Shown in pieces: positions 1 through 64,000 of a DNA stretch of 64,000 nt (the stretch's first letter is position 1; the number at the start of each line of letters is the position of its first letter). This stretch comes from Caenorhabditis elegans. Lineage: Eukaryota; Nematoda; Chromadorea; Rhabditida; Rhabditidae. The notes under the pieces are model-generated. The model was not told where the DNA came from and did not search any database. It saw only the letters and a program-made list of their open reading frames with translations. The DNA lies in contig NC_003283.11 in the NCBI RefSeq assembly GCF_000002985.6, positions 3,472,001-3,536,000 of the forward strand, given 5' to 3'. The translations under genes were made by a program, and so were the position numbers.

Positions 1-40
1 AAACTAGACAATAAAACAACTATATTTTTTACACATATAA

Positions 41-3000
41 TCACAATTCGTTTCTAATTTTTCCGATAGTCTTCTCGAGAATAGGCTCACAAAGTTTGAC
101 AGCAGCCGGCATCAAATGCCCAGAATTGTCTAGGTAGGATAGTAGCGAGTTTCGATCAAATGTCAGGTACTTGCCCTTTTCCAAGAATGCGGGATTCAAG
201 TCGATAAACTAAGAGAAATTTAATTAGAAATGATCAAGAGATTCAATTGAATTATGAAGTATGTGGCATACCTGACACTTTTTGCACCGTTTCTCTGCAA
301 GTTCGAATCTTTTTACTTCGTTTTTCACATCCTCATCCGCTGTTTTTTGGTTCAAGTGCAATTTTTCCATATCTTCCTGACTTTTCATCACGTTTTGTAG
401 AAACGCATTCAAAAAATTGACCGGATAAGTTGGAAGGGCTCCCAAAATGAACACTTTCTTGGTGTGGCTTTCGTAGAAGTCTATGTTTTCATTGATCTGA
501 TTCAAAAATGTATCGTTTGCTTGAAAAGAGGTTCTTAAAGATTGGGAGTATCTGAAGTTAAGAGGAAAATTAGGAAAAATAACTAAATTTTATTTACTTG
601 GCAATGATGAACAACACATCTGGTTTGTGTTGAGCCACGTTTCTTTTGAATGTTTTCAGAGCATTCCCAGAGTCGTAAGAGTCCGCGTATAACGCAAATC
701 CTTCTGAAAGAAAATTTTATAGTATCACTTTTTAAAAAAATAGGCAGTTACGTACCTTGAAGTGAGTAGTACCAATAATCCGAGTAATTTTGTTTAAAAT
801 GCGATTTTATCGAGTTGGTGAATTGCATGACATAGCTGTTTCCAATTGTCATAACTGAGATGTTTCCGTCGTTTTTCTTAATAAAGTAGCTTTTAAGTAA
901 AGTTTCAGTACAGTTGGACTCCCGGCTCACAGTACTTTTCATATCCCCGCTACGTCTACCACATGCAAGAAACTTTTACATACTCCCGACATTATCCGGA
1001 GGTTTACCCAGATTTAGGCTCATAGTCTTGCATACCACTACGTTTTTTTTGCTTTAAATGATTGAAAATATGCCCTAATGACTGAATATGACTGTGAAAT
1101 AGTTTTTAAAAAATTTCTAAATATTTTAATGATTTGTTACAATATGATGCTCTGAATTTTTTCTTCCACAATACAATTGTACTGTAAAATTAATCCCGCA
1201 GTTGCTTATATTACAGTAGGCTTTTTGGAAATTTTTCCCACACTCTTACCGGGTACCGACAATATGCATACACAGTGGTCTTGTCCGTAGAATCGCCAAG
1301 TTGTCTCTCAATACACGTCGAGTTTTCCGCATGGTCACGAACAGAGATCATCTTCAATTGTTCAAAATTCATGTCCACAAATTTCTGAACTTCACTTGGT
1401 ACTTCTCCCTTCCAAAAGGTGTGGTTTCGGACACTGTATTGCAATAGGGAGTTGGCGAAAATTAGAAAAAGCATAAGAAACACTACTGGCTTGAAGTCTA
1501 GTTGAAGGTACTGTTTTTCGAAAATATGATGGAGAGCAATGGAAACGAGGATGGTGGTTACTGTAAAAATGGAATTGTAGTTGTATAAGAGTTCTGCAAA
1601 AATTTGTTAAACCTACCAACACAAAACACATAGCTATTAACATTTGAACTCAAGAAAATTGAAATAATTGGCCAATGGACAAGGTACATGACATAACTAA
1701 TATCTCCTATGTAGCTCAAAGTTTTGGAGTTCAAAATCTGAAATTTTAGTGGGCTTTCTAGCGGTTGACGTTTTGCCAAACATTACCTGATTGCTCTCCG
1801 ATTCTAATTTGATAATAAAAGCAGTAACTACAGTAACCAGTGGCCTGGTCAACAGAACGTTGATTTTGTACGGCAAAAGGCATACGCCCAGAACAACTAG
1901 AGCTACTGTAACCAGATCATCGTTGTATGTTCTAGTTGGAGCAGAGGTTTTGGATTTTTCACACTCATCAATCTTTGCTTCAGCCATGCTCCAATATAGA
2001 GCCGTGAAGCCCGCGGAGAATTGCCATAATCTGAGAAGCATGAAGTTGAAGGCAAAAGAGTCGAGAACTAGGGCAAAGCAAACAAAACCAATGGTATTTG
2101 TCAAGATGGCTGCAAGGAGCTGAAAATGGAGACTATGAGAGTTTGCTAGAAGTTTTGCAGTTCTGGCGTTACTACTGTAGATCATGATTATTGCAGTTTC
2201 ACTAGAAGATAAGATGCAGGAGTACTGTTGGCAAAGGGTCAATTTGACATAACTGTAAGGTCATTGTTGACTGGTGTTACTGTAAAACAAGTCTAGTGTA
2301 TTGTAGAGTATTCCTATAGATATAGATAAACTTTACTACAACTGAAATCAGATTATTGTAATTGTTTTGCATTATAAACTTTGAAAATTATAGAAATGGT
2401 TTAACATTCATATTCACTACTCAGCCTCTTAGGATTCTACAGCTGAAATACTGTAGACTTGGCGTGTAGCACACAGTACCTTTAAATATTTGCTGTTCAA
2501 GAACTGTAGCATAAAAAATATGCATGGCGCAAAGAGATAAAATTGCATCTCCAGGGATAACGACCACAAATGGAGAAACGCATTGATGGCCGTGGATGCA
2601 GCTTGGAACTGCGGAAAAAATGTTCAATTGAAATTTCAATACGATTTTCAACGTACACTGTTGAAGTAGTCTGCCTGATCGTGAATGACCAGTTGATTAG
2701 TTATTAGAAGCAGTGACGCTATGGAGTAACGATAATTGTTGTCCCATAAGATGTAAGGCAGCCATTGATGCACCATGACTACTATGAGGAAGATGGTCAA
2801 GTAGTACAGCGGGAGGATTCTTCGAAATCTAAAAATTCCACAATTTTTAACTCCTCTGCGATTTGAAAACCTCACCTCCTGTAATAAAATCTCAAAAAGT
2901 CATGAATGGGAGTTATTTTCGATTTGGTAAGGCTTTTACTTATCAGATACCCAGAAATTACAAAAAATCTGAAATTAAATCAGAAAAAAAAAGCATTTTT

Positions 3001-3121
3001 TTTAATTTTTTACTCACATATCCACTCCAAGAAATCCATTCAAAAACAGGCTAGGCAGCAAATGAAACAAAAATACTGAAATTATTGCAATGCCACGTAG
3101 GCATTGGATGTCCTTTCCCAT
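41..3121 (-). CDS. Membrane O-acyltransferase with SGNH domain (oac family)
   Basis: Multi-exon gene. The start (ATG at 3119-3121) gives MGKDIQCLRGIAIISVFLFH, the usual N-terminus of nematode acyltransferase-3 proteins. The next exon reads FFVISGYLI, followed by RRILPLYYLTIFLI near 2800 and HLWSLSLEMQFYLFAP near 2560; these are conserved acyltransferase-3 segments in multi-pass membrane helices. Further helices lie at 1800-2240, with DISYVMYLVHWP at about 1690. The C-terminal part is SGNH-like: ISVMTIGNSYVMQF (a GNS variant of the GDS block) near 850, and YLDNSGHLMP near 120 holding the Asp and His. The stop is at 41-43. The family is thought to move acyl groups from the cytosolic side to an extracellular acceptor; the substrate here is unknown. 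No frameshift was seen. The start and both domains are clear; some splice sites are approximate. Confidence 0.88.
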
Positions 3122-4404
3122 TTCTGAGAAGGAATGTTCGGAAATTAAAAAACTCAATTAACGTTCTGAATAAAAAATCGAGTCAATATGTATACGCAAA
3201 CTTTGGAACGAGATTGAAACGAGACTCGTGTCCTTTGAAAGCTCATGTTTGAACTATGAACTAGACCAAAAACGAAACATTTCTGTCTGAACAGCTTTGT
3301 ATGGGCCCTCATGATTTTGAAAAATAATAATAAATTATTTTGTGGCAGGCTAACACGCATGCCATGATTTTAAAAGCAAATGTATCTAAACGCAACTCCA
3401 CCTTTAAAGTTTTGAACTTTTGATTGCAAATAAATACCGTTTCAGGTTCTGCTAATTGACTACTGACCACTTTGTAAGCCCATCAATCAAGATTTTGGAG
3501 GCTTTGAAAGATCGCGGCGCCTTTACGGAAGAGAACGGCCAAGCAAACTACATATAGACAGATTCATGTTTGCCACTCGTGTTGAACGCTCGTGTTAGAA
3601 AATTAACTATAAGTGCCGGAGAAAATCAAATAACAAGAAAACATTTTAATTTTACCCCAAGACTTTGAAATGGGATAAGAGCATGCCAATTGAAAGTTTT
3701 TGCTGCGGACATGTCTCTCGAGCAGCTTGAATTTTGATCTTTAAAGGTGGAGTACCGAACTCTGGGAAATATTTTTAAATGTCTCCAAATTTTCCCCTGA
3801 TGCCGAATATCTATGTGAAAAAAAATCAAAAAAAAATCTCCCTGACATGAACCACAGCTATCAAAAGCTGCTGCAATGTGGTATTTATAGAAACAGTTTA
3901 AAGAAATTTTCACATTTTGATTAATCTAGATTTAGTTTAGTGCTATATTATTTTACGATACCATCGTAGAAATGGTCTCAAACTACAAGACAGACCGAAA
4001 CACGGTCATTTGTTTTCCATAAGAAATCCAAAAACGTAAAACGTAGTGAGATTCAAAAAAACAATTACTGTGACAACAAAAAATTCTCGAAATCTTTGAC
4101 AATCAATAAAGAATTCGCACTTAGGAGGAGGAAAAATAATTAGATCTTTTCAGTCTGAATCCAATTAATCTTTTGATGTTTGCTTGATGAGATACATATA
4201 AGAAAATGACTATTCAATACAGTCAATGATGGGAACGCAATTCTGAATAAGATGTTGTTTATATATTACCGGTACAGAGAGTGTAGATAGTTGAAGAGGC
4301 ACAGACATCCCGAGACCCTTTGATTTTCACGCAATATGAAAATTGTGGATAAAAAATGTATCTTGCTCAGGACTGGGTGTTATTTTTATTAGTAAAGTCA
4401 ACAG
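3122..4404. other. Intergenic region, no gene seen
   Basis: About 1.3 kb of AT-rich sequence between the 5' end of the oac gene and the 3' end of the first srbc gene. Open frames here are short and resemble no family I recognise. It should contain the oac promoter, but no clear TATA or GATA box stands out. Confidence 0.5.
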
Positions 4405-5596
4405 TTATTTGTAACTTTTAGATTGTGTAACCGCAATCAAGCTGTGACTTTTTGGCTTTCCATGTTTTCCAAATTTCAAGAGACATGAGACAACAATTGA
4501 TTCAATGGCACATCCTGTGACTTTCATTACGACGGTGAAGGGACCGAGATTCTGGAAAGCATACACATCTATAAAAAGCCCAGGCTTTACTTACTTCACC
4601 TGAGAAATATTGAGGCCACATGTTGCCACAGAGAACTGGAATGAAGTCGAATAGGAAGACTGTACAGGTGTCTAGTAATGCAAGACGATTCGCCTGAAAT
4701 TTGAATAAAAATGTTGAAATTGAATGTATGTAGATTTATTTTTACCTTTGAAAGTTTATTATTATTATTGTTTTTGTGTTGATGTGATTGTTTCCGATTC
4801 CAGAAGAGTAATTTGACGGATAGAACTATAGAAACACAAATGTTGATGGAAAATACAATCTGTAATTATAAACATGTTTTCTGAGATAAGGAAAATATGA
4901 GAATATAATAGATTTTGGTATTAGCAACCCGCATATTGTCGGCTGCTTTCTCCTAGACTTACACATCGATGGAGCATAAAATAGCTGAAGAAGCATTTGT
5001 TAATTGCACATCCAAACTGCTTACATGTATCAGGAATTGAGTTCACATTGAATTCACAAAACTTAAATAGAACAACATCCTCGAAAAGACCGTATGCTAT
5101 GGCAACAAGAAGGATCAAAAGATTCGGAATTTTCAGATTAACAGTCCTGTACAGTATTGGCAAGCAAACCGCAGTCGCTCGTTCTGCAGCAATTGCAAGT
5201 GCGAGTATAGAACGGCAAGATGCGGTGTTCGACCAAAAAAGACCCAGATAAGTAAGTAAATTTCGGTGCTCAATCATGAATTCGGATTTCTCCGAGAATA
5301 TTAGGATAAAGCTTATGTAGGACAACACTGAAATTAGGGTTTATTTGAAGAAGGAAAACTGAATAAATTATGCTCACGTGCCAAGCCAAAACATAAATCT
5401 AGTGCAAAGCGATAGTAAAACAATCCCATTTCACATTTTCGCTGTGATTTTCTTCTGAAAAAGTATTTTGATGGGGTTGTGTACAGTTGTCATGAACTCA
5501 CAAAACAATTTTCCAAACTAAATTTGTGTTTAGCAATACTTCAATACTTGCGCAGACCATACCAGTGAAGCATACTAATAATACGGCTGTTTTCAT
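4405..5596 (-). CDS. Serpentine receptor class BC (srbc), copy 1
   Basis: Six exons (5596-5502, 5454-5378, 5327-4963, 4859-4746, 4693-4595, 4551-4405) join in frame with GT-AG borders to 298 codons plus stop, a normal length for the family. Exon 1 begins MKTAVLLVCFTGMVCA (TM1) and ends WKIVL. Exon 2 carries MGLFYYRFALDLCFG. Exon 3 has the family marks SNTASCRSILALAIAAER, LPILYRT and CAINKCFF. Exon 5 reads ANRLALLDT...DFIPVLCGNMWP. The last exon reads NLGPFTVVMKVTGCAIES. Srbc proteins are seven-helix receptors, mostly presumed to act in chemosensory neurons; the ligand is unknown. The closest relative in the window is the next gene (6031-8446). Confidence 0.85.
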
Positions 5597-6030
5597 TATA
5601 CAAAATTGTTTCTGGAAAATATGCGAGATTAAAAAAAAGGTCAGCAACTGACATCTCACAGGTCTTCAGAAAATAAACGAGCCCGTGAGATGTCGGCCGT
5701 AATGGTTCTGAAAGCTACATTAGCAAGTTTCTACCAAGAACTAAATTTACATCAGTTTTCGACAATGCTAATAAATCTGATTTATTAGTGAAAAGATTTA
5801 TTACAATACCACGAAAAAATTATTTGCTCAGTTTTCCGAAATCTGTAGAAATTTATTAGGTTCAATAAATCCATTAAAAACAATTTTTGCATGTCAATCT
5901 GTAACCTCTGAGCAACAAAAAACTGAGCAGCCGACATTGAGAGAGGTCCTCTTGCCTTTAAATTTACCAAAAAAAAATAGAAGGGATGTGATTTTTTTAA
6001 AATATGTATAAGCAATGATGATTTAAATCG
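5597..6030. other. Short intergenic region
   Basis: About 430 bp between two tandem srbc genes. It holds an imperfect inverted pair around 5645-5700 (GACATCTCACAGG and CCCGTGAGATGTCGG). The GAGATGTCGG element recurs near other receptor genes in the window. No coding potential was seen. Confidence 0.4.
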
Positions 6031-8446
6031 TTATTTGACATTTTTAGATAGTGTGACCGCAATTGAACTCTGATTTTTCGGTTTTTCAATTCTTCCGAAC
6101 TTCAAGAGAATCGAGACGACAGTCGACTCAATGGCGCATCCAATGATTTTCATTACAACTGTGAAAGGACCAAGAACCTGGAACGAACGAATTTCTATCT
6201 GAAACTGGAGGTCTTACGTACTTCAATTGAGAAAATGTGAGGCCACATGCCGCCACAGAAAACTGGGATAAAGTCGAATAAGAAGACTGTACAGGTGTCC
6301 AGTAATGCGAGACGATTCGCCTGAAAAATTATTTGAAAAGTTTGGTGGAAAAAGTACGCTAGCCTTACTTTTGAAAGTTTATTATTGTTTTTGTGTTGTT
6401 GTTGTGACTGTTTTTTATTCCAAAATAGTAATTTGATGGATAGAACTATAGATACAAAAACGTTGATAGAAAATACAATCTGAAATTCGAGAAATTTTTA
6501 TGGATCTTGTGAGATGAGATAAATATGTTCAGGCTTTATACAAATAAGAATTTATCTTGGTTTTACACAGCCAAGATATTGTCGGCTGCTCTAAATGTTC
6601 CCATACTCAGACAGACCGGAGTCACGGCTGAGCGACAGAAAATCACTGCTAAGTAGCAAAAACTAGTAAAACCATAGATTATCAGCAGAGAACCACTGCT
6701 ACTTAGCACACCACCGCTAATTAGCTAAAACCCACTGCTAATTAGCTAAAAACCACTGCAGAACATTGATTATTGATTTTATTTTGTTTTTCTTCGTCGT
6801 ATTTCCCATATTTCATTTTCTCTACCTTTTTTATTGTATTTTTTGTGTGATATGTTATCAATATTTGTTAATTGTTAAGTCCAGTGTGTTTTTCGAAGAT
6901 TTGTATCATTCCAGGCTAGAAAAAGAGGATTATGGTCAGAAATCCAAGAACAACAGTTCGAAGATTTTTGAATTCAGCACCCCGATGTCTTCTTGTTAAA
7001 AGCGTGACAGTACAGTTACGCTAGGAAAATTTTTTTAAAAGTTTTTATTGTGTCTAAATAACTACTTTCAGACCCGACGGACAATAATCATGGTGATCAC
7101 CAGCCGGGAAACAAAGGTTCATTCAATTACTCTCCTTCCAAGTGTTGTGAATATGCTGTTCAGGAATCATCTCAAAGTCCGATTGTAGGTTTATTGTTCT
7201 TTATTTTAAAAAGCCAGCGAATATAAGTTTTTAACTTGAAAAAACAATGTTTTCACACTTTTTTGCAGCGATCATGCCCGTGGTTTGTATCGAACAAAAC
7301 ACGACGACCAGATACCACCAAAAATTGTGCTGCCAAAGCGTCCGATCATCGATTGCCAGCAATTCTACCAGAGCAGCGAGGATATCGATGAGGAGCAAGT
7401 TCCATCAACTTCGAACGCCGCATCAACTTCAAAATCTGCTGGCAAGTGAAAAACCCCCAGACTTCCCAGAAATTCACTAGTTCTCCTGTTTTCTGATACT
7501 TTCAAAACTTGTTTTTTTTTTGTTTTTTTCCATTCTGCGTTAAATGTTTTTTCTGTTGTTTTTTTTTTTCATTTTCATAATAAATCGTGTTATTTTTTTA
7601 TGGTTTTATAAAAGTTTGGCTCTTCGCAAAAACAAAACTAGCTAGCTAGAAAGCAGAACTATGTAGCAAAACACCACCGCTAATCAGCGGAAAAGCACAA
7701 CTACTGCGGTTGACTAAGCCGTGGCACAAATGCTGATTAGCAGTGATTTTCTGTCGCTCTGCCGTGACTCCGGTCTATCCGTATACGGATGGCAAAACCG
7801 TTAAGTGTCGGCTGCTTGCCCTCAGACTTACACTTCTCTGGAGCATGAAGTAATTGTAGAAGCATTTATTAATTGCACATCCAAACTGCGTACACGTTGC
7901 AGGGATTAAGTCTTCATCAAAGCCACAGAACCCATAAAGAACAACATTTTCAAATAGGCCATATGCCACAGCAAATAGGAAAATACAGAAATTCGGGATT
8001 TTCAGAGTAATAGTTCTGTATAATAATGGAACGCATACTGCAGTCGCTCGTTCTACTGCAATTGCAAGTGCGACTATAGACCGACAAGAGGCGATATTTG
8101 ACCAAGGAAGGCCCAAATAAATTAGCAAATTGCGGTGCTCACTCATGAACTCCAAATTATCAGTGTTTATAGTGTTTGGTTTTATTTGAAGAAAAATTAT
8201 TGTAAATGAATTATGCTCACGTGCCAAGCCAAAACACACATCCAGTACAAAGCGATAGTAAAACAATCCCATTTCACGTTTTCGCTGTGATTTTTTTCTA
8301 AAATAGTATCTTAATTTTTTAATAGGTAACATGTAGAAGTAATAAACTTACAAAACAATTTTCCAAACTAAATTTGCGTTTAGCAAAACTTCAATATTTG
8401 CGCAGACTATACCAATGACGCATACCAATGCTACGATTGTTTTCAT
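6031..8446 (-). CDS. Serpentine receptor class BC (srbc), copy 2, with transposon in an intron and altered TM2 exon
   Basis: Starts MKTIVALVCVIGIVCA and ends CDS-like at a TAA at 6031-6033; it is a close paralogue of the upstream neighbour. Exons lie near 8446-8350, 8301-7848, 6480-6372, 6320-6222 and 6180-6031. Family marks are present: SNIASCRSIVALAIAVER, VPLLYRTITLKIPN and CAINKCFYNYF. There are two oddities. First, the intron after that exon has grown to about 1.3 kb because a 1.2-kb terminal-inverted-repeat element sits in it. Second, the acceptor and first 40 bp or so of the exon equivalent to copy 1's TM2 are gone, and the former intron 2 is open and in frame, replacing TM2 residues with about 22 new ones including SFTIIFLQI. 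It may make an altered receptor or be a young pseudogene. Confidence 0.7.
6613..7776. mobile_element. DNA transposon with about 40-bp terminal inverted repeats
   Basis: The left end AGACCGGAGTCACGGC (6613) and the right end, ending GCCGTGACTCCGGTCT (7776), are inverted repeats. They continue through GAGCGACAGAAAATCACTGCTAA with one mismatch. Just inside both ends is a run of CACCGCTAA/CTAGCT-type short repeats. The element lies in an srbc intron and carries a plus-strand multi-exon reading frame (separate entry). No target-site duplication could be settled by eye, so the superfamily is left open. Confidence 0.75.
6932..7449 (+). CDS. Putative spliced passenger ORF inside the transposon, unknown function
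   Basis: Three segments, 6932-7009, 7072-7184 and 7269-7449, join with GT...CAG borders into one frame of 123 residues. Exon 1 is basic (MVRNPRTTVRRFLNSAP). Exon 2 reads RETKVHSITLLPSVVNMLF. Exon 3 begins DHARGLYRTKHDDQIPPK and ends in an acidic, Ser-rich tail closing ASTSKSAGK. Codon use looks protein-like, especially in exon 3. I recognise no transposase catalytic motif or other domain. It runs opposite to the host srbc gene and lies wholly within the inverted repeats. It could be a captured host gene fragment or an accessory protein of the element; the exon 1 assignment is the weakest part. Confidence 0.4.
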
Positions 8447-9480
8447 TATGAAAAATGTTCCTGAAAGATGTAGGAATTAAGATTCGGTTGCTAAAATGTT
8501 CGGGGGTTGAAAAACAAACTAGCTTGTATTGCTAAATTTACATCCGGTTTCCAAAAAGCCAACAAATAATTTGTTTGATTTATTACTGCAAAAATTTATC
8601 ACGCTTAAAAAAGAGGTTTAAGTTGTAAAAAATCCATCAAAATTGGCAACAAAATTCAGAAATCAAACTGCAGATACTGCAGATATGTAACTATGATGGT
8701 TTGAGCTGAATAAAAAACTTGCTAAATATTTTCTGCGCCGAAGAAGGTGCGAGCTAGACAGTTTTATAAAATTTTGAAAAATTAGGACATTAAAAGAAAA
8801 GGACATTCTGAAATTTTAGACCAACCGACGAGAACTATTTTTGTCTTTTAGAGTTTTATTTTGAAAATGAATCCTGTTGACTATCACGGGATTGACCACC
8901 AGACTCTATTCGGAAAATTCTCTTTTGTTCTGAGTAGATTTAATTCTTTTTCACAATGAGTTCAGGTTTTTTGCCACTTTCACAAATGAATTCCATTTAA
9001 TCAGCTTTAACACGTTTTAAAGTTTTTAAATAACCTTCAGAATTAAAAATTAGATAACTGTTGAAGATATTTTTGCCCCAGTTTTTGATTAATTTGATTA
9101 AGCTTTGAGATTTAAAAATAAAGTTGAATTAAAAAATTCTTTAGGTGATTTGCTGTATGAGAAATATACATCCGAAACAAAGATTCCACATACATTTTAC
9201 ATTTCATTAAAAAACGGTTTGTGATGCGTAGAATCTGTGAATAATATAGGTCCAGTGGAGGGCGGCAAACAATTTTTCCCGGCACATTGCCGGAATTGGA
9301 ATCAAAATTTCCGGTAAATCGGCAATTTGGCGATTGGCCAAATTTGTCTACAAAAAAATTTGCTGAGCGACAGTTGCCGCCCACCGTATAGGTTCCAAGC
9401 ATTGTTTAAAAATCGGGTTTTTAATGTATGTTTTATTTGCTTAAAACCTTTTTTATTAGAGGACGAATCTTAAGAAGTTA
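8447..9480. other. Intergenic region with one MITE
   Basis: About 1 kb between the srbc copy 2 start and the lysozyme 3' end. Apart from the MITE at 9253-9386 it is AT-rich and shows no gene. Confidence 0.5.
9253..9386. mobile_element. GCGGCAA-type MITE with 8-bp target-site duplication
   Basis: Short element with GGGCGGCAA at the left end and TTGCCGCCC at the right, filled with alternating CCGGNAA/GGCAATTTGGCG motifs. It is flanked by TATAGGTC (9245-9252) and TATAGGTT (9387-9394), seven of eight bases alike. An 8-bp duplication is typical of hAT transposition. Other copies in this window are at 22498, 23698 and 29005. Confidence 0.75.
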
Positions 9481-10599
9481 TCAAATTTTCAGACTTCCTT
9501 GCACAAATCCTCCAGCATAAATCTTCCCGTCTTCTTCAACAGCCTTGAGCACATTTCCAGCTAGATAAACATCTCTGTTGACAGTGATACCACAGACTGT
9601 CTCATCTTGCGCAAACTGCTTGACAGATGGAGCTGTCCAGCATCCAAATTTACGGAAGTCATTGAAGTTGGCAGGAGTTTCTCCAGTGACTCCACCGCTG
9701 TACACATTCCAATACCAGAGGAGAACATCATTTCCAATGTTGCTCCATCCGGTCGTGATCTGATTCCAGTCGTAGTAGGAGGTGTAGATTCCGACAGTTA
9801 ATCCGGATTGCTATAATAATTTTGCTGTAGATTTATAGAACAAGCGTACTACCAGCATACTTTTTTATTAATTTAAATATCTCAATATCTAAATTCTACA
9901 AAACACTCACTCTGGCTCTGGAGACAATACTGTTGATGAAGTTAATATTGCTATTCGCGTTATTTGGCCAGTTAGTTGGCGAAGTGACCTGAATCCAGAT
10001 TGCTCTGACTGTGATCGCTCTTGCAGTCAATCCCTGGATGATCTCATCCAACTGTTGGTAGCCTTGCTTGTTTGAAACGGGCTGTGGAGTCATATAAATC
10101 TCAATTCCGAGTCCAGCTTTATAAGCATTTTGAATAGTGACGCAAGAGCTGGTGTCAAAGGATCCTTGTCCTGCTGGGTTGTATGCACTGGAAATTAACG
10201 ATACCTAGGGTTTAACCCACCAGAACTCAGATCTTGACTATTTACAAGTACTACTTAACACATTTCGTTTGGGTTCACAAATTCAGTAAGTCACCTTAAA
10301 ATGAAAATTCTCTGCGAAAAACTAGTTGAAAAATCTCCTCCGTTCAACTCTTACCGAACGAAAACTGCACAATAACCCGCTTGTTTAATGCATTGCAGTT
10401 GGCTGAGCGTGGTTTGGACATAAATATCCAAGGCGTAAGCATAAGATGCCAAGTTTGACGGCACATTTGGAGCAGGCTCCGCAATGACTTCACTGAATTT
10501 GACTGGAAGGGATGAGTCAACAATCGGGGGAACCTTGACTGATGCCGAATGGCAGAGTACTGCAAGTACTGAGAAAATGACAATCGATTTGTGGGCCAT
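9481..10599 (-). CDS. lys-7: Secreted invertebrate GH25-like lysozyme, probably lys-7
   Basis: Three exons, 10599-10355, 10187-9911 and 9810-9481, join exactly in frame to 283 residues. The N-terminus MAHKSIVIFSVLAVLCHSAS is a signal peptide. The catalytic domain begins with YALDIYVQTTLSQLQC, whose Asp matches the N-terminal acidic residue of the GH25 fold. It continues with AGYCAVFVRAYNPAG, GLGIEIYMTPQP, AIWIQVTSPTNWP and VGIYTSYYDWNQITTGW, and ends GGFVQGSLKI. Such lysozymes cleave bacterial peptidoglycan in the gut; in C. elegans lys genes are infection-responsive. The name rests on length and remembered sequence and location, not a search. GATA sites upstream fit intestinal expression. 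The gene is isolated among receptor genes. Confidence 0.85.
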
Positions 10600-10680
10600 T
10601 CTGAAAAGTTTTAAATTAAAATCTAGAAATGCATTAAAAAAGAAGAGACAAATTTTTTGAAAGAAGGTGAGTAGCAACCA

Positions 10681-10788
10681 ATATTTATACTGTTTACTTC
10701 AGTGTGCTCAAAACGGCGTAGTTATCTGAAAATCAAATTTTAAGCTTTTTCGGAAAAGATTACCACATCAACAAACTCTCCTTATCAG
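10681..10788 (-). promoter_or_regulatory. Lysozyme promoter: TATA-like box and two GATA sites
   Basis: Read on the minus strand: CTGATAAG at 10788-10781 (a TGATAA core as used by the intestinal factor ELT-2), AGATAA at 10727-10722, and TATAAATA near 10688-10681, about 85 bp before the ATG. The distances suit a compact nematode intestinal promoter. The motifs are seen directly; the regulator is inferred. Confidence 0.5.
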
Positions 10789-11090
10789 TTGCTCTTCACA
10801 TACTTTCGTGTGATTATGTTGCTGAAAATGAAAAACACATGAAACACAGTGTCGATTACCGGAAATATGATGACTTTACTTGGTTCACATTTTCATAAAC
10901 ACCTTGATTTTTTGATTTTTTTTTTAATTCTCGTTTCACAATGCTCAACATAAAAAAATTTGAGGCTTCCAAAATTTATTTCGCCGTAAAAAATGAAGAA
11001 TTTACAAACAATTTTATACGAATTGCTCTTAGAGGTGAAACTTCAATAAAAATAAATACGATAGTTTTAATTGTGAAAAAAGTATTTATT
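10789..11090. other. Intergenic, no gene seen
   Basis: AT-rich sequence between the lysozyme promoter and the 3' end of the next srbc gene. It contains poly-T runs and no recognisable coding or repeat element. Confidence 0.4.
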
Positions 11091-12740
11091 TCATGTTTTC
11101 GAGTATCTTGACGATGCTTTTCTAACCGCCACGTTCTGAATACTAACTGAATTCTCATCTTTCCTAAGCACCAAAAGTCTAGATACAACTATTGATTCTA
11201 TGGCGCATCCGATGATTTTCAGTACTGAGTTGTAGGGACCGACGACCTGGAAATTGGAGTTTTATTTTTGAGGTAGAGCTTGTTGCGGTTGTTGCGGCGG
11301 AACCCGTGAAACGTCTGCCGCGGCACAAAAACCCACATCAAATGAAAAAACTGGTGCAGTAGGCCACATAGTCCCGCAAAATGATGGAAGAAAATCAAAT
11401 AGTAGAACCACAAAGGTGTCTAATAAAGCTAGCCTATTGGCTTTGGAAATTTGATTGCTAGATTGCCCATTAGTATTCCAGATAAATAGTTTTATAGATA
11501 TCAGTATAGAAAACACCAGGATCGAGAAAAATATTATCTGAATTTAAACGAAAAGCTTAAAAAAAATTATTTTAAACTATTTTTCTTACACTTTTATGAA
11601 TTGTCCAAAAGCTGTAGAAACAAGAGTTCACCGCGCATCCAAATACTTTACAGTTTGATGGGATATCCAGTTTGTAGTCGCAAAACTTAAAGAGCCATAT
11701 CTCCTCGGAAAACCCGAAAGATATGGCGAGCAGGAAAATAAGCCAGTTTGGGATTTTGCTCCTGGTTGTACGGTACAAAATTGGAAAATATGCGGCAATG
11801 AACCTTTCGAATGATATTGATAGGGCGATTGCAGATCGGCAGGCTGCAAAATGTGACCAAGGAAGCGCGGAGTATACAATGAAACTGTTGTAATTGACCA
11901 TAAATTCGGGAAAATTCATTGACAGAATAGTGTACACAATATTGCAAAACACTGAAAATTGAATTTTTTAAATTAAAAGTTTGAATTTCCCGCAAAAACT
12001 TTTTTTGCAACATTTTGAATTTCCTGACATGTTTTTTTTTTCTAAAATTTCAACTTCGCGTTAAAAATTTTTTATCATGAAGTTTGAATATCATCCAAAA
12101 TTTTAACTCAAAATATTTGAAATTAGCGCCAATATGTTTTCTCAAAAAAAAAAAGTTGAATATTCCCCAAACCATTCTGCAAGAAAATTATTTTTTCTCA
12201 AATATACTTAAACTTTCGGCAACATGTTTTATCAAAAAAAAAAAACATTTAAATAATTTTTTTTCACAAAATTGAATTCCGCGCCTAATATTATTTTTTG
12301 GTGAAATTAATTGAGCAACATTTAAAAATTTTGACATCATTTTTTCGATTTCTGCAAAAAAACTTTAAAGAAAAATAAAAATTTGAAGATCCGGCTATTT
12401 TTCATCCAATTGAAAAAAAATTCTCGCTGGAATATCGGGAATTTTTTTTCTAAAATTTCTATTAAAATGATGAATCATAGAATTTTCATGGAAATTTTCA
12501 GCTCAACAACCTCCACACTTACAAAAAGTGCCAAAACATGTGTCCGTTAAAAATCGATAATAGAACAACTGCATGTCGTCATTTCGATTCGCTTTCTTCC
12601 TTAAAAAGTTAACATTTTTCGAAAATCTAGTCATTAAAAACTCACAAAACAATTTTCCAAATCAACCTCGCATTCAATAAGACAGTGATAAAACCACTTA
12701 CAGCTCCAAGAGAGCATATCAAGTAAATTATCATATCCAT
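11091..12740 (-). CDS. Serpentine receptor class BC (srbc), copy 3
   Basis: Starts MDMIIYLICSLGAVSGFI (ATG at 12738-12740) and ends YSKT with TGA at 11091-11093. Exon 2 (about 12604-12518) carries NDDMQLFYYRFLTDTCFG. The next exon, from about 11951, reads LSMNFPEFMVNYNSFIVY, SHFAACRSAIALSISFER, YFPILYRTTRSKIPN and CAVNSCFYSFW. Later exons hold LFIWNTNGQ, ANRLALLDTFVV, FDFLPSFCGTMWP and VGPYNSVLKIIGCAIES. All canonical srbc blocks are present and about 300 residues are expected. Intron 2 is unusually long (about 565 bp) and is almost pure A/T low-complexity sequence with repeated TTGAAT/TTTTTTCTCA motifs. No frame damage was noticed. Confidence 0.85.
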
Positions 12741-12813
12741 AGAAATGTAAGTCAAAGAATAAAAATCAAAAATTTATGATAAAAATTAATATAAAACGAG
12801 AACTAAGAAATAC

Positions 12814-12999
12814 TCAATTAGGTTTGCCAGAAGGCGTCCAACTCCTGGTAATTGGATTCCAAAATAACAGGAAATCAGTCAGAAACATGTCTATAATTTG
12901 AAAAGGAAACGTACACATAATTATGATGACTAAACTCGCGTAGATTTTAGTAACATTGCTACCAAAAATTCTAGTTTCAAACATACATAGTAAATACAA
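12814..12999 (-). pseudogene. Possible receptor fragment (TM6-7-like)
   Basis: A 61-codon frame whose central part, IYASLVIIIMCTFPFQIIDM then FLTDFLLFWNPI, looks like the last two helices of a nematode seven-helix receptor. It starts and stops without splice partners I can find and lies just upstream of srbc copy 3. It may be a relic exon or chance hydrophobic sequence in AT-rich DNA; no family can be named. Confidence 0.3.
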
Positions 13000-13097
13000 T
13001 ATTAAAATTGAAAAATTAATGATTTCTGTTTGCCAGTTTTGGGTTAATGAAAAAACGTTCCAAAATTTTTAGTTCCTAAGTTTTCTGTGATTTGAAG

Positions 13098-13173
13098 TGG
13101 TATGGCTATTGTTTTAAATATTGCAGCGGACATTTTCTGGTCCGCTGCAATATTTAAAACAATAGCCATACCA
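13098..13173. repeat. Perfect 33-bp inverted repeat (hairpin) with 10-nt loop
   Basis: Arms 13098-13130 and 13141-13173 are exact reverse complements (TGGTATGGCTATTG ... CAATAGCCATACCA), separated by CATTTTCTGG. The same TTTTCTGG follows the right arm. Such perfection in an intergenic region implies a recent fold-back event. Confidence 0.85.
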
Positions 13174-13375
13174 TTTTCTGGGTCCACTTTTGGAACAGAA
13201 CATGAATCACCCAAGAAACATTGTTTTTGCTTTTTTGCTTTCGATACAGAGCCAAAATCTAATTTTCATTCAAAAAGGCAATAACAAGTCTGGCAGCGTA
13301 ATTATGACAATTCAGGAATTTTTCCTCTTCAGAGAATTGTTATGGTGCAGTCGACATCGATCAAAGTCGGAGTTC

Positions 13376-13560
13376 ACACTTGGTGTCACGCTGTCCCATC
13401 GAGGTGTGATTTTCAAAAAATACCGGAGTGTTTCGCGTGAAAAATGTGACGTCAGCACGTTCCTACCCATGCGAAATCAGTTGGGAGGTCTGTGTTTCAA
13501 TTCCCGCAATTCTTGTAGATCTACCTTGTTCAAACCGGAATGAGACAATTTGCCGTCGAT
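13376..13560. repeat. Dispersed repeat containing a TGTGACGTCA block
   Basis: GTGTCACGCTGTCCCATCG ... AAAAATGTGACGTCAGCACG ... CATGCGAAATCAGTTG ... TTGTAGATCTACC. The same ordered blocks recur at 63849-64000, and in part at 46485-46575, so this is an interspersed family. The copy here is diverged. Confidence 0.65.
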
Positions 13561-13670
13561 GGAAATTTTATTTTCGGCCGCATTTTTGCGTCACGATGTT
13601 TGCACAAATAAGGTTTTCATGAGACAATTATTTAAAAAAGAGCACAACGCTAGTGATTAAAATCGAACAA

Positions 13671-14900
13671 TTATAAGGACGAATTTCTTGAGACTTTTTG
13701 AAGTATAGTTGTTACAGTACTTGCTGCAACTCCATGATCTTTTTTCAGCAGAAGTCTGGAGACGAGGAACGAGTCAATTGCACACCCAGTGATTTTAGAG
13801 ACAGCATTGTAGGGCCCGACGAGCTGGAAAATGTCACAAATTTTTTCTATTAATTGTTGCTCAAAAACGTACATCAAAGTTGAACATTGGTGCTGTAGGC
13901 CACATGGTTCCGAAGAAAGATGGGACAAAGTCAAAAATGAAGACAGTGCAGGTGTTCAGAAGGGCTAGTCGGTTTGTCTGGAAGCTTTTGGATTTCAGAT
14001 TTCGAAAAAAAAATTAAACTACCTTCGAAAGATGCTTGCTGCTCTGTTTGCCTTTGGAATTGTTCCACACAAACAATTTCACTGACAGCAATATAGAGGA
14101 TACAAGAATTATGGCAAATATTATCTGAATTTTAGGAATTCAGATATTTGGACTCGAAAATATTTATAGCTTACAGTTCTGTGAGCTGTCCAAAAGTTAT
14201 AGAAGCATTGATTCACTGCGCATCCGAATGCTCGGCAGTTTGGAGGAATGTCAAAACTGTAGGAGCAAAATCCGAAGAGCACAAGCTCTTCGGATAGGGC
14301 AAATGCAACAGCCATGGAGAAAATGGAAAAGTTCGGAATTTTGTTCCTAGCTGTTCGGTATCTAATTGGAAAATACGCAGCGATGAGTCTCTCGAGTGAA
14401 ATTGCCAGCGCAATTGCAGACCGACACGTGGCAAAGTTGGACCATGGAAGGCCCAGGGTCACTATGAGACCACGATGATTACTGAATAAGTGGGGTACCT
14501 CCATTGTAAGTATCACAAAAATAATGTAGACGAGCACTTAATAGATCAAATTGAAAAAAAGGTTTATGTGAGATAAAAACTTACAGCAAGTCGAAAAGCA
14601 AATGTCCATTGTGAAACGGTAGTAGAAGAGTTGCAAGTCGTCATTTCGTTTAGATTTTTTCCTGAAAACCGTATGGTTTGTGACGTCACAAAGAATGCGT
14701 AAATGTGCAGCCGACGGAAATCGGGGCCTGATTCCTGTCGGCCGCGCATTTACCAACAAATTTTCCCGTAAGGCAATGATATTTAGCATGAAATTTTAAA
14801 CTTACAGAACAATTTTCCAAACCAAATTCCCATTCAGAACAATTGTAACAAGTGAGCTCACTGCTCCCAAAAGGCAAACAACTGTTATAATGATGTCCAT
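13671..14900 (-). CDS. Serpentine receptor class BC (srbc), copy 4
   Basis: Starts MDIIITVVCLLGAVSSLV (ATG ends at 14900) and ends SRNSSL with TAA at 13671-13673. The second exon holds NDDLQLFYYRFTMDICF. The third holds FSNHRGLIVTLGLPWSN, ATCRSAIALAISLER, YFPIRYRTARNKIPN and CAVNQCFYNFW. Later exons carry LFVWNNSKG, TNRLALLNT, DFVPSFFGTMWPT, and the last LVGPYNAVSKITGCAIDS. The ALLNT and FFGTM spellings are small departures from ALLDT and FCGTM in the sister copies. No stop interrupts the joined frame. The relic exon at 16729-16866 is closest to this gene's last exon. Confidence 0.85.
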
Positions 14901-16728
14901 TATAGAACTGACAACGGGTCTAAAGAGAATGTCTACTGGCATGCGGAATGGTGAAAACTGAAATTCTTAGGTGATAATGGGAATAACAATGCGTTTGATT
15001 AGGGAAATCACATTAAAAATACAATTTTCCTAGTGGGGCAAAATTCTGACTTCTGACAATAGGAAGTGAATTGGGGTTCTTGAAAAATAGGTTCAAGATC
15101 AAGTTAATAGTGATTTTTGTTTTTTTTTCTGGTTAGAAAAAATATGTTATTCTCTGAACACAGTGAATTATTTGTCATGGCATGACCAATTAAATAGTAT
15201 TTATTTATTGAAAACAGTGCAAGAAATTTCAGGAATCCAATTTTTTTGCATACCGGGGAAACTGAATCAGCGTTATTCTAGCAAGAATAGGCTACTGGTT
15301 TTGAAATTGAATTCCATGCAAAAATCTAAAAACAGAACATGATTTATCAGTAAAAAATTTGTCAAAGCAGAGAAAAATCCGAGACTTGAAACCGATTAAA
15401 AAAACTGAGTATCATTTTTTTTGGGTATTTTCCCAATAGACAGAATACCATCCCAATCAGGACTGTCAATTTTCGTTCTTTTTTTGTGATTGTTTGATTT
15501 TTTTTGTGGAAAAATGGATTTTTTGGCTTTTTAAACCGGAAAAAAGTTTTGAAAAACAAATTTTTTTCGGTTTTTTGGAGAAATTCGAGTGACAGCCCTG
15601 ATCATATAAATCACATATCACAATGATCACATAAATGATCATATAATATAAATGAGCATACAAAAAAACTGTTGAAAAATTGTGAAATGTTTACGCCACC
15701 CTCGGAAATATTCTTACTGGGTAGCCAGTTTTCTTTCTGGAAAAATGCCTGAAAATTTGACAAACTGTGCTTCAAATGCTAATTCAAAAAATGAAGAGAA
15801 ACTACTCGGTATTGCCAAATAACGAAAAAAAAATCAAAATGACGTCACTACAGTAATTCAAACATAATTCGCCCCTTTCTAATTTTTTTGCTAAATTGAA
15901 AAAACCACACAAATTGTAGAACAGTTTTATAAAATGTTTTACAGTCACATCAGGTATACTGAGAGTGTTTCATTTTGGGTAAAAGCCCATCAAAAATCAT
16001 TCATATAAGTTTTATAATCAAGAGGAAGAAAAAAAATAGATTAACTGATATATAGGATGAAATGTATTAATGCATTAACCAAAGGATGCTGAGATCAAGA
16101 AATCAGGTAAACTTTGAATTAGAATGAAAATAAGCTTTCGAACAATAGTGTACAATTGGGGCTACATAGGCTAAAAAATTACTATAAAAAATAGGTTAAA
16201 AACGTGGGAAGAGTCTGAATAGAAAAGCCTTTAGAATTTGCTTATTTAGTTTTGCAGTTTGAATTTTTTGATCCATATAACTTTAAAAAAAAATTATTGT
16301 TTCGGCTGGCACGACAAGTTTTTGGAGCATTTTAAACATTTCAAACTTTTTCAAAAACTTCCAGAGCTTTTCTAAACTTTCTATAAGATTCTCGACACTT
16401 CAAATAAAGGAAGTATTTCACATTTTTCCTGGACTTCTGAATTAAACCTACGTCATTTAAAAGAATACCTTCTTAACAGGCCCCTACAAAAAATTTAGCG
16501 ACAGAGGAGCACTTTCAACTGGAAAAAAGCCGCTCTGAAAATTTTTCAGTGCATTTTTTCACAACTTTCGAGGCCCGTAAAATGGTTCCAAAAGTGCATT
16601 TTTGCAGATTTTTAAATCATTTTCAGAATGTTCAGGAGCCAGCAAACATTCAGAATTTTGTTTGGGATTGTTTTTTTAATTTTCGAAAAAATTCTGAAAT
16701 TTTTTGATTAAGTCTATGATTAAAAACT
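14901..16728. other. Intergenic region, 1.8 kb, no intact gene
   Basis: Very AT-rich. Short open frames here are low-complexity. Around 15600-15655 there is a cluster of ATGATCATATAA/ATCACATA repeats. Degenerate TTTTCAAAAACTTC-type runs (16320-16440) resemble those elsewhere in the window. The upstream region of srbc copy 4 lies here without a clear core promoter. Confidence 0.45.
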
Positions 16729-16866
16729 TTATGACACTCTTTGGAATACAGTTATTCCATTGGTTATTAGAAATTCAGGTTGTTTGATCAGCAAAAGTCT
16801 GGTGATCAAGAATGAGTCAATTGCACATCCAGTGATCTTAAAGACCGCATTGTAAGGACCGACGAG
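16729..16866 (-). pseudogene. Orphan last exon of an srbc gene
   Basis: A good acceptor (TTTTTCCAG) opens a frame reading LVGPYNAVFKITGCAIDSFL, then ITRLLLIKQPEF, to a TAA at 16729-16731. It matches the terminal exon of srbc copy 4 almost residue for residue. No upstream srbc exons are found before the next complete gene begins at its own last exon (17228). It is either a relic of a deleted paralogue or a spare 3' exon left by unequal crossing-over. Confidence 0.75.
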
Positions 16867-17227
16867 CTGGAAAAATACAACTTGAGAGACGCAGGATGTT
16901 TATTACTTTTATATGAAAAATAATGCTCGTCACGGTCATCATTGGTCATCATTGGGCGAAACTTGACTTTTTCACTCAGTGGCGGGAAATTCAAATTTTT
17001 TTTGTAGAAAAAATTTTGCCGAGAAACTCATATTTAAAACAAATGGTAATCATACTTAATTTTTTTTGCAAAGCCTCACAAGAAACTTATAAAAGCCCGG
17101 AAAACTTCTGGAATGTTATAGATTTTTTTTGAATTTTTCAAAAGATATTACTTTACAGTAGATTTTTGATAAACTTATAAACTTTACAACGAAACAAAAT
17201 TTAAAAAATTAATTGTGACAAATATTA

Positions 17228-18520
17228 TCAAAGTCTAGAATTTTTCGAGTTTTTCACGATCGTTCCCGGCTGAATACTTGATGATTTTTTAGTTTGTCTG
17301 AACATCAAAACCAGTGTTACAACCAACGCTTCGATAGCACATCCCGTGATTTTCAGCGCCGCATTGTACGGTCCGACGTGCTGAAAAAGTTGTAAATTTA
17401 AGTTCCAGCCGGGTCCTGGGCAATTACATCAAACGAAAAAATTGGCGCCGTGGGCCACATATTGCCGCAAAATGATGGAAGAAAATCGAATAAGAGCACC
17501 GTACACATGTCAAGTAGAGCTAGACGATTTGCCTGAAATTTGTTTTATCAAAAATGCTTTCAAGGAGATCTTGAACGGACCTTGGAAAGGTTATTCTTAT
17601 TTTTCTTATTTTTCACCATGTTCCAAATGAATAGTCTTATTGACAGCATAATGGAAAATATCACTATCAAGGAAAATATGACCTGTAAGTTGTGAAATTG
17701 AAGTTTAAATTTATATTGAGATTTTTTAAGTACACTTCTGTGAATTGTCCAAAAATTATAAAAGCACTTGTTCATTGCACACCCGAATACTCGGCAGGTC
17801 GACGGAATTTCCATATCATATGAGCAGAATCCAAAAAGTGTTAGCTCTTCGGAAAGTCCAAAGAAAATAGCTATCAGGAAAATTGGCCAAGTCAGAATTT
17901 TGCTTCGTTTTTGAAGATATGAGATTGGGAAGTAGGCGGCGATAAATCTATCGAAGGAAATTGTAAGGGCAATTATAGATCTACAAGCTGCAACGTTGGA
18001 CCAAGGGAGGGCCAAATAGACAATGAGACTGCGGTATTGGAGCATGAAATCGGGGGCTTCCATTGATAAGAGGATGAATACAATGTAAAGAAGTACTGAA
18101 AATTGAAATTAAAATTTATTTCAAGTTTCCAGTATGATTAGAAATTTTTTAAATATATTTTAGGAACAGAAAAAAAATATATTTTAGGAACATTTCTCAA
18201 AACCAAAACTTTGACTGAAACGTGGAGAATTTTAAAACTTGGACCGTTCTGGAACTATTCTTTAAAGTTTTCAAAAACTCTAAAATTTAAAAATGAGCTC
18301 ACAGCAAGTTCCAAAAAAGATGTCCAGAGTGAAACGATAGTAGAAAAGTTGCATGTCAACTTTTCGTCTGGATGCATTTCTGAAAGACAGTATAAAAACA
18401 TGTTCGTAATTCAATTTCAACTGACAGAACAATTCTCACAACCAAATTGATATTAAGCAGTATTGTGATAAATGCGCAAATAATTCCCAGCGTACAGACA
18501 AAGATTATGATGAGATCCAT
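17228..18520 (-). CDS. Serpentine receptor class BC (srbc), copy 5
   Basis: Starts MDLIIIFVCTLGIICAFI (ATG ends at 18520) and stops after SKNSRL at 17228-17230. Exon 2 is near 18370-18292. Exon 3 holds LSMEAPDFMLQYRSLIVY, SNVAACRSIIALTISFDR, YFPISYLQKRSKI and CAMNKCFYNFW. Then come MLSIRLFIWNMVKN, ANRLALLDMCTVLLFDFLPS with FCGNMWPTAP, and finally HVGPYNAALKITGCAIEA. It is nearest to copy 6, sharing the LYIVFILLSMEAP and CRVFGCAMNKCF spellings. No disruption was seen. Expected length is close to 300 residues. Confidence 0.85.
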
Positions 18521-19362
18521 ATTGATTTTGATTAGCTGAAAACATTTTAAATTTTAGTAGTTTTAAAGCTTAGCAAAAATAAATTAAGGAGCAGCCGACA
18601 ACAATAACGATTTTTAGTACAACAACTTCACGGAAAACAGGTAGCATAAAACGTATTCGTTTTAGTTGTAAAAACTGGAAACCCGCTTTTTAGAAAGGTA
18701 CATTACACATACGAAATTTATTGTTCTGAGAAGTATATTTTATTAAACATTCCATGTGTATTCATTGGATATATGCGAAAATACATATCTGTCCTAACTA
18801 GAAAACAGAGCTCGTACCCAAGTGAACAACTTTTATACTTCAAACTTGCAAGGTAAATGTGCAAGAAAATTATTATTCAGGTGAACAAAGAGGTTTTCAA
18901 GGAAATGAGCAAGGTGTCATAAACTAATTGTTATGATTGGTCTGGAAAATAAGTTAACAGAAAATTTTGTAATACGATTTTAAAACTTATAACCTCACAG
19001 AATAAAAATTATTCTGTAGAACAGATGATTACCGAAAGTAAGAATACCCTCATTAGAGAAAAAAAATCAAAGAATCATGAGAAGTTTTTTTTTTCACAGA
19101 CAAAGGAAAAGTCTAACATCTTGTTTTCTGAATCACTTCTTTTTTTCTTAATTTCAGACACCAAACTTTGAATCATTAGCTCACTGAAGCTTGAACTAGT
19201 TTTCTGATTGAACTATGAGTTGTTTTTTTGATACGAGGTAATTTATATTTCGAAACGGCAAAAAAACATTTTAAAACAATACAGGATTAGTTAATTTTGG
19301 GAATTTTATCAAAAACAATTTTGTTGTGCCTTAAAAACCTAATTAGAATTTAGAGTTTATTT
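18521..19362. other. Intergenic region between srbc copies 5 and 6
   Basis: About 840 bp, AT-rich. It contains a GACACCAAACTTTGAATCATTAGCTC segment (split here: GACACCAAACTTTG then AATCATTAGCTC, about 19158-19185) related to GACGCCAGAACTTTTGAATG at 20996 and 21235. A small dispersed motif thus sits upstream of copies 5 and 6. No gene was seen. Confidence 0.45.
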
Positions 19363-20598
19363 TCAACTTTTCACAAATGTTGCTTGCCGAATTCTTGGGA
19401 AATTATCTGATCTTCTCAATATTAAAACCAAAGTAACAACTATTGCCTCGATTGCGCATCCGGTTACTTTCAACACTGCGTTGTACGGTCCGATGTACTG
19501 AAAATTGAGAAAACAATTTTTATTTCATGACACAGTCAATTTGAGAATTTTCAATTGTGCTCACAATCTCACAATTTTGTGAAACTTACATCAAACGAAA
19601 ACATTGGTGCAATGGGCCACATGTTGCCGCAAAAAGATGGAAGAAAATCAAATATGAGCACCGTGCAAGTGTCAAGTAGAGCTAGACGATTTGCCTGAAA
19701 TCAGTTGAGGAAGTTTTAAAAAAAAACCACTAAAACTGGGAACGGCAGGTTACTAGTGGACCTTGTTAGTGATCACGTTGCATTTTTTGACAATCTAGAA
19801 TCACCACCAATAGCTTTTTTAAACTTACTTTTGAAAGTTGATTATTAGTGTTCTTATGTTTCACTACATTCCAGATAAATAATCGTGTTGAGAGCAAGAT
19901 GGAAAATGATATTATGAGTGAAAATATTACCTAAAAACGATAGTCTGAACTTTTTAGAATTTCCGGTCAAACGTACACTCCGATGAATAGTCCAAAAGTT
20001 GTAGAAGCACTTGTTCATTGCACACCCGAAAACTCGACAGGTTGGTGGAATTTCCATATTATATGAACAAAAACCAAATAGCAGAAACTCTTCGGACAAC
20101 CCGAAGCACACACCTATTAAGGAAACTGGCCAGTTCAGCACCCTGCTCCGTTTCTGATGATAGAGAATTGGGAAGTATGCCGCGAAGAATCTTTCGATGG
20201 ATATTGTTAGTGCAATTATAGATCTACACGCCGCAATGTGTGACCAGGGAAGTGCCAAATAGACAATCAAACTGCGATATTGGAACATAAATCCGGGAGC
20301 TTCCATTGATAGAAGTATAAACACGATGTAAAAAAGTACTGGAAGTTTGCCATTGGAAAATAGTATTTTTAAAACAAAACCTTACAACAAGTTCCAAAAA
20401 ATATGTCCACAATGAAACGATAATAGAAAATGCATGTCGAATTTTCGTTTAGATGAATTTCTGAAAGAAACCGCCTCTTAAACTATTCAAAATTTAAACT
20501 TACAAAACAATTCTCAGCACCAAATTCATGTTGAGCAATATAGTGATAAATGCACAAATTATTCCCAGAGTACAGAAGAGAGTTATGATAAGATCCAT
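19363..20598 (-). CDS. Serpentine receptor class BC (srbc), copy 6
   Basis: Starts MDLIITLFCTLGIICAFI (ATG ends at 20598) and stops after TFVKS at 19363-19365. Exon 3 carries LSMEAPGFMFQYRSLIVY, SHIAACRSIIALTISIER, YFPILYHQKRSRVLN and CAMNKCFYNFW. The following exons give LFIWNVVKHKN, NQLSK, ANRLALLDTCTVLIFDFLPS, FCGNMWPIAP, then YIGPYNAVLKVTGCAIEA. A complete srbc set is present without a frame break. Its first exon and upstream region are the left boundary of a 4.6-kb tandem duplication, so a fragment of this exon is repeated at about 25330-25393. Confidence 0.86.
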
Positions 20599-20639
20599 TG
20601 CTGAAAATTGGTTGAAAATTGGAAAATTGGACTACAAAT

Positions 20640-21678
20640 TTTAGTGAGCAGCCCGCATGAATGGAAGGTGCCGAGAACATTTTGCTTAGCTATGACACTT
20701 ATTTCCTAGTACAATCACTTTTCGGAAAATATAATAAAGGCATGTTTTCAAATAAAATTAATCAAAATATTTTGCAAAACTATGAATATACATATTAAAT
20801 TACCATTTAAAATATAAAACAACTGAAAACTTTTCAAGGCCTGACTGAACGTCATGATTCGCGTAACGCAATGTATTGGGAACCGTTTTATGAACGAACA
20901 AAAAAAGCTTTGAAAATTAAAAAAAAAATATTCGAATTCATACGAACAGAAACAAAGGCTAGAAAAAATGTGTTTTCCTGAATCACTCGGATTCAGACGC
21001 CAGAACTTTTGAATGATTAGCACACAGAAGCTCGAACAAGATTTTTAATCTAATTAAGACTTTTTGGTCAAGAAAAAATAATAAACTTCCTGGGAATTGT
21101 TGTGTGTATCAAAAAACTGAACATTTTTTATAGTTAGACAAAAGAAATGAATTTACTCGGAAAAAGGTAAATCAGATTTGACGGAAATTTGAATTTACTC
21201 ACTTTACAAGCTCATCTTTTTTTTAACATTTCAGACGCCAGAACTTTTGAATGATTAGCTCACAGAAGCTCGAACAAGATTTAAGTTTTCTGATATTTCT
21301 TCGCTTCTATAATAAGGTAATGCATTTTCCAGCGGGGGAACATTCCGTTCATAATTTGACAGACTTCTGCAGTTAGTAAATCAACTTTGAAAATGCACTT
21401 ACAGAAATTTCATTCAACAACGCCTAGTCTCGACAATAATCCTTTAATCCCATCCAAAACTTTTTTGTTTTTAACCTCAATTATGACATTTGCAAAATGA
21501 ACAAATAAAAGGTCTTCTTGAAAATATTTTTAGTTATTTGAAAGAACATATTTTAACCTCTTTTTTTTAAATAGTCTTTACGCTTTTACAGATCGTATTT
21601 GGCGATCCTGACAAGCAATTTGAATGTGAAAAATTGAAATAATAATGAGTTTATTAGAAGTTTCAAAATGTTTCAGGC
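20640..21678. other. Intergenic region inside the left duplication copy
   Basis: About 1 kb between srbc copy 6 and the first DUF19-like gene. Two copies of GACGCCAGAACTTTTGAATG (about 20996 and 21235), each followed by ATTAGC(A/T)CACAGAAGCTCG, form an internal direct repeat of about 240 bp. The right duplication copy keeps only part of this stretch. No coding sequence was seen. Confidence 0.5.
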
Positions 21679-24600
21679 TCATCCAGTCATTCCACTTTGA
21701 ATTGTTTTCTCAAGAGTTTTGACATAAATCTCCGCATTCTGCCGGAAATCAATCATTGACTTCTCACCGCAATGCTTCATCATAACCCATCTAGAACATC
21801 CTCTTTTTGTGGTGAAAAGCTCGATTTGAACAGACAGATCCTCACTATAAATGTCCGTTCCATTGAGGCAACGATATGAAGAGACATCTGGACGTTTTTC
21901 TTCAAGCTCGGCAACACATTTCAGGAAGTAACTGTTTTTCAGTGCCATGCTTTCGCATGTGTCCGACAGCTTTGCGCTTTCTGGATCCATGTAAAAGCAG
22001 TGTGATTTTTCGCATACCTAGAATTTATGAAAAATATCAGCTACCGTTGTTGGTGGACCCCAGGAATGTCCTTTTTGTTTTTTTTTAGCGATTTTCGGCA
22101 TTTGGGATTATTTATTCATTTTTTTATTTATGGTCTGAAAAATGGGTAATTTTGATTACTAATGATTGTTTTTCATTTAAAAAAAGGGTGTACATACATT
22201 GAATGTTCTTAAAAATGGGTATTTCCATCATAGCTCTACATCTACTGAGCACACTGAAATTTCTCCGACAGTTTAGAAAATAATTATAGCTAGCTACAAA
22301 ATAATGGAAAAAATATGGAAGAGAATTGATTTTTCTTAGCGCAAACTCCATTTGATTTGAAACACCGTTTGTCAATTTCTCCGACATTTTTTCCGCAAAA
22401 AAAAGCGCGAATAGTTCGAAGTTGGCCTGAAAATCTATAATTTCACATAAATTTATTATCTTTTACGGAAAAATGTCTGAGAAATCAACGAACGGTGCAG
22501 GGATGGGCGGCAAACGATAATTTTCGGCAAATAGGCAAATCGCCGGAATTGAAAATTTCTGGCAAATCGGCAAACTGGAAAATTATCGATTCGCCAAAAA
22601 TTATCGGCATATTGTGGTGTTGCTCATTTGTTTTTGAAAATTTCAGAATGTTTTGTAGAAAAATCAACAAACTCGTAATTTTTGACTGAATTAAACTTGA
22701 AAGTGTTCAACTAATTGATAAAACAACGACTAAGTATGTCTTTTGTATGATTGTGTTTTAAGTCAAGTTATTAACGAGATATGGCCCATTAACAAAGTTA
22801 TAGGACCTTCGAAAATTAGTCTTGTAGCCTCTAATAGTCTTGCACCCCTACGGGTTGATTGAAAATTAGTCTTGCATGCAAGACTAATAGAGGAAATACG
22901 GTATTTTGAAAAAAAAAGCAAATTCTATGGAAATATCAAAAGAAAACAGGAAAAAATTCCAAAAAAGAACCGCTGTTTTTATTGTTTTTGTCTTATGAAA
23001 AAGGAAGTTCGAATTTTCGGCAATTTGCCGATTTGACGAATTTTTCCACAAAAAATTTGCCGATTTTTTGCCGCCTACTCTGAATGGTGTGTATCAATTC
23101 AAACAAGATTGAAAAAAATCATTAAAAATGTACATAATTTTTTAAAAATGCTTTCAACTTTTTTCACCTCTCGCCTACCGCTGCTTGAAAACATTGATCA
23201 AGCACTTCCGTTACCCTGGTTTCGTGAGAATCTACTTCCAGTGAGATACGTTCTGCCTTATCATAAAACCCATTGATCAAAGCTGTACATCTAAATGATT
23301 CGTAAAAATAATAGGAGCCCTCGCAACTATCCGGTGTTGGATTGGGTGGTGTCGTGAGAAAATTCACAATATCTTCATAATTTTCAGAGATCTTCTTATA
23401 GCCGGAACTGCACTTGGTTTTGGTTACATCGAGGAAGCAAGATTTGCCATCCAAAAATGCCTTTTTCTGGATTTGCTTGTCGTTCTGAAAATGAAGCTTT
23501 GATATTTTGTTTGGTAACTGTTACGATAATTTTCGTGATGTATTTACTGTACTAACTTACAAGGAAAGTTGAAAAATAGGTCCCATGGCTTTATAATTTT
23601 CGATTGAAAAGTTTTGGTGATAATCAATCCAAAATATATCTGCATGAGAGAGAAAAGTGTTACAGGGTGCGCCATAAGTATGGTAACACGTTTGCAGCAG
23701 GGATGTGCGGCAAATTCAGCAAATTTGGCAAATTTGCCATGCTTAACAACCTCGGAAAAATGTGATATTTTTTGATGTTTTTTTGGAGCACCAAAACTAC
23801 TGAATTCTTAACACACCTCTGGTTTCTGAACAAGTTAGGTGTAGTGTGTCTGCTTGAACATCAAAATAACCCAATTTGTTGTCATTTACTAAATTTTTTG
23901 GCGAAAAAATCAGCAGTTTTAGTCAAAATTGTACTGTCAAATTTTTTACGTGTGCGGCAAATTTCGAAATTTGCCGCCCACTCCTGGTTTGCAGTTGTAT
24001 AACTTCCCACGTGGAGAGAGTTATTACATCGATTTGTACAAGTTTTGTTCGCCATAAAATACTGACCAGATTAACGTTTTGAATTTTCAAAATTTCCCCA
24101 TCCGCATCGTTGCAGGCCTTCAGAACTTTTGAAATCATGATCTTGATGGCAAGCAAGAAGGCATTTAGCGGAATTACTGCATTTTTCTCGAGGAACCAAA
24201 AAAAAGTGTCTCACAAGTTTTCATAGTTCAAAGAATGCTCTTGGTCTAGAGATTCTTTAAAAACAAAAATCCGAAAAATTTCCGTCATGGTAAGACTGTG
24301 GCAGTAGTTTAAGGGTTGAATGACACAGCCCAGTGTTGACATAGAAAATTTTTATATGCTACAGAAACAATCAAAAACGCTTCTTTACTTCTTTAACTTT
24401 GAATTTAACATAGAAAATTTTAGGTCAAATTGAAGGAAATTTATTCAGCTATCAGTATTCAGTAGAAAAATGTACGTATGACGTGGCAGTCGCGCGAAAA
24501 GCTCATGTAAAAGAGCGCTTCACGTGTTACCATGATTAAAAAAATTTTACTTTTGGATTTTATTCAAATATTGTATGGATTCGATATCTATATTTTTCTC

Positions 24601-24896
24601 AAAAACACTCTCCTTTCGAAAAATTATAAAACCATGGTAAAGTCTTTGTGAGGCATGGGCGCATCGTGAGTTAACTCTGGCATAAATGCCTCAAAACCTG
24701 CCTACCTTCAAGAGACACTTACCGACAAAAAATCATATTCTCCCAAACACGAGATGTTTCTAGTTCTTCTAGCTTCAGCTGCGGTGTAAAACCATTGAAT
24801 GCAAGAAATCACGTTTTGGTTCAAGTATACTGGTGTTGGAGCAGGTTTAACTGCTAAAACAATAATGAATATCACAGAAGCCTTTAAAAGTGACAT
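21679..24896 (-). CDS. Secreted Cys-rich DUF19 (T20D4.11-like) protein, copy 1
   Basis: Three exons, 24896-24723, 23484-23179 and 22017-21679, join at phase 0 into 272 residues. MSLLKASVIFIIVLAVKPAP is a signal peptide. Exon 2 has DGKSCFLDVTKTKCSSGYKK, DSCEGSYYFYESFRCTALI and DQCFQAA. Exon 3 has VCEKSHCFYMD, DTCESMALKNSYFLKCVAE, SYRCLNGTDIY and HCGEKSMIDF. The spaced cysteines and C-to-C helices fit the nematode DUF19/T20D4.11-like domain, a worm-expanded secreted family of unknown biochemical role; this family assignment is by pattern only. Introns are swollen by a mariner-like relic and two MITEs. The paralogue lies 4.5 kb away in the right duplication copy. Confidence 0.75.
22498..23082. 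mobile_element. GCGGCAA-type MITE or longer hAT-like element in intron 2
   Basis: Left end CAGGGATGGGCGGCAAACG; right end TTTGCCGCCTACTCTG. It is flanked by AACGGTG (22491-22497) and AATGGTG (23083-23089). Terminal parts are dense in CGGCAAAT/ATTTGCCG motifs; the middle (22620-22980) is unrelated AT-rich sequence with a repeated AGTCTTGCA motif. Confidence 0.65.
23664..24535. mobile_element. Mariner/Tc1-like relic in intron 1 of DUF19 copy 1
   Basis: The left end TACAGGGTGCGCCATAAGTA, then TGGTAACACG, resembles a mariner terminal repeat beginning at a TA. An inverse GTGTTACCATG block occurs at about 24518-24530. On the minus strand around 24160-24020 a frame reads KVLKACNDADGEILKI, like the C-terminus of an IS630/mariner transposase. 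A MITE has inserted into it at 23698. No right terminus could be fixed, so the end is approximate. Confidence 0.5.
23698..23986. mobile_element. GCGGCAA-type MITE with perfect 8-bp target-site duplication
   Basis: CAGGGATGTGCGGCAAATTC at the left, AATTTGCCGCCCACTCCTG at the right. It is bounded by GTTTGCAG at 23690-23697 and GTTTGCAG at 23987-23994. The exact 8-bp duplication supports hAT-type mobilisation. It splits the mariner-like relic, giving a relative age. Confidence 0.85.
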
Positions 24897-26121
24897 TTTT
24901 GGAGTATTTTTGCAGGTCAGGTAGGCCAACAAACTGCACTGTCGTTTGATTTTTGTAGTTGCCGCATATTTACATCATGATTGGGGAGACTAAAATATAT
25001 AATCTCGCATGAATGTAGGTAGGTAGACGTATACTTTGCCCAAAATGTTTAGTGACTCACAGAATTTGAAGGGTCGATTAGTACTCAATAATCAAATTAA
25101 ACTGTGTATTGCAATTGGCACATTTTATGTGTTTTTATTACTGTGAAAATGATCAAAGCACGAACAAAGTTGGATTCTCCCACTTGTGAAGGAATCACAA
25201 AATCTTTTTTATTGCTTTTGTTGTAACTAATAAATTTTTTGTTTCAAAAAAAACCGAAATGGAAGCAATCAGAAAAAAACACTTGATTAGTTTCCCCATT
25301 TACACAAAAAATATCTCAAAAACTAATAGAACTTTCATCTTCACAAATTATTCCCAGAGGACAGACGAGACTTGTATGATAAAATCCATTGCTGAAAATT
25401 GGTTGAAAATCATTAAAAATTTTAGTGAGCAGTCCGCATGAATGGAAGGTAGCAAGAGCATTTTACTTAGCTATGATACTTATTTCCTAGTACAATCACT
25501 TTTCGGAAAATATAATAAAGGCCTATTTCCAAAAAAAATTAATCCCCAATTTTCAGAAATTTATGCTATGATACATACACAGTTTATATTTCGTAGAATT
25601 GCATTGAAGAATATTTTGCAAAACTATGAATGTATTTAATAACCATTTAAAATATGAATCAATTGAAAATTTTTAAGGGCCTAACACATTTCGAATTCAT
25701 ACAAACAGAAAGGAAGGCTAGAAAAATTGGCTTTTCCTGACTTTTTGGTCAAGAAAAACTAATAAACTTCCTGGGAATTGTTTTTCTCAAAAAACTGATC
25801 GGAAAACAACCAAAGGCATGTTCATAAACTTTCATTTTCTAAAATGTATTTCAAACTTACATAAGTTGAGGTGCGCGGCAATAAAACTGGTTCTACAAGA
25901 AGAAATTTCAAAAAAAAAGTCCTTTTGGAAATATTTTAGCTTGAACGGTATGTAACGGCGTACCTAATTTTCGGTTGTTTGACCAAAAAACATATTTTAA
26001 CATAGTTTTTGATAAAATATTCTTTAAATAGAAATAAACGCTTTTAAAGATCGTATTTAACTATCATGAAACGCAACATAAATGTGAGAAGATTTATTAA
26101 ATGTTTCAAAATGTTTCAGGC
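24897..26121. other. Intergenic region containing the duplication junction
   Basis: Upstream DNA of DUF19 copy 1 (TGTAAATA in place of copy 2's TATAAATA), then unrelated AT-rich sequence to about 25320, then the start of the right duplication copy. No intact gene is present. Confidence 0.55.
25330..25393 (-). pseudogene. srbc exon 1 fragment carried along by the duplication
   Basis: On the minus strand an ATG context matching srbc copy 6 (CAGCAATGGATTTTATCATA) is followed by about 60 bp similar to that gene's first exon and then stops matching. There are no downstream srbc exons, so it cannot encode a receptor. It marks the breakpoint of the duplication. Confidence 0.7.
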
Positions 26122-29100
26122 TCATCCAGTCATTCCACTTTGAGTTAATTTCTCAAGAGTCTTGACATAAATCTCTGCATTCTGGCGAAAATCAATCATC
26201 GATTTTTCACCACAATGCTTCCTCATAACCCATCTAGAACATCCTCTTTTTGTTGTGAATAGCTCGATTTGAACCGACAGATCCTCACTATAAATGTCCG
26301 TCCCATTGAGGCAACGATACGAAGAGATATCTGGACGCTTTTGTTCAAGTTCGGCAACACATTTCAGGAAGTAACTGTTTTTCAGTGCCATGCTCTCGCA
26401 TGTGTCCGTCAGCGTTGATCTTTGTGAATCGGTGAAATAGCAGTTTGATTTGGTGCATTCCTGGAATATTTTTTCAATGTTGATAATTTTTGTAAATTGA
26501 GACGCATGGACCTGTATTTTATTAAAAAGTTTTCATTTTTCAAGCTCAAAATTTCATAGGGCACAGCGCCTCAGACAGGGAGAGAAGAGAGAAAAAAGTG
26601 GTTTGTGCGCGCGAGCGCGTTTGCAGCGCCACCACGAGAAATGAAAATTTTTTTTGACAAAACATCCATTTTTCGAGCTTTTGCTGGATTTTTAGGGAAC
26701 ATAGAGCGAAATTTATGAGGCGGGACCACCTAGCGGATCTCCGTGGTATTATTAGCTTCATTTTAACATAATTTTTTTCGGAAAGACTCGTAAAGTGAGC
26801 TCTGAATTTGAACGAATCTGACAGCAAAACATAATCTTTGCAAATAAAATTTGATTTTCGAACAAGATTTCGCACAAATATTTGATTTTGCAATTTTAAT
26901 TAAAAGATGAGACCTTTATCAAAGTTTTTTGTCAATAATTTGACAGAGTACACTGAAAAAAAAATGTCTTGACGACAAAATCGATTAAAAAGTGAAGTTA
27001 CAAATATCATGTGAAGTTTTGTAAAATTGATTGAGAAATTGTTCTAAAATCAAAGAATTTGATAAAATCAAACTCTTAACTAATCAAAACCGGTGAAATT
27101 TAGAATAATTCTGGTGAAATTGTATAGTTCTAACCGACATAGAGGTCTATACATCACCACATTTTTTATGTAAGTATTTCTCTTGTATTGTTTTTTAAAA
27201 AAGGTTCACAACTTTACATAAATAATCAAATTAGCATTTTTTACAAGTTTGGTGTTATATTCTCCTTGTCTTGATGAGAAATCATCAGATTCTTCCTATC
27301 CATATGGCTCTAGATGCATCAACTTCGACAGCTCCTATCTTTTTGGAGAGGCAAGATATCAAAAAGTAATTAACTAAGAACTTATAGAACACATCAAGAA
27401 CTATAATATTCAGTTTATCCTATGTTTTTATCTTTTAAGATGAGGGAGTTAGAGCAGCTAGAAAAACCGCAAAAAATAAGCAACACAAACGTATGTCTAA
27501 CTCCCTCATCTTGAAAGATGAAAACATAAATTAAACTGAATATTATAGTTTTTGATGTGTTCTACAAGTTCTCAGTTGATCACTTTTTGATATCTTGTTT
27601 CTCCGAGTAGATAGGAGTTGTCTAAGTTGAGGTATCTATAGGTATTCGCATATGAAGAATCACATGGATTCTCATCATGTAATACTATTAATCATCTAAT
27701 TTTTGTGGAAAGCAATGATTCAAAAATGTTTTTTTTTTAAATAAAAAGTGAGGTTTAGTCCGATCTAAACATTTAGAATTGATCTAGTGAATAGTTGCTG
27801 CCACCGTAACATTTTGCGTGGATTTGGGCATTTTTGAACAATTTCAATGCTTGAGACTATGTAATTTCTAGAAATCTGACGTTTGAAAACTGAAATCAAA
27901 CATATTGATACTTAAAAATGTTGCTTTCGTGTAGAAAATTTGTCATAGAGTTAACTTGTACTAATCTGTTCGAAAATCAATGATAAATCAGCCAAAGACT
28001 GAATTTGTTCAATAAGATGTTATTTAAATCTTTTTAAAAGCATCAATTCTTTCAAAATATTATTATTTTTTCCAAATTTCATCTTGAAAACTCGAATAAG
28101 CGCATAATTTCGGCCCGTATTCATTTGATACGGTAAAAATGTGCAAGCGCGCTCCATTGGACTTTTCAAATCTCAATTTTCACAACTCTCCCGATTTGAG
28201 GCGCTGTGCGGGGTTCTGGCCTTCCTCATTGAATTTTCGCGCTCCATTTACAATCGCCTGCCGTTTCGTGTACTCCACACGGACAAAGATATCAGTTTTA
28301 CAACTAAAAACGAGCCGCGACGCGACACGCAACGCGCCGTAATTCTACACAAAATTTCACCGACCCAAAATGGCCTAGTTCGGCAAACTCTGCCATTTCG
28401 ATTTATGAGGGAAGCCAGAATTCCGTGAAATTTTTTACCTCTAATTTTAAAACTTTTTTTTAACTAATCGAAGTTTTTTTTTTTGTTAATTCGCATTGCA
28501 CTCAATTTATCAAACAAAAAACGATTCAAAAATAGACTTTCAATTTAAAAACTTGCAATTTATACATTTTCCAAACTCGTCATATAACGAATACTAAAAC
28601 TTTTACACAAGCTTTTTAAAATGTTCCCCAGCCTACCTCTGCTTGAAAACATTGCTCAATCACTTTGGGTGTCCTGGCATCATTAGAATCAACTTCCAGT
28701 GAGATATGTTTTACCTTATTTGCAAACCCATTGATCAAAGCTGTACATCTAAATGATTCGTAAAAATAATAGGAGCCCTCGCAACTATCCGATGTTGTGT
28801 TTGGTGGTGTGGTGAGAAAATTCACAATTCCTTCATAATTCTCAGTGATCGTCTTATAGCCGGAACTGCACTGGGTTTTGGTCGCATCGAGGAAGCAAGA
28901 TTTGCCATCCAAAAACGCCATTTTCTGGATTTGCTTGTCGTTCTGAACATGAATTTTGAAAATTTATTTGGCAATAGTTACGGTGATTTTCGTGATGTAT
29001 CTATCAGGGGTTGGGCGGCAATTACCGTTCGGCAATTTTTTTGGCGACAAATTCGGCGAATCGGCAAGTTGCCGGTTTGCCCATTTGCCGGAAATTTCAA

Positions 29101-29763
29101 TTCTGATAATTTGCCGATTAGCCTATTTGCCGGAAAAATCGTTTGCCGCCCACCCCTGGTATCAAAAAAAAGTGAAAAAAAAACAATTTTTGGGATAAAA
29201 ATTTGCAAAAAATCTTGGAATTCAAACATTTTTGCAAAAAATTGTTTATTTGCAATCATTAAATTAGTGGTACTTTTTGGAAGGCGGCGATTAAAAATAT
29301 CAATTAGTTTTAAAGATTAATATTCAAAAATTGTAAGGATTCTGAAAAAGTGGCAAAACTCTGTGATTGCCATTTTTTCCCTGTCAATAAAATGTTTTTG
29401 AAATTTGTTTTTTTACTGTTTAAAAATCTTTACAAATAATTATAACAACTTTTGAAAGAAAACTTTGTTTTTGGAACTTTTTGAACTTAAAAAAAATATT
29501 TTCTGACAGTAAAAATACTCAATAAATGTTCTGTTATACTGCCAACCCGTATCAGGCATAAGTGCCTCAGTACCTGCCCACCTTTTAGAAACACCTACCG
29601 ACAAAAAATCATATTCTCCCAAACATGAGATGTTTCTAGTTTCAGCTGCGGTATAAAACCATTCAATGCAAGAATTTACGTCTTCTGTCAAAAACGATCC
29701 TGCCGGAGCAGTACTAACTGCTGAAATAAGAATGAATACAACAGTAGCCTTCAAAAGTGACAT
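26122..29763 (-). CDS. Secreted Cys-rich DUF19 (T20D4.11-like) protein, copy 2
   Basis: Three exons, 29763-29599, 28942-28637 and 26460-26122, join at phase 0 into 269 residues, with the same exon 2 and 3 lengths (306 and 339 nt) as copy 1. The signal peptide is MSLLKATVVFILISAVSTAP. Exon 2 reads DGKSCFLDATKTQCSSGYKT and ends EQCFQAE. Exon 3 reads ECTKSNCYFTD, DTCESMALKNSYFLKCVAE and CSRWVMRKHCGEKS. The last exon is nearly identical to copy 1, whereas the start of exon 3 and the N-terminal region differ more, suggesting gene conversion at the 3' end or selection at the 5' end. Intron 2 has grown to 2.2 kb by insertion of repeats. Confidence 0.75.
26545..26770. repeat. GC-rich repeat block in DUF19 copy 2 intron
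   Basis: Contains GGGCACAGCGCCTCAGACAG and TGTGCGCGCGAGCGCG, very unlike the surrounding AT-rich DNA. CACAGCGCCTC recurs inverted at about 28196-28206 (GAGGCGCTGTG), so this and the block at 28139 look like related ends of one insertion. Confidence 0.45.
27265..27680. mobile_element. Palindromic (fold-back) element
   Basis: Long imperfect inverted repeat centred near 27470. The left arm includes CAAGATATCAAAAAGT, ACACATCAAGAACTATAA and AAGATGAGGGAGTTAGA. The right arm includes TCTAACTCCCTCATCTTG, TTATAGTTTTTGATGTGTT and ACTTTTTGATATCTTG. Arms are about 180 bp with a 45-bp spacer. It is absent from the left duplication copy, so it is a later insertion. It would form a strong hairpin if transcribed within the intron. 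Confidence 0.75.
28139..28430. repeat. GC-rich repeat block, probable ancient transposon end
   Basis: AAGCGCGCTCCATTGGAC ... GAGGCGCTGTGCGGGG ... GAGCCGCGACGCGACACGC. It is open in two frames over about 70-95 codons, but base composition, lack of domains and intronic position argue for a repeat rather than a gene. A similar block is at 26545. Confidence 0.45.
29005..29158. mobile_element. GCGGCAA-type MITE in intron 1 of DUF19 copy 2
   Basis: CAGGGGTTGGGCGGCAATTA to GTTTGCCGCCCACCCCTG. The flanks GTATCTAT and GTATCAAA share five bases, a decayed duplication. The matching intron of copy 1 lacks it at this spot (GTGATGTATTTACTG is uninterrupted), giving an empty site. Confidence 0.75.
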
Positions 29764-29833
29764 TTTCCAAATATTTTTGGAGATCAGGTAGACCAACACA
29801 CTGCAATGTCGCTTAATTTTTGTAACGGTCACA

Positions 29834-29841
29834 TATTTATA
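29834..29841 (-). promoter_or_regulatory. TATA box of DUF19 copy 2
   Basis: TATAAATA on the minus strand, 71-78 bp before the ATG. Copy 1 has TGTAAATA at the same place, a change that could weaken its promoter. Confidence 0.5.
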
Positions 29842-30264
29842 TCATGAGTGGGGGAGACTATTTACAATAAATAATCTCGCGTGCATGTAGGTAGGTAGAC
29901 GTATACTTTGACCAAAATGTTTAGTGACTCACTTGGGATTTGAAAGGTCGATTAGAACTCAATAATCAGGAAATCGGAAATCAGGAGAAAGATAATTGAC
30001 ATCTCGACTCTGAAAAAATTTGGGGCGGCCGACATCTTGCGGGTCTCAAAATTTGAAGAAAAAAGAATTCGGCATGTCAACTACCATTTCAAAGGTATTA
30101 ATTTTTCAACACCTAATATACTCATACTCTGATCAAAAACTCGAATTCGTTTATTTTATCTTTTGATCAAAAAAAAGTTGTTCCGCAATTTGTTGATTAC
30201 CATACGATTCGGTATGAATAAAAACAGGATTTGTTTATGAAATTTGAAACCAGTGAAATTTCTT

Positions 30265-30272
30265 TATAAAAG
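30265..30272 (+). promoter_or_regulatory. TATA box of the small secreted protein gene
   Basis: TATAAAAG lies 35-42 bp before the ATG at 30307, implying a very short 5' leader. An AAAGATAAAA GATA-type site (minus strand) lies near 30155-30165. Confidence 0.55.
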
Positions 30273-30306
30273 AAGGGTGGCCAAAAACTCAGAGAATATT
30301 CAAAAT

Positions 30307-31077
30307 ATGAAGTTCACCGCAATTTTGGTCTTTGCAACATTTTTCGCCTTCACTTCATCGGCACCTACTCCTGCTGCGAATGATGTTGAAGAGCCGATGG
30401 TGAAGAAAACCGAGCAGATGCTCACCGTGGAGGCCTTCGATGGGTACATCGGGTTGCTGAAGATGTTCAAGGATATGTTGCCGCTGGATATTATTACGAC
30501 GATAGATAATGTGAGTTTTCATGGAAAAAAGTTAGATGTTAGATAACATTTAAAAAATTTCAATTTTCAGCTGAACATCACCCAGAAAGGAGAAGTCGTG
30601 AGCTTCCTATCCAACTGGTTCCAGGATCGAATTCAGCGCCCAAATACCACCACTGAAATTGTCAGTGTGCTCCGCGAGCATCTTCCATCCGTCTTCGACA
30701 AAATCCACTCTTACAATGAAACATTCTACACAAAATTCAATAACTTGAAGCCAGAAACCCAAGCTCTCCTGCGTGAATGGCGTGAAAAAGCAGTGGATCT
30801 TCTCGGAGATCAACGACCAGCCGGCGAAACCGCAGGCCAAAACCTCCAGCTACTTCGCGACTTTGCCATGAGCATTCGAGATGTAAAATCTGAAATTCGG
30901 GATGACTTGAGGACCCAATTTCCTCAGGCGGTGTCGTTGACCGAAGGGCTCGGATTCACTGTGTTCACGACGATGATCATGGTAGTTCAGAAGATTGTGG
31001 AGACGGCGGCGGCGGTGAAGAATCAGGCGGTGCTGGCCACTGGATTGCCAGTGGAGTGCGCGCTTCCATTGGATTAA
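30307..31077 (+). CDS. Secreted alpha-helical protein, possibly fatty-acid/retinol-binding (FAR)-like
   Basis: Two exons, 30307-30510 and 30571-31077, join at phase 0 into 236 residues. MKFTAILVFATFFAFTSSAP is a signal peptide. The mature part is predicted all-helical, with LREHLPSVFDKIHSYNETFY and FNNLKPETQALLREW, reminiscent of nematode FAR proteins (LNPEA-type motif). It is longer than the usual 180-190 residues and ends with a hydrophobic helix, FTVFTTMIMVVQKIVE, and GLPVECALPLD. The FAR link is tentative; it may be another worm-specific secreted family. Nearby TATA and GATA-like sites fit strong tissue-specific expression. A polyadenylation-type AATAAA is at 31134-31139. Confidence 0.75.
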
Positions 31078-31205
31078 TGTTTTTTTTTTTTTTTTAATTT
31101 AAAATTTTAAATTTTGCCATCTATTTTTAATCTAATAAACAATTTCATTTTTATCACAAAAAATTGACACCGGTAAATTTGAGATTAGATTTTTCCCCGT
31201 AAAAA

Positions 31206-33683
31206 TTACTTTGAAATAATATAGCCTAGAACAAGTGGGACTATAACCCAAATATCTAAATTCAAAGCCGTAAGATAGGAAAGATCAATAGTTTTTGGAT
31301 AGAAAAACTTCGGCATTTTCCCATTATACTTGAACAGTCTCTCAAACTTGAACGCGGCTTCATCCAGCGCCGGCATCGGCTGATCCGTGAAAGTTGACAG
31401 GAATTGCTCCGCTTGAATTTGATAAGACTTGTGCTCCACCACTTCTCGAATATGATTCTCGAGGTATTGTTCGGAAAGGTGGAATTTGTTTAAAATACGT
31501 GCAAATCCTTTGCTTTTGGCGAGCCACGCATTTCTCATTTGCTCCGCGAACATTGGCATGAAGAGTGAGGGAGTTGCGGAGCACACGGCTTCTTTCACAC
31601 TGGAATTGCAGAAAAAAAAATTACATAGGCTTCTAATATTAAAAATTACCTCTTTAAGCCTCCATGACTCAAGAATAAAACCGTCTTCTTGTGATTCAAA
31701 ATCTGCTGCTGTGGAACCCAGGACGAGATTTTCACATGCTCACCGAGTCCCTTTGGCCGGTCACCTTTCATGCTCCAAATCACACGATACTCGGTCAATC
31801 TGTTCAGGGTATTTAGGAAAATTTCAAACTTCTCCTCCGGGGCAAATCTCCAATCGATGATCGTTCCAAAAGCTACGAGGATTGTGCCTGGAAATTTTCT
31901 TACTTTTTTGGATGTTTTTTTAGAAGCAGTTGTTACAAAATTATTCCAAAAAATGATCTACCGTAAGCTATGTTACAGTAGTCCTACAGTATTTTTTGTC
32001 GGCTGCTTGTATATATTCAGTTAATACATATGTTTTAAAAATCACCTTTCGATTTCGGGTCACTGACAAACTGTTCCCAATCCTCATCCAACACCTTTTT
32101 CTGAGCTGTGCAGTAGGTTCCAAACGAGAAGTACTAAAATTTATAAAAATTAGTTTTTTTTCAAAATTCTTAAAAAGCTTAAAACTAACATCATTAGTTC
32201 TGGCTCCAACCGGGTAAAGTGGGTCCGGCATATCAGTAAACGAGAAGGAGCTTCTGCGATTGTAATCGTAAAATGAAAAGAAAGGAAATGGGATAATCGA
32301 ACGAAGAGCCCATTTTTGAGCAAATCCAGCCACTGCTCCAGTGATAAACGCGCTTCCGAACCAGTCAACTGTAGAGACCACTCGATGCCAGTACTTTTCA
32401 ATTGTGAAGTTTGACATTGAGTAGGGAAGGAAGTTGGGGACCATTATGGCGTAATTTCTGGAAAAAAAAACATTTTTAAACTAGAAATATTAAGGAGATC
32501 CGCCCGTTTGTCTGGCCTCCCCGCGAGATTCCAAAAATTCTTCCAAAATTTCTCAAATGTTTCAGAAATGTTTTCAGACTTCCGAAAAATGCAAGAGAAA
32601 TTAAATTTTAAATTTAAAAGATTCTTAGATTTTTGAAATAGTTCCAAAAGTTTTTAAATTCTTCTTAAACCTCCCAAGAGGTTCTCGATTTTTCTAGAAA
32701 ATTTTTTAACTTTTCAGAATTTTAACTTTTTTTTACAAAGTTCAGAAAGTTTCTAAGCAATTTCCCGCCTAAATTTTTCAGTGAAAATTTGAATTTTTGA
32801 CCAGGAAATCTAAAAATCTAACAATTCCCCCACCTGCTGAACCCCTTAAAACTCCCATGAGCACTCTCCACGTCACTAGAATGCATCATCACATGCGGCT
32901 TCCCAGTAATCTCCGCCATAGCGTACCCGCACGGGGAAAACAGAGAGTCTGACAGAAAGAGGTCCCAGTTCTCATTTGCTATCTCAAGATATCGATTTTT
33001 TTGATGCTTCAGAATTCTGTCACAGGAAATTGAGCCGAAGATGAATGGGACTGCCTGGAAAATTTGGAAGCTTTAAAATTTCAAAAAAAAAAAATTGAAT
33101 TAACTTACCTGATGGACAAACGTAAACTCATCTTCGAAAGCGATTTTGAAAAAGTCCTTGGAAATGAAATTATTTTCAAACCCTGAAAAAAAGAGGGAAA
33201 TGTCCAAAAATCTGAAGCAAAAACTACCTGACATATTGATGAACCTTTCCTCCATTCCAAAATCAATATCTGGCTTATACGTAGCCATTTCCAGCGCAGT
33301 AGTATGATCATTTTTCTGCAATCGATGCATCAAAGGTGTGATGGATGTTGCGTGGGATCTGAAAGAAAATATTTTTGAACAGGTATTTTAGAATGATTTT
33401 TAAAATTTGCTGGACACGCAATAATTTTGAATTTACATTTCAAGTTAAAATTGAAAAATTTTGGAATTTTAAACTAAAATTTAGGAAATTTATACAATTA
33501 ATTTACTTTAAAAAACAATTTAAAAAATATTTTCAGAATGATAATTTTATCAACTAAATTTTTTTTTCAAATTTTAATATTTAAAATTTACCTTCCCTGA
33601 TCCATAACTGTTAGCAAAACTTTCGCGGAATCACAAAAATTCGGAAACAGTAGAAATAAATATAATATTGAAGTTTTTATCAT
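31206..33683 (-). CDS. UDP-glycosyltransferase (UGT family 1)
   Basis: Multi-exon gene. MIKTSILYLFLLFPNFCDSA is a signal peptide, followed by KVLLTVMDQGR and SHATSITPLMHRL. Middle exons include LFLSDSLFSPCGYAMAEITG, YSMSNFTIEKYWHRVVSTVD and FTDMPDPLYPVG. The sugar-nucleotide signature spans two exons, SWVPQQQILNHKKTVLFLSH then GGLKSVKEAVCSATPSLFMP and MFAEQMRNAWLAK. A C-terminal TM anchor, IWVIVPLVLGYIISK, puts the catalytic domain in the ER lumen. Such enzymes conjugate sugars from UDP donors to lipophilic compounds. The signature's usual D-Q pair is E-Q here, which may change donor choice. A TGATAAG site upstream suggests intestinal expression. Confidence 0.88.
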
Positions 33684-33937
33684 TTTTAGGTGAATTCTGA
33701 AATACAAATATTTGTCAAATGGTAAAAAGAGAAGAAAAAATCAAAATGTTTTCAATTAGCCATAAAAAACACCAAACAAACACATTAGAAAAACCAGTAG
33801 GTCAATAATTTCCAAACACCTTTTATAGCGGTGATCTAAAACTTGGAACGTCTAATTATCTTGAGAAACTATAGAATATAGTTGTATGTTGTAGTCACGG
33901 GAAAATGTATCGATCTCTGCGTCTCTTGGAGGAAAGT

Positions 33938-33944
33938 GATAAGA
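33938..33944 (+). promoter_or_regulatory. GATA site upstream of the UGT gene
   Basis: TGATAAG about 255 bp before the UGT start codon, an ELT-2-type intestinal site. A single motif, so only suggestive. Confidence 0.35.
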
Positions 33945-34289
33945 TGACAATTTTTGACATTTTTTGGTATTAATTTTGATAAGAAAATTGAAGATAGGAG
34001 GGGAAAGTTTCTTGGCAAAAAAGATAATGGAAATAAAAAAGAGTTATACGAATCAAGGTTCAAATTTTGAATTAAGAAAGTTGAATTAGTGAAAACTGAA
34101 AGGAAAATTACAAAAAAAATGCGATTTTTCGAATTTTGAACTTATACTTTTATTTGGCAAAAATATTTTAAAAAAAAGGAATGAGCTAACTTATATGTAA
34201 TTTTTCCAAAATAATATTACTTACAATCAATATATTACAACTCACCTGTAGAACAGACATAAAAATGTTCTGTTCCCGGGCACAAATAT

Positions 34290-35340
34290 CAGCACGGCGT
34301 GTAAAATTTAAAAACCTAGAAAAAAGCTTGAAAAACAAATGTACGCAATTATGAAAATGCGCGTGGTGTTTGCGGACTTGACTACCGTAGTCCACCTAAA
34401 TTTTAGCAATTAATGCTTCCCAGTTTCGTTTTATATGAAAATATCGCTGAATTAAAGCAAAAAAATGCATTGTCTTATTGAAAAAGAATGAAGGAAACAC
34501 TAAAATTATATGAAATTCAAATACAAAAAATATGAACTACGCATTGAACGAAACAAGGCAGTTTGAAGCTGCATTAAGGAACAGAAATTTTAAGTGTAAA
34601 CTTGTGACGGTGGGTATACATTTTATGTACTTAAATTGTTCGAAAACCTTCATTCAGTCAATTGGTGAAGTTTCAAAAACTTTGTGAATCTAGTTTTTGA
34701 GAAAATTTCAAATTTGTGGCAATTTTACCGATTTTTCGTGGATTTCCGAGCTTAAATTGAAAAATTCAATGTGAACTTGTGACGGTGGGTATGGATTTTA
34801 TGCACATAATTTGTTTGAAATAGTCTACCAAGTAAACTGGTAAAGTTTCAGAAACTTTGTGGGCCTAGTTTTTGAAAAAAGTTCAAAAATGTGCCAATTT
34901 TGTCGAATTTTAGTGGTTTTTGGAGTTAAAATAGAAAAATTCAATATGAACTTGTGACGGTGGGTATGATTTTTTTGCACATAATTTGATTATAATAGTC
35001 TACTGAGTAAACTGGTGCAATTTCAGAAAATTTGTGGATCTAGTTTTTGAAAAAAATTCAAAAATGTGCAATTTTTGACGCATTTTCCTAATAATTGCCT
35101 GATAAATCAAATTTCCACCTATATTCAGGAAAATAATCGTTTTTAAATGTGATTTATTCATTTTAAAAACAATTTTTTGTATATTTTTGTAGTTTTGATC
35201 CATTATAATGTCTCATTCATCGATTTTCAATGACATTAAAAATTTAAATTCAAATTTCGCGCGCTTTGCCGCGGCCATGGCCTAGGATTCTCACTTTTCA
35301 CTTTTCGCTAGGCCAGATGTACCAATTTACACGCCGTGAT
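34290..35340. mobile_element. Non-autonomous element with inverted ends around a 175-bp tandem repeat
   Basis: CAGCACGGCGTGTAAAATTT on the left and AATTTACACGCCGTGATC on the right are inverted. Inside lie three tandem 175-bp units and a GGCCATGGCCTAGG palindrome at about 35272. No transposase frame was found. Confidence 0.6.
34601..35100. repeat. Three tandem copies of a 175-bp unit
   Basis: CTTGTGACGGTGGGTAT begins at 34601, 34776 and 34951, exactly 175 bp apart each time. Each unit continues with a TTTATG(T/C)AC-like segment, AAACTTTGTG and CTAGTTTTTGA. The units have diverged by scattered changes, mostly in A/T runs. Confidence 0.85.
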
Positions 35341-35821
35341 CAGTGTAAAAAAATAAACATTTCCACTAAATATTTTGCACCTACATGAAAGATGATCCCA
35401 TTCTGGAAATAAATTTTGCAGAATTAAAAGTTTAACTTTGAAAAAAACCTTTTTTTGAAAAATAATTCGTTGACGAGCTGAAAAAACTACCACTTACTAT
35501 GAATAGATCGTAATTGAAAAGAAGCATTAAGTTTTCTCTTGAAAATCACGTTTTTCAGTATTGCCATTATATGTAGTTGAAACATTCAAAACTCGCTCCA
35601 CAAAAATTTGATCACTGCAAAATTTCAAACTTTGTCTCAAATTCTTTAAACCACAGACAGTGAGTAATTCCATTCAACCTACAAATAAATTTCAAGGAAG
35701 ATGGAAAATTTTTGTAGTTCCAAAATTTTAAGGCGTTCAACGTCAATAACGAGTTACTCATTTATATTTCCAATATTTCCAATTCCAAAAACAATTATTT
35801 CATAGTCTTCCCAATTTCAGA

Positions 35822-37251
35822 ATGCTTGGCAAGGAATGGAGCGCTCTTTTGCAATTGGTGCAACATTCAACTGCAGTTTTTTCAATTATAATCAACACTT
35901 TTTTAATTTATCTGATTCTTACAAAATCCCCAAAACAATTGGGTGCCTATAAATGGCTTATGGTCTACATTTCGGTTTTTGAAATTTTCTACTCAATTTT
36001 GGATGTTGTGCTAGTTCCGGTATGTTCAAATTAACCTTTCTTGTACTGTTTCAAAATATTAAAATATTCAGCAACACTATTCACATGGCTCCACGTTCTT
36101 GGTCATTGTTGGCATTAAAGAGAAAATATTAGGTCCCGGAGGACTTTTAATATTGAACGCATGTTATTGGGGATGTTATGGTGCATCGATGGCCGTATTC
36201 TCTTTGCATTTTATTTATCGGTGGCTTGTGGTGACTGAGTGAGTTTTTTATAAATATAATTTCATAAAGAGGCAACAGCGGGCGACAGTAGGTCAAATTT
36301 AATAGGGTTATTTACTTTTTTACTTAAATTTTGTATTTCTGTAGTCTCGCGAAATATAACCTTAGTGGTGTTCTCATATTGTAGAAACCCTCTCCTGGAA
36401 ACATTCAACGGATGGAAAATCATCTTATGGTTTTCAATTCCTCTTTGGTACGCACTGGTCTGGATTTCCACGGGATACATTCTCTCGGCTCCAAATGAGT
36501 CAACTTCGAGATATATCAAGTAATCGGGTAATCTATATCTTCCAATTTAACTTTCTGGAGTTTCAGAGACAGTGTAAAGGAGATTTTCGGTTTGGAATTT
36601 GACGAATATGTGTATCTGGGGCCGTATCTTTACGAGAAAGCGGTTAACGGAAACATTCATGTTGCGATCAAAGCTTTACTGTCATTGGGAATTATTTCTG
36701 TGACTATTGTGAGTTTCTAGTCATAGGTCATACCGTACAAACTAAGCTTACTGCATTGGAGAACATCTTTGCCTATTTTTCAATGAAAATCCAAAGTTCA
36801 GGTGTCTTCCCTCATAATCGTTCTAGCATTCGGCATCCTTTGCTACCAGAAAATCAACCAACTTGTGGCGACAACTGCAGCTTCTGTCAAATTAATAAAA
36901 CTCCAGCGTCAACTTTTCTACGCACTGGTAGTCCAAACCATTGTGCCATTTGTTTTAATGCACATCCCAGGAGCCATAATGATTGCCTTCGTGTTTCTGG
37001 ATATCGACTTGGGAGTCTACAGCGCAGTACTATCGATGACAATTGCAATTTATCCGGCTGTCGATCCTATACCAACGTTGATTATTGTTGAGAATTACAG
37101 GAAAACTATTTTGGGTAAGATACTATGTTCGGAATTCCGAGAATTTTTTCTGATTTTTTCAGAGTTCTGTGGTTGCGTGAAGAAGTCAAGAATTTCAGTG
37201 ACATCTACAGTTGAAAGGCCGAAATCCGTAATGATATCATCAAATATCTGA
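35822..37251 (+). CDS. Serpentine receptor class R (str family), tandem copy 1
   Basis: Six exons, 35822-36019, 36072-36238, 36385-36519, 36567-36708, 36802-37114 and 37163-37251, join in frame to 347 residues, the usual str length. MLGKEWSALLQLVQHSTAVF opens TM1. LTKSPKQLGAYKWLMVYIS and FEIFYSILDVVLVP form TM2. QHYSHGSTFLVIVGIKEKIL, GASMAVFSLHFIYRWLVVT, FDEYVYLGPYLYEK, KLIKLQRQLFYALVVQTIVP and MHIPGAIM follow. IAIYPAVDPIPTLIIVENYR ends TM7, and the tail is Ser-rich. These are seven-helix presumed odorant receptors. This copy is the most diverged of the four. An AATAAA lies just past the stop. Confidence 0.9.
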
Positions 37252-38177
37252 ACTTCAATAAACCAAGTAATTGTTTTTTCGGTTGTAATGTGAAAGTTAC
37301 TAAATACTGCGTAATAGAATTTTGAAACAGATCTTGGAATAATCGTATTTATTAATTAGTCTTTAAACTGCAATCTACACAAGAGCCGTTGTTTATTTAT
37401 TTCTTATTGTGAATATTTTGTGATCACATATTAGTATTTTTTCTGATGAGTGAGTTGTTTTTTGTATTTTCGATTCTCACCAGAAACTTCCTCATCGTCC
37501 TCGTTCCTTGTTTTTATCTATTATTACTGAATACAAAATTAAATTCCAAGAAAGTTACCGACTAACATCTAAACTATTACAGTACAACACAAGATTCGTT
37601 CAATAGTATGTTGGTTCATAAAATAATCTATGTACTTTGGGAAAATTAGATTTTGTTTTTCAAGGAATATGAACTTTTCTCTGTTTCTAGGCAATCAATA
37701 CACTTGGGAAATAATGCAGAAAAACATTAAACTATATCATTTGAATCCGAATACGTAACATCTAGGTTTTACTGTTACAGACCGAGAGTATTGTACTGGA
37801 TTCCACCTTTCACTTCGGCAGGCTTTTTTAAAGTTGGACTATCGCTTTCGAACGTATAGACCCAAAATGAGCTCAAATGAGCAAACATTTACACTGATGT
37901 TAGCTAAAATCTCGAATTTTGCCCACAATTCAAGGTTTTCGCTAACTAAAATTAAAAATCAATGTAATTTTTTTGAAACTTTGAACTGTTATAAAAATTT
38001 TGAAAAACTTCTGAGAAGTTTCATTACAAAATTAGTTTATTTCAATTCATTTTAGATCTATACGTTCAAAGTCGTCCGAACCGTTCGTCATCATTGTAGT
38101 TTCATTTTCTATTTTTCAATGGAAAGCACTTTTCTAAAAATCACGCAAGTTTCCCATTTTAAATCTAAATTTTTAGA
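37252..38177. other. Intergenic region between str copies 1 and 2
   Basis: About 925 bp with no coding sequence. The last 150 bp or so before str copy 2 (TTTCAATGGAAAGCACTTTT ... TTTTTAGAATG) resembles the sequence before copy 4 (TTTCAATTGAAAGCATTTTT), so promoter DNA was duplicated with the genes. Confidence 0.5.
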
Positions 38178-39940
38178 ATGCTCGGAAAGGAATGGAGTGT
38201 TCTCTTAAAGTTTATTCAAGACGTTTCAGCGGTTTTTTCTATAGTGATCAACACTTTCCTGATTGCCCTAATTCTCACAAAGTCCCCAAAACAGTTGGGC
38301 GCATATAAATGGCTCCTGATCTACATTTCAGTTTTTGAGATTTTTTACTCGATTCTAGATGTGATGTTAGTTCCGGTACGTGTAATTTCTGGTTCTCAAT
38401 TATCTGGAATTTCAAAAATTAAAGCTAAAATTAAAGACTTCTATAAATTTTTAGAATTTTCAGCAGCACTATTCGCATGGCCCAACCTTTCTGGTCATTG
38501 TTGGTCTTAAGGACAAACTATTTGGCCCTGCGGGTCTTCTGATTCTTAACTCTTGCTACTGGGGGTTCTTCGGTGCATCGATGGCTATGTTCGCAGTTCA
38601 TTTTGTTTACAGATGGCTTGTTGTAACAAAGTAAATGAGTTTAATTATGTAATCTCTAAAGTCTCTACCATCTTTCTCAGACCCCAGAAGACAATTTTGA
38701 CAGATTCTGACGATTCTGAAAATTCTCTTTTTTTTTGTAGAAACCCTCTCCTGGAAACTTTCAACGGATGGAAACTCATCCTATGGTTCTCAATACCATT
38801 ATGGTACGCGCTTGTCTGGATTTGCACCGGATACATTCTATCGGCGCCCAACGAGCACACCTCAAGATTCATCAAGTGATGCTTTTATTTTCAGGGCTAT
38901 CTTTAGAATGAAAATTGAAATTCAGGGACAATGTGAAAGAGAAATTCGATCTGGAGTTGGATGAGTACGTCTACCTGGGACCATTTCTCTACGAGAGAAC
39001 TGAAAATGGAACTATTGATGTTCACATTGTGCCATTTATTGGGCTGGGCATGATTTCTGGAACTATCGTAAGTTCGAAAGGTAGAATTAAACATTTCATA
39101 AAACTCTAAAAAGCATACTTCTGTTGCTCACGTTGAAAACTCGAGTTGCGATCGCTATTTGGCCAGGCCGTAAATTATAGTTCAATTTTTTACAATAAGA
39201 AAGGGAGAAATTAAAAACAATTAGTTGACTAATTTGAGAATAACATTAAAATTTGTTTGGTAAGTGACAACTTCAACCAAATTGTGAAAACTTTTTTGAA
39301 TTTTTCAATAACAATGAATTTGAAACTAATCAAATATTTGTCTAGATTAATAAATTTAGTTTGATTTAAAAAAAAAAGAAGTTAGCATATTGGATTGGGC
39401 AGTTTTGTAGATTTAACGAGGAGGTTTGCCGCCCATCCCAAGACAAAAAGTTAAATAGAAACTAAATCAAAAAAATATTTAGCGTTAATAGATTTCAGGT
39501 TTCTTCCATTATAATCGTTCTTGTCTTCGCGATTCTTTGCTACCAAAAAATCAACAAACTCGTTGCAACCACGGCAACTTCTGCCAAACTCATCAAGCTT
39601 CAGCGCCAACTGTTCTATGCACTCGTCATCCAAATTCTTGTGCCATTTGTTTTAATGCACATTCCAGCGGCTATAATGCTTGTATTCGCTTTTCTTGACA
39701 TTGATCTAGGCGTCTACAGTGCTGTTGTATCAATGACCATTGCAATTTATCCGGCAGTTGATCCTATTCCAACGCTGGTTATTGTTGAGAATTACAGAAA
39801 CGCCATTATCAGTGAGAATACTTAAATTTAAACATATAACCGAAATTGTAGTTTTTACCGTTTCAGGGTACCTGTCATTAGATTGCATGAGGGTGTCTTC
39901 AGTCACAACAGCCACTCCCAATATAAACACAGGATTATAA
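38178..39940 (+). CDS. Serpentine receptor class R (str family), tandem copy 2
   Basis: Same exon plan as the upstream copy, starting MLGKEWSVLLKFIQDVSAVF. It includes LTKSPKQLGAYKWLLIYISV, QHYSHGPTFLVIVGLKDKLF, GASMAMFAVHFVYRWLVVT, WICTGYILSAPNEHTSRFIK, FDLELDEYVYLGPFLYERT, KLIKLQRQLFYALVIQILVP and IAIYPAVDPIPTLVIVENYR. The tail reads RYLSLDCMRVSSVTTATPNI to a TAA at 39938-39940. The fourth intron is about 430 bp and holds a broken end of a GCGGCAA MITE (TTTGCCGCCCATCCC at about 39427). No frame damage was seen. It is very close to copies 3 and 4. Confidence 0.9.
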
Positions 39941-40680
39941 AATGCTTCAGCTAACATCACATCTTCAATACTTTGCAACGTTTTTTGAAAATTGGCCCTA
40001 ATTGTAAAGCTAAATTCATTTCATAAATTTATGGAATCTAAAATTTTAATTGCTTATAGATACAATGTTTATCAAAATATTCATGTTACGGCAGTTAACT
40101 TCGCGACTCACAAAAGCTCCAGATTTGACTACACTTGAATAAACTTGAATAAACTTTGATTGGATTTCCCACCGGTTTTATACTTTTTTTCAAATGATAC
40201 AAACTTCTGTCCCATTATGAAGTTACTCGCGCTGGAATTTGGAGATAAAGTGTTTAAATGCAGTAATGGGTCGGGCGATGTTCTGCGTGTATCTTTCCCC
40301 GGATAGTTGACGTGGTGGTTCTGATGGTTGATCATTGAATATCGTAAGTAATTACAAGGAGGATCTAGTATAGCCGTATTTCCCAACACGAGTCTCTTAC
40401 GGAAATTGAATTGAAACATATGGGTACAACTAGTCTACTTACCCAGGCAGGCTTTATGTACGACAAAACATATTTTTCTACTGTTCTGCATTATTTTTAG
40501 TTAGTGAACAAACCACTGCATTACATTTAATTGAAAATACCACCCCTCCTAAATCTTTCTGACCAAACCTTTTTTCCACATTATTTGTGTTTTGAAAAAA
40601 AATTTCAAAAACTAAATTTTTCAATTGTTTCATTTTTCCGTACACGTGTTATTTTGTGTCCGGAAGGAAAATTTTTCAGA
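39941..40680. other. Intergenic region between str copies 2 and 3
   Basis: About 740 bp. A cluster of small direct repeats (CACTTGAATAAACTTGAATAAAC) lies at about 40130. No gene or recognisable element was found. Confidence 0.45.
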
Positions 40681-42343
40681 ATGCTCGGAAAGGAATGGAG
40701 TGCTCTGTTGAAACTGATTCAAGATGTTTCGGCGGTTTTCTCTATTGTGATCAACACTTTTCTGATCGCCCTAATTCTCACAAAGTCCCCAAAACATTTG
40801 GGCGCATATAAATGGCTTATGATCTACATTTCAGTTTTTGAGATTTTCTACTCAATTCTAGATGTATTTCTAGTTCCGGTACGCTTTATTTGTTTCTAAA
40901 GACGGTGTTGGTCCTAATTCTTTCGTTCATAATTTTTAGGCGGGTGAGAACTTCTCTCGTCGGTACGACAGAGGCTGTCTAGACAAAGCCGGAAATATTT
41001 ATAGTCTGCTGTAGCGATACATCGTATCTTTTAGATATAAATTAGCTGTTTTTTCGGTAGATTTAATTTCTGGTTTTTTTTTAATTAAAACTTAAAAAAA
41101 AAACAGAAAATTCGTTAAGTGCTCACTGAAACAGTATAATTATTTTTTCTATAGATGTTCAAAGTTTTCAGCAACACTATTCCCACGGCCCCACATTTCT
41201 GGTCATTGTTGGTCTTAAGGACAAACTATTCGGCCCCCCGGGTCTTCTGATTCTTAACTCCTGCTACTGGGGATGCTTCGGTGCATCGATGGCTATGTTC
41301 GCAGTTCATTTTGTCTACCGATGGCTTGTTGTTACAAAGTGAGTTTCATCACCTAATCTCTAAAAACTATGTCCTCTTCCGCAGACACCCATTGATCGAA
41401 ACATTTTACGGATGGAAAATCTGCATTTGGTTTTCAGTGCCAATGTGGTACGGGTTGACATGGATTTGTACCGGATATATTCTCTCAGCGCCGAATGAGC
41501 ATACCTCGAGGTTCATAAAGTAATCGTGTATTTTCTGGATTTCCTTACTGGAAATTGATTTTCAGGGACAATATAAAAGAGATATTCGAATTGAAGATTG
41601 ATGCGTATGTTTACTTGGGACCATTTCTCTACGAGAGAGCTGATAATGGAACTGTTAATGTGCACATTGTGCCATTTATTGGGCTGGCCATAATTTCTGG
41701 AACCATTGTGAGTTGAGAAGATTTAACTTTACAGAACTAACAAGTCCATGAAAAACTTTACAAAATTATAAACTAGACATGCCTCTTCTGATGTCGGACT
41801 TTGGTTTTAAAAACATTATGTTATACTAACTAGTAAGCCCAATCCCCAAGCAAAACATCCAAATTTTCCTTCAAGCTCTTATTATTCGTTTGATAAATTT
41901 CAGATATCTTCTGTCACAATCGTCCTCGTCTTTGGTATTTTATGCTACCAAAAAATCAGTTGTCTCGTTGCCATCACAGTAGGCTCTGGCAAACTTATCA
42001 AACTTCAGCGTCAACTTTTCTTCGCACTTGTCATTCAAACTCTTGTACCATTTCTTTTAATGCATATCCCAGCAGCTATAATGTTTGCATTTGTCTTCCT
42101 GGACATTGATCTAGGTGTCTACAGTGCAGTTGTATCAATGACCATTGCAATTTATCCGGCAGTTGATCCTATTCCGACGCTGGTTATTGTGAAAAACTAC
42201 AGAAAAGCCATTATCAGTGAGAATAATTAATTTTTACATAACCAAAATATATATTATTTTAAATTTCAGGCTACTTGTCATTAGAATGCGTTAGGAAATC
42301 TCCAGTCCCTGCAACTATCCCCAAAATGAACACAGGACTATAA
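40681..42343 (+). CDS. Serpentine receptor class R (str family), tandem copy 3
   Basis: The ATG at 40681 opens MLGKEWSALLKLIQDVSAVF. The frame continues across about six exons (40681-40878, about 41172-41338, 41384-41520, 41567-41707, 41904-42210, 42270-42343) with LTKSPKHLGAYKWLMIYISV, QHYSHGPTFLVIVGLKDKLF, MYGLTWICTG-type TM4 sequence, YVYLGPFLYERADNGTVNVH, KLIKLQRQLFFALVIQTLVP, MHIPAAIMFAFVFLD and IAIYPAVDPIPTLVIVKNYR. A stop follows IPKMNTGL. Small oddities are KHLG for KQLG, CLVAITVG for KLVATTAA in TM5-6, and a longer first intron with GGTACGACAGAGGCTGTC. It appears functional. Confidence 0.88.
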
Positions 42344-42361
42344 GAAGCTTCAGCTCAAATC

Positions 42362-44480
42362 ACTCGGCAATTTGGTTCTCCTTTCTTTCGCTCTTTTTTC
42401 ACCTATCTTTCACCCTTTTTTCGCCTAGATTATATCGGCGAAATATAGCAGTGGAAGTGCGAAAGAAAGGTGAATATGTGCGAAAGAAAGGAGAACCAAA
42501 ACGGAAATTTATCGAAAAAACATAGATTTTATGGAGATTTTTATGTATTGTACTTTATTCATCTATCATTTACTTTCTCAACGTTTTTTTTTATTGCTGA
42601 TATTTTATGATTAGTAGCTCCATCCTGGATTCCGTTGTCGTTGTGGGTTGAACTCAGTACCTTCGGGACGTAAATCGCGTGTGTTACCTCTTGCACTATT
42701 CTCGCGCTGATTCTGATTTTGTGTGAGGTGCAATAAATAGTAAAGAAGTCCTCTACTCTCCCCGATAGTACTATTTGTAGATTTCTAAAAGGTGTTTCTG
42801 AGAAAGTGATAGCGTTTTCAGATAAAATAGTTTATTTAATATACCCTTCAATCAGTGAATGGTTGTAAAAACAAGCAGAGAGTGATACTCATAGTCTATA
42901 GACCTCTATATTCTGTCTTTTGGGAATGTATTCAAATAATCTCTTTGTTTCTAAATACTGTTTACAGCCATATTTATACAACATGTGACGATGTAGACGT
43001 AGGTTGTAAAACCTGACAGAGAGATGGTCATCTACATTCTGACTTTTTGGAATATACAGTGGTGGCTAAAAGGATATGCGTTTTCAGTTTTCCTAGTGTA
43101 ACTTTTTTCATTGTGCTTCTTTTTATCTCAAATTTTCGGACAACATATAATGGCACTAAATACAATTATTTTATGAGTAGTTTTCATAAATATCAAAAAA
43201 TAAAAATTTTATGACATTTTTTTCAAAATTCAAAAATTGAAAAATTCGATGAATTTCGGAGAAAGTCTGAACCAAAAAAATTATTAGCAGAAGTTGCAAA
43301 AAACAGTGAAGCAGATTATTTTTATTGTGTATCATTTTACAATATTGTACAATGAAATTGGATTGGTCACAACGTGGCATTCGGAACTGAGACCACTGGA
43401 AAACAAGACTGGTGTGGCTTTGGCTGAAGCTTTGTCCAAAACAACTTTTTTTTGTTGAAAGTTTTCGAATTTTCATTATCCTACTAATCATACAAAAATT
43501 TGAGTGTATTGCCTCCAGTCACAAAATCAATGTCATCTACGATCCTATTTCTTCTAGGCTATTTGGTGAGATAGTCAAACACGTATAATGAAAATTCTAT
43601 GAAGTTAGAAGAACATTTTCAGCCAACACAAAGTTGCCGTTTTTTCTACATTTGTTCGTTTCAAACTTAAATAGCTCTAATCCAAGAAGGCTATAGCTTG
43701 CCAGTTTCCGTACTAAGTATTTTTGAACTGTACATATATTGTCTATTCTTTTTTTGGAAAATGTGGAATTTTCAAATGCAGGTACTTAACCTGTGTAGCT
43801 TTCTGAATTGTGCCTCGTTAAAATTAACAGTCGCAGTAGTTTAGCAACAGAGGTTTATTCCAACATTTGCCACTGTTTACGGAAAAATAGCATGAGCAGC
43901 GGTTCACACTTTGTGTTCAATACAACTGTAAACAGCATGTCCGAAATTCCGAAATATATCCGAAATATAATTTTCCAAAAGTCAAAATGGTCAGGTCAAT
44001 ACTCGAAAAGATTTGTCTTTTTTAGGTTTTACAATCATTCATTGACAACGTTTCTTTACATGCCAACACATGCCAACGTTTCTTTAGTTGTTTTAAGTAG
44101 GTACTAAGTACTAAGTAAGTAAGTATGAAAAAAGATCCTAAACGACAAACTCCTTGTTTTGACCACCATTTTTATACCTTTTTTAAAAACAATTTTTGGT
44201 ATTCCTCAGGAAAACTGTCTTCCTCAACAATAATGGAGAAACAAATAATGTTATCTGACAACTAATTAGTAACTAGAAAAGGAAAAAGTGCCGAATTCAT
44301 AACTCTGAACAGCTCTCATCTACCCCAATTTTACTGATATGCGAAAGAAGGGAGAAGAAGTGCGAAAGAAAGCAGAAGAAGAGCGAGAAATAGGTGAAAA
44401 CAGCGCTTGGCGGCACAATTCACTGATGTGCGAAAGAAAGGTGAAGAAGTGCGAAAGATAGGAGAACCAAATTGCAGAGT
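42362..44480. repeat. Element bounded by inverted GCGAAAGAAAGG clusters
   Basis: The left end ACTCGGCAATTTGGTTCTCC and the inverse of the right end (ACTCTGCAATTTGGTTCTCC, from GGAGAACCAAATTGCAGAGT) match at 19 of 20 positions. Both ends are rich in GTGCGAAAGAAAGG or its complement; the left end itself folds back over 42370-42500. The interior has no convincing coding sequence. It may be one 2.1-kb element or two related fold-back elements. Confidence 0.6.
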
Positions 44481-46188
44481 CACATCTTAATTGGTTATTT
44501 TTAAAATGATCTAATTATCGTTACTGTTTTTCGAATAAAGTTTTGCAAATATAGTATTCAGCAAGTAGTACCTTACTAATATAATTATGAAAGTTTTATT
44601 ATAAAAACTCATGCAGATATTGCGGTCAAAAAAGTTACTGCTTACCTTCTGAACTAGAACTGTACAACACAGTATTCGGCTAATAGTATTTTGGTTTCGG
44701 AAAATAATATTCTTTGGAAATTTGTTTGATGAATATGAACCCTATTCTGTTTAATCTGAGTTGACTTAGAAGACAATTCAAAGTTTTAAAACGGATTGTA
44801 CTTTCGATTTCTTTTCAGAAAATTACTTAGTGGCCACAGTAGAAATTTTTCCAACACGTCTAATCCTTTCTACGTAATTATGTTTTTACAATTTCCTATG
44901 TGATTTGTGCCGGACAGATTAGCTTTTGTATTCAGTAACGTGAGACAAAAACAGGAACAAGTACAAAATTCGATAGACACCATCTCGATATGGAGAATGT
45001 ATTTGTGCTACAGTACCAATTGCCAAATTCAGATAGCGCCACCCACATTTCTGAATATCGTATCGTGATTCTGAATCATTGAATATTTTTGAAGACAAAA
45101 ACACATATGAGTAATTTTGATGAGAACAGAATATATTTGATTGAGTAAGAGAGAACAATAAATACAAAAAATCGAAAAATTGTATTGTGTTTTGATGGGG
45201 AAATGATTTATAAAAGAAGCTCATGTCATTGAATTTTTATTTAGTTCTGTTTAGCTTTTCTCACTTAGAGTTGAGCTGATAGTTTATTGCAGTGTGGAGC
45301 TTTAGTTCACAAACCGCATGGAAACGTTGAGCAATTTTCTGACAATCTACCATAGCCGAAAAATTTTCAGAACTATGTCATCATACAAATTTTCAGTCAG
45401 TGCATTTTCAATATTTTGGCAAACCGTAGGTTTGCTTAAAAACTTTTTTTGCAGACTTTTGATAATTTTTTTTTGATCTTTTTTTTTTAATGAATAAACA
45501 TTTGAAATTGTTTTGATCGGCACGGATGAAACAATTTTAAGTTTTTTTCACAAAACAAAATGCAACGGCTGGAAACAATTTTTTTTTTGAATTACCGTGA
45601 AACAAAGAGATTTGGTAACAAATTTTGATACATAATTAAACCGTATAATCAAAATTTGACGGTGATTTCAAAAACAAAATTGTTTCTAGCAGCTGCGACA
45701 TTGACAAATCGGTCAAATTTCAAATTTTAACTAATATTATGTCATTTGTTTAGCCATCACAACTTTATTCTGAGAAGTTTTCAAGAAGTTTCATTATGAA
45801 ATTCTGTGTTTTCAGACAATTTTGAGTCTAATAAAGCAATTAAAAAATTGGACTATACCACCATTAATATGATTTCAAGTATTCGTATAATGAATTATAC
45901 TAGAAAAACTCAAACTGTAAATTTTCTATTTTGAATACTTAACAACTGGGTTTTACTCTAACAATCAGAGAATAATGTATTGTATTTTGTGTTGCTAGAA
46001 GCAACTGGTTGTAGTATCTGATGTTAATTTCTGATCAGCAGATTATGAGTAATCTTTTTTCTAAAAATTTTAATCTCGCTTCTATAAAATCCCCCAGAAC
46101 GTGAGGCTCGATAGTTATTTTTCAATTGAAAGCATTTTTCGAATATTCACTTCTCTTTCCCATTTCGAATCTTGTAAATTATTCCAGA
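44481..46188. other. Intergenic region before str copy 4
   Basis: About 1.7 kb of AT-rich sequence with poly-T runs and no gene. The final 100 bp resembles the upstream DNA of str copy 2. Confidence 0.45.
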
Positions 46189-47801
46189 ATGCTTGGCAAA
46201 GAATGGAGTGCTCTGTTGAAACTGATTCAGGATGTTTCAGCGGTTTTCTCTATTGTGATCAACACTTTCCTGATCGCCTTAATTCTGACAAAATCCCCAA
46301 AACAGTTGGGCGCGTATAAATGGCTAATGATCTACATTTCGGTTTTTGAGATTTTTTACTCAATTCTGGATGTGGTGCTAGTTCCGGTACGTTCAACTTT
46401 TGATTGGGAACAATCAAAATTCTGGGAGAGTAGGATAATAAATGAGCGACTAGTTTTTTATTCGATTTATCTAGTCTAGACGAGCACGTGATGACAGGCT
46501 GTCCCATTACGGTTTGATCTACAAAAAATGCGGGACTTTTTTTTACCAGAAACATGTGACGTCATGAGCTTTAGCAGTGAGCCATCGGCGGCCGCAATTA
46601 GTGTCGGCTGCTCACTTAAATTGTACTCACTAAAACATTGTTCAGTGTATGCTAGTGTAAATAACTGTATGGTTTTCTAACAGCTGAGCAAAGTCGGATA
46701 TTTACTATTAGAGGTGCTTTGTAAGGCTATGAGTTTTAAAATTTTCAGCAACACTATTCCCACGGTCCCACATTTCTGGTCATCGTTGGTCTTAAGGACA
46801 AACTGTTCGGCCCCGCAGGCCTCCTTATTCTGAATTCCTGCTACTGGGGATGCTTCGGTGCATCGATGGCAGTTTTCGCTGTTCATTTTGTCTACCGATG
46901 GCTTGTTGTTACTGAGTGAGTATTAAAATTGAAACTCATCTGATAACCTTTTATATTTGCTCAGGCACCCATTGCTCGAGACATTTAACGGATGGAAAAT
47001 CTGGATTTGGTTCTCGGTTCCTATGTGGTACGGGTTGACTTGGATATGCACCGGATATATTCTCTCGGCACCAAATGAGCACACCTCGAGATTTATAAAG
47101 TAATTGTTTAATTTCAGTATTTTCTCATTGTCTAAATTTGAAATTCAGGGACAATGTAAAAGAGATATTCGACTTGGAATTTGATGAATATGTCTACTTG
47201 GGGCCATTTCTCTACGAGAAAACTGATAATGGAACTATTGATGTGCACATTGTGCCATTTATTGGGTTGGGCATAATTTCTGGAACTATTGTGAGTTGCA
47301 GTATAGGCAAGTTCGCATTATTCTCGTAATAAATTCCAGGTATCATCCATCATAATCGTCCTAGTCTTCGGTATTCTTTGCTACCAAAAAATCAATAAAC
47401 TAGTTGCCACTACTGCAGCTTCTGCCAAACTCATCAAGCTTCAGCGTCAACTGTTCTATGCCCTTGTTATCCAAACCCTAGTCCCTTTCATCTTAATGCA
47501 TATCCCAGCAGCAATAATGTTTGCGTTCGTTTTCCTGGACATTGATCTAGGCGTCTACAGTGCTGTTGTATCAATGACCATTGCAATTTATCCGGCAGTT
47601 GATCCTATTCCGACGTTGGTTATTGTTGAGAATTACAGAAAAACCATTATCAGTGAGAACTGAACTATTTTAAACAAAATCAGACAATTTCAAATTTCAG
47701 GGTACTTGAAACTAGATTGTGTCAAAAGATCTTCAGTAGCTGTAGCAACTTCCACGACAGAAGCAAGATCTGCAAAAGCTTCAGATCCCGTTCCATCTTA
47801 A
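46189..47801 (+). CDS. Serpentine receptor class R (str family), tandem copy 4
   Basis: Starts MLGKEWSALLKLIQDVSAVF and follows the shared exon plan. It has LTKSPKQLGAYKWLMIYISV, QHYSHGPTFLVIVGLKDKLF, GASMAVFAVHFVYRWLVVT, WICTGYILSAPNEHTSRFIK, FDEYVYLGPFLYEKTDNGTI, KLIKLQRQLFYALVIQTLVP, MHIPAAIMFAFVFLD and IAIYPAVDPIPTLVIVENYR. The tail is longer and more Ser/Ala-rich than in copies 2 and 3 (RYLKLDCVKRSSVAVATSTT ... SDPVPS). Intron 1 is enlarged by a dispersed repeat at 46485-46575. It is the last intact receptor before the tandem-repeat zone, and no disruption was seen. Confidence 0.9.
46485..46575. repeat. Dispersed TGTGACGTCA repeat in str copy 4 intron 1
   Basis: GACAGGCTGTCCCATTACGG, TTTGATCTACAAAAAATGCG and ACATGTGACGTCATGAGC, the same blocks in the same order as at 63849 and 13376. 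The copy is truncated on its right. Confidence 0.7.
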
Positions 47802-48109
47802 ATGTTTAGAAATAAAATTTGAAGGATAAAATTACGCATCGTCACTTTTTGAATAAGGTTTTAGGAACACTCTGGCAACATAGAGCAGAGTGGATGGGTA
47901 TATTTGAAATCAACTCGTTATTTGCCCGTTTTATTTTATTCGAGAGACTCGAGCCAAGAAAATGGTCTTCAAAAATTATGATTTTTATCAAGTGTAAAAT
48001 TAAAATCATTACTTATATATAAAAAATACATGAGGGATGTTACAATTGTAGTTTGTAGTCTGTGACGTCACACTTGCAAGGTGTTTCCGGCTGTTGGAGG
48101 GATTGTGGG
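47802..48109. other. Downstream region of str copy 4
   Basis: About 300 bp of 3' flank with an AATAAAA just past the stop. A TGACGTCA core at 48062 marks the edge of the repeat zone. No gene was seen. Confidence 0.4.
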
Positions 48110-48477
48110 TTGGGGTTAGTGGTGGGATATGGTCGGGGTACTGTAGTAGTGCTGTAGTAGTACTGTAGGAGTACTGTAGGATTACTATATTTTTTGAAAA
48201 ATTGGCTTTTCGTCTTTTGAAGTGATATTGCTTTGGGGTTAGTGTCGGGATATAGTTGGGGTACTGTAGTTGTACTGTAGAGGTACTGTAGGAGTACTGT
48301 AGGATTACTGTATTTTTGAAAAAAATTGGCTTTTCGTCTTTTGAAGTGATATTGCTTTGGGGTTAGTGTCGGGATATGGTTGGGGTACTGTAGTTGTACT
48401 GTAGAGGTACTGTAGGAATACTGTAGGATTACTGTAGTTTGGGAAAAATTGACTTTTCGTCTATTGAACGGATATTG
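48110..48477. repeat. Three tandem copies of a roughly 123-bp unit rich in TACTGTAG
   Basis: Each unit begins GGGTTAGTG(G/T)(T/C)GGGATAT, passes through four or five TACTGTAG/AGGTACTGTAGGA motifs, and ends GGCTTTTCGTCTTTTGAAGT, ATTGCTTTGG. The third unit grades into the next array at about 48470. Confidence 0.85.
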
Positions 48478-48484
48478 GAAACTT

Positions 48485-48770
48485 TGAGAAAATTCCGGAA
48501 TGCTCCAGAACCTTCTGGAAAATTCGAGAAAATTCTGGAATGTTCCAGAACCTTCTGGAAAATCCGAGAAAATTCTGGAATGTTCCAGAACCTTCTGGAA
48601 AATCCGAGAAAATTCCGGAATGCTCCAGAACCTTCTGGAAAATTCGAGAAAATTCTGGAATGTTCCAGAACCTTCTGGAAAATTTGAGAAAATTCTGGAA
48701 TGTTCCAGAACCTTCTGGAAAATTTGAGAAAATGCTGGAATGTTCCAGAACCTTCTGGAAAATTCGAGAA
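48485..48770. promoter_or_regulatory. Continuous array of phased heat-shock-element pentamers
   Basis: A 40-bp unit repeated about seven times, but with a deeper 10-bp period: about 29 successive decamers fit nnTTCnnGAA, for example TTCCAGAACCTTCTGGAA and AATTCGAGAA. That is alternating nTTCn and nGAAn pentamers, the binding form of trimeric heat shock factor. Decamer spacing stays at 10 bp throughout. Departures are single-base (CTC, TCC, TTT or TGC for TTC); the GAA half is kept in every unit. Function is inferred. Confidence 0.85.
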
Positions 48771-48775
48771 AATTC

Positions 48776-48832
48776 GTGGTGAGACCCTTCGTGGTGAGAC
48801 CCTTCGTGGTGAGACCCATCTTGGCGAGACCC
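48776..48832. repeat. Four 15-bp GGTGAGACCC units
   Basis: GAGACCC recurs at 48781, 48796, 48811 and 48826, exactly 15 bp apart, within GTGGTGAGACCCTTC. On the minus strand this reads GGGTCTC, similar to a heat-shock-associated motif I recall being reported in C. elegans, though I cannot confirm the published consensus. Confidence 0.75.
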
Positions 48833-48844
48833 ATAATTTTCTGA

Positions 48845-49940
48845 TAAAAAATTTTGGCGGGAAATTCAAATTTTCAGATAAAAAATTTTGGCGGGAAATT
48901 CAAATTTTCTGTGAAAATTTTTGGCGGGAATTCAAATTTTCTGTGAAAAATTTTGGCGGGAATTCAACATTTCTGTGAAAAATTTTGGCGGGAATTCAAA
49001 ATTTCTGTGAAAATTTTTAGCGGGAATTCAAATTTTCAGATAAAAAATTTTGGCGGGAAATTCAAATTTTCTGTGAAAAATTTTGGCGGGAATTCAAATT
49101 TTCTGTGAAAAATTTTGGCGGGAATTCAACATTTCTGTGAAAAATTTTGGCGGGAATTCAAAATTTCTGTGAAAATTTTTAGCGGGAATTCAAATTTTCT
49201 GTGAAAAATTTTGGCGGGAATTCAAAATTTCTGTGAAAAATTTTGGCGGGAATTCAAAATTTCTGTGAAAAATTTTGGCGGGAATTCAAATTTTCTGTGA
49301 AAAATTGTGGCGGGAATTCAAAATTTCTGTGAAAATTTTTAGCGGGAATTCAAATTTTCTGTGAAAAATTTTGGCGGGAATTCAAAATTTCTGTGAAAAA
49401 TTTTGGCGGGAATTCAGAATTTCTGTGAAAAATTTTGGCGGGAATTCAAATTTTCTGTGAAAAATTTTGGCGGGAATTCAAATTTTCTGTGAAAAATTTT
49501 GGCGGGAATTCAAAATTTCTTTGAAAAATTTTGGCGGGAATTCAAAATTTCTGTGAAAAATTTTGGCGGGAATTCAAACTTTCTGTGAAAAGTTTTGGCG
49601 GGAATTCAAAATTTCTATGAAAAATTTTGGCGGGAATTCAAATTTTCTGTGAAAAATTTTAACGGGAATTCAAGTTTTCTGTGAAAAATTTTGGCGGGAA
49701 TTCAAATTTTCTGTGAAAAATTGTGGCGGGAATTCAAAATTTCTGTGAAAAATTTTGGCGGGAATTCAAAATTTCTGTGAAAAAATTTGGCGGGAATTCA
49801 AAATTTCTATGAAAAATTTTGGCGGGAATTCAAGTTTTCTATGAAAAATTTTGGCGGGAATTCAAATTTTCTGTGAAAAATTTTGGCGGGAATTCAAATT
49901 TTCTGTGAAAAATTTTGGCGGGAATTCAAAATTTCTGAAA
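48845..49940. repeat. About 34 tandem 31-32-bp units carrying TTTTGGCGGGAATTC
   Basis: The unit is AATTCAAATTTTCTGTG then AAAAATTTTGGCGGG. Nearly every copy keeps TTTGGCGGGAA, which matches the E2F/DP consensus (TTTGGCGGGAAA or its complement TTTCCCGCCAAA). Rare variants read AGCGGG, AACGGG or TGTGGCGGG. Two unit types alternate (AAATTTTC and AAAATTTC), showing higher-order duplication. The 32-bp period is close to three helical turns. Confidence 0.88.
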
Positions 49941-49944
49941 AAAA

Positions 49945-50077
49945 AACTGGAATGTTCCAGAAGTTTCTAGAAAATTCGAGAAAAGTCTGTAATGTTCCAG
50001 AACTTTCTAGAAAAATCGGGAAAATTCTCGAATGTTCCAGAATTTTCTAGAAAATTCGAGAAAAGTCTGGAATGTTC
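49945..50077. promoter_or_regulatory. Second heat-shock-element array
   Basis: About 13 decamers again in nnTTCnnGAA phase: GAATGTTCCAGAAGTTTCT, AGAAAATTCGAGAA, GTTCCAGAATTTTCTAGAA. Unlike the first array it contains TTCTAGAA, the classical C. elegans core. It resembles a diverged sister of the 48485 array on the other side of the GGCGGG array. Degenerate TTCTAGAACC-type motifs continue to about 50260. Confidence 0.75.
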
Positions 50078-50404
50078 AATTCCCTGAAAAAATTCAAGAA
50101 ACTTCTGCGAAGTTCTAGAACCTTTCAAGTTTTGATACTCCTAGAATATTCTGAAGTTTTAAGAATTAAAAAAAAACCAGAAATTGTTATAGATAATTTC
50201 CAAAAACGCTCGCCAAAAACTTTCGGAAAGGACCGGAAAAAGTCTCATAAAAGTTCCAGGAAACTTGAGGTTTTAAAATTGTAATTGCTTAAAATTAAGT
50301 ATATAATATTTATGTTGCTCGAAAACTTCCGGAAAACAAGGAAAAAAACGTTCCATCTGCAGTGAAATGCTTAGAAATTTCAGAATTTGATTTTAATTTT
50401 GAGT

Positions 50405-50450
50405 ACGCCAGTCGGAGCACGCGCTTCAGCGCGTGCGAACGGCTGGTGTG
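50405..50450. repeat. GC-rich hairpin
   Basis: GCACGCGCTTCAGCGCGTGC is an 8-bp perfect stem with a TTCA loop, extended imperfectly by CGCCAGTCG and CGGCTGGTG on the outside. It could be the terminal hairpin of the element that brought the arrays; no clear Helitron CTRR terminus follows. Confidence 0.6.
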
Positions 50451-50495
50451 AAAATATTTCAAATTATTTGCTCTCGTTGAAAATCGACAATTCAA

Positions 50496-51457
50496 TCAGC
50501 ATTGTATCACTCCAATAGAATTTCTTTGCAAATGCAAACGAGTAGAATGATAATGCGATGTTGATATTTTTGAAGGTTCATAGAAAATCTTTCTGACAGC
50601 ATTCCGATAAAGGGCATGAAGCAGAAGCAGTGCATTTGTTGATACAAATCCATGAAATGAAGCAATAGTCAGCATAATGTTCATTGCTGCCTGATTGTGA
50701 TATTTAATCAATGTTGACGCCGCTGTATAAATCAACGGGCATACGAAGCAAGTCAATGGGATTTCCATCTGCATCACCAGAGAAATGCAGAATCGCTTTT
50801 GAAGTTGAAAAGTTGCCTATGATATTTTCTGGTGTCGAAATTGTTGGAGTATGTTCCAAATTAGAAGAACACCGAAGCCAATCATTTCCCAACAAATAAC
50901 TGACATCGCAGAGAATGCTCCGATAAAAGTATAAGTTATGTTCTGACATAACACAAATACCGGAGCATGGTAGATGTAGTCAGGTAGGCAGGGAAGTTTC
51001 TAGAAAACAAAATTTTCAGTGCAATTTTCGCTTTTTTTTTAAATTAAACAAAAGTTTTATAAAAGTTTTACTATGATAACTGATCATTTTTGCGCTATAA
51101 GAATAGTTTTCAACCTCCATAACGTCGATTTGGTAAAACAAATTCTGAAACTCTTAGAGAACAACTAAAAATAGTTATTCTAACCTCAAACAAATGCTGA
51201 AGAGCGATTTCCTGATCTGGAACAAAAAGATCCACTGGGACCAATAGAATAATTACAACGATATAGTGTGCCGCGAGGCATAATTTCCTCCAGAATGTCC
51301 ATCGTGTGTTATAGGAAGTTGTGCAAATAATGTAGAATCGATTCTCAAATATGGATACTATACTATGATAAGCTTGCACCTGCATTCTTTTGTTTGCTAT
51401 CATTTTTTCATGACGCGACGCGAGGACAATAATCAAAGTAAATACACAAACACTCAT
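50496..51457 (-). pseudogene. Serpentine receptor class H (srh) pseudogene, N-terminally truncated with in-frame TAG
   Basis: The open part starts MSVCVFTLIIVLASRHEKMI at 51457 and continues QAYHSIVSIFENRFYIICTT, LLVPVDLFVPDQEIALQHLF, then an exon KLPCLPDYIYHAPVFVL, CWEMIGFGVLLIWNILQQF. A TAG at 50817-50819 interrupts the frame, which then continues correctly with ATFQLQKRFCISLVMQMEIP, HNQAAMNIMLTIASFHG and STNALLLLHALYRNAVRKIF. These are class H marks from TM3 to the C-terminus. TM1 and TM2 are missing: the next 136 bp upstream are the start region of the NADAR gene. It is disabled by both the missing N-terminus and the stop. Confidence 0.8.
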
Positions 51458-51593
51458 GTGTTTCCTTACTCAATTCAACATAAATGTTTCGCAATTTTTC
51501 AAAATATTACTGGCGCTTATAAATACGAGTAATGATGTCTTCGCAAAATATTCAACGTTAATTTTTTACTAACAACAGTTTTTCAGAATAAAA

Positions 51594-52575
51594 ATGCATA
51601 CAAAGGTGTACGTTTCCGAAGACCGCACAAAAGTATTCGTGCTTTTCTATGAAGCAGCATGCGTATTTTCAAATTTCTATCCCTCCGGCTTTGAGGCTAA
51701 ACCTGTTGAGAATTTTTTGAAAGATACGGAGAAAAAGGAGAAGCTGCTGAAATTCACTTGTAGTGAGCAATATTTCATGTAATCTTGACATCATTTTTTG
51801 TTAAAATAAAACTAGAAATTTTCAGGTACAATAAGGCGTTGCTAGTTGGGGACATGGACATCGCAGAGCAGATTTTGAAGGAAACTAATCCAATGAAGAT
51901 GAAGCTGCTGGGAAGAAAGCTGAGCATGACAAAGGAGCAATTGAAATTGTGAGTTAAACAGGCGGTCTTATGTCTGGACTGTGCTTGGTGAATTTTTTCA
52001 AATAAGTATACCTCCGGAACTAGAAATGCTAATTTAAAAAATTTAACTAACAAACTATGAAAAGGTCTATGTGTTTTTACATGTTTGAATTATTTCATAA
52101 GCCAAAGCTTAATCCTGGTAAGAAATAAAGCATCCGACATCTTGTGAGTTCATTTCTGACTAACGGACAGGCAAAAAAAAGCACAACTACTTTCAGATGG
52201 TCTCAAAAATCAAAGGATGTAATGTACCGCGCATGTTTGGAGAAGTTTTCTCAAAACGAAGATTGTCGGATGATCTTGTTCCGTACCCATGGAATGAAAC
52301 TTGTGGAGGCCTCACCAACCGATAAAATTTGGGGAATTGGTAAATGAATCTTAAATTTGTAATACAAAATATATGAAGTAATTTCAGGTCTTGACAAAGC
52401 AGACCAGCGGTGTGAAGATGAACGAAACTGGAGAGGATCGAACTGGCTTGGAGAAGTTTTGGATCAAGTCCGAGAAGAACTGTGGACGAGGCAGGAGTTC
52501 AAGTCTAACAGAGAGCAGATTCTAAAGGAGAGCCTGGAAACTAGATGCCAAATTTTGGAGCATTTCTCACATTAA
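51594..52575 (+). CDS. NADAR (DUF1768, YbiA-like) protein, tandem copy 1
   Basis: Four exons, 51594-51778, 51826-51948, 52197-52339 and 52388-52575, join in frame to 212 residues, a near full-length single-domain protein. Family blocks are FSNFYPSGFEAK (about residues 27-38), CSEQYFMYNKALLVGD (57-72), LGRKLSMTKEQL, WSQKSKDVMYRACLEKFSQN, LVEASPTDKIWGIG and NWRGSNWLGEVLDQVREEL. NADAR enzymes are N-glycosidases; members remove ADP-ribose from modified guanine or cleave riboflavin precursors. The protein has no signal peptide, so it is cytosolic or nuclear. Its role in worms is unknown. The promoter is very short, backing onto the srh pseudogene. Its paralogue follows 0.7 kb downstream. Confidence 0.88.
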
Positions 52576-53293
52576 CTTATCAATTTTTATGGAGAGACAA
52601 AAAGTTTTGAGTTTTGGCCAAATTAAAATTTAAATGTCCACGATTTTGTGAAGGTTTTGCACGATGGAATAAAGAGTTTTCCACATTTCAATATTTTTCT
52701 GTTTAACTTAAAGTTTACCTCTGACAGAATATACCCGTTAAAAAATTCCTAAACTTTATAATAATATGTTTTCAATTTTGCAAAAACAAAATTAGGGGCA
52801 AATTATTTTTTGAATCCCGCTCAAATTAATGACATAGAGTTGACATTTTTGTGGTTTTTGGCTGAACTTCTTTGCGTTTTGGTAATTTTTTGTTTTATCT
52901 AAAAAAAAATCAACAAAACAATTAAAAATTGTTCTGCGGAAAAATGTTTGAAATGTTCAAAAATAATTTTTATAAAAATTAAAATTAAATTTAAAAAAAA
53001 TAGAAGAGCCAATATCTATAATAATCCATAATACTACAGCCTTTTAATTTTTGCAAAATTGAGAAACATTTCAAAAATTTAGATATTTCAGGTTTTGTTC
53101 TCAGAAATTACACCTTGGAGTCCGTTTCCCCTTTTAAAAATTCTGCAACCATGCCAAACACCATAGTAACAAAGTTGGATGGATTAGAGAAAAATAGCAT
53201 TTTAAAATGTTGTTTCGCAATCTTTCGAAACGTTACGACTTCTGTTTTTGTGAAGACACATTTTCATTTTTTCCATATTTATATTAGAGCAAA
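52576..53293. other. Intergenic region between the two NADAR genes
   Basis: About 720 bp, AT-rich, with no gene. The spacing and separate upstream DNA argue for independent promoters, not an operon, although spacing alone does not exclude co-transcription. Confidence 0.5.
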
Positions 53294-54178
53294 ATGCCTG
53301 TCAAAACTTACATTTCTCCGGACCAAACCAAACAATTTGTATTTTTTTACAAATTTGACTGTGTATTTTCCAACTTTTATCCATGCGAATTTTCTGCTCA
53401 AGAATTCGAGAACGATGTAGAAAAAAATGTCAATTTCAATTGCAGTGAGCAGTATTTTATGTAAGTTTTGTCATTTTTAGCATTTGTTTTTCTAGAACAT
53501 TATATTTAGGTACCATAAAGCTTTGTTGGTTGGGGACTCTGAAATCGCTGGGAAAATTCTGAAGGAGACTGATCCTAGAAAAATGAAAAGGCTAGGAAGG
53601 CAATTGAGTATGAGCAAGAAGCAATTGGAAGAGTAAGTCGAGAGAATTTGAGTTTTTTTCAAGGAGTTTATATTTTTGCAGATGGTCTCAAAATTCTAAA
53701 GAAGTTATGTATAACGGGTGTCTTGAAAAGTTTTCCCAAAATAATGTTTGCCGTGAAAATCTGTTCAGAACTCATGGTATGAGACTTGTAGAAGCATCGC
53801 CAATGGATAGAATATGGGGAATTGGTAGGTTTTCTTTTGTGCATTTTTCCAGTAGAACCTAGGATATTTAATCTCAAATTTTTGTATTTTGGCTAACTTT
53901 TTTAAACGTTTTTAAGCTTCCCAAAGGTACTGTAACTTTTTTTTAAATTATGAAACATTCTACAATGACGTCTTCACCTTTCAATTACAGGACTGAGCCA
54001 CCACGACAAACGATGTGAAAATGAGCAAACTTGGAGAGGAACTAATTGGATGGGTTCCGTTTTGGATAAAGTTCGAGAGGAATTATGGACAAAGTCAGAG
54101 TACCAGCAGTTGAGATTGGAAATTGAAAAGGAGATTGTTGAGACGAGATGTAAGCAGCTGGAATCATTTTCTCATTGA
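53294..54178 (+). CDS. NADAR (DUF1768, YbiA-like) protein, tandem copy 2
   Basis: Starts MPVKTYISPDQTKQFVFFYK, with FDCVFSNFYPCEFSAQEFEN, CSEQYFMYHKALLVGDSEIA, LGRQLSMSKKQLEEWSQNSK, LEKFSQNNVCRENLFRTHG, LVEASPMDRIWGIG, WRGTNWMGSVLDKVREELW and a closing LESFSH. Four exons at the same positions as in copy 1 prove tandem duplication. The main difference is a shortened stretch between FSNFYP and CSEQYFM, with a few residues deleted. All other blocks, including EASP..D..WGIG, are intact, so both copies should fold and may be active. About 210 residues. Confidence 0.87.
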
Positions 54179-54457
54179 TTAATTTTTAAACCCTATTTTT
54201 AATTTTATTTCTGTTGTATTTTTCTAAAACAGTACATCGCTCAAATTGTCTTATGGTGTCTAAAGCATAGGCCTTCGACCATCACACACAATCATCTGCT
54301 GACGTTCTTTATTGAAAAAACTTATTATCTATTTCCCAATATTCAACTTTACGATAACATCCGGTCTCCCACGTATTATTACAATCAATTGTTTTCTCAC
54401 CAACTTTTCTACATTTTTTTCAATCACTACTTTCTAAAGTCGTATTAAATTATTATC

Positions 54458-54655
54458 ATGGCGTTTTATGAATATTCAAGCCCATTTGCTAAGATATGCT
54501 TTTCTGTGGGACTCCTCACAAACGTATTCCTACTGTACATGACATTGTTTCACATCAAAAAAATAAAAGGCACCTATAAAATTATGGTGGTCTTGTTTTC
54601 GATGCTAGGTATATTTTTCGCTAGCACCGAAGTTTATTGTATTATAAAAAATATC
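54458..54655 (+). pseudogene. Fragment of a str/srj/srd-type receptor (TM1-2)
   Basis: MAFYEYSSPFAKICFSVGLL starts a plausible TM1, followed by NVFLLYMTLFHIKKIKGTYK and IMVVLFSMLGIFFASTEVYC as TM2. The G-T-Y-K link between helices is typical of the STR superfamily. After about 65 codons the frame runs directly into a GCGGCAA-type repeat, and no later exons follow before the complete gene at 55182. It is a transposon-truncated relic. Confidence 0.65.
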
Positions 54656-54663
54656 TCTCAACA

Positions 54664-54857
54664 TTTCCGGCAAATCTGATATCCGGCAAACGGCAAATCG
54701 GCAATTTGCCGAAAATGAAAATTTCCAGCAAATCGGCAAACCGGCACATTGCCGGAATTACAAATTTCCGGCAAATTGGCAAATCGGCAAACTGCCGATT
54801 TACAGAATTTGTCGACAAAAAATTTCGGAACGGTAATTGCCGCCCACCCCTTGTTCG
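54664..54857. mobile_element. Truncated GCGGCAA-type MITE
   Basis: Dense CCGGCAAATCGGCAAAC-type motifs ending GTAATTGCCGCCCACCCCTT. The left terminal CAGGG..GGCGGCAA is missing, so the element begins within the receptor fragment and is 5'-truncated. Confidence 0.6.
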
Positions 54858-55181
54858 GCTAATATTCCAAAAAATTCAAAAAAAAATCGAACTTGATGTT
54901 AAACTTATGTTTGCATGGGAACGTAAGTTTTGAAGGAAACAAAAAGTTTAAAAAAAAAACTTTTCGGCAAATTTTTACATCAGCTCATTGAAGTATAGCT
55001 TTTACTAAACCTCACCAAAAATTCTGTTTAGTCACCTTTATTTTTCTTAGCTAGTGACGTTTCTACTCAAATCCTCGTACAATTTTAACTCGATAACAAC
55101 TACATTTTTGCCGGAATTCAGTCCGAACAAGAATTGTTTATAAAATCGGTCAGCTCAAACAAAATGAATCATTGATAAACG

Positions 55182-58100
55182 ATGGAGATCAACGAGAACG
55201 TGTTTCGTGTTTTATCAGCTTGCGCGATTTCCATCAACTTTTTGCTGATAATTTTGATACTCAGAAAGTCTCCGAAATCATTGGGTTCTTATAAATATTT
55301 GATGCTTTATATTAACTTATTCGAGTTTACATATGCAATTTTGTATTGTATAGAAAAACCGGTCAGTCTATAATCTACGAATCGTTTAACTTCTTTTCAA
55401 GGCATTGTTTAGTACTGAACACAGATTGTTCTTTTTTCAATATTTTTTGCACTTAATGTGGGAATTGGTCATTTTTGGTAGCTTGTGATGAACTTTTTAT
55501 ATTAAAACCCCAAAGTTTCATTTTTCCGTCTAAACTATAAGACAATTGAAAAAATGCGCTGGGTTCAGCCTAATTTAGAGTACTGTATCATTTTTTAAAA
55601 GCCATATATTTTCAGGACTTATTCACTAAAGGATCTGCATTTTTTCTCATTGCAAACTTCAAGCAATCTATATTCCCAAAATTAATGGCGTGCTGCTCCG
55701 TTTGTAAGTTACTTTTCACTTTTTGAGTTTTTTTTATTCATATCGGTTTTAGTGTTTTACGGCGGCTTCTACGGAATAACACTGGCGATTCTAGCCCTAC
55801 ACTTTATCTATCGCTTTCTCAGTATTACCAAGTGAGTACGTTATATTGGTGTATACAAAATTGAATATCTATATTTTATAGCAATCGTCATTTGAATTCA
55901 TTCAATTCCTGGAAAATAATATTGTGGTTCATGGGACCCCCGATTAGTGGAATCATTTTCATGCTCACCGGAGCGTTTATCATGAGCTCCAATGGAGATA
56001 GCGATAGGTTTCTGAGGTATGAATAATAGCTACGAATGCATGCTGGAATTACCAAGCGGCCCACCCGCACGGCGAAAAAATTAGCAGCCAACACCGCACG
56101 AGTTCCTCCACACTCATAACTACTAGAAATCACGAGATTGTGAGACGTCGGCCGCGTAATTTAGCAGCCACCACCAAGCGAATCTTTCCACCCACAACTA
56201 TCAGGAAGCACACACCCGTGAGACGTCGGTCGCGGTGTTTAGAAGCCGACACCGCACGAGTTTCTCCACACTCATAACTACTAGAAGTCACTAGAATGTG
56301 AAACGTCGGCCGCGTTATTTAGTGGCCGACACAGTGCGAGTCTCTCCACCCGTACACGGTGTGGAATTTTTAACAAAAATTCAAAAAAAAAAGATGTTCC
56401 AAAATTTAATTTATTCTCACGCGAGAGGCTTGAATTTTGAAACTTCTTCTGTGTGCCTATGATTTGTTTCAGCTCTTTTTCAGCTTTGATTCAGTTTTTA
56501 AGAATACTTTTTTTGGAAGTAAGCAAATTGAGTGTCATTCCTGCGAATTTGTTAAAATAGAATCTAAAATATCTTTGCTCTATTTTAGAAAAACAACGAT
56601 GAAATATTGATCGTACAAATATAATTTTATTTCATAAACAGTCACGAAGGCGAGCAACGGCAAAGTTAACAAGAACAAAAACAAACTGAAAGTTATTCAG
56701 ATGGTCGAAATCAAGTCCGAATGATACATATTTGTACAGGAATTGTAGATAATTGCCTATTTAGTGTTAATAGTTTTAGTCTTCTTCTCCACTTTGTCGA
56801 CGCACTGCTCCGAAAGTATAGGTGCCACGTTTTTCTAAATATACTAGATTTGTAGACAATTGCCGGTTTAGTGTACTGACGAAATTTAAGAAAAAAAGTT
56901 TAGAGGAATTTTCAGCTAGGTCACTTTATCTGGATCAAATCTCTTTTTTTTGGCATTTTCTCAACTTTGTCGGAGCACTGCTCCGGGAGTATGCATGACA
57001 CGTATTTTTAAACATGCTAGAATTGTAGGCAATTGTCGATTTCATATTCTGATAAAGTTTAAAAAATTTAAAGGAATTTCTAGCTAGGTCGCTTTAACTG
57101 GAACAAATCTCCTATTTTTAGGCCTAAACTCAACTTTGTCGACGCACAACACCGCAAATATGAATACCTTGTGTTTTTGAACATACTAGAATTGTAGCCA
57201 ATTGTCGATTTAGTATACTGAAAAAGTTTAAAAGAATTTCCAGCCAGCTCAGTTTTGCCGAAATTGGAACCATATTTTTAGGTGCTTTTTTGAGAAAATT
57301 ATGGTTTTTCTCGAAAACGAAGTCGGCAAGAGGGTATAAAAGTATATTAGAATTGTAGATCTCAATTTGATTAGTGTATTCGTGAAGTTTAAGGAAAAAA
57401 TTTAAGGAAATTTCGAGATATTCAGGTCGAAAGATTGTCATTTTATCAATATTTCATCGTTGTTTTTCTAAAATAGAGCAAAGATATTTTAGATTCTATT
57501 TTTAAAAATTCGCTGGAATGACACTCAATTTGCTTACTTTCAAAAAAATGTTCTTAAAAACTGAATCAAAGCTGAAAAAGAGCTGAAACAAATCATAGGC
57601 ACACAGAAGAAGTTTCAAAATTCAAGCCTCTCGCGTGAGAATAAATTAAATTTTGGAACATCTTTTTTTTTTGAATTTTTGTTAAAAATTCCACACCGTG
57701 CCGTAACTGCCACAAAGCACACACCCTCGAGACGTCTGCTGCATTCATCTAATTTTTCCAGTGAAAATTACCCAACCCTGCTTGGAAATGAAACAAAAAT
57801 TGAAGATTTATATTATGTTGGCCCATTCTTCTGGCCGAAATATAACAACTTTACTACGGATCAATATTTTAATTGGAGAACAGCCGGGGGTGCGATGATT
57901 GTTATGGGATTGATTGTTAGTTTGAAAACAGAGAATCAGCATCAACTAGTATAATTTTCAGAGCCTATCCATTGCTATAATGGTGTATTTTGGAGTAAAA
58001 GGGTACCGAAGCATGAATAAACTTATAGCACAGTCGAATTCGTCACAAAAATTTCGAAGTGTCCAAAAGCAACTATTCAACGCTCTGGTACTTCAGACTT

Positions 58101-58413
58101 TCATTCCTGTACTTTTAATGCACATTCCTGCCTCCGCAATCTATTTTACGATATTTTTTGACAAGTGCACAGAATATCTGGGCAAGATTTTTACGTTGAC
58201 TGTCGCCATGTATCCCACCTTCAATCCACTGCCCACTATTTTTATTGTTAAAAATTATCGGAATGCGTTGAAAGGTTTAAAAGTTGAACGAATTTTTGGG
58301 AGAATATTTTGATTACAGATTCGTTGATATGTGTGGAAGATGCAGTTTTGCGGCGATCAAGAACGGTGCATCCGTCTTCAACGGCGTATTCTGTTAATAC
58401 ACAAGTTTCGTAA
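55182..58413 (+). CDS. Divergent str/srj-type serpentine receptor with nested repeats in an intron
   Basis: Starts MEINENVFRVLSACAISINF, then LILRKSPKSLGSYKYLMLYI. Later exons read DLFTKGSAFFLIANFKQSIF, FYGGFYGITLAILALHFIYR, NSWKIILWFMGPPISGIIFM, SNGDSDRFL, then after a long intron NYPTLLGNETKIEDLYYVG, WRTAGGAMIVMGLI, QKFRSVQKQLFNALVLQTFI, LLMHIPASAIYFTIFFD and TVAMYPTFNPLPTIFIVKNY. The stop follows YSVNTQVS. All joins keep frame with GT-AG borders, so it looks functional despite a 1.7-kb repeat-filled intron (about 56016-57762). It is only moderately similar to the 35.8-47.8 kb str cluster. Confidence 0.82.
56085..57750. repeat. Four tandem copies of an 80-bp unit, the last split by an insertion
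   Basis: The unit is AGCAGCC(A/G)ACACCGCACGAG, TTTCTCCACACTCATAACTA, GAGACGTCGGCCGCGTTATT. Copies start near 56085, 56162, 56241 and 56322. The fourth stops at CTCCACCCGTA (56354) and resumes at CCGTAACTGCCACAAAGCAC (57701), continuing GAGACGTCTGCTGC. Matching flanks show that the element between them was inserted into the repeat. Confidence 0.85.
56355..57700. mobile_element. 1.35-kb element with about 240-bp terminal inverted repeats and 5-bp target-site duplication
   Basis: The left end CACGGTGTGGAATTTTTAAC and right end GTTAAAAATTCCACACCGTG are perfect complements; the similarity extends through GCGAGAGGCTTGAATTTTG to about 56595 and back from about 57445. CCGTA is duplicated on both sides. 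The interior holds four diverged units of about 160-180 bp around ACTAGAATTGTAG(G/C)CAATTG and no coding frame. It is a large non-autonomous DNA transposon. Confidence 0.88.
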
Positions 58414-58702
58414 TTTTTTTCGATTTAAATAAAGCTCACGTCAAATTTTATTAAATTAAAAGTTTTGAACTTTAATGTTGAATGTGGTTTTGTGACACCT
58501 CGCTCAAAAAGCATGCTAATTTCGTACACATTTTTCGAAATCATACACCTCACTAAGAAGAATTTGAACCTATCGTTCCCACCTGACTTGTTAGTCAACT
58601 TCGAGTTGCTCTTTCTGTTCACCTAACTGGAAATGCCGCTTTTCTGTCTACCAAATCAGACAACCCCATCAGCTAATACGACAGAAAGTCAGGTGTCTCA
58701 GA

Positions 58703-60380
58703 ATGTCAGCCATTACTATAACTTGTAATTCTTTATCAATTTTATTTCCCATAATAACGTGCTCGATAAACTGTTATTTAATTTATTCGATTTTTTATTC
58801 GAAGCGCATAACTTGGAAATCTGAATTTTCACTGATTTACACGAGATTTGCAATTGATATTGTCTATACTTTTTTTGGTGAGTTTGACTAAAGTTTCTTT
58901 CTGAAAGATATCATCAAAACTGTGTAGCAAAAACTTCAGGCCTTTGAAATTTTTGAAAATCTATAATTTGTTCGTTCTAAAATTTGAGGAGGCCAAACTG
59001 ACCACTTCAAGGTTTTTTAGCTGAAAAAATATTTCTGAAATATTCCACCATTTCTCTTAAATTTTTAGTCCCCCATAACAAGATCTACTATGTCCTACGT
59101 CAAATATCCGACATATTCGTGATGAAAAATCTGACATTCTACTTGGTTTGGCCTACAATCCCCCTCGGCGCTATCCGAGCGACCCTGGTTCTCCTGATAA
59201 CTCTCGATCGAGTTGTCGCCTCGTTTTTCCCAATCTTCTACCACAACCATCGACGCCGAATCCCGATTCTTGCGGTCATCTCTTGTGTTATTACATTTGG
59301 ACTCTCCGACCATATTGTGCTCTTTGAGTACTGTAAGTACACGGTAGATGTCCCCTTGGCTTGTGATAACTTTAATTGTGTTATTAACCAGTGTTTTTTT
59401 AACTACTGGTCGTTACGAGACCAGGTTCAATATTTTATTATCGGAGTTTTGTCAGTGCTTCTTTGCTTTCGTCTTTTTATCTGGAATAACTATGTGGCGA
59501 TTCATGCGAATCAGGTTTTGTCTAGAGTGAGTTTTTTTCTTTTTTTTTGTTGGAAAATATTTAGTTTGAACTTCCTTTTTCTGGTGTGATGTTTTTCTAA
59601 ACAAAAGTGAGGGTGTAAATGAACTTAGAATAGTTCGAAATATTCAAATAAAAACACTCCAAAAATGTTCAGGGTTTTGAAAATGTTAAGTCAGCGTTTT
59701 GGTTTTTTTGGAGTGAAATTTGTTTGCACCACATAGTAAGATTGGTGCATGTTTCGCAGCACCCGACATTTTTTGGGTCTGCGCCGCACTATGCAGAGGC
59801 GCTGCTTGCGGCATGAGGCTGGCGGAGGTCGCCTAACGGCTGGCGAAGAAGGCTTTCGTACACATGCGTGTGAACGTTTTTTTTTTCAGTTTTTAGTGTG
59901 TTATCTAAGGATACATTTCAAAACTGAACTTCCATATTCAAAACTAAAAAAGTATTTAAAATTGCTCTCCTAACCTAACTTGACGTCATTATTAAACTGT
60001 GAGTAGTCAGATATACTATTTTTGTAATATCACTATTTAATATATGTGATAAAAAGGTACATATGCGCAGTCGGCTAGAAAATCAGCGTCACTCGCCATT
60101 TTTTTTTAAACAAAAACCAAAAACTAACAAAACTAATTCCAATATTTTTTAGGCCACTCGAATTGCACTTCTCGACTCGGTTATCATATTTTCCTTCAGC
60201 ATCATCCCTTCATTTATATTTGAGCTTCTCCCTACACTAAGTTTTGCGTCCGTCGGCCCGTGGACTATAGTTTTTAAACACGCTGGATTTATGATCGAGT
60301 CTTTAATTGTGTGCAGACTATTGTTTAGTGAGAAAGTTGGCAGGTTGGTTAGACGTTCAACAGTTATTACTACATATTAA
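58703..60380 (+). CDS. srbc-like serpentine receptor, plus strand
   Basis: Three exons, 58703-58877, 59069-59526 and 60153-60380, join in frame to 286 residues. It starts MSAITITCNSLSILFPIITC. Exon 2 has FYLVWPTIPLGAIRATLVLL, TLDRVVASFFPIFYHNHRRR, CVINQCFFNYW and LLCFRLFIWNNYVAI. Exon 3 has ATRIALLDSVIIFSFSIIPS and VGPWTIVFKHAGFMIES. These align with srbc blocks (IALLD, VGPYN, CA.NQCF), but it has half as many introns and lacks the FCG.MWP block. The 625-bp last intron contains a GC-rich island at 59745. It is an old, divergent member well separated from the minus-strand cluster. Confidence 0.78.
59745..59880. repeat. GC-rich island in the srbc-like intron
   Basis: GGGTCTGCGCCGCACTATGC, AGAGGCGCTGCTTGCGGC and GGTCGCCTAACGGCTGGCG stand out from AT-rich DNA and can fold (GCCGCA against TGCGGC). 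AACGGCTGG also occurs in the hairpin at 50430, hinting at a shared transposon family. Confidence 0.4.
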
Positions 60381-61025
60381 CGTTTAATAAAGTATACATT
60401 GTTTGATTTTTAGACATTCTGAAGTGATTATTACTTATTGAAAATTTCAACAAAAAAAATTGCCGGTAGAAGACAGTGGACAATTTGAGTAATGAAGTTG
60501 AACTTATTATTATGTATAAAATTTATTTAAAACCTAATTAAAATAATTTTTCAAACTTATGAACATATTTTGTTTTGATATCCTGTACTGATGTTATATG
60601 TACTTTTGTTGATAAGCAAAAGGCTGCATTTTAAAATTTTCAGAGAACATGACTTTCTTTTTTACAGAAAAAAATACTTGCATGGGGCGGATTTCTCCAA
60701 ACATAAAATCACAGGTCGTGTGAATTGCTACTGGAGCACAATAATGTATTGGCGTGACAAAAGTGAACTCTGAAAAAAAATCATATAGCTACTGCGATAT
60801 GCCTCCTTTATTAAATTTTGTAAAGAAACGCAAAAACTTGACGTTGCCATTTTTACACAATAACCGATGCAAAATATGGTGCATCGGCCGGAAAATGTTT
60901 ATAATAGTTTTTTTTTGTAATAACATTTATTTTTCGTTCTTTATTTGAGTTATCGTCCCCTCGTCTCGTTTTCAGTATGTAAAAGTTATTATGATTGTGT
61001 AATTTTGTGAAACAAATAACTTTAA
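60381..61025. other. Intergenic region between convergent genes
   Basis: About 640 bp between the 3' ends of the srbc-like and nuclear receptor genes. It is AT-rich, with short frames only; nothing recognisable. Confidence 0.45.
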
Positions 61026-63235
61026 TTATGATAATGCGTATAATAAAACGATTTCCTCAATTAACGGTACACTGAATTCCTTTGGAAGTTTTAATAAAAG
61101 TGGAGACAAAACATAAATATAGAGATCATTCATAAGCTTTTGTTGTCTGTGAAGTACTCCAAAAATCTCGATCAACTCCACAAATCTTGTTGGGCCATAG
61201 CTGTAGTTTTGTAGGCAGTATTTCAGTAGAATATTTGAATAATGGTGGCGTTCTTTCTCAATGACGAATTGTGCATGTTTTGAAAGATTTGGAACCGCTA
61301 AAAATCAAAGTTTAAAAAATAAATTGCTTATGTAAAAATATGATTACCTGGGTTACAAACAAACAGAATTTTCAACAGCAAAAACTCATTGAATTGAATT
61401 TTGATCCGCTTCATAGGTCCAAACGGCACAGTATGGGCGCAATAATGGGGTTCACTGAAATTTTTCGATAATTTTTTAATTTTAGTTTTTGAAAAAACTT
61501 ACTTCACACCAGGTCTCTGTGTCCCATCCGGCTGGCGCAAATCGTCAAATTTGTTTTTAAGCGTATAGTAAGTCGTATTGAAATTTGCCAATCCTATCAC
61601 CACATGTTTTAATAAGTTAATCTGGTCTTGAAAGCTGAGATCATGGAAGAAGGAAAAAGTTTTGGTGTACTCTACAGCGGTCATTAGATTTGAAAATCGC
61701 CATTGTTTTCTAAAATAATTTTGTTTCGTTCAAATTCGCCGGTGGAGGGAATCGTAAGTGGTGCTAAAATGACCGAAAATCCTAGCAAAACTTTTTCAAA
61801 CTTTTTGTAAAATTTTTATTGACAGTCAAAAAGTGACAATTACTTTTTGCCACTTTTTGAGAGAAAAATTATTTCACTGGTCGATTCCCTACAAGTAGAC
61901 TATGGTTACGAAGTAATTTATTTTGATCGGCGACTTTCAAAAAAGTGGCAAAACTCAGTAATTGTCACTTTTTGACCCTCAAAAAACTATGCCTACCTGT
62001 GTGGTGAAAAACTCTGAATATCCCTATGCACAATCTGATCAGGAAATTCGTAATTTGGACATAATGGCCAATCTGGGAACGTCTGAAAATCACAAAATTC
62101 TAAATTAATTTAGTCTTTTCATTTCAAATGTATATATTCATACCCCAACTTTATCTGACATACTAAGCTTGCTAGGTGACAGTATCAAATCTTTCAATCT
62201 GATATTTGTCCAGTCCGGATTATAAGCACACTTGCTGAATTGTTCGGTTTTTGCTTCCAAGTGACTGAGCACGTCAATTGTTCCTTGAATTTGTTGTTCA
62301 TTGAAATGTACTTGTTTCTCGCCGAGAATGTTCGATCCGTCAATTATCAAAGCTTTTGGATTCATTCCGACTAAAAGGCATCTTTTGAATCTACATGGGC
62401 GGCAGCGGAGCAAAGGAGAGTCTGGAGATGAGATTAGTGAAGCTTTTATCCAATTGGAGAAGCAATTTGTGATATTGGAGGCTAATTTGAAAAATGTTAA
62501 TACATTTTCATGATTAAATGTAGATTTTTGTAAATAGATGTTTTTTTTTTTAATTAATCATATATTGCTAAAATGGTCAAATATGATAGGAAAGCTTTTG
62601 GAAACAATTTTGGTGAAAACTCAGTTTCTAACTGCTTGGAAGTCGCCCGAAAAATGGCTTTTTTCCACGATTTTCTATTTTGTCTACTTGTTCTAATTAT
62701 GAATTTAAAAAATATCATCATCTTCAAGATGCCTTTTCAAAATTAAAATTGGTTAAAACTGTGTAATCGCTACTTGTCATCAGAACGATTTTAAAATAAA
62801 AAAAAAACTAGTCTGTTTGACCACTTTTAGAATTTTAAACATAATTTCCACAATTAAATTCCTCGTTTCAAAAAACTCACTTCGCTTTTCCAAATCATAA
62901 CAATCACCGCTCGTGCTGCATTTAATTTCACCCCTCAACAAGCACATTCGACGGAAAAATGTCTTACACCCCTTGCAAGTTGCCACGTCACAATGATAGC
63001 CATGTGCTGGACGAACACATACCATGCATTTTGAAGGCTTCAGAATTTTTGTCTGAAATAAAAATCTTTATTTGGAAAATTTTTTGTGTTTTTTAATTGG
63101 ATTAAAAATTGTACAAGTGTGAAAATATCGACAAACTTTGTTCGAAAAATCAAATCTTACACTGATTAATTTAATTTCGACATTGTTCTCAGACATCCAA
63201 ACGTTTGAAAAAGTGTTACAATAGACAACTTCCAT
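61026..63235 (-). CDS. Nuclear hormone receptor (nhr family)
   Basis: DNA-binding domain: CMVCVRPAHGYHCDVATCKG, CKTFFRRMCLLRGEIKCSTS and GDCYDLEKR in one exon, then LLRCRPCRFKRCLLVGMNPK in the next, giving both C4 zinc fingers with the P-box CKGCKTFFRR. The ligand domain spans four more exons: FPDWPLCPNYEFPDQIVHRD, KQWRFSNLMTAVEYTKTFSF, LSFQDQINLLKHVVIGLANF, IKIQFNEFLLLKILFVCNP and ERHHYSNILLKYCLQNYSYG. The stop is at 61026-61028. It is one of the large worm-specific HNF4-derived group. The ATG at 63235 gives a 12-residue longer leader than MSENNVEIKL at 63196; either could be used. It is a nuclear transcription factor with unknown ligand and targets. Confidence 0.87.
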
Positions 63236-63848
63236 ATGACGAGTATTATCTTCCAATCTTTGTTGGTATACTCTCTATAACTGGTAGTAATGAAGGTCAC
63301 GTTCATTAGTTTTAGTGAAAGGGGGCAGAGGGGAAGACCACCCCGTCGTCACATGTATATTGATTGTAGTATGAACATGTATGATTGATTTTTAATCGGT
63401 TAATAATATTAAGCGGTGTTGGGGAAACTTTTGAAGATTTTCCTATTTTTGCCAATTTTACAATGTTTGACTTTGATTTTTTTTATAATTCCAAATACCG
63501 TTTTTTTTACTTTGTTCCGAGACCAAGAGTGTCAGTTTTTGGTTTTTTTTTTGAAAATCAAAAGCGAATTTTACAAATAACCAAAAATTTTTGAAGCTCG
63601 TTTTCCGATTTTTCGATTTTTGAAAAACTGAAAAATTCAAAATTTTCAAATTTCAAAATTTTCAATAATTTCCAAAACTTTAATACAAGTCTTCAAAATT
63701 GTCTATAGAATTTTCGTCTTCTACAGTACACTTTGCTACATTTTTCTCGTTTTTTAGTTTTCAAATTTTCTCTGAACCACAATTGGGATATCGAAAATGC
63801 GACGCAAAAGAATTAGATATTGCAAAACTGCTGAAGCGTCCAATACCA
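63236..63848. other. Upstream region of the nuclear receptor
   Basis: Contains GAAAGGGGGCAGAGGGG at about 63317 and then very AT-rich TTTTTGAAAA low-complexity DNA. No gene was seen. Confidence 0.4.
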
Positions 63849-64000
63849 CGTGGTGTCAGGCTGTCTCATCACGGTTTGATCTACAAAAAATGCGGGAATT
63901 TTTTTGCCCGAAAAATGTGACGTCAGCATGTTCTTAACCATGCGAAATCCGTTGAGAACTCTACTTCTCAACTTCCGCATTTTTGTAGATCTACGTAGAT
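63849..64000. repeat. Dispersed TGTGACGTCA repeat, runs off the window
   Basis: ACGTGGTGTCAGGCTGTCTC, ACGGTTTGATCTACAAAAAA, AAAATGTGACGTCAGCATG, CATGCGAAATCCGTTGAGA and a closing TTTTGTAGATCTACGTAGAT. It is the most complete of the three copies in the window. The segments around TTGTAGATCTAC at both ends are inverted, as in a palindromic element. Confidence 0.7.

What the first reader, a model, noticed from the sequence alone, without database searches (positions are those of the whole stretch)
48485..48770. Near-perfect run of about 58 heat-shock-element pentamers
Every 10 bp reads nnTTCnnGAA for about 290 bp. Heat shock factor trimers bind alternating nGAAn/nTTCn pentamers, and normal elements have three to six. 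A locus with almost sixty in fixed phase could bind many HSF-1 trimers cooperatively, act as a strong heat enhancer, or soak up HSF-1 as a decoy. I recall a report of Helitron-borne HSF-1 sites in Caenorhabditis, so the type may be known; this array's size and phase are what stand out.
Basis: partly seen in the sequence, partly recalled or inferred. Interest (0 to 1): 0.85.

Follow-up and report, generated by a model that had tools for sequence, protein, structure and literature searches.

The report
Helitron carrying a heat-shock-site array
The long run of heat-shock-factor binding sites is real, but it is one mid-sized copy of a known worm transposon (a Helitron) that scatters such arrays around the genome; a less noticed array of E2F-like sites sits beside it inside the same transposon.

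Summary
From 48483 to 48772, 29 consecutive decamers read TTCnnGAAnn; 50 of 58 pentamers are exact. The longest such run in 100 simulated windows was 3 decamers. The array is 7.5 tandem copies of a 40-bp unit of eight pentamers.

It lies in a 2,441-bp non-autonomous Helitron, 48006-50446 (5' TC, hairpin, 3' CTGG, between A and T), one of 14 copies compared. Its size is ordinary: 7 of the 13 other copies have longer runs, up to 141 decamers. Helitron-borne heat shock elements bound by HSF-1 were published in 2019 (PMC6927752); preferential binding of Helitrons in heat-stressed germ cells is also in print (review PMC9737000).

Added here: (1) in 23 loci outside this family the TTC/GAA cores diverge less than the spacers (0.076 vs 0.224, permutation p 0.0014), but in this family's arrays they do not. 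(2) The element also carries 34.5 copies of a 32-bp unit with E2F-like TTTTGGCGGGAA, found in 13 of 14 copies. In six of seven Rep-coding loci this array and heat shock elements both lie upstream of Rep. The E2F core itself shows no special conservation.

The parts
48006..50446 (+). non-autonomous Helitron, 2,441 bp, 5' TC to 3' CTGG, flanked by A and T
   Evidence: genome matches start and stop near these points; termini read in 14 copies
50417..50436 (+). 3' hairpin GCACGCGC-TTCA-GCGCGTGC, 6 nt before CTGG at 50443-50446
   Evidence: read directly
48110..48477 (+). three copies of a 124-bp repeat rich in GTACTGTAG
   Evidence: TRF; recurs in the genome
48483..48772 (.). main heat-shock-element array: 29 decamers / 58 pentamers in 40-bp units
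48773..48832 (+). four copies of a 15-bp repeat TTCGTGGTGAGACCC
   Evidence: TRF
48835..49944 (.). 34.5 copies of a 32-bp unit with E2F-like TTTTGGCGGGAA (27 exact in the element) mostly followed by TTCAAA
49947..50077 (.). second, shorter and more degenerate heat-shock-element array
   Evidence: TRF; in-phase run of 8 decamers
46105..47663 (+). neighbouring str-type GPCR gene (exons), 3' end towards the element
   Evidence: Pfam PF10326 on two open stretches
50496..51469 (-). neighbouring srh-type GPCR gene (exons), 3' end towards the element
   Evidence: Pfam PF10318 on two open stretches
51594..52575 (+). NADAR-domain gene, first gene to the right whose 5' end faces the element
   Evidence: Pfam PF08719 on one open stretch, 52129-52344; gene limits read by eye

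Best explanation
HSF-1 trimers bind it after heat shock. In transposase-coding Helitrons such sites lie upstream of Rep and drive heat-induced expression. In non-autonomous copies the 40-bp unit has been carried along and multiplied by tandem duplication to anything from a few to about 35 units. At this locus, between two convergent gene ends, it most likely acts as an HSF-1 binding and Pol II recruiting patch with little or no required function for the host. Shown here: array, element, copies, core-versus-spacer pattern, sites upstream of Rep. Shown in print for the class: HSF-1 and Pol II binding, induction of nearby genes and of Helitron1_CE. Inferred: occupancy at this copy.
For: Array and statistics. 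Helitron ends: 5' TCATTACTTAT in 14 of 14 copies, preceded by A in 13 of 14 (L017 has C); T after CTGG in 14 of 14 (CTGG was part of the string used to find the end). Same order of arrays with varying unit numbers. In 23 of the 24 loci outside the family that hold the exact 33-mer's list (the one beside L022 was left out), core letters diverge less than spacers: 0.076 vs 0.224 over 154 units, p 0.0014; without units holding the search 33-mer 0.082 vs 0.255 over 133, p 0.0005; spacer above core in 18 of 18 loci with three or more units; the true phase has the largest contrast of five. Six of seven Rep-coding loci have 11 to 13 exact three-pentamer sites in the stretch fetched, upstream of Rep; the C6 one has none. 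In print: 61.4% of genomic heat shock elements lie in Helitrons, eight HelitronY4_CE copies have more than 100, HSF-1 and Pol II rise on heat shock (PMC6927752).
Against: In the window's own family the cores are not better kept than the spacers (0.052 vs 0.018 over 150 units of 12 copies, p 0.88; distinct units 0.074 vs 0.067, p 0.58), so there is no sign of current selection on these arrays. In 11 loci found by a core-only pattern a phase shifted by one base gives a larger contrast (0.130) than the true one (0.082). No occupancy data for this locus could be examined.
Confidence: 0.88

Rival explanations
1. Neutral satellite growth: the 40-bp unit expands by slippage or unequal exchange (perhaps during rolling-circle replication) and its HSF-1 binding is incidental.
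For: Unit number varies between copies of one family from a few to about 35, and a few unit haplotypes dominate. No core protection in this family. The neighbouring 32-bp array grew likewise, to 118 units in one copy.
Against: Arrays at 23 loci outside the family keep the cores better than the spacers. The four decamers of the unit agree at all six core columns and differ at all four spacer columns.
Confidence: 0.45
2. Decoy: Helitron arrays together titrate HSF-1 away from chaperone genes, or seed HSF-1 nuclear granules, as human satellite repeats do.
For: 2,038 exact seven-pentamer matches genome-wide, overlapping ones included, against 0 for the pattern read backwards. A review states that in heat-stressed germ cells HSF-1 binds Helitrons preferentially, and that worm HSF-1 granules re-form in similar places with largely unknown composition (PMC9737000 passages).
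Against: Not tested here; 58 pentamers are a small share of the total, so this copy alone can hardly matter.
Confidence: 0.25
3. Heat enhancer of the neighbouring str, srh or NADAR genes.
For: [quoted passage not shown]
Against: Both adjacent genes have their 3' ends towards the element. The nearest NADAR ATG is 2.8 kb from the main array and 1.5 kb from the minor one, with the srh gene between.
Confidence: 0.12

Closest known systems
Helitron-acquired heat shock elements of C. elegans (HelitronY4_CE, Y1_CE, Y1A_CE, Helitron1_CE, Helitron2_CE; Garrigues et al. 2019, PMC6927752)
   Same: Tandem heat shock elements inside Helitron copies of what appears to be the same genome, more than 100 in eight copies
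   Different: Nothing essential. The E2F-like array beside them is not described there as far as seen: the word E2F occurs once in the held main text, in the reference list
ONSEN copia retrotransposon of Arabidopsis (mentioned in PMC6927752)
   Same: Heat-activated transposon that makes genes near new insertions heat-responsive
   Different: A retrotransposon; its sites were not examined here
Human pericentromeric satellite repeats bound by HSF1 in nuclear stress bodies (PMC9737000; the name satellite III is recalled)
   Same: Repeats that gather HSF1 after heat
   Different: Pericentromeric satellite, not a dispersed transposon; no such body shown for this array
CDE-CHR / E2F sites of the DRM (DREAM) complex (PMC3093354, PMC5683655; passages)
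   Same: The 32-bp unit holds E2F-like GGCGGGAA next to a TTYRAA hexamer
   Different: Tandem, about 34-fold; no binding data seen; E2F core not specially conserved

Membership tests
Helitron | 5' TC and 3' CTRR termini | tested here: met
   TC at 48006, CTGG at 50443-50446; same ends in the 14 copies compared, which were located by a string that includes CTGG
Helitron | hairpin about 10 nt before the 3' end | tested here: met
   8-bp stem GCACGCGC/GCGCGTGC, 4-nt loop, ends 6 nt before CTGG
Helitron | insertion between A and T without target duplication | tested here: met
   A before TC in 13 of 14, T after CTGG in 14 of 14; no empty site was compared
Helitron | Rep/Hel protein (autonomous copies only) | tested here: not met
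   none of the 13 PF14214 matches in the genome lies here and no Rep hit in two long open stretches; expected for a non-autonomous copy
HelitronY4_CE | match to the Repbase/Dfam consensus | not testable with these tools
Functional heat shock element | three or more alternating nGAAn/nTTCn pentamers | tested here: met
   35 exact three-pentamer sites in the main array, 51 in the element, 4 in the other 61.6 kb
Functional heat shock element | HSF-1 occupancy after heat shock | not testable with these tools
   published for the class, not seen for this copy
DRM (DREAM) target element | E2F/CDE next to CHR TTYRAA | tested here: inconclusive
   GGCGGGAATTCAAA 23 times in the element's stretch, but the E2F core ranks only 12th to 15th of 32 in conservation; spacing and orientation could not be compared with the published motif figure

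The most novel reading that the evidence does not exclude
This Helitron lineage carries a two-input regulatory cassette. A heat-shock-factor array and a long E2F/DREAM-like array are kept together in 13 of 14 copies of the non-autonomous family, and in six of seven Rep-coding loci both lie upstream of Rep in the order E2F-like array, heat shock elements, Rep. Transposition would then be gated by both heat and cell-cycle or germline state through HSF-1 and EFL-1/DPL-1 (co-regulation of development by HSF and E2F is known to me from a paper title in reference lists). The odds were raised from 0.15 to 0.2 after one search found both site types upstream of Rep at all six C2 loci.
Probability: 0.2. 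Interest if true: 0.6.

Novelty: already known. Interest (0 to 1): 0.28.

Why it matters
It places a striking array in its known setting and removes the claim that it is exceptional. The core-versus-spacer contrast is an evolutionary sign that HSF-1 binding mattered to arrays of this unit, while the growth of arrays in this family shows no such constraint. If the E2F-like array proves bound, it would bear on how these elements are controlled in the germline.

Tried and rejected
Rejected: 'largest or cleanest array' (7 of 13 other family copies have a longer run; a strictly perfect run of 37 pentamers in L026 against 11 here). Rejected: coding function of the long minus-strand open frames 48043-48873 and 48429-48899; their Pfam hits (GLTT repeat, threonine dehydratase C-terminus) fall on translated tandem repeats. 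Not supported: selection on the E2F core. In one search a variant shifted by one base counts as several substitutions and inflates core divergence; one search repeats the count on other arrays with and without such units (ranks 12, 14 and 15 of 32). Corrected on checking: one search used a filter that hid heat-shock runs longer than two decamers with several mismatches; one search shows runs of 4 to 5 decamers at all six C2 Rep loci. No Rfam family at gathering score in 44000-56000; no tRNA in the window.

Rows dropped or limits: the 233 units include L028, which is not one of the 14 copies. (189 units, 14 copies) limits the count to the part before the first GGCGGGA except in L021 and L022; (150 units, 12 copies) leaves those two out. 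Of the 20 stretches, 13 are close copies with both ends; L018, L019 and L024-L028 were not counted as such. In one search, L037, L043 and L047 of 27 loci had fewer than three units and were dropped, L004 and L046 overlap, and L035, L040 and L045 had spacer divergence no higher than core. In one search, 5 of 23 loci had fewer than three units and count in the pooled test only. The 23 loci were not checked for Helitron ends. Units are related by descent, so p values are indicative only.

Full report
Observation. The stretch 48483-48772 reads as 29 consecutive decamers TTCnnGAAnn in one phase, 166 of 174 core letters matching. Of 58 pentamers, 50 are exact; the eight others have one mismatch, all in TTC half-sites, and the longest strictly perfect run is 11 pentamers. 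In 100 Markov sequences of 64 kb the longest run was 2 or 3 decamers, and the window without the element reaches 2. Tandem Repeats Finder calls it a 40-bp repeat, 7.5 copies, 94% matches. The feature is real and far from chance, but it is one eight-pentamer unit repeated.

Where it lies. The window is C5:3472001-3536000 of a 100,286,401-base assembly of seven contigs. In searches with the left and right surroundings, about two dozen matches begin close to 48004 and over thirty end close to 50447 (at most 40 candidates scored each). Thirteen other copies match 50060-50447 at 97-99% identity, twelve over the whole stretch and one in two pieces, so the family spread recently. Reading the ends in these 13 and the window's copy gives TCATTACTTAT at the 5' end in 14 of 14, A before it in 13 of 14, and T after the 3' CTGG in 14 of 14; CTGG was part of the string used to locate the end. 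With the 8-bp hairpin that is a Helitron of 2,441 bp, 48006-50446. No Rep domain was found in it.

Anatomy. From left to right: three 124-bp repeats with GTACTGTAG (48110-48477); the main heat-shock-element array (48483-48772); four 15-bp repeats (48773-48832); 34.5 copies of a 32-bp unit with TTTTGGCGGGAATTCAAA (48835-49944); a second, more degenerate heat-shock-element array (49947-50077); a right part with the hairpin. Thirteen of 14 copies have GGCGGGA repeats; L021 has none.

Rank. In the other 13 copies the longest run of decamers is 141 (L016, C1), then 89, 57, 57, 53, 37 and 32; the window's 29 comes next, level with L011. By exact three-pentamer sites the window's stretch (51) is 20th of the 39 stretches counted, which differ in length. 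Genome-wide the exact seven-pentamer pattern occurs 2,038 times, overlapping matches included, and the backwards pattern never. The array is ordinary for its class.

What is in print. Garrigues et al. 2019 (PMC6927752; seen: outline, first two of ten text parts, passages) report 11,527 of 18,766 heat shock elements in Helitrons, eight HelitronY4_CE copies with more than 100, HSF-1 and Pol II binding on heat shock, and induction of nearby genes. Schreiner et al. 2019 (PMC6765114, passages) report HSF-1-dependent induction of Helitron1_CE. [quoted passage not shown] A review (PMC9737000, passages) states that HSF-1 in heat-stressed germ cells preferentially binds Helitrons; I tried a recalled identifier for the primary paper and it was not held, so I know it only through the review. 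McMurchy et al. 2017 (PMC5395297, passages) report strong association of Helitron families with HPL-2, LIN-13, LIN-61, MET-2 and H3K9me2. [quoted passage not shown] Isolated HSF-1 DNA-binding domain binds multi-pentamer elements cooperatively, up to five domains (PMC9148306, passages).

Is the array selected? In this family's main arrays the core letters are not better kept than the spacers: 0.052 vs 0.018 over 150 units of 12 copies, p 0.88; 0.054 vs 0.035 over 189 units of 14 copies, p 0.73. In 10 hand-picked loci outside the family found by a 33-mer that treats core and spacer alike, the core is better kept (0.081 vs 0.217, p 0.0037). On checking I added the remaining loci with an exact 33-mer's list, except one lying beside L022: 23 of 24 loci, 154 units, 0.076 vs 0.224, p 0.0014, and 0.082 vs 0.255 (p 0.0005) when units holding the search 33-mer are dropped. 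The 13 added loci alone give 0.064 vs 0.231 (p 0.0006), the true phase has the largest contrast of five, and spacer exceeds core in 18 of 18 loci with three or more units. Against this, in 11 loci found with a core-only pattern the contrast is smaller (0.086 vs 0.167, p 0.018) and a one-base shift does better. I read this as constraint on HSF-1 sites in older arrays and relaxed, duplication-driven growth in this family. That the other arrays are older is inferred from their greater divergence.

The E2F-like array. The 32-bp unit holds TTTTGGCGGGAA (27 exact in the window's copy), which resembles the E2F consensus (recalled), mostly followed by TTCAAA, which fits the CHR code TTYRAA given in PMC5683655. 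The unit occurs 664 times in the genome at up to three mismatches against 0 for the backwards pattern. At the six C2 loci with a Rep domain there are 10 to 27 GGCGGGA in the stretch fetched, about 1.8 to 3.3 kb upstream of the Rep match except for one stray, and between array and Rep lie heat-shock runs of 4 to 5 decamers; the C6 Rep locus has neither within about 4.5 kb upstream. The six C2 copies are probably recent duplicates of one another, so they are not six independent observations. The E2F core is not better conserved than the rest of the unit (ranks 12, 14 and 15 of 32 sliding positions); the best-kept part is around ATTCAAATTT. A 2022 paper says EFL-1 has at least 20% of its binding sites in transposon-derived regions (PMC8896005; one section and passages), but the passages do not tie EFL-1 to this array. 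Two searches for Helitron with E2F or EFL-1 led to no passage describing it; figures and supplements were not readable, so it may still be known.

Neighbourhood. A + strand str gene ends before the element and a - strand srh gene ends after it, so neither promoter faces the array; the NADAR gene at 51594 is 1.1 kb from the element's end and 2.8 kb from the main array. An enhancer role is possible but not favoured by position.

Verdict. Real, well explained, and of a published kind. The best mechanism is HSF-1 binding to a transposon-borne module that serves Helitron expression in Rep-coding copies and has multiplied in this non-autonomous family, with the decoy role as a genome-wide rather than single-locus possibility.

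Noticed in passing
48835-49944: 34.5 copies of a 32-bp unit with an E2F-like TTTTGGCGGGAA and adjoining TTCAAA; also upstream of Rep at six Rep-coding loci on C2.
   Followed up: partly
48110-48477: Three 124-bp repeats made largely of GTACTGTAG. [quoted passage not shown] whether TACTGTAG is that motif was not checked.
   Followed up: no
48773-48832: 15-bp repeat TTCGTGGTGAGACCC; its minus-strand translation hits the Pfam GLTT repeat, so that Pfam family may partly describe translated repeats.
   Followed up: no
48429-48899: A translated repeat scores above the Pfam cut-off for Thr_dehydrat_C (33.8 vs 27 bits), apparently a false positive.
   Followed up: no
51594-54178: Two NADAR-domain genes in tandem on the + strand beside GPCR genes.
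   Followed up: no
34595-35075: 175-bp tandem repeat, 2.8 copies; further tandem repeats of 80 bp at 56081-56349 and 169 bp at 56826-57239.
   Followed up: no
L026 (C6:442400-446400): A heat-shock-element array with a strictly perfect run of 37 pentamers, much cleaner than the window's.
   Followed up: partly
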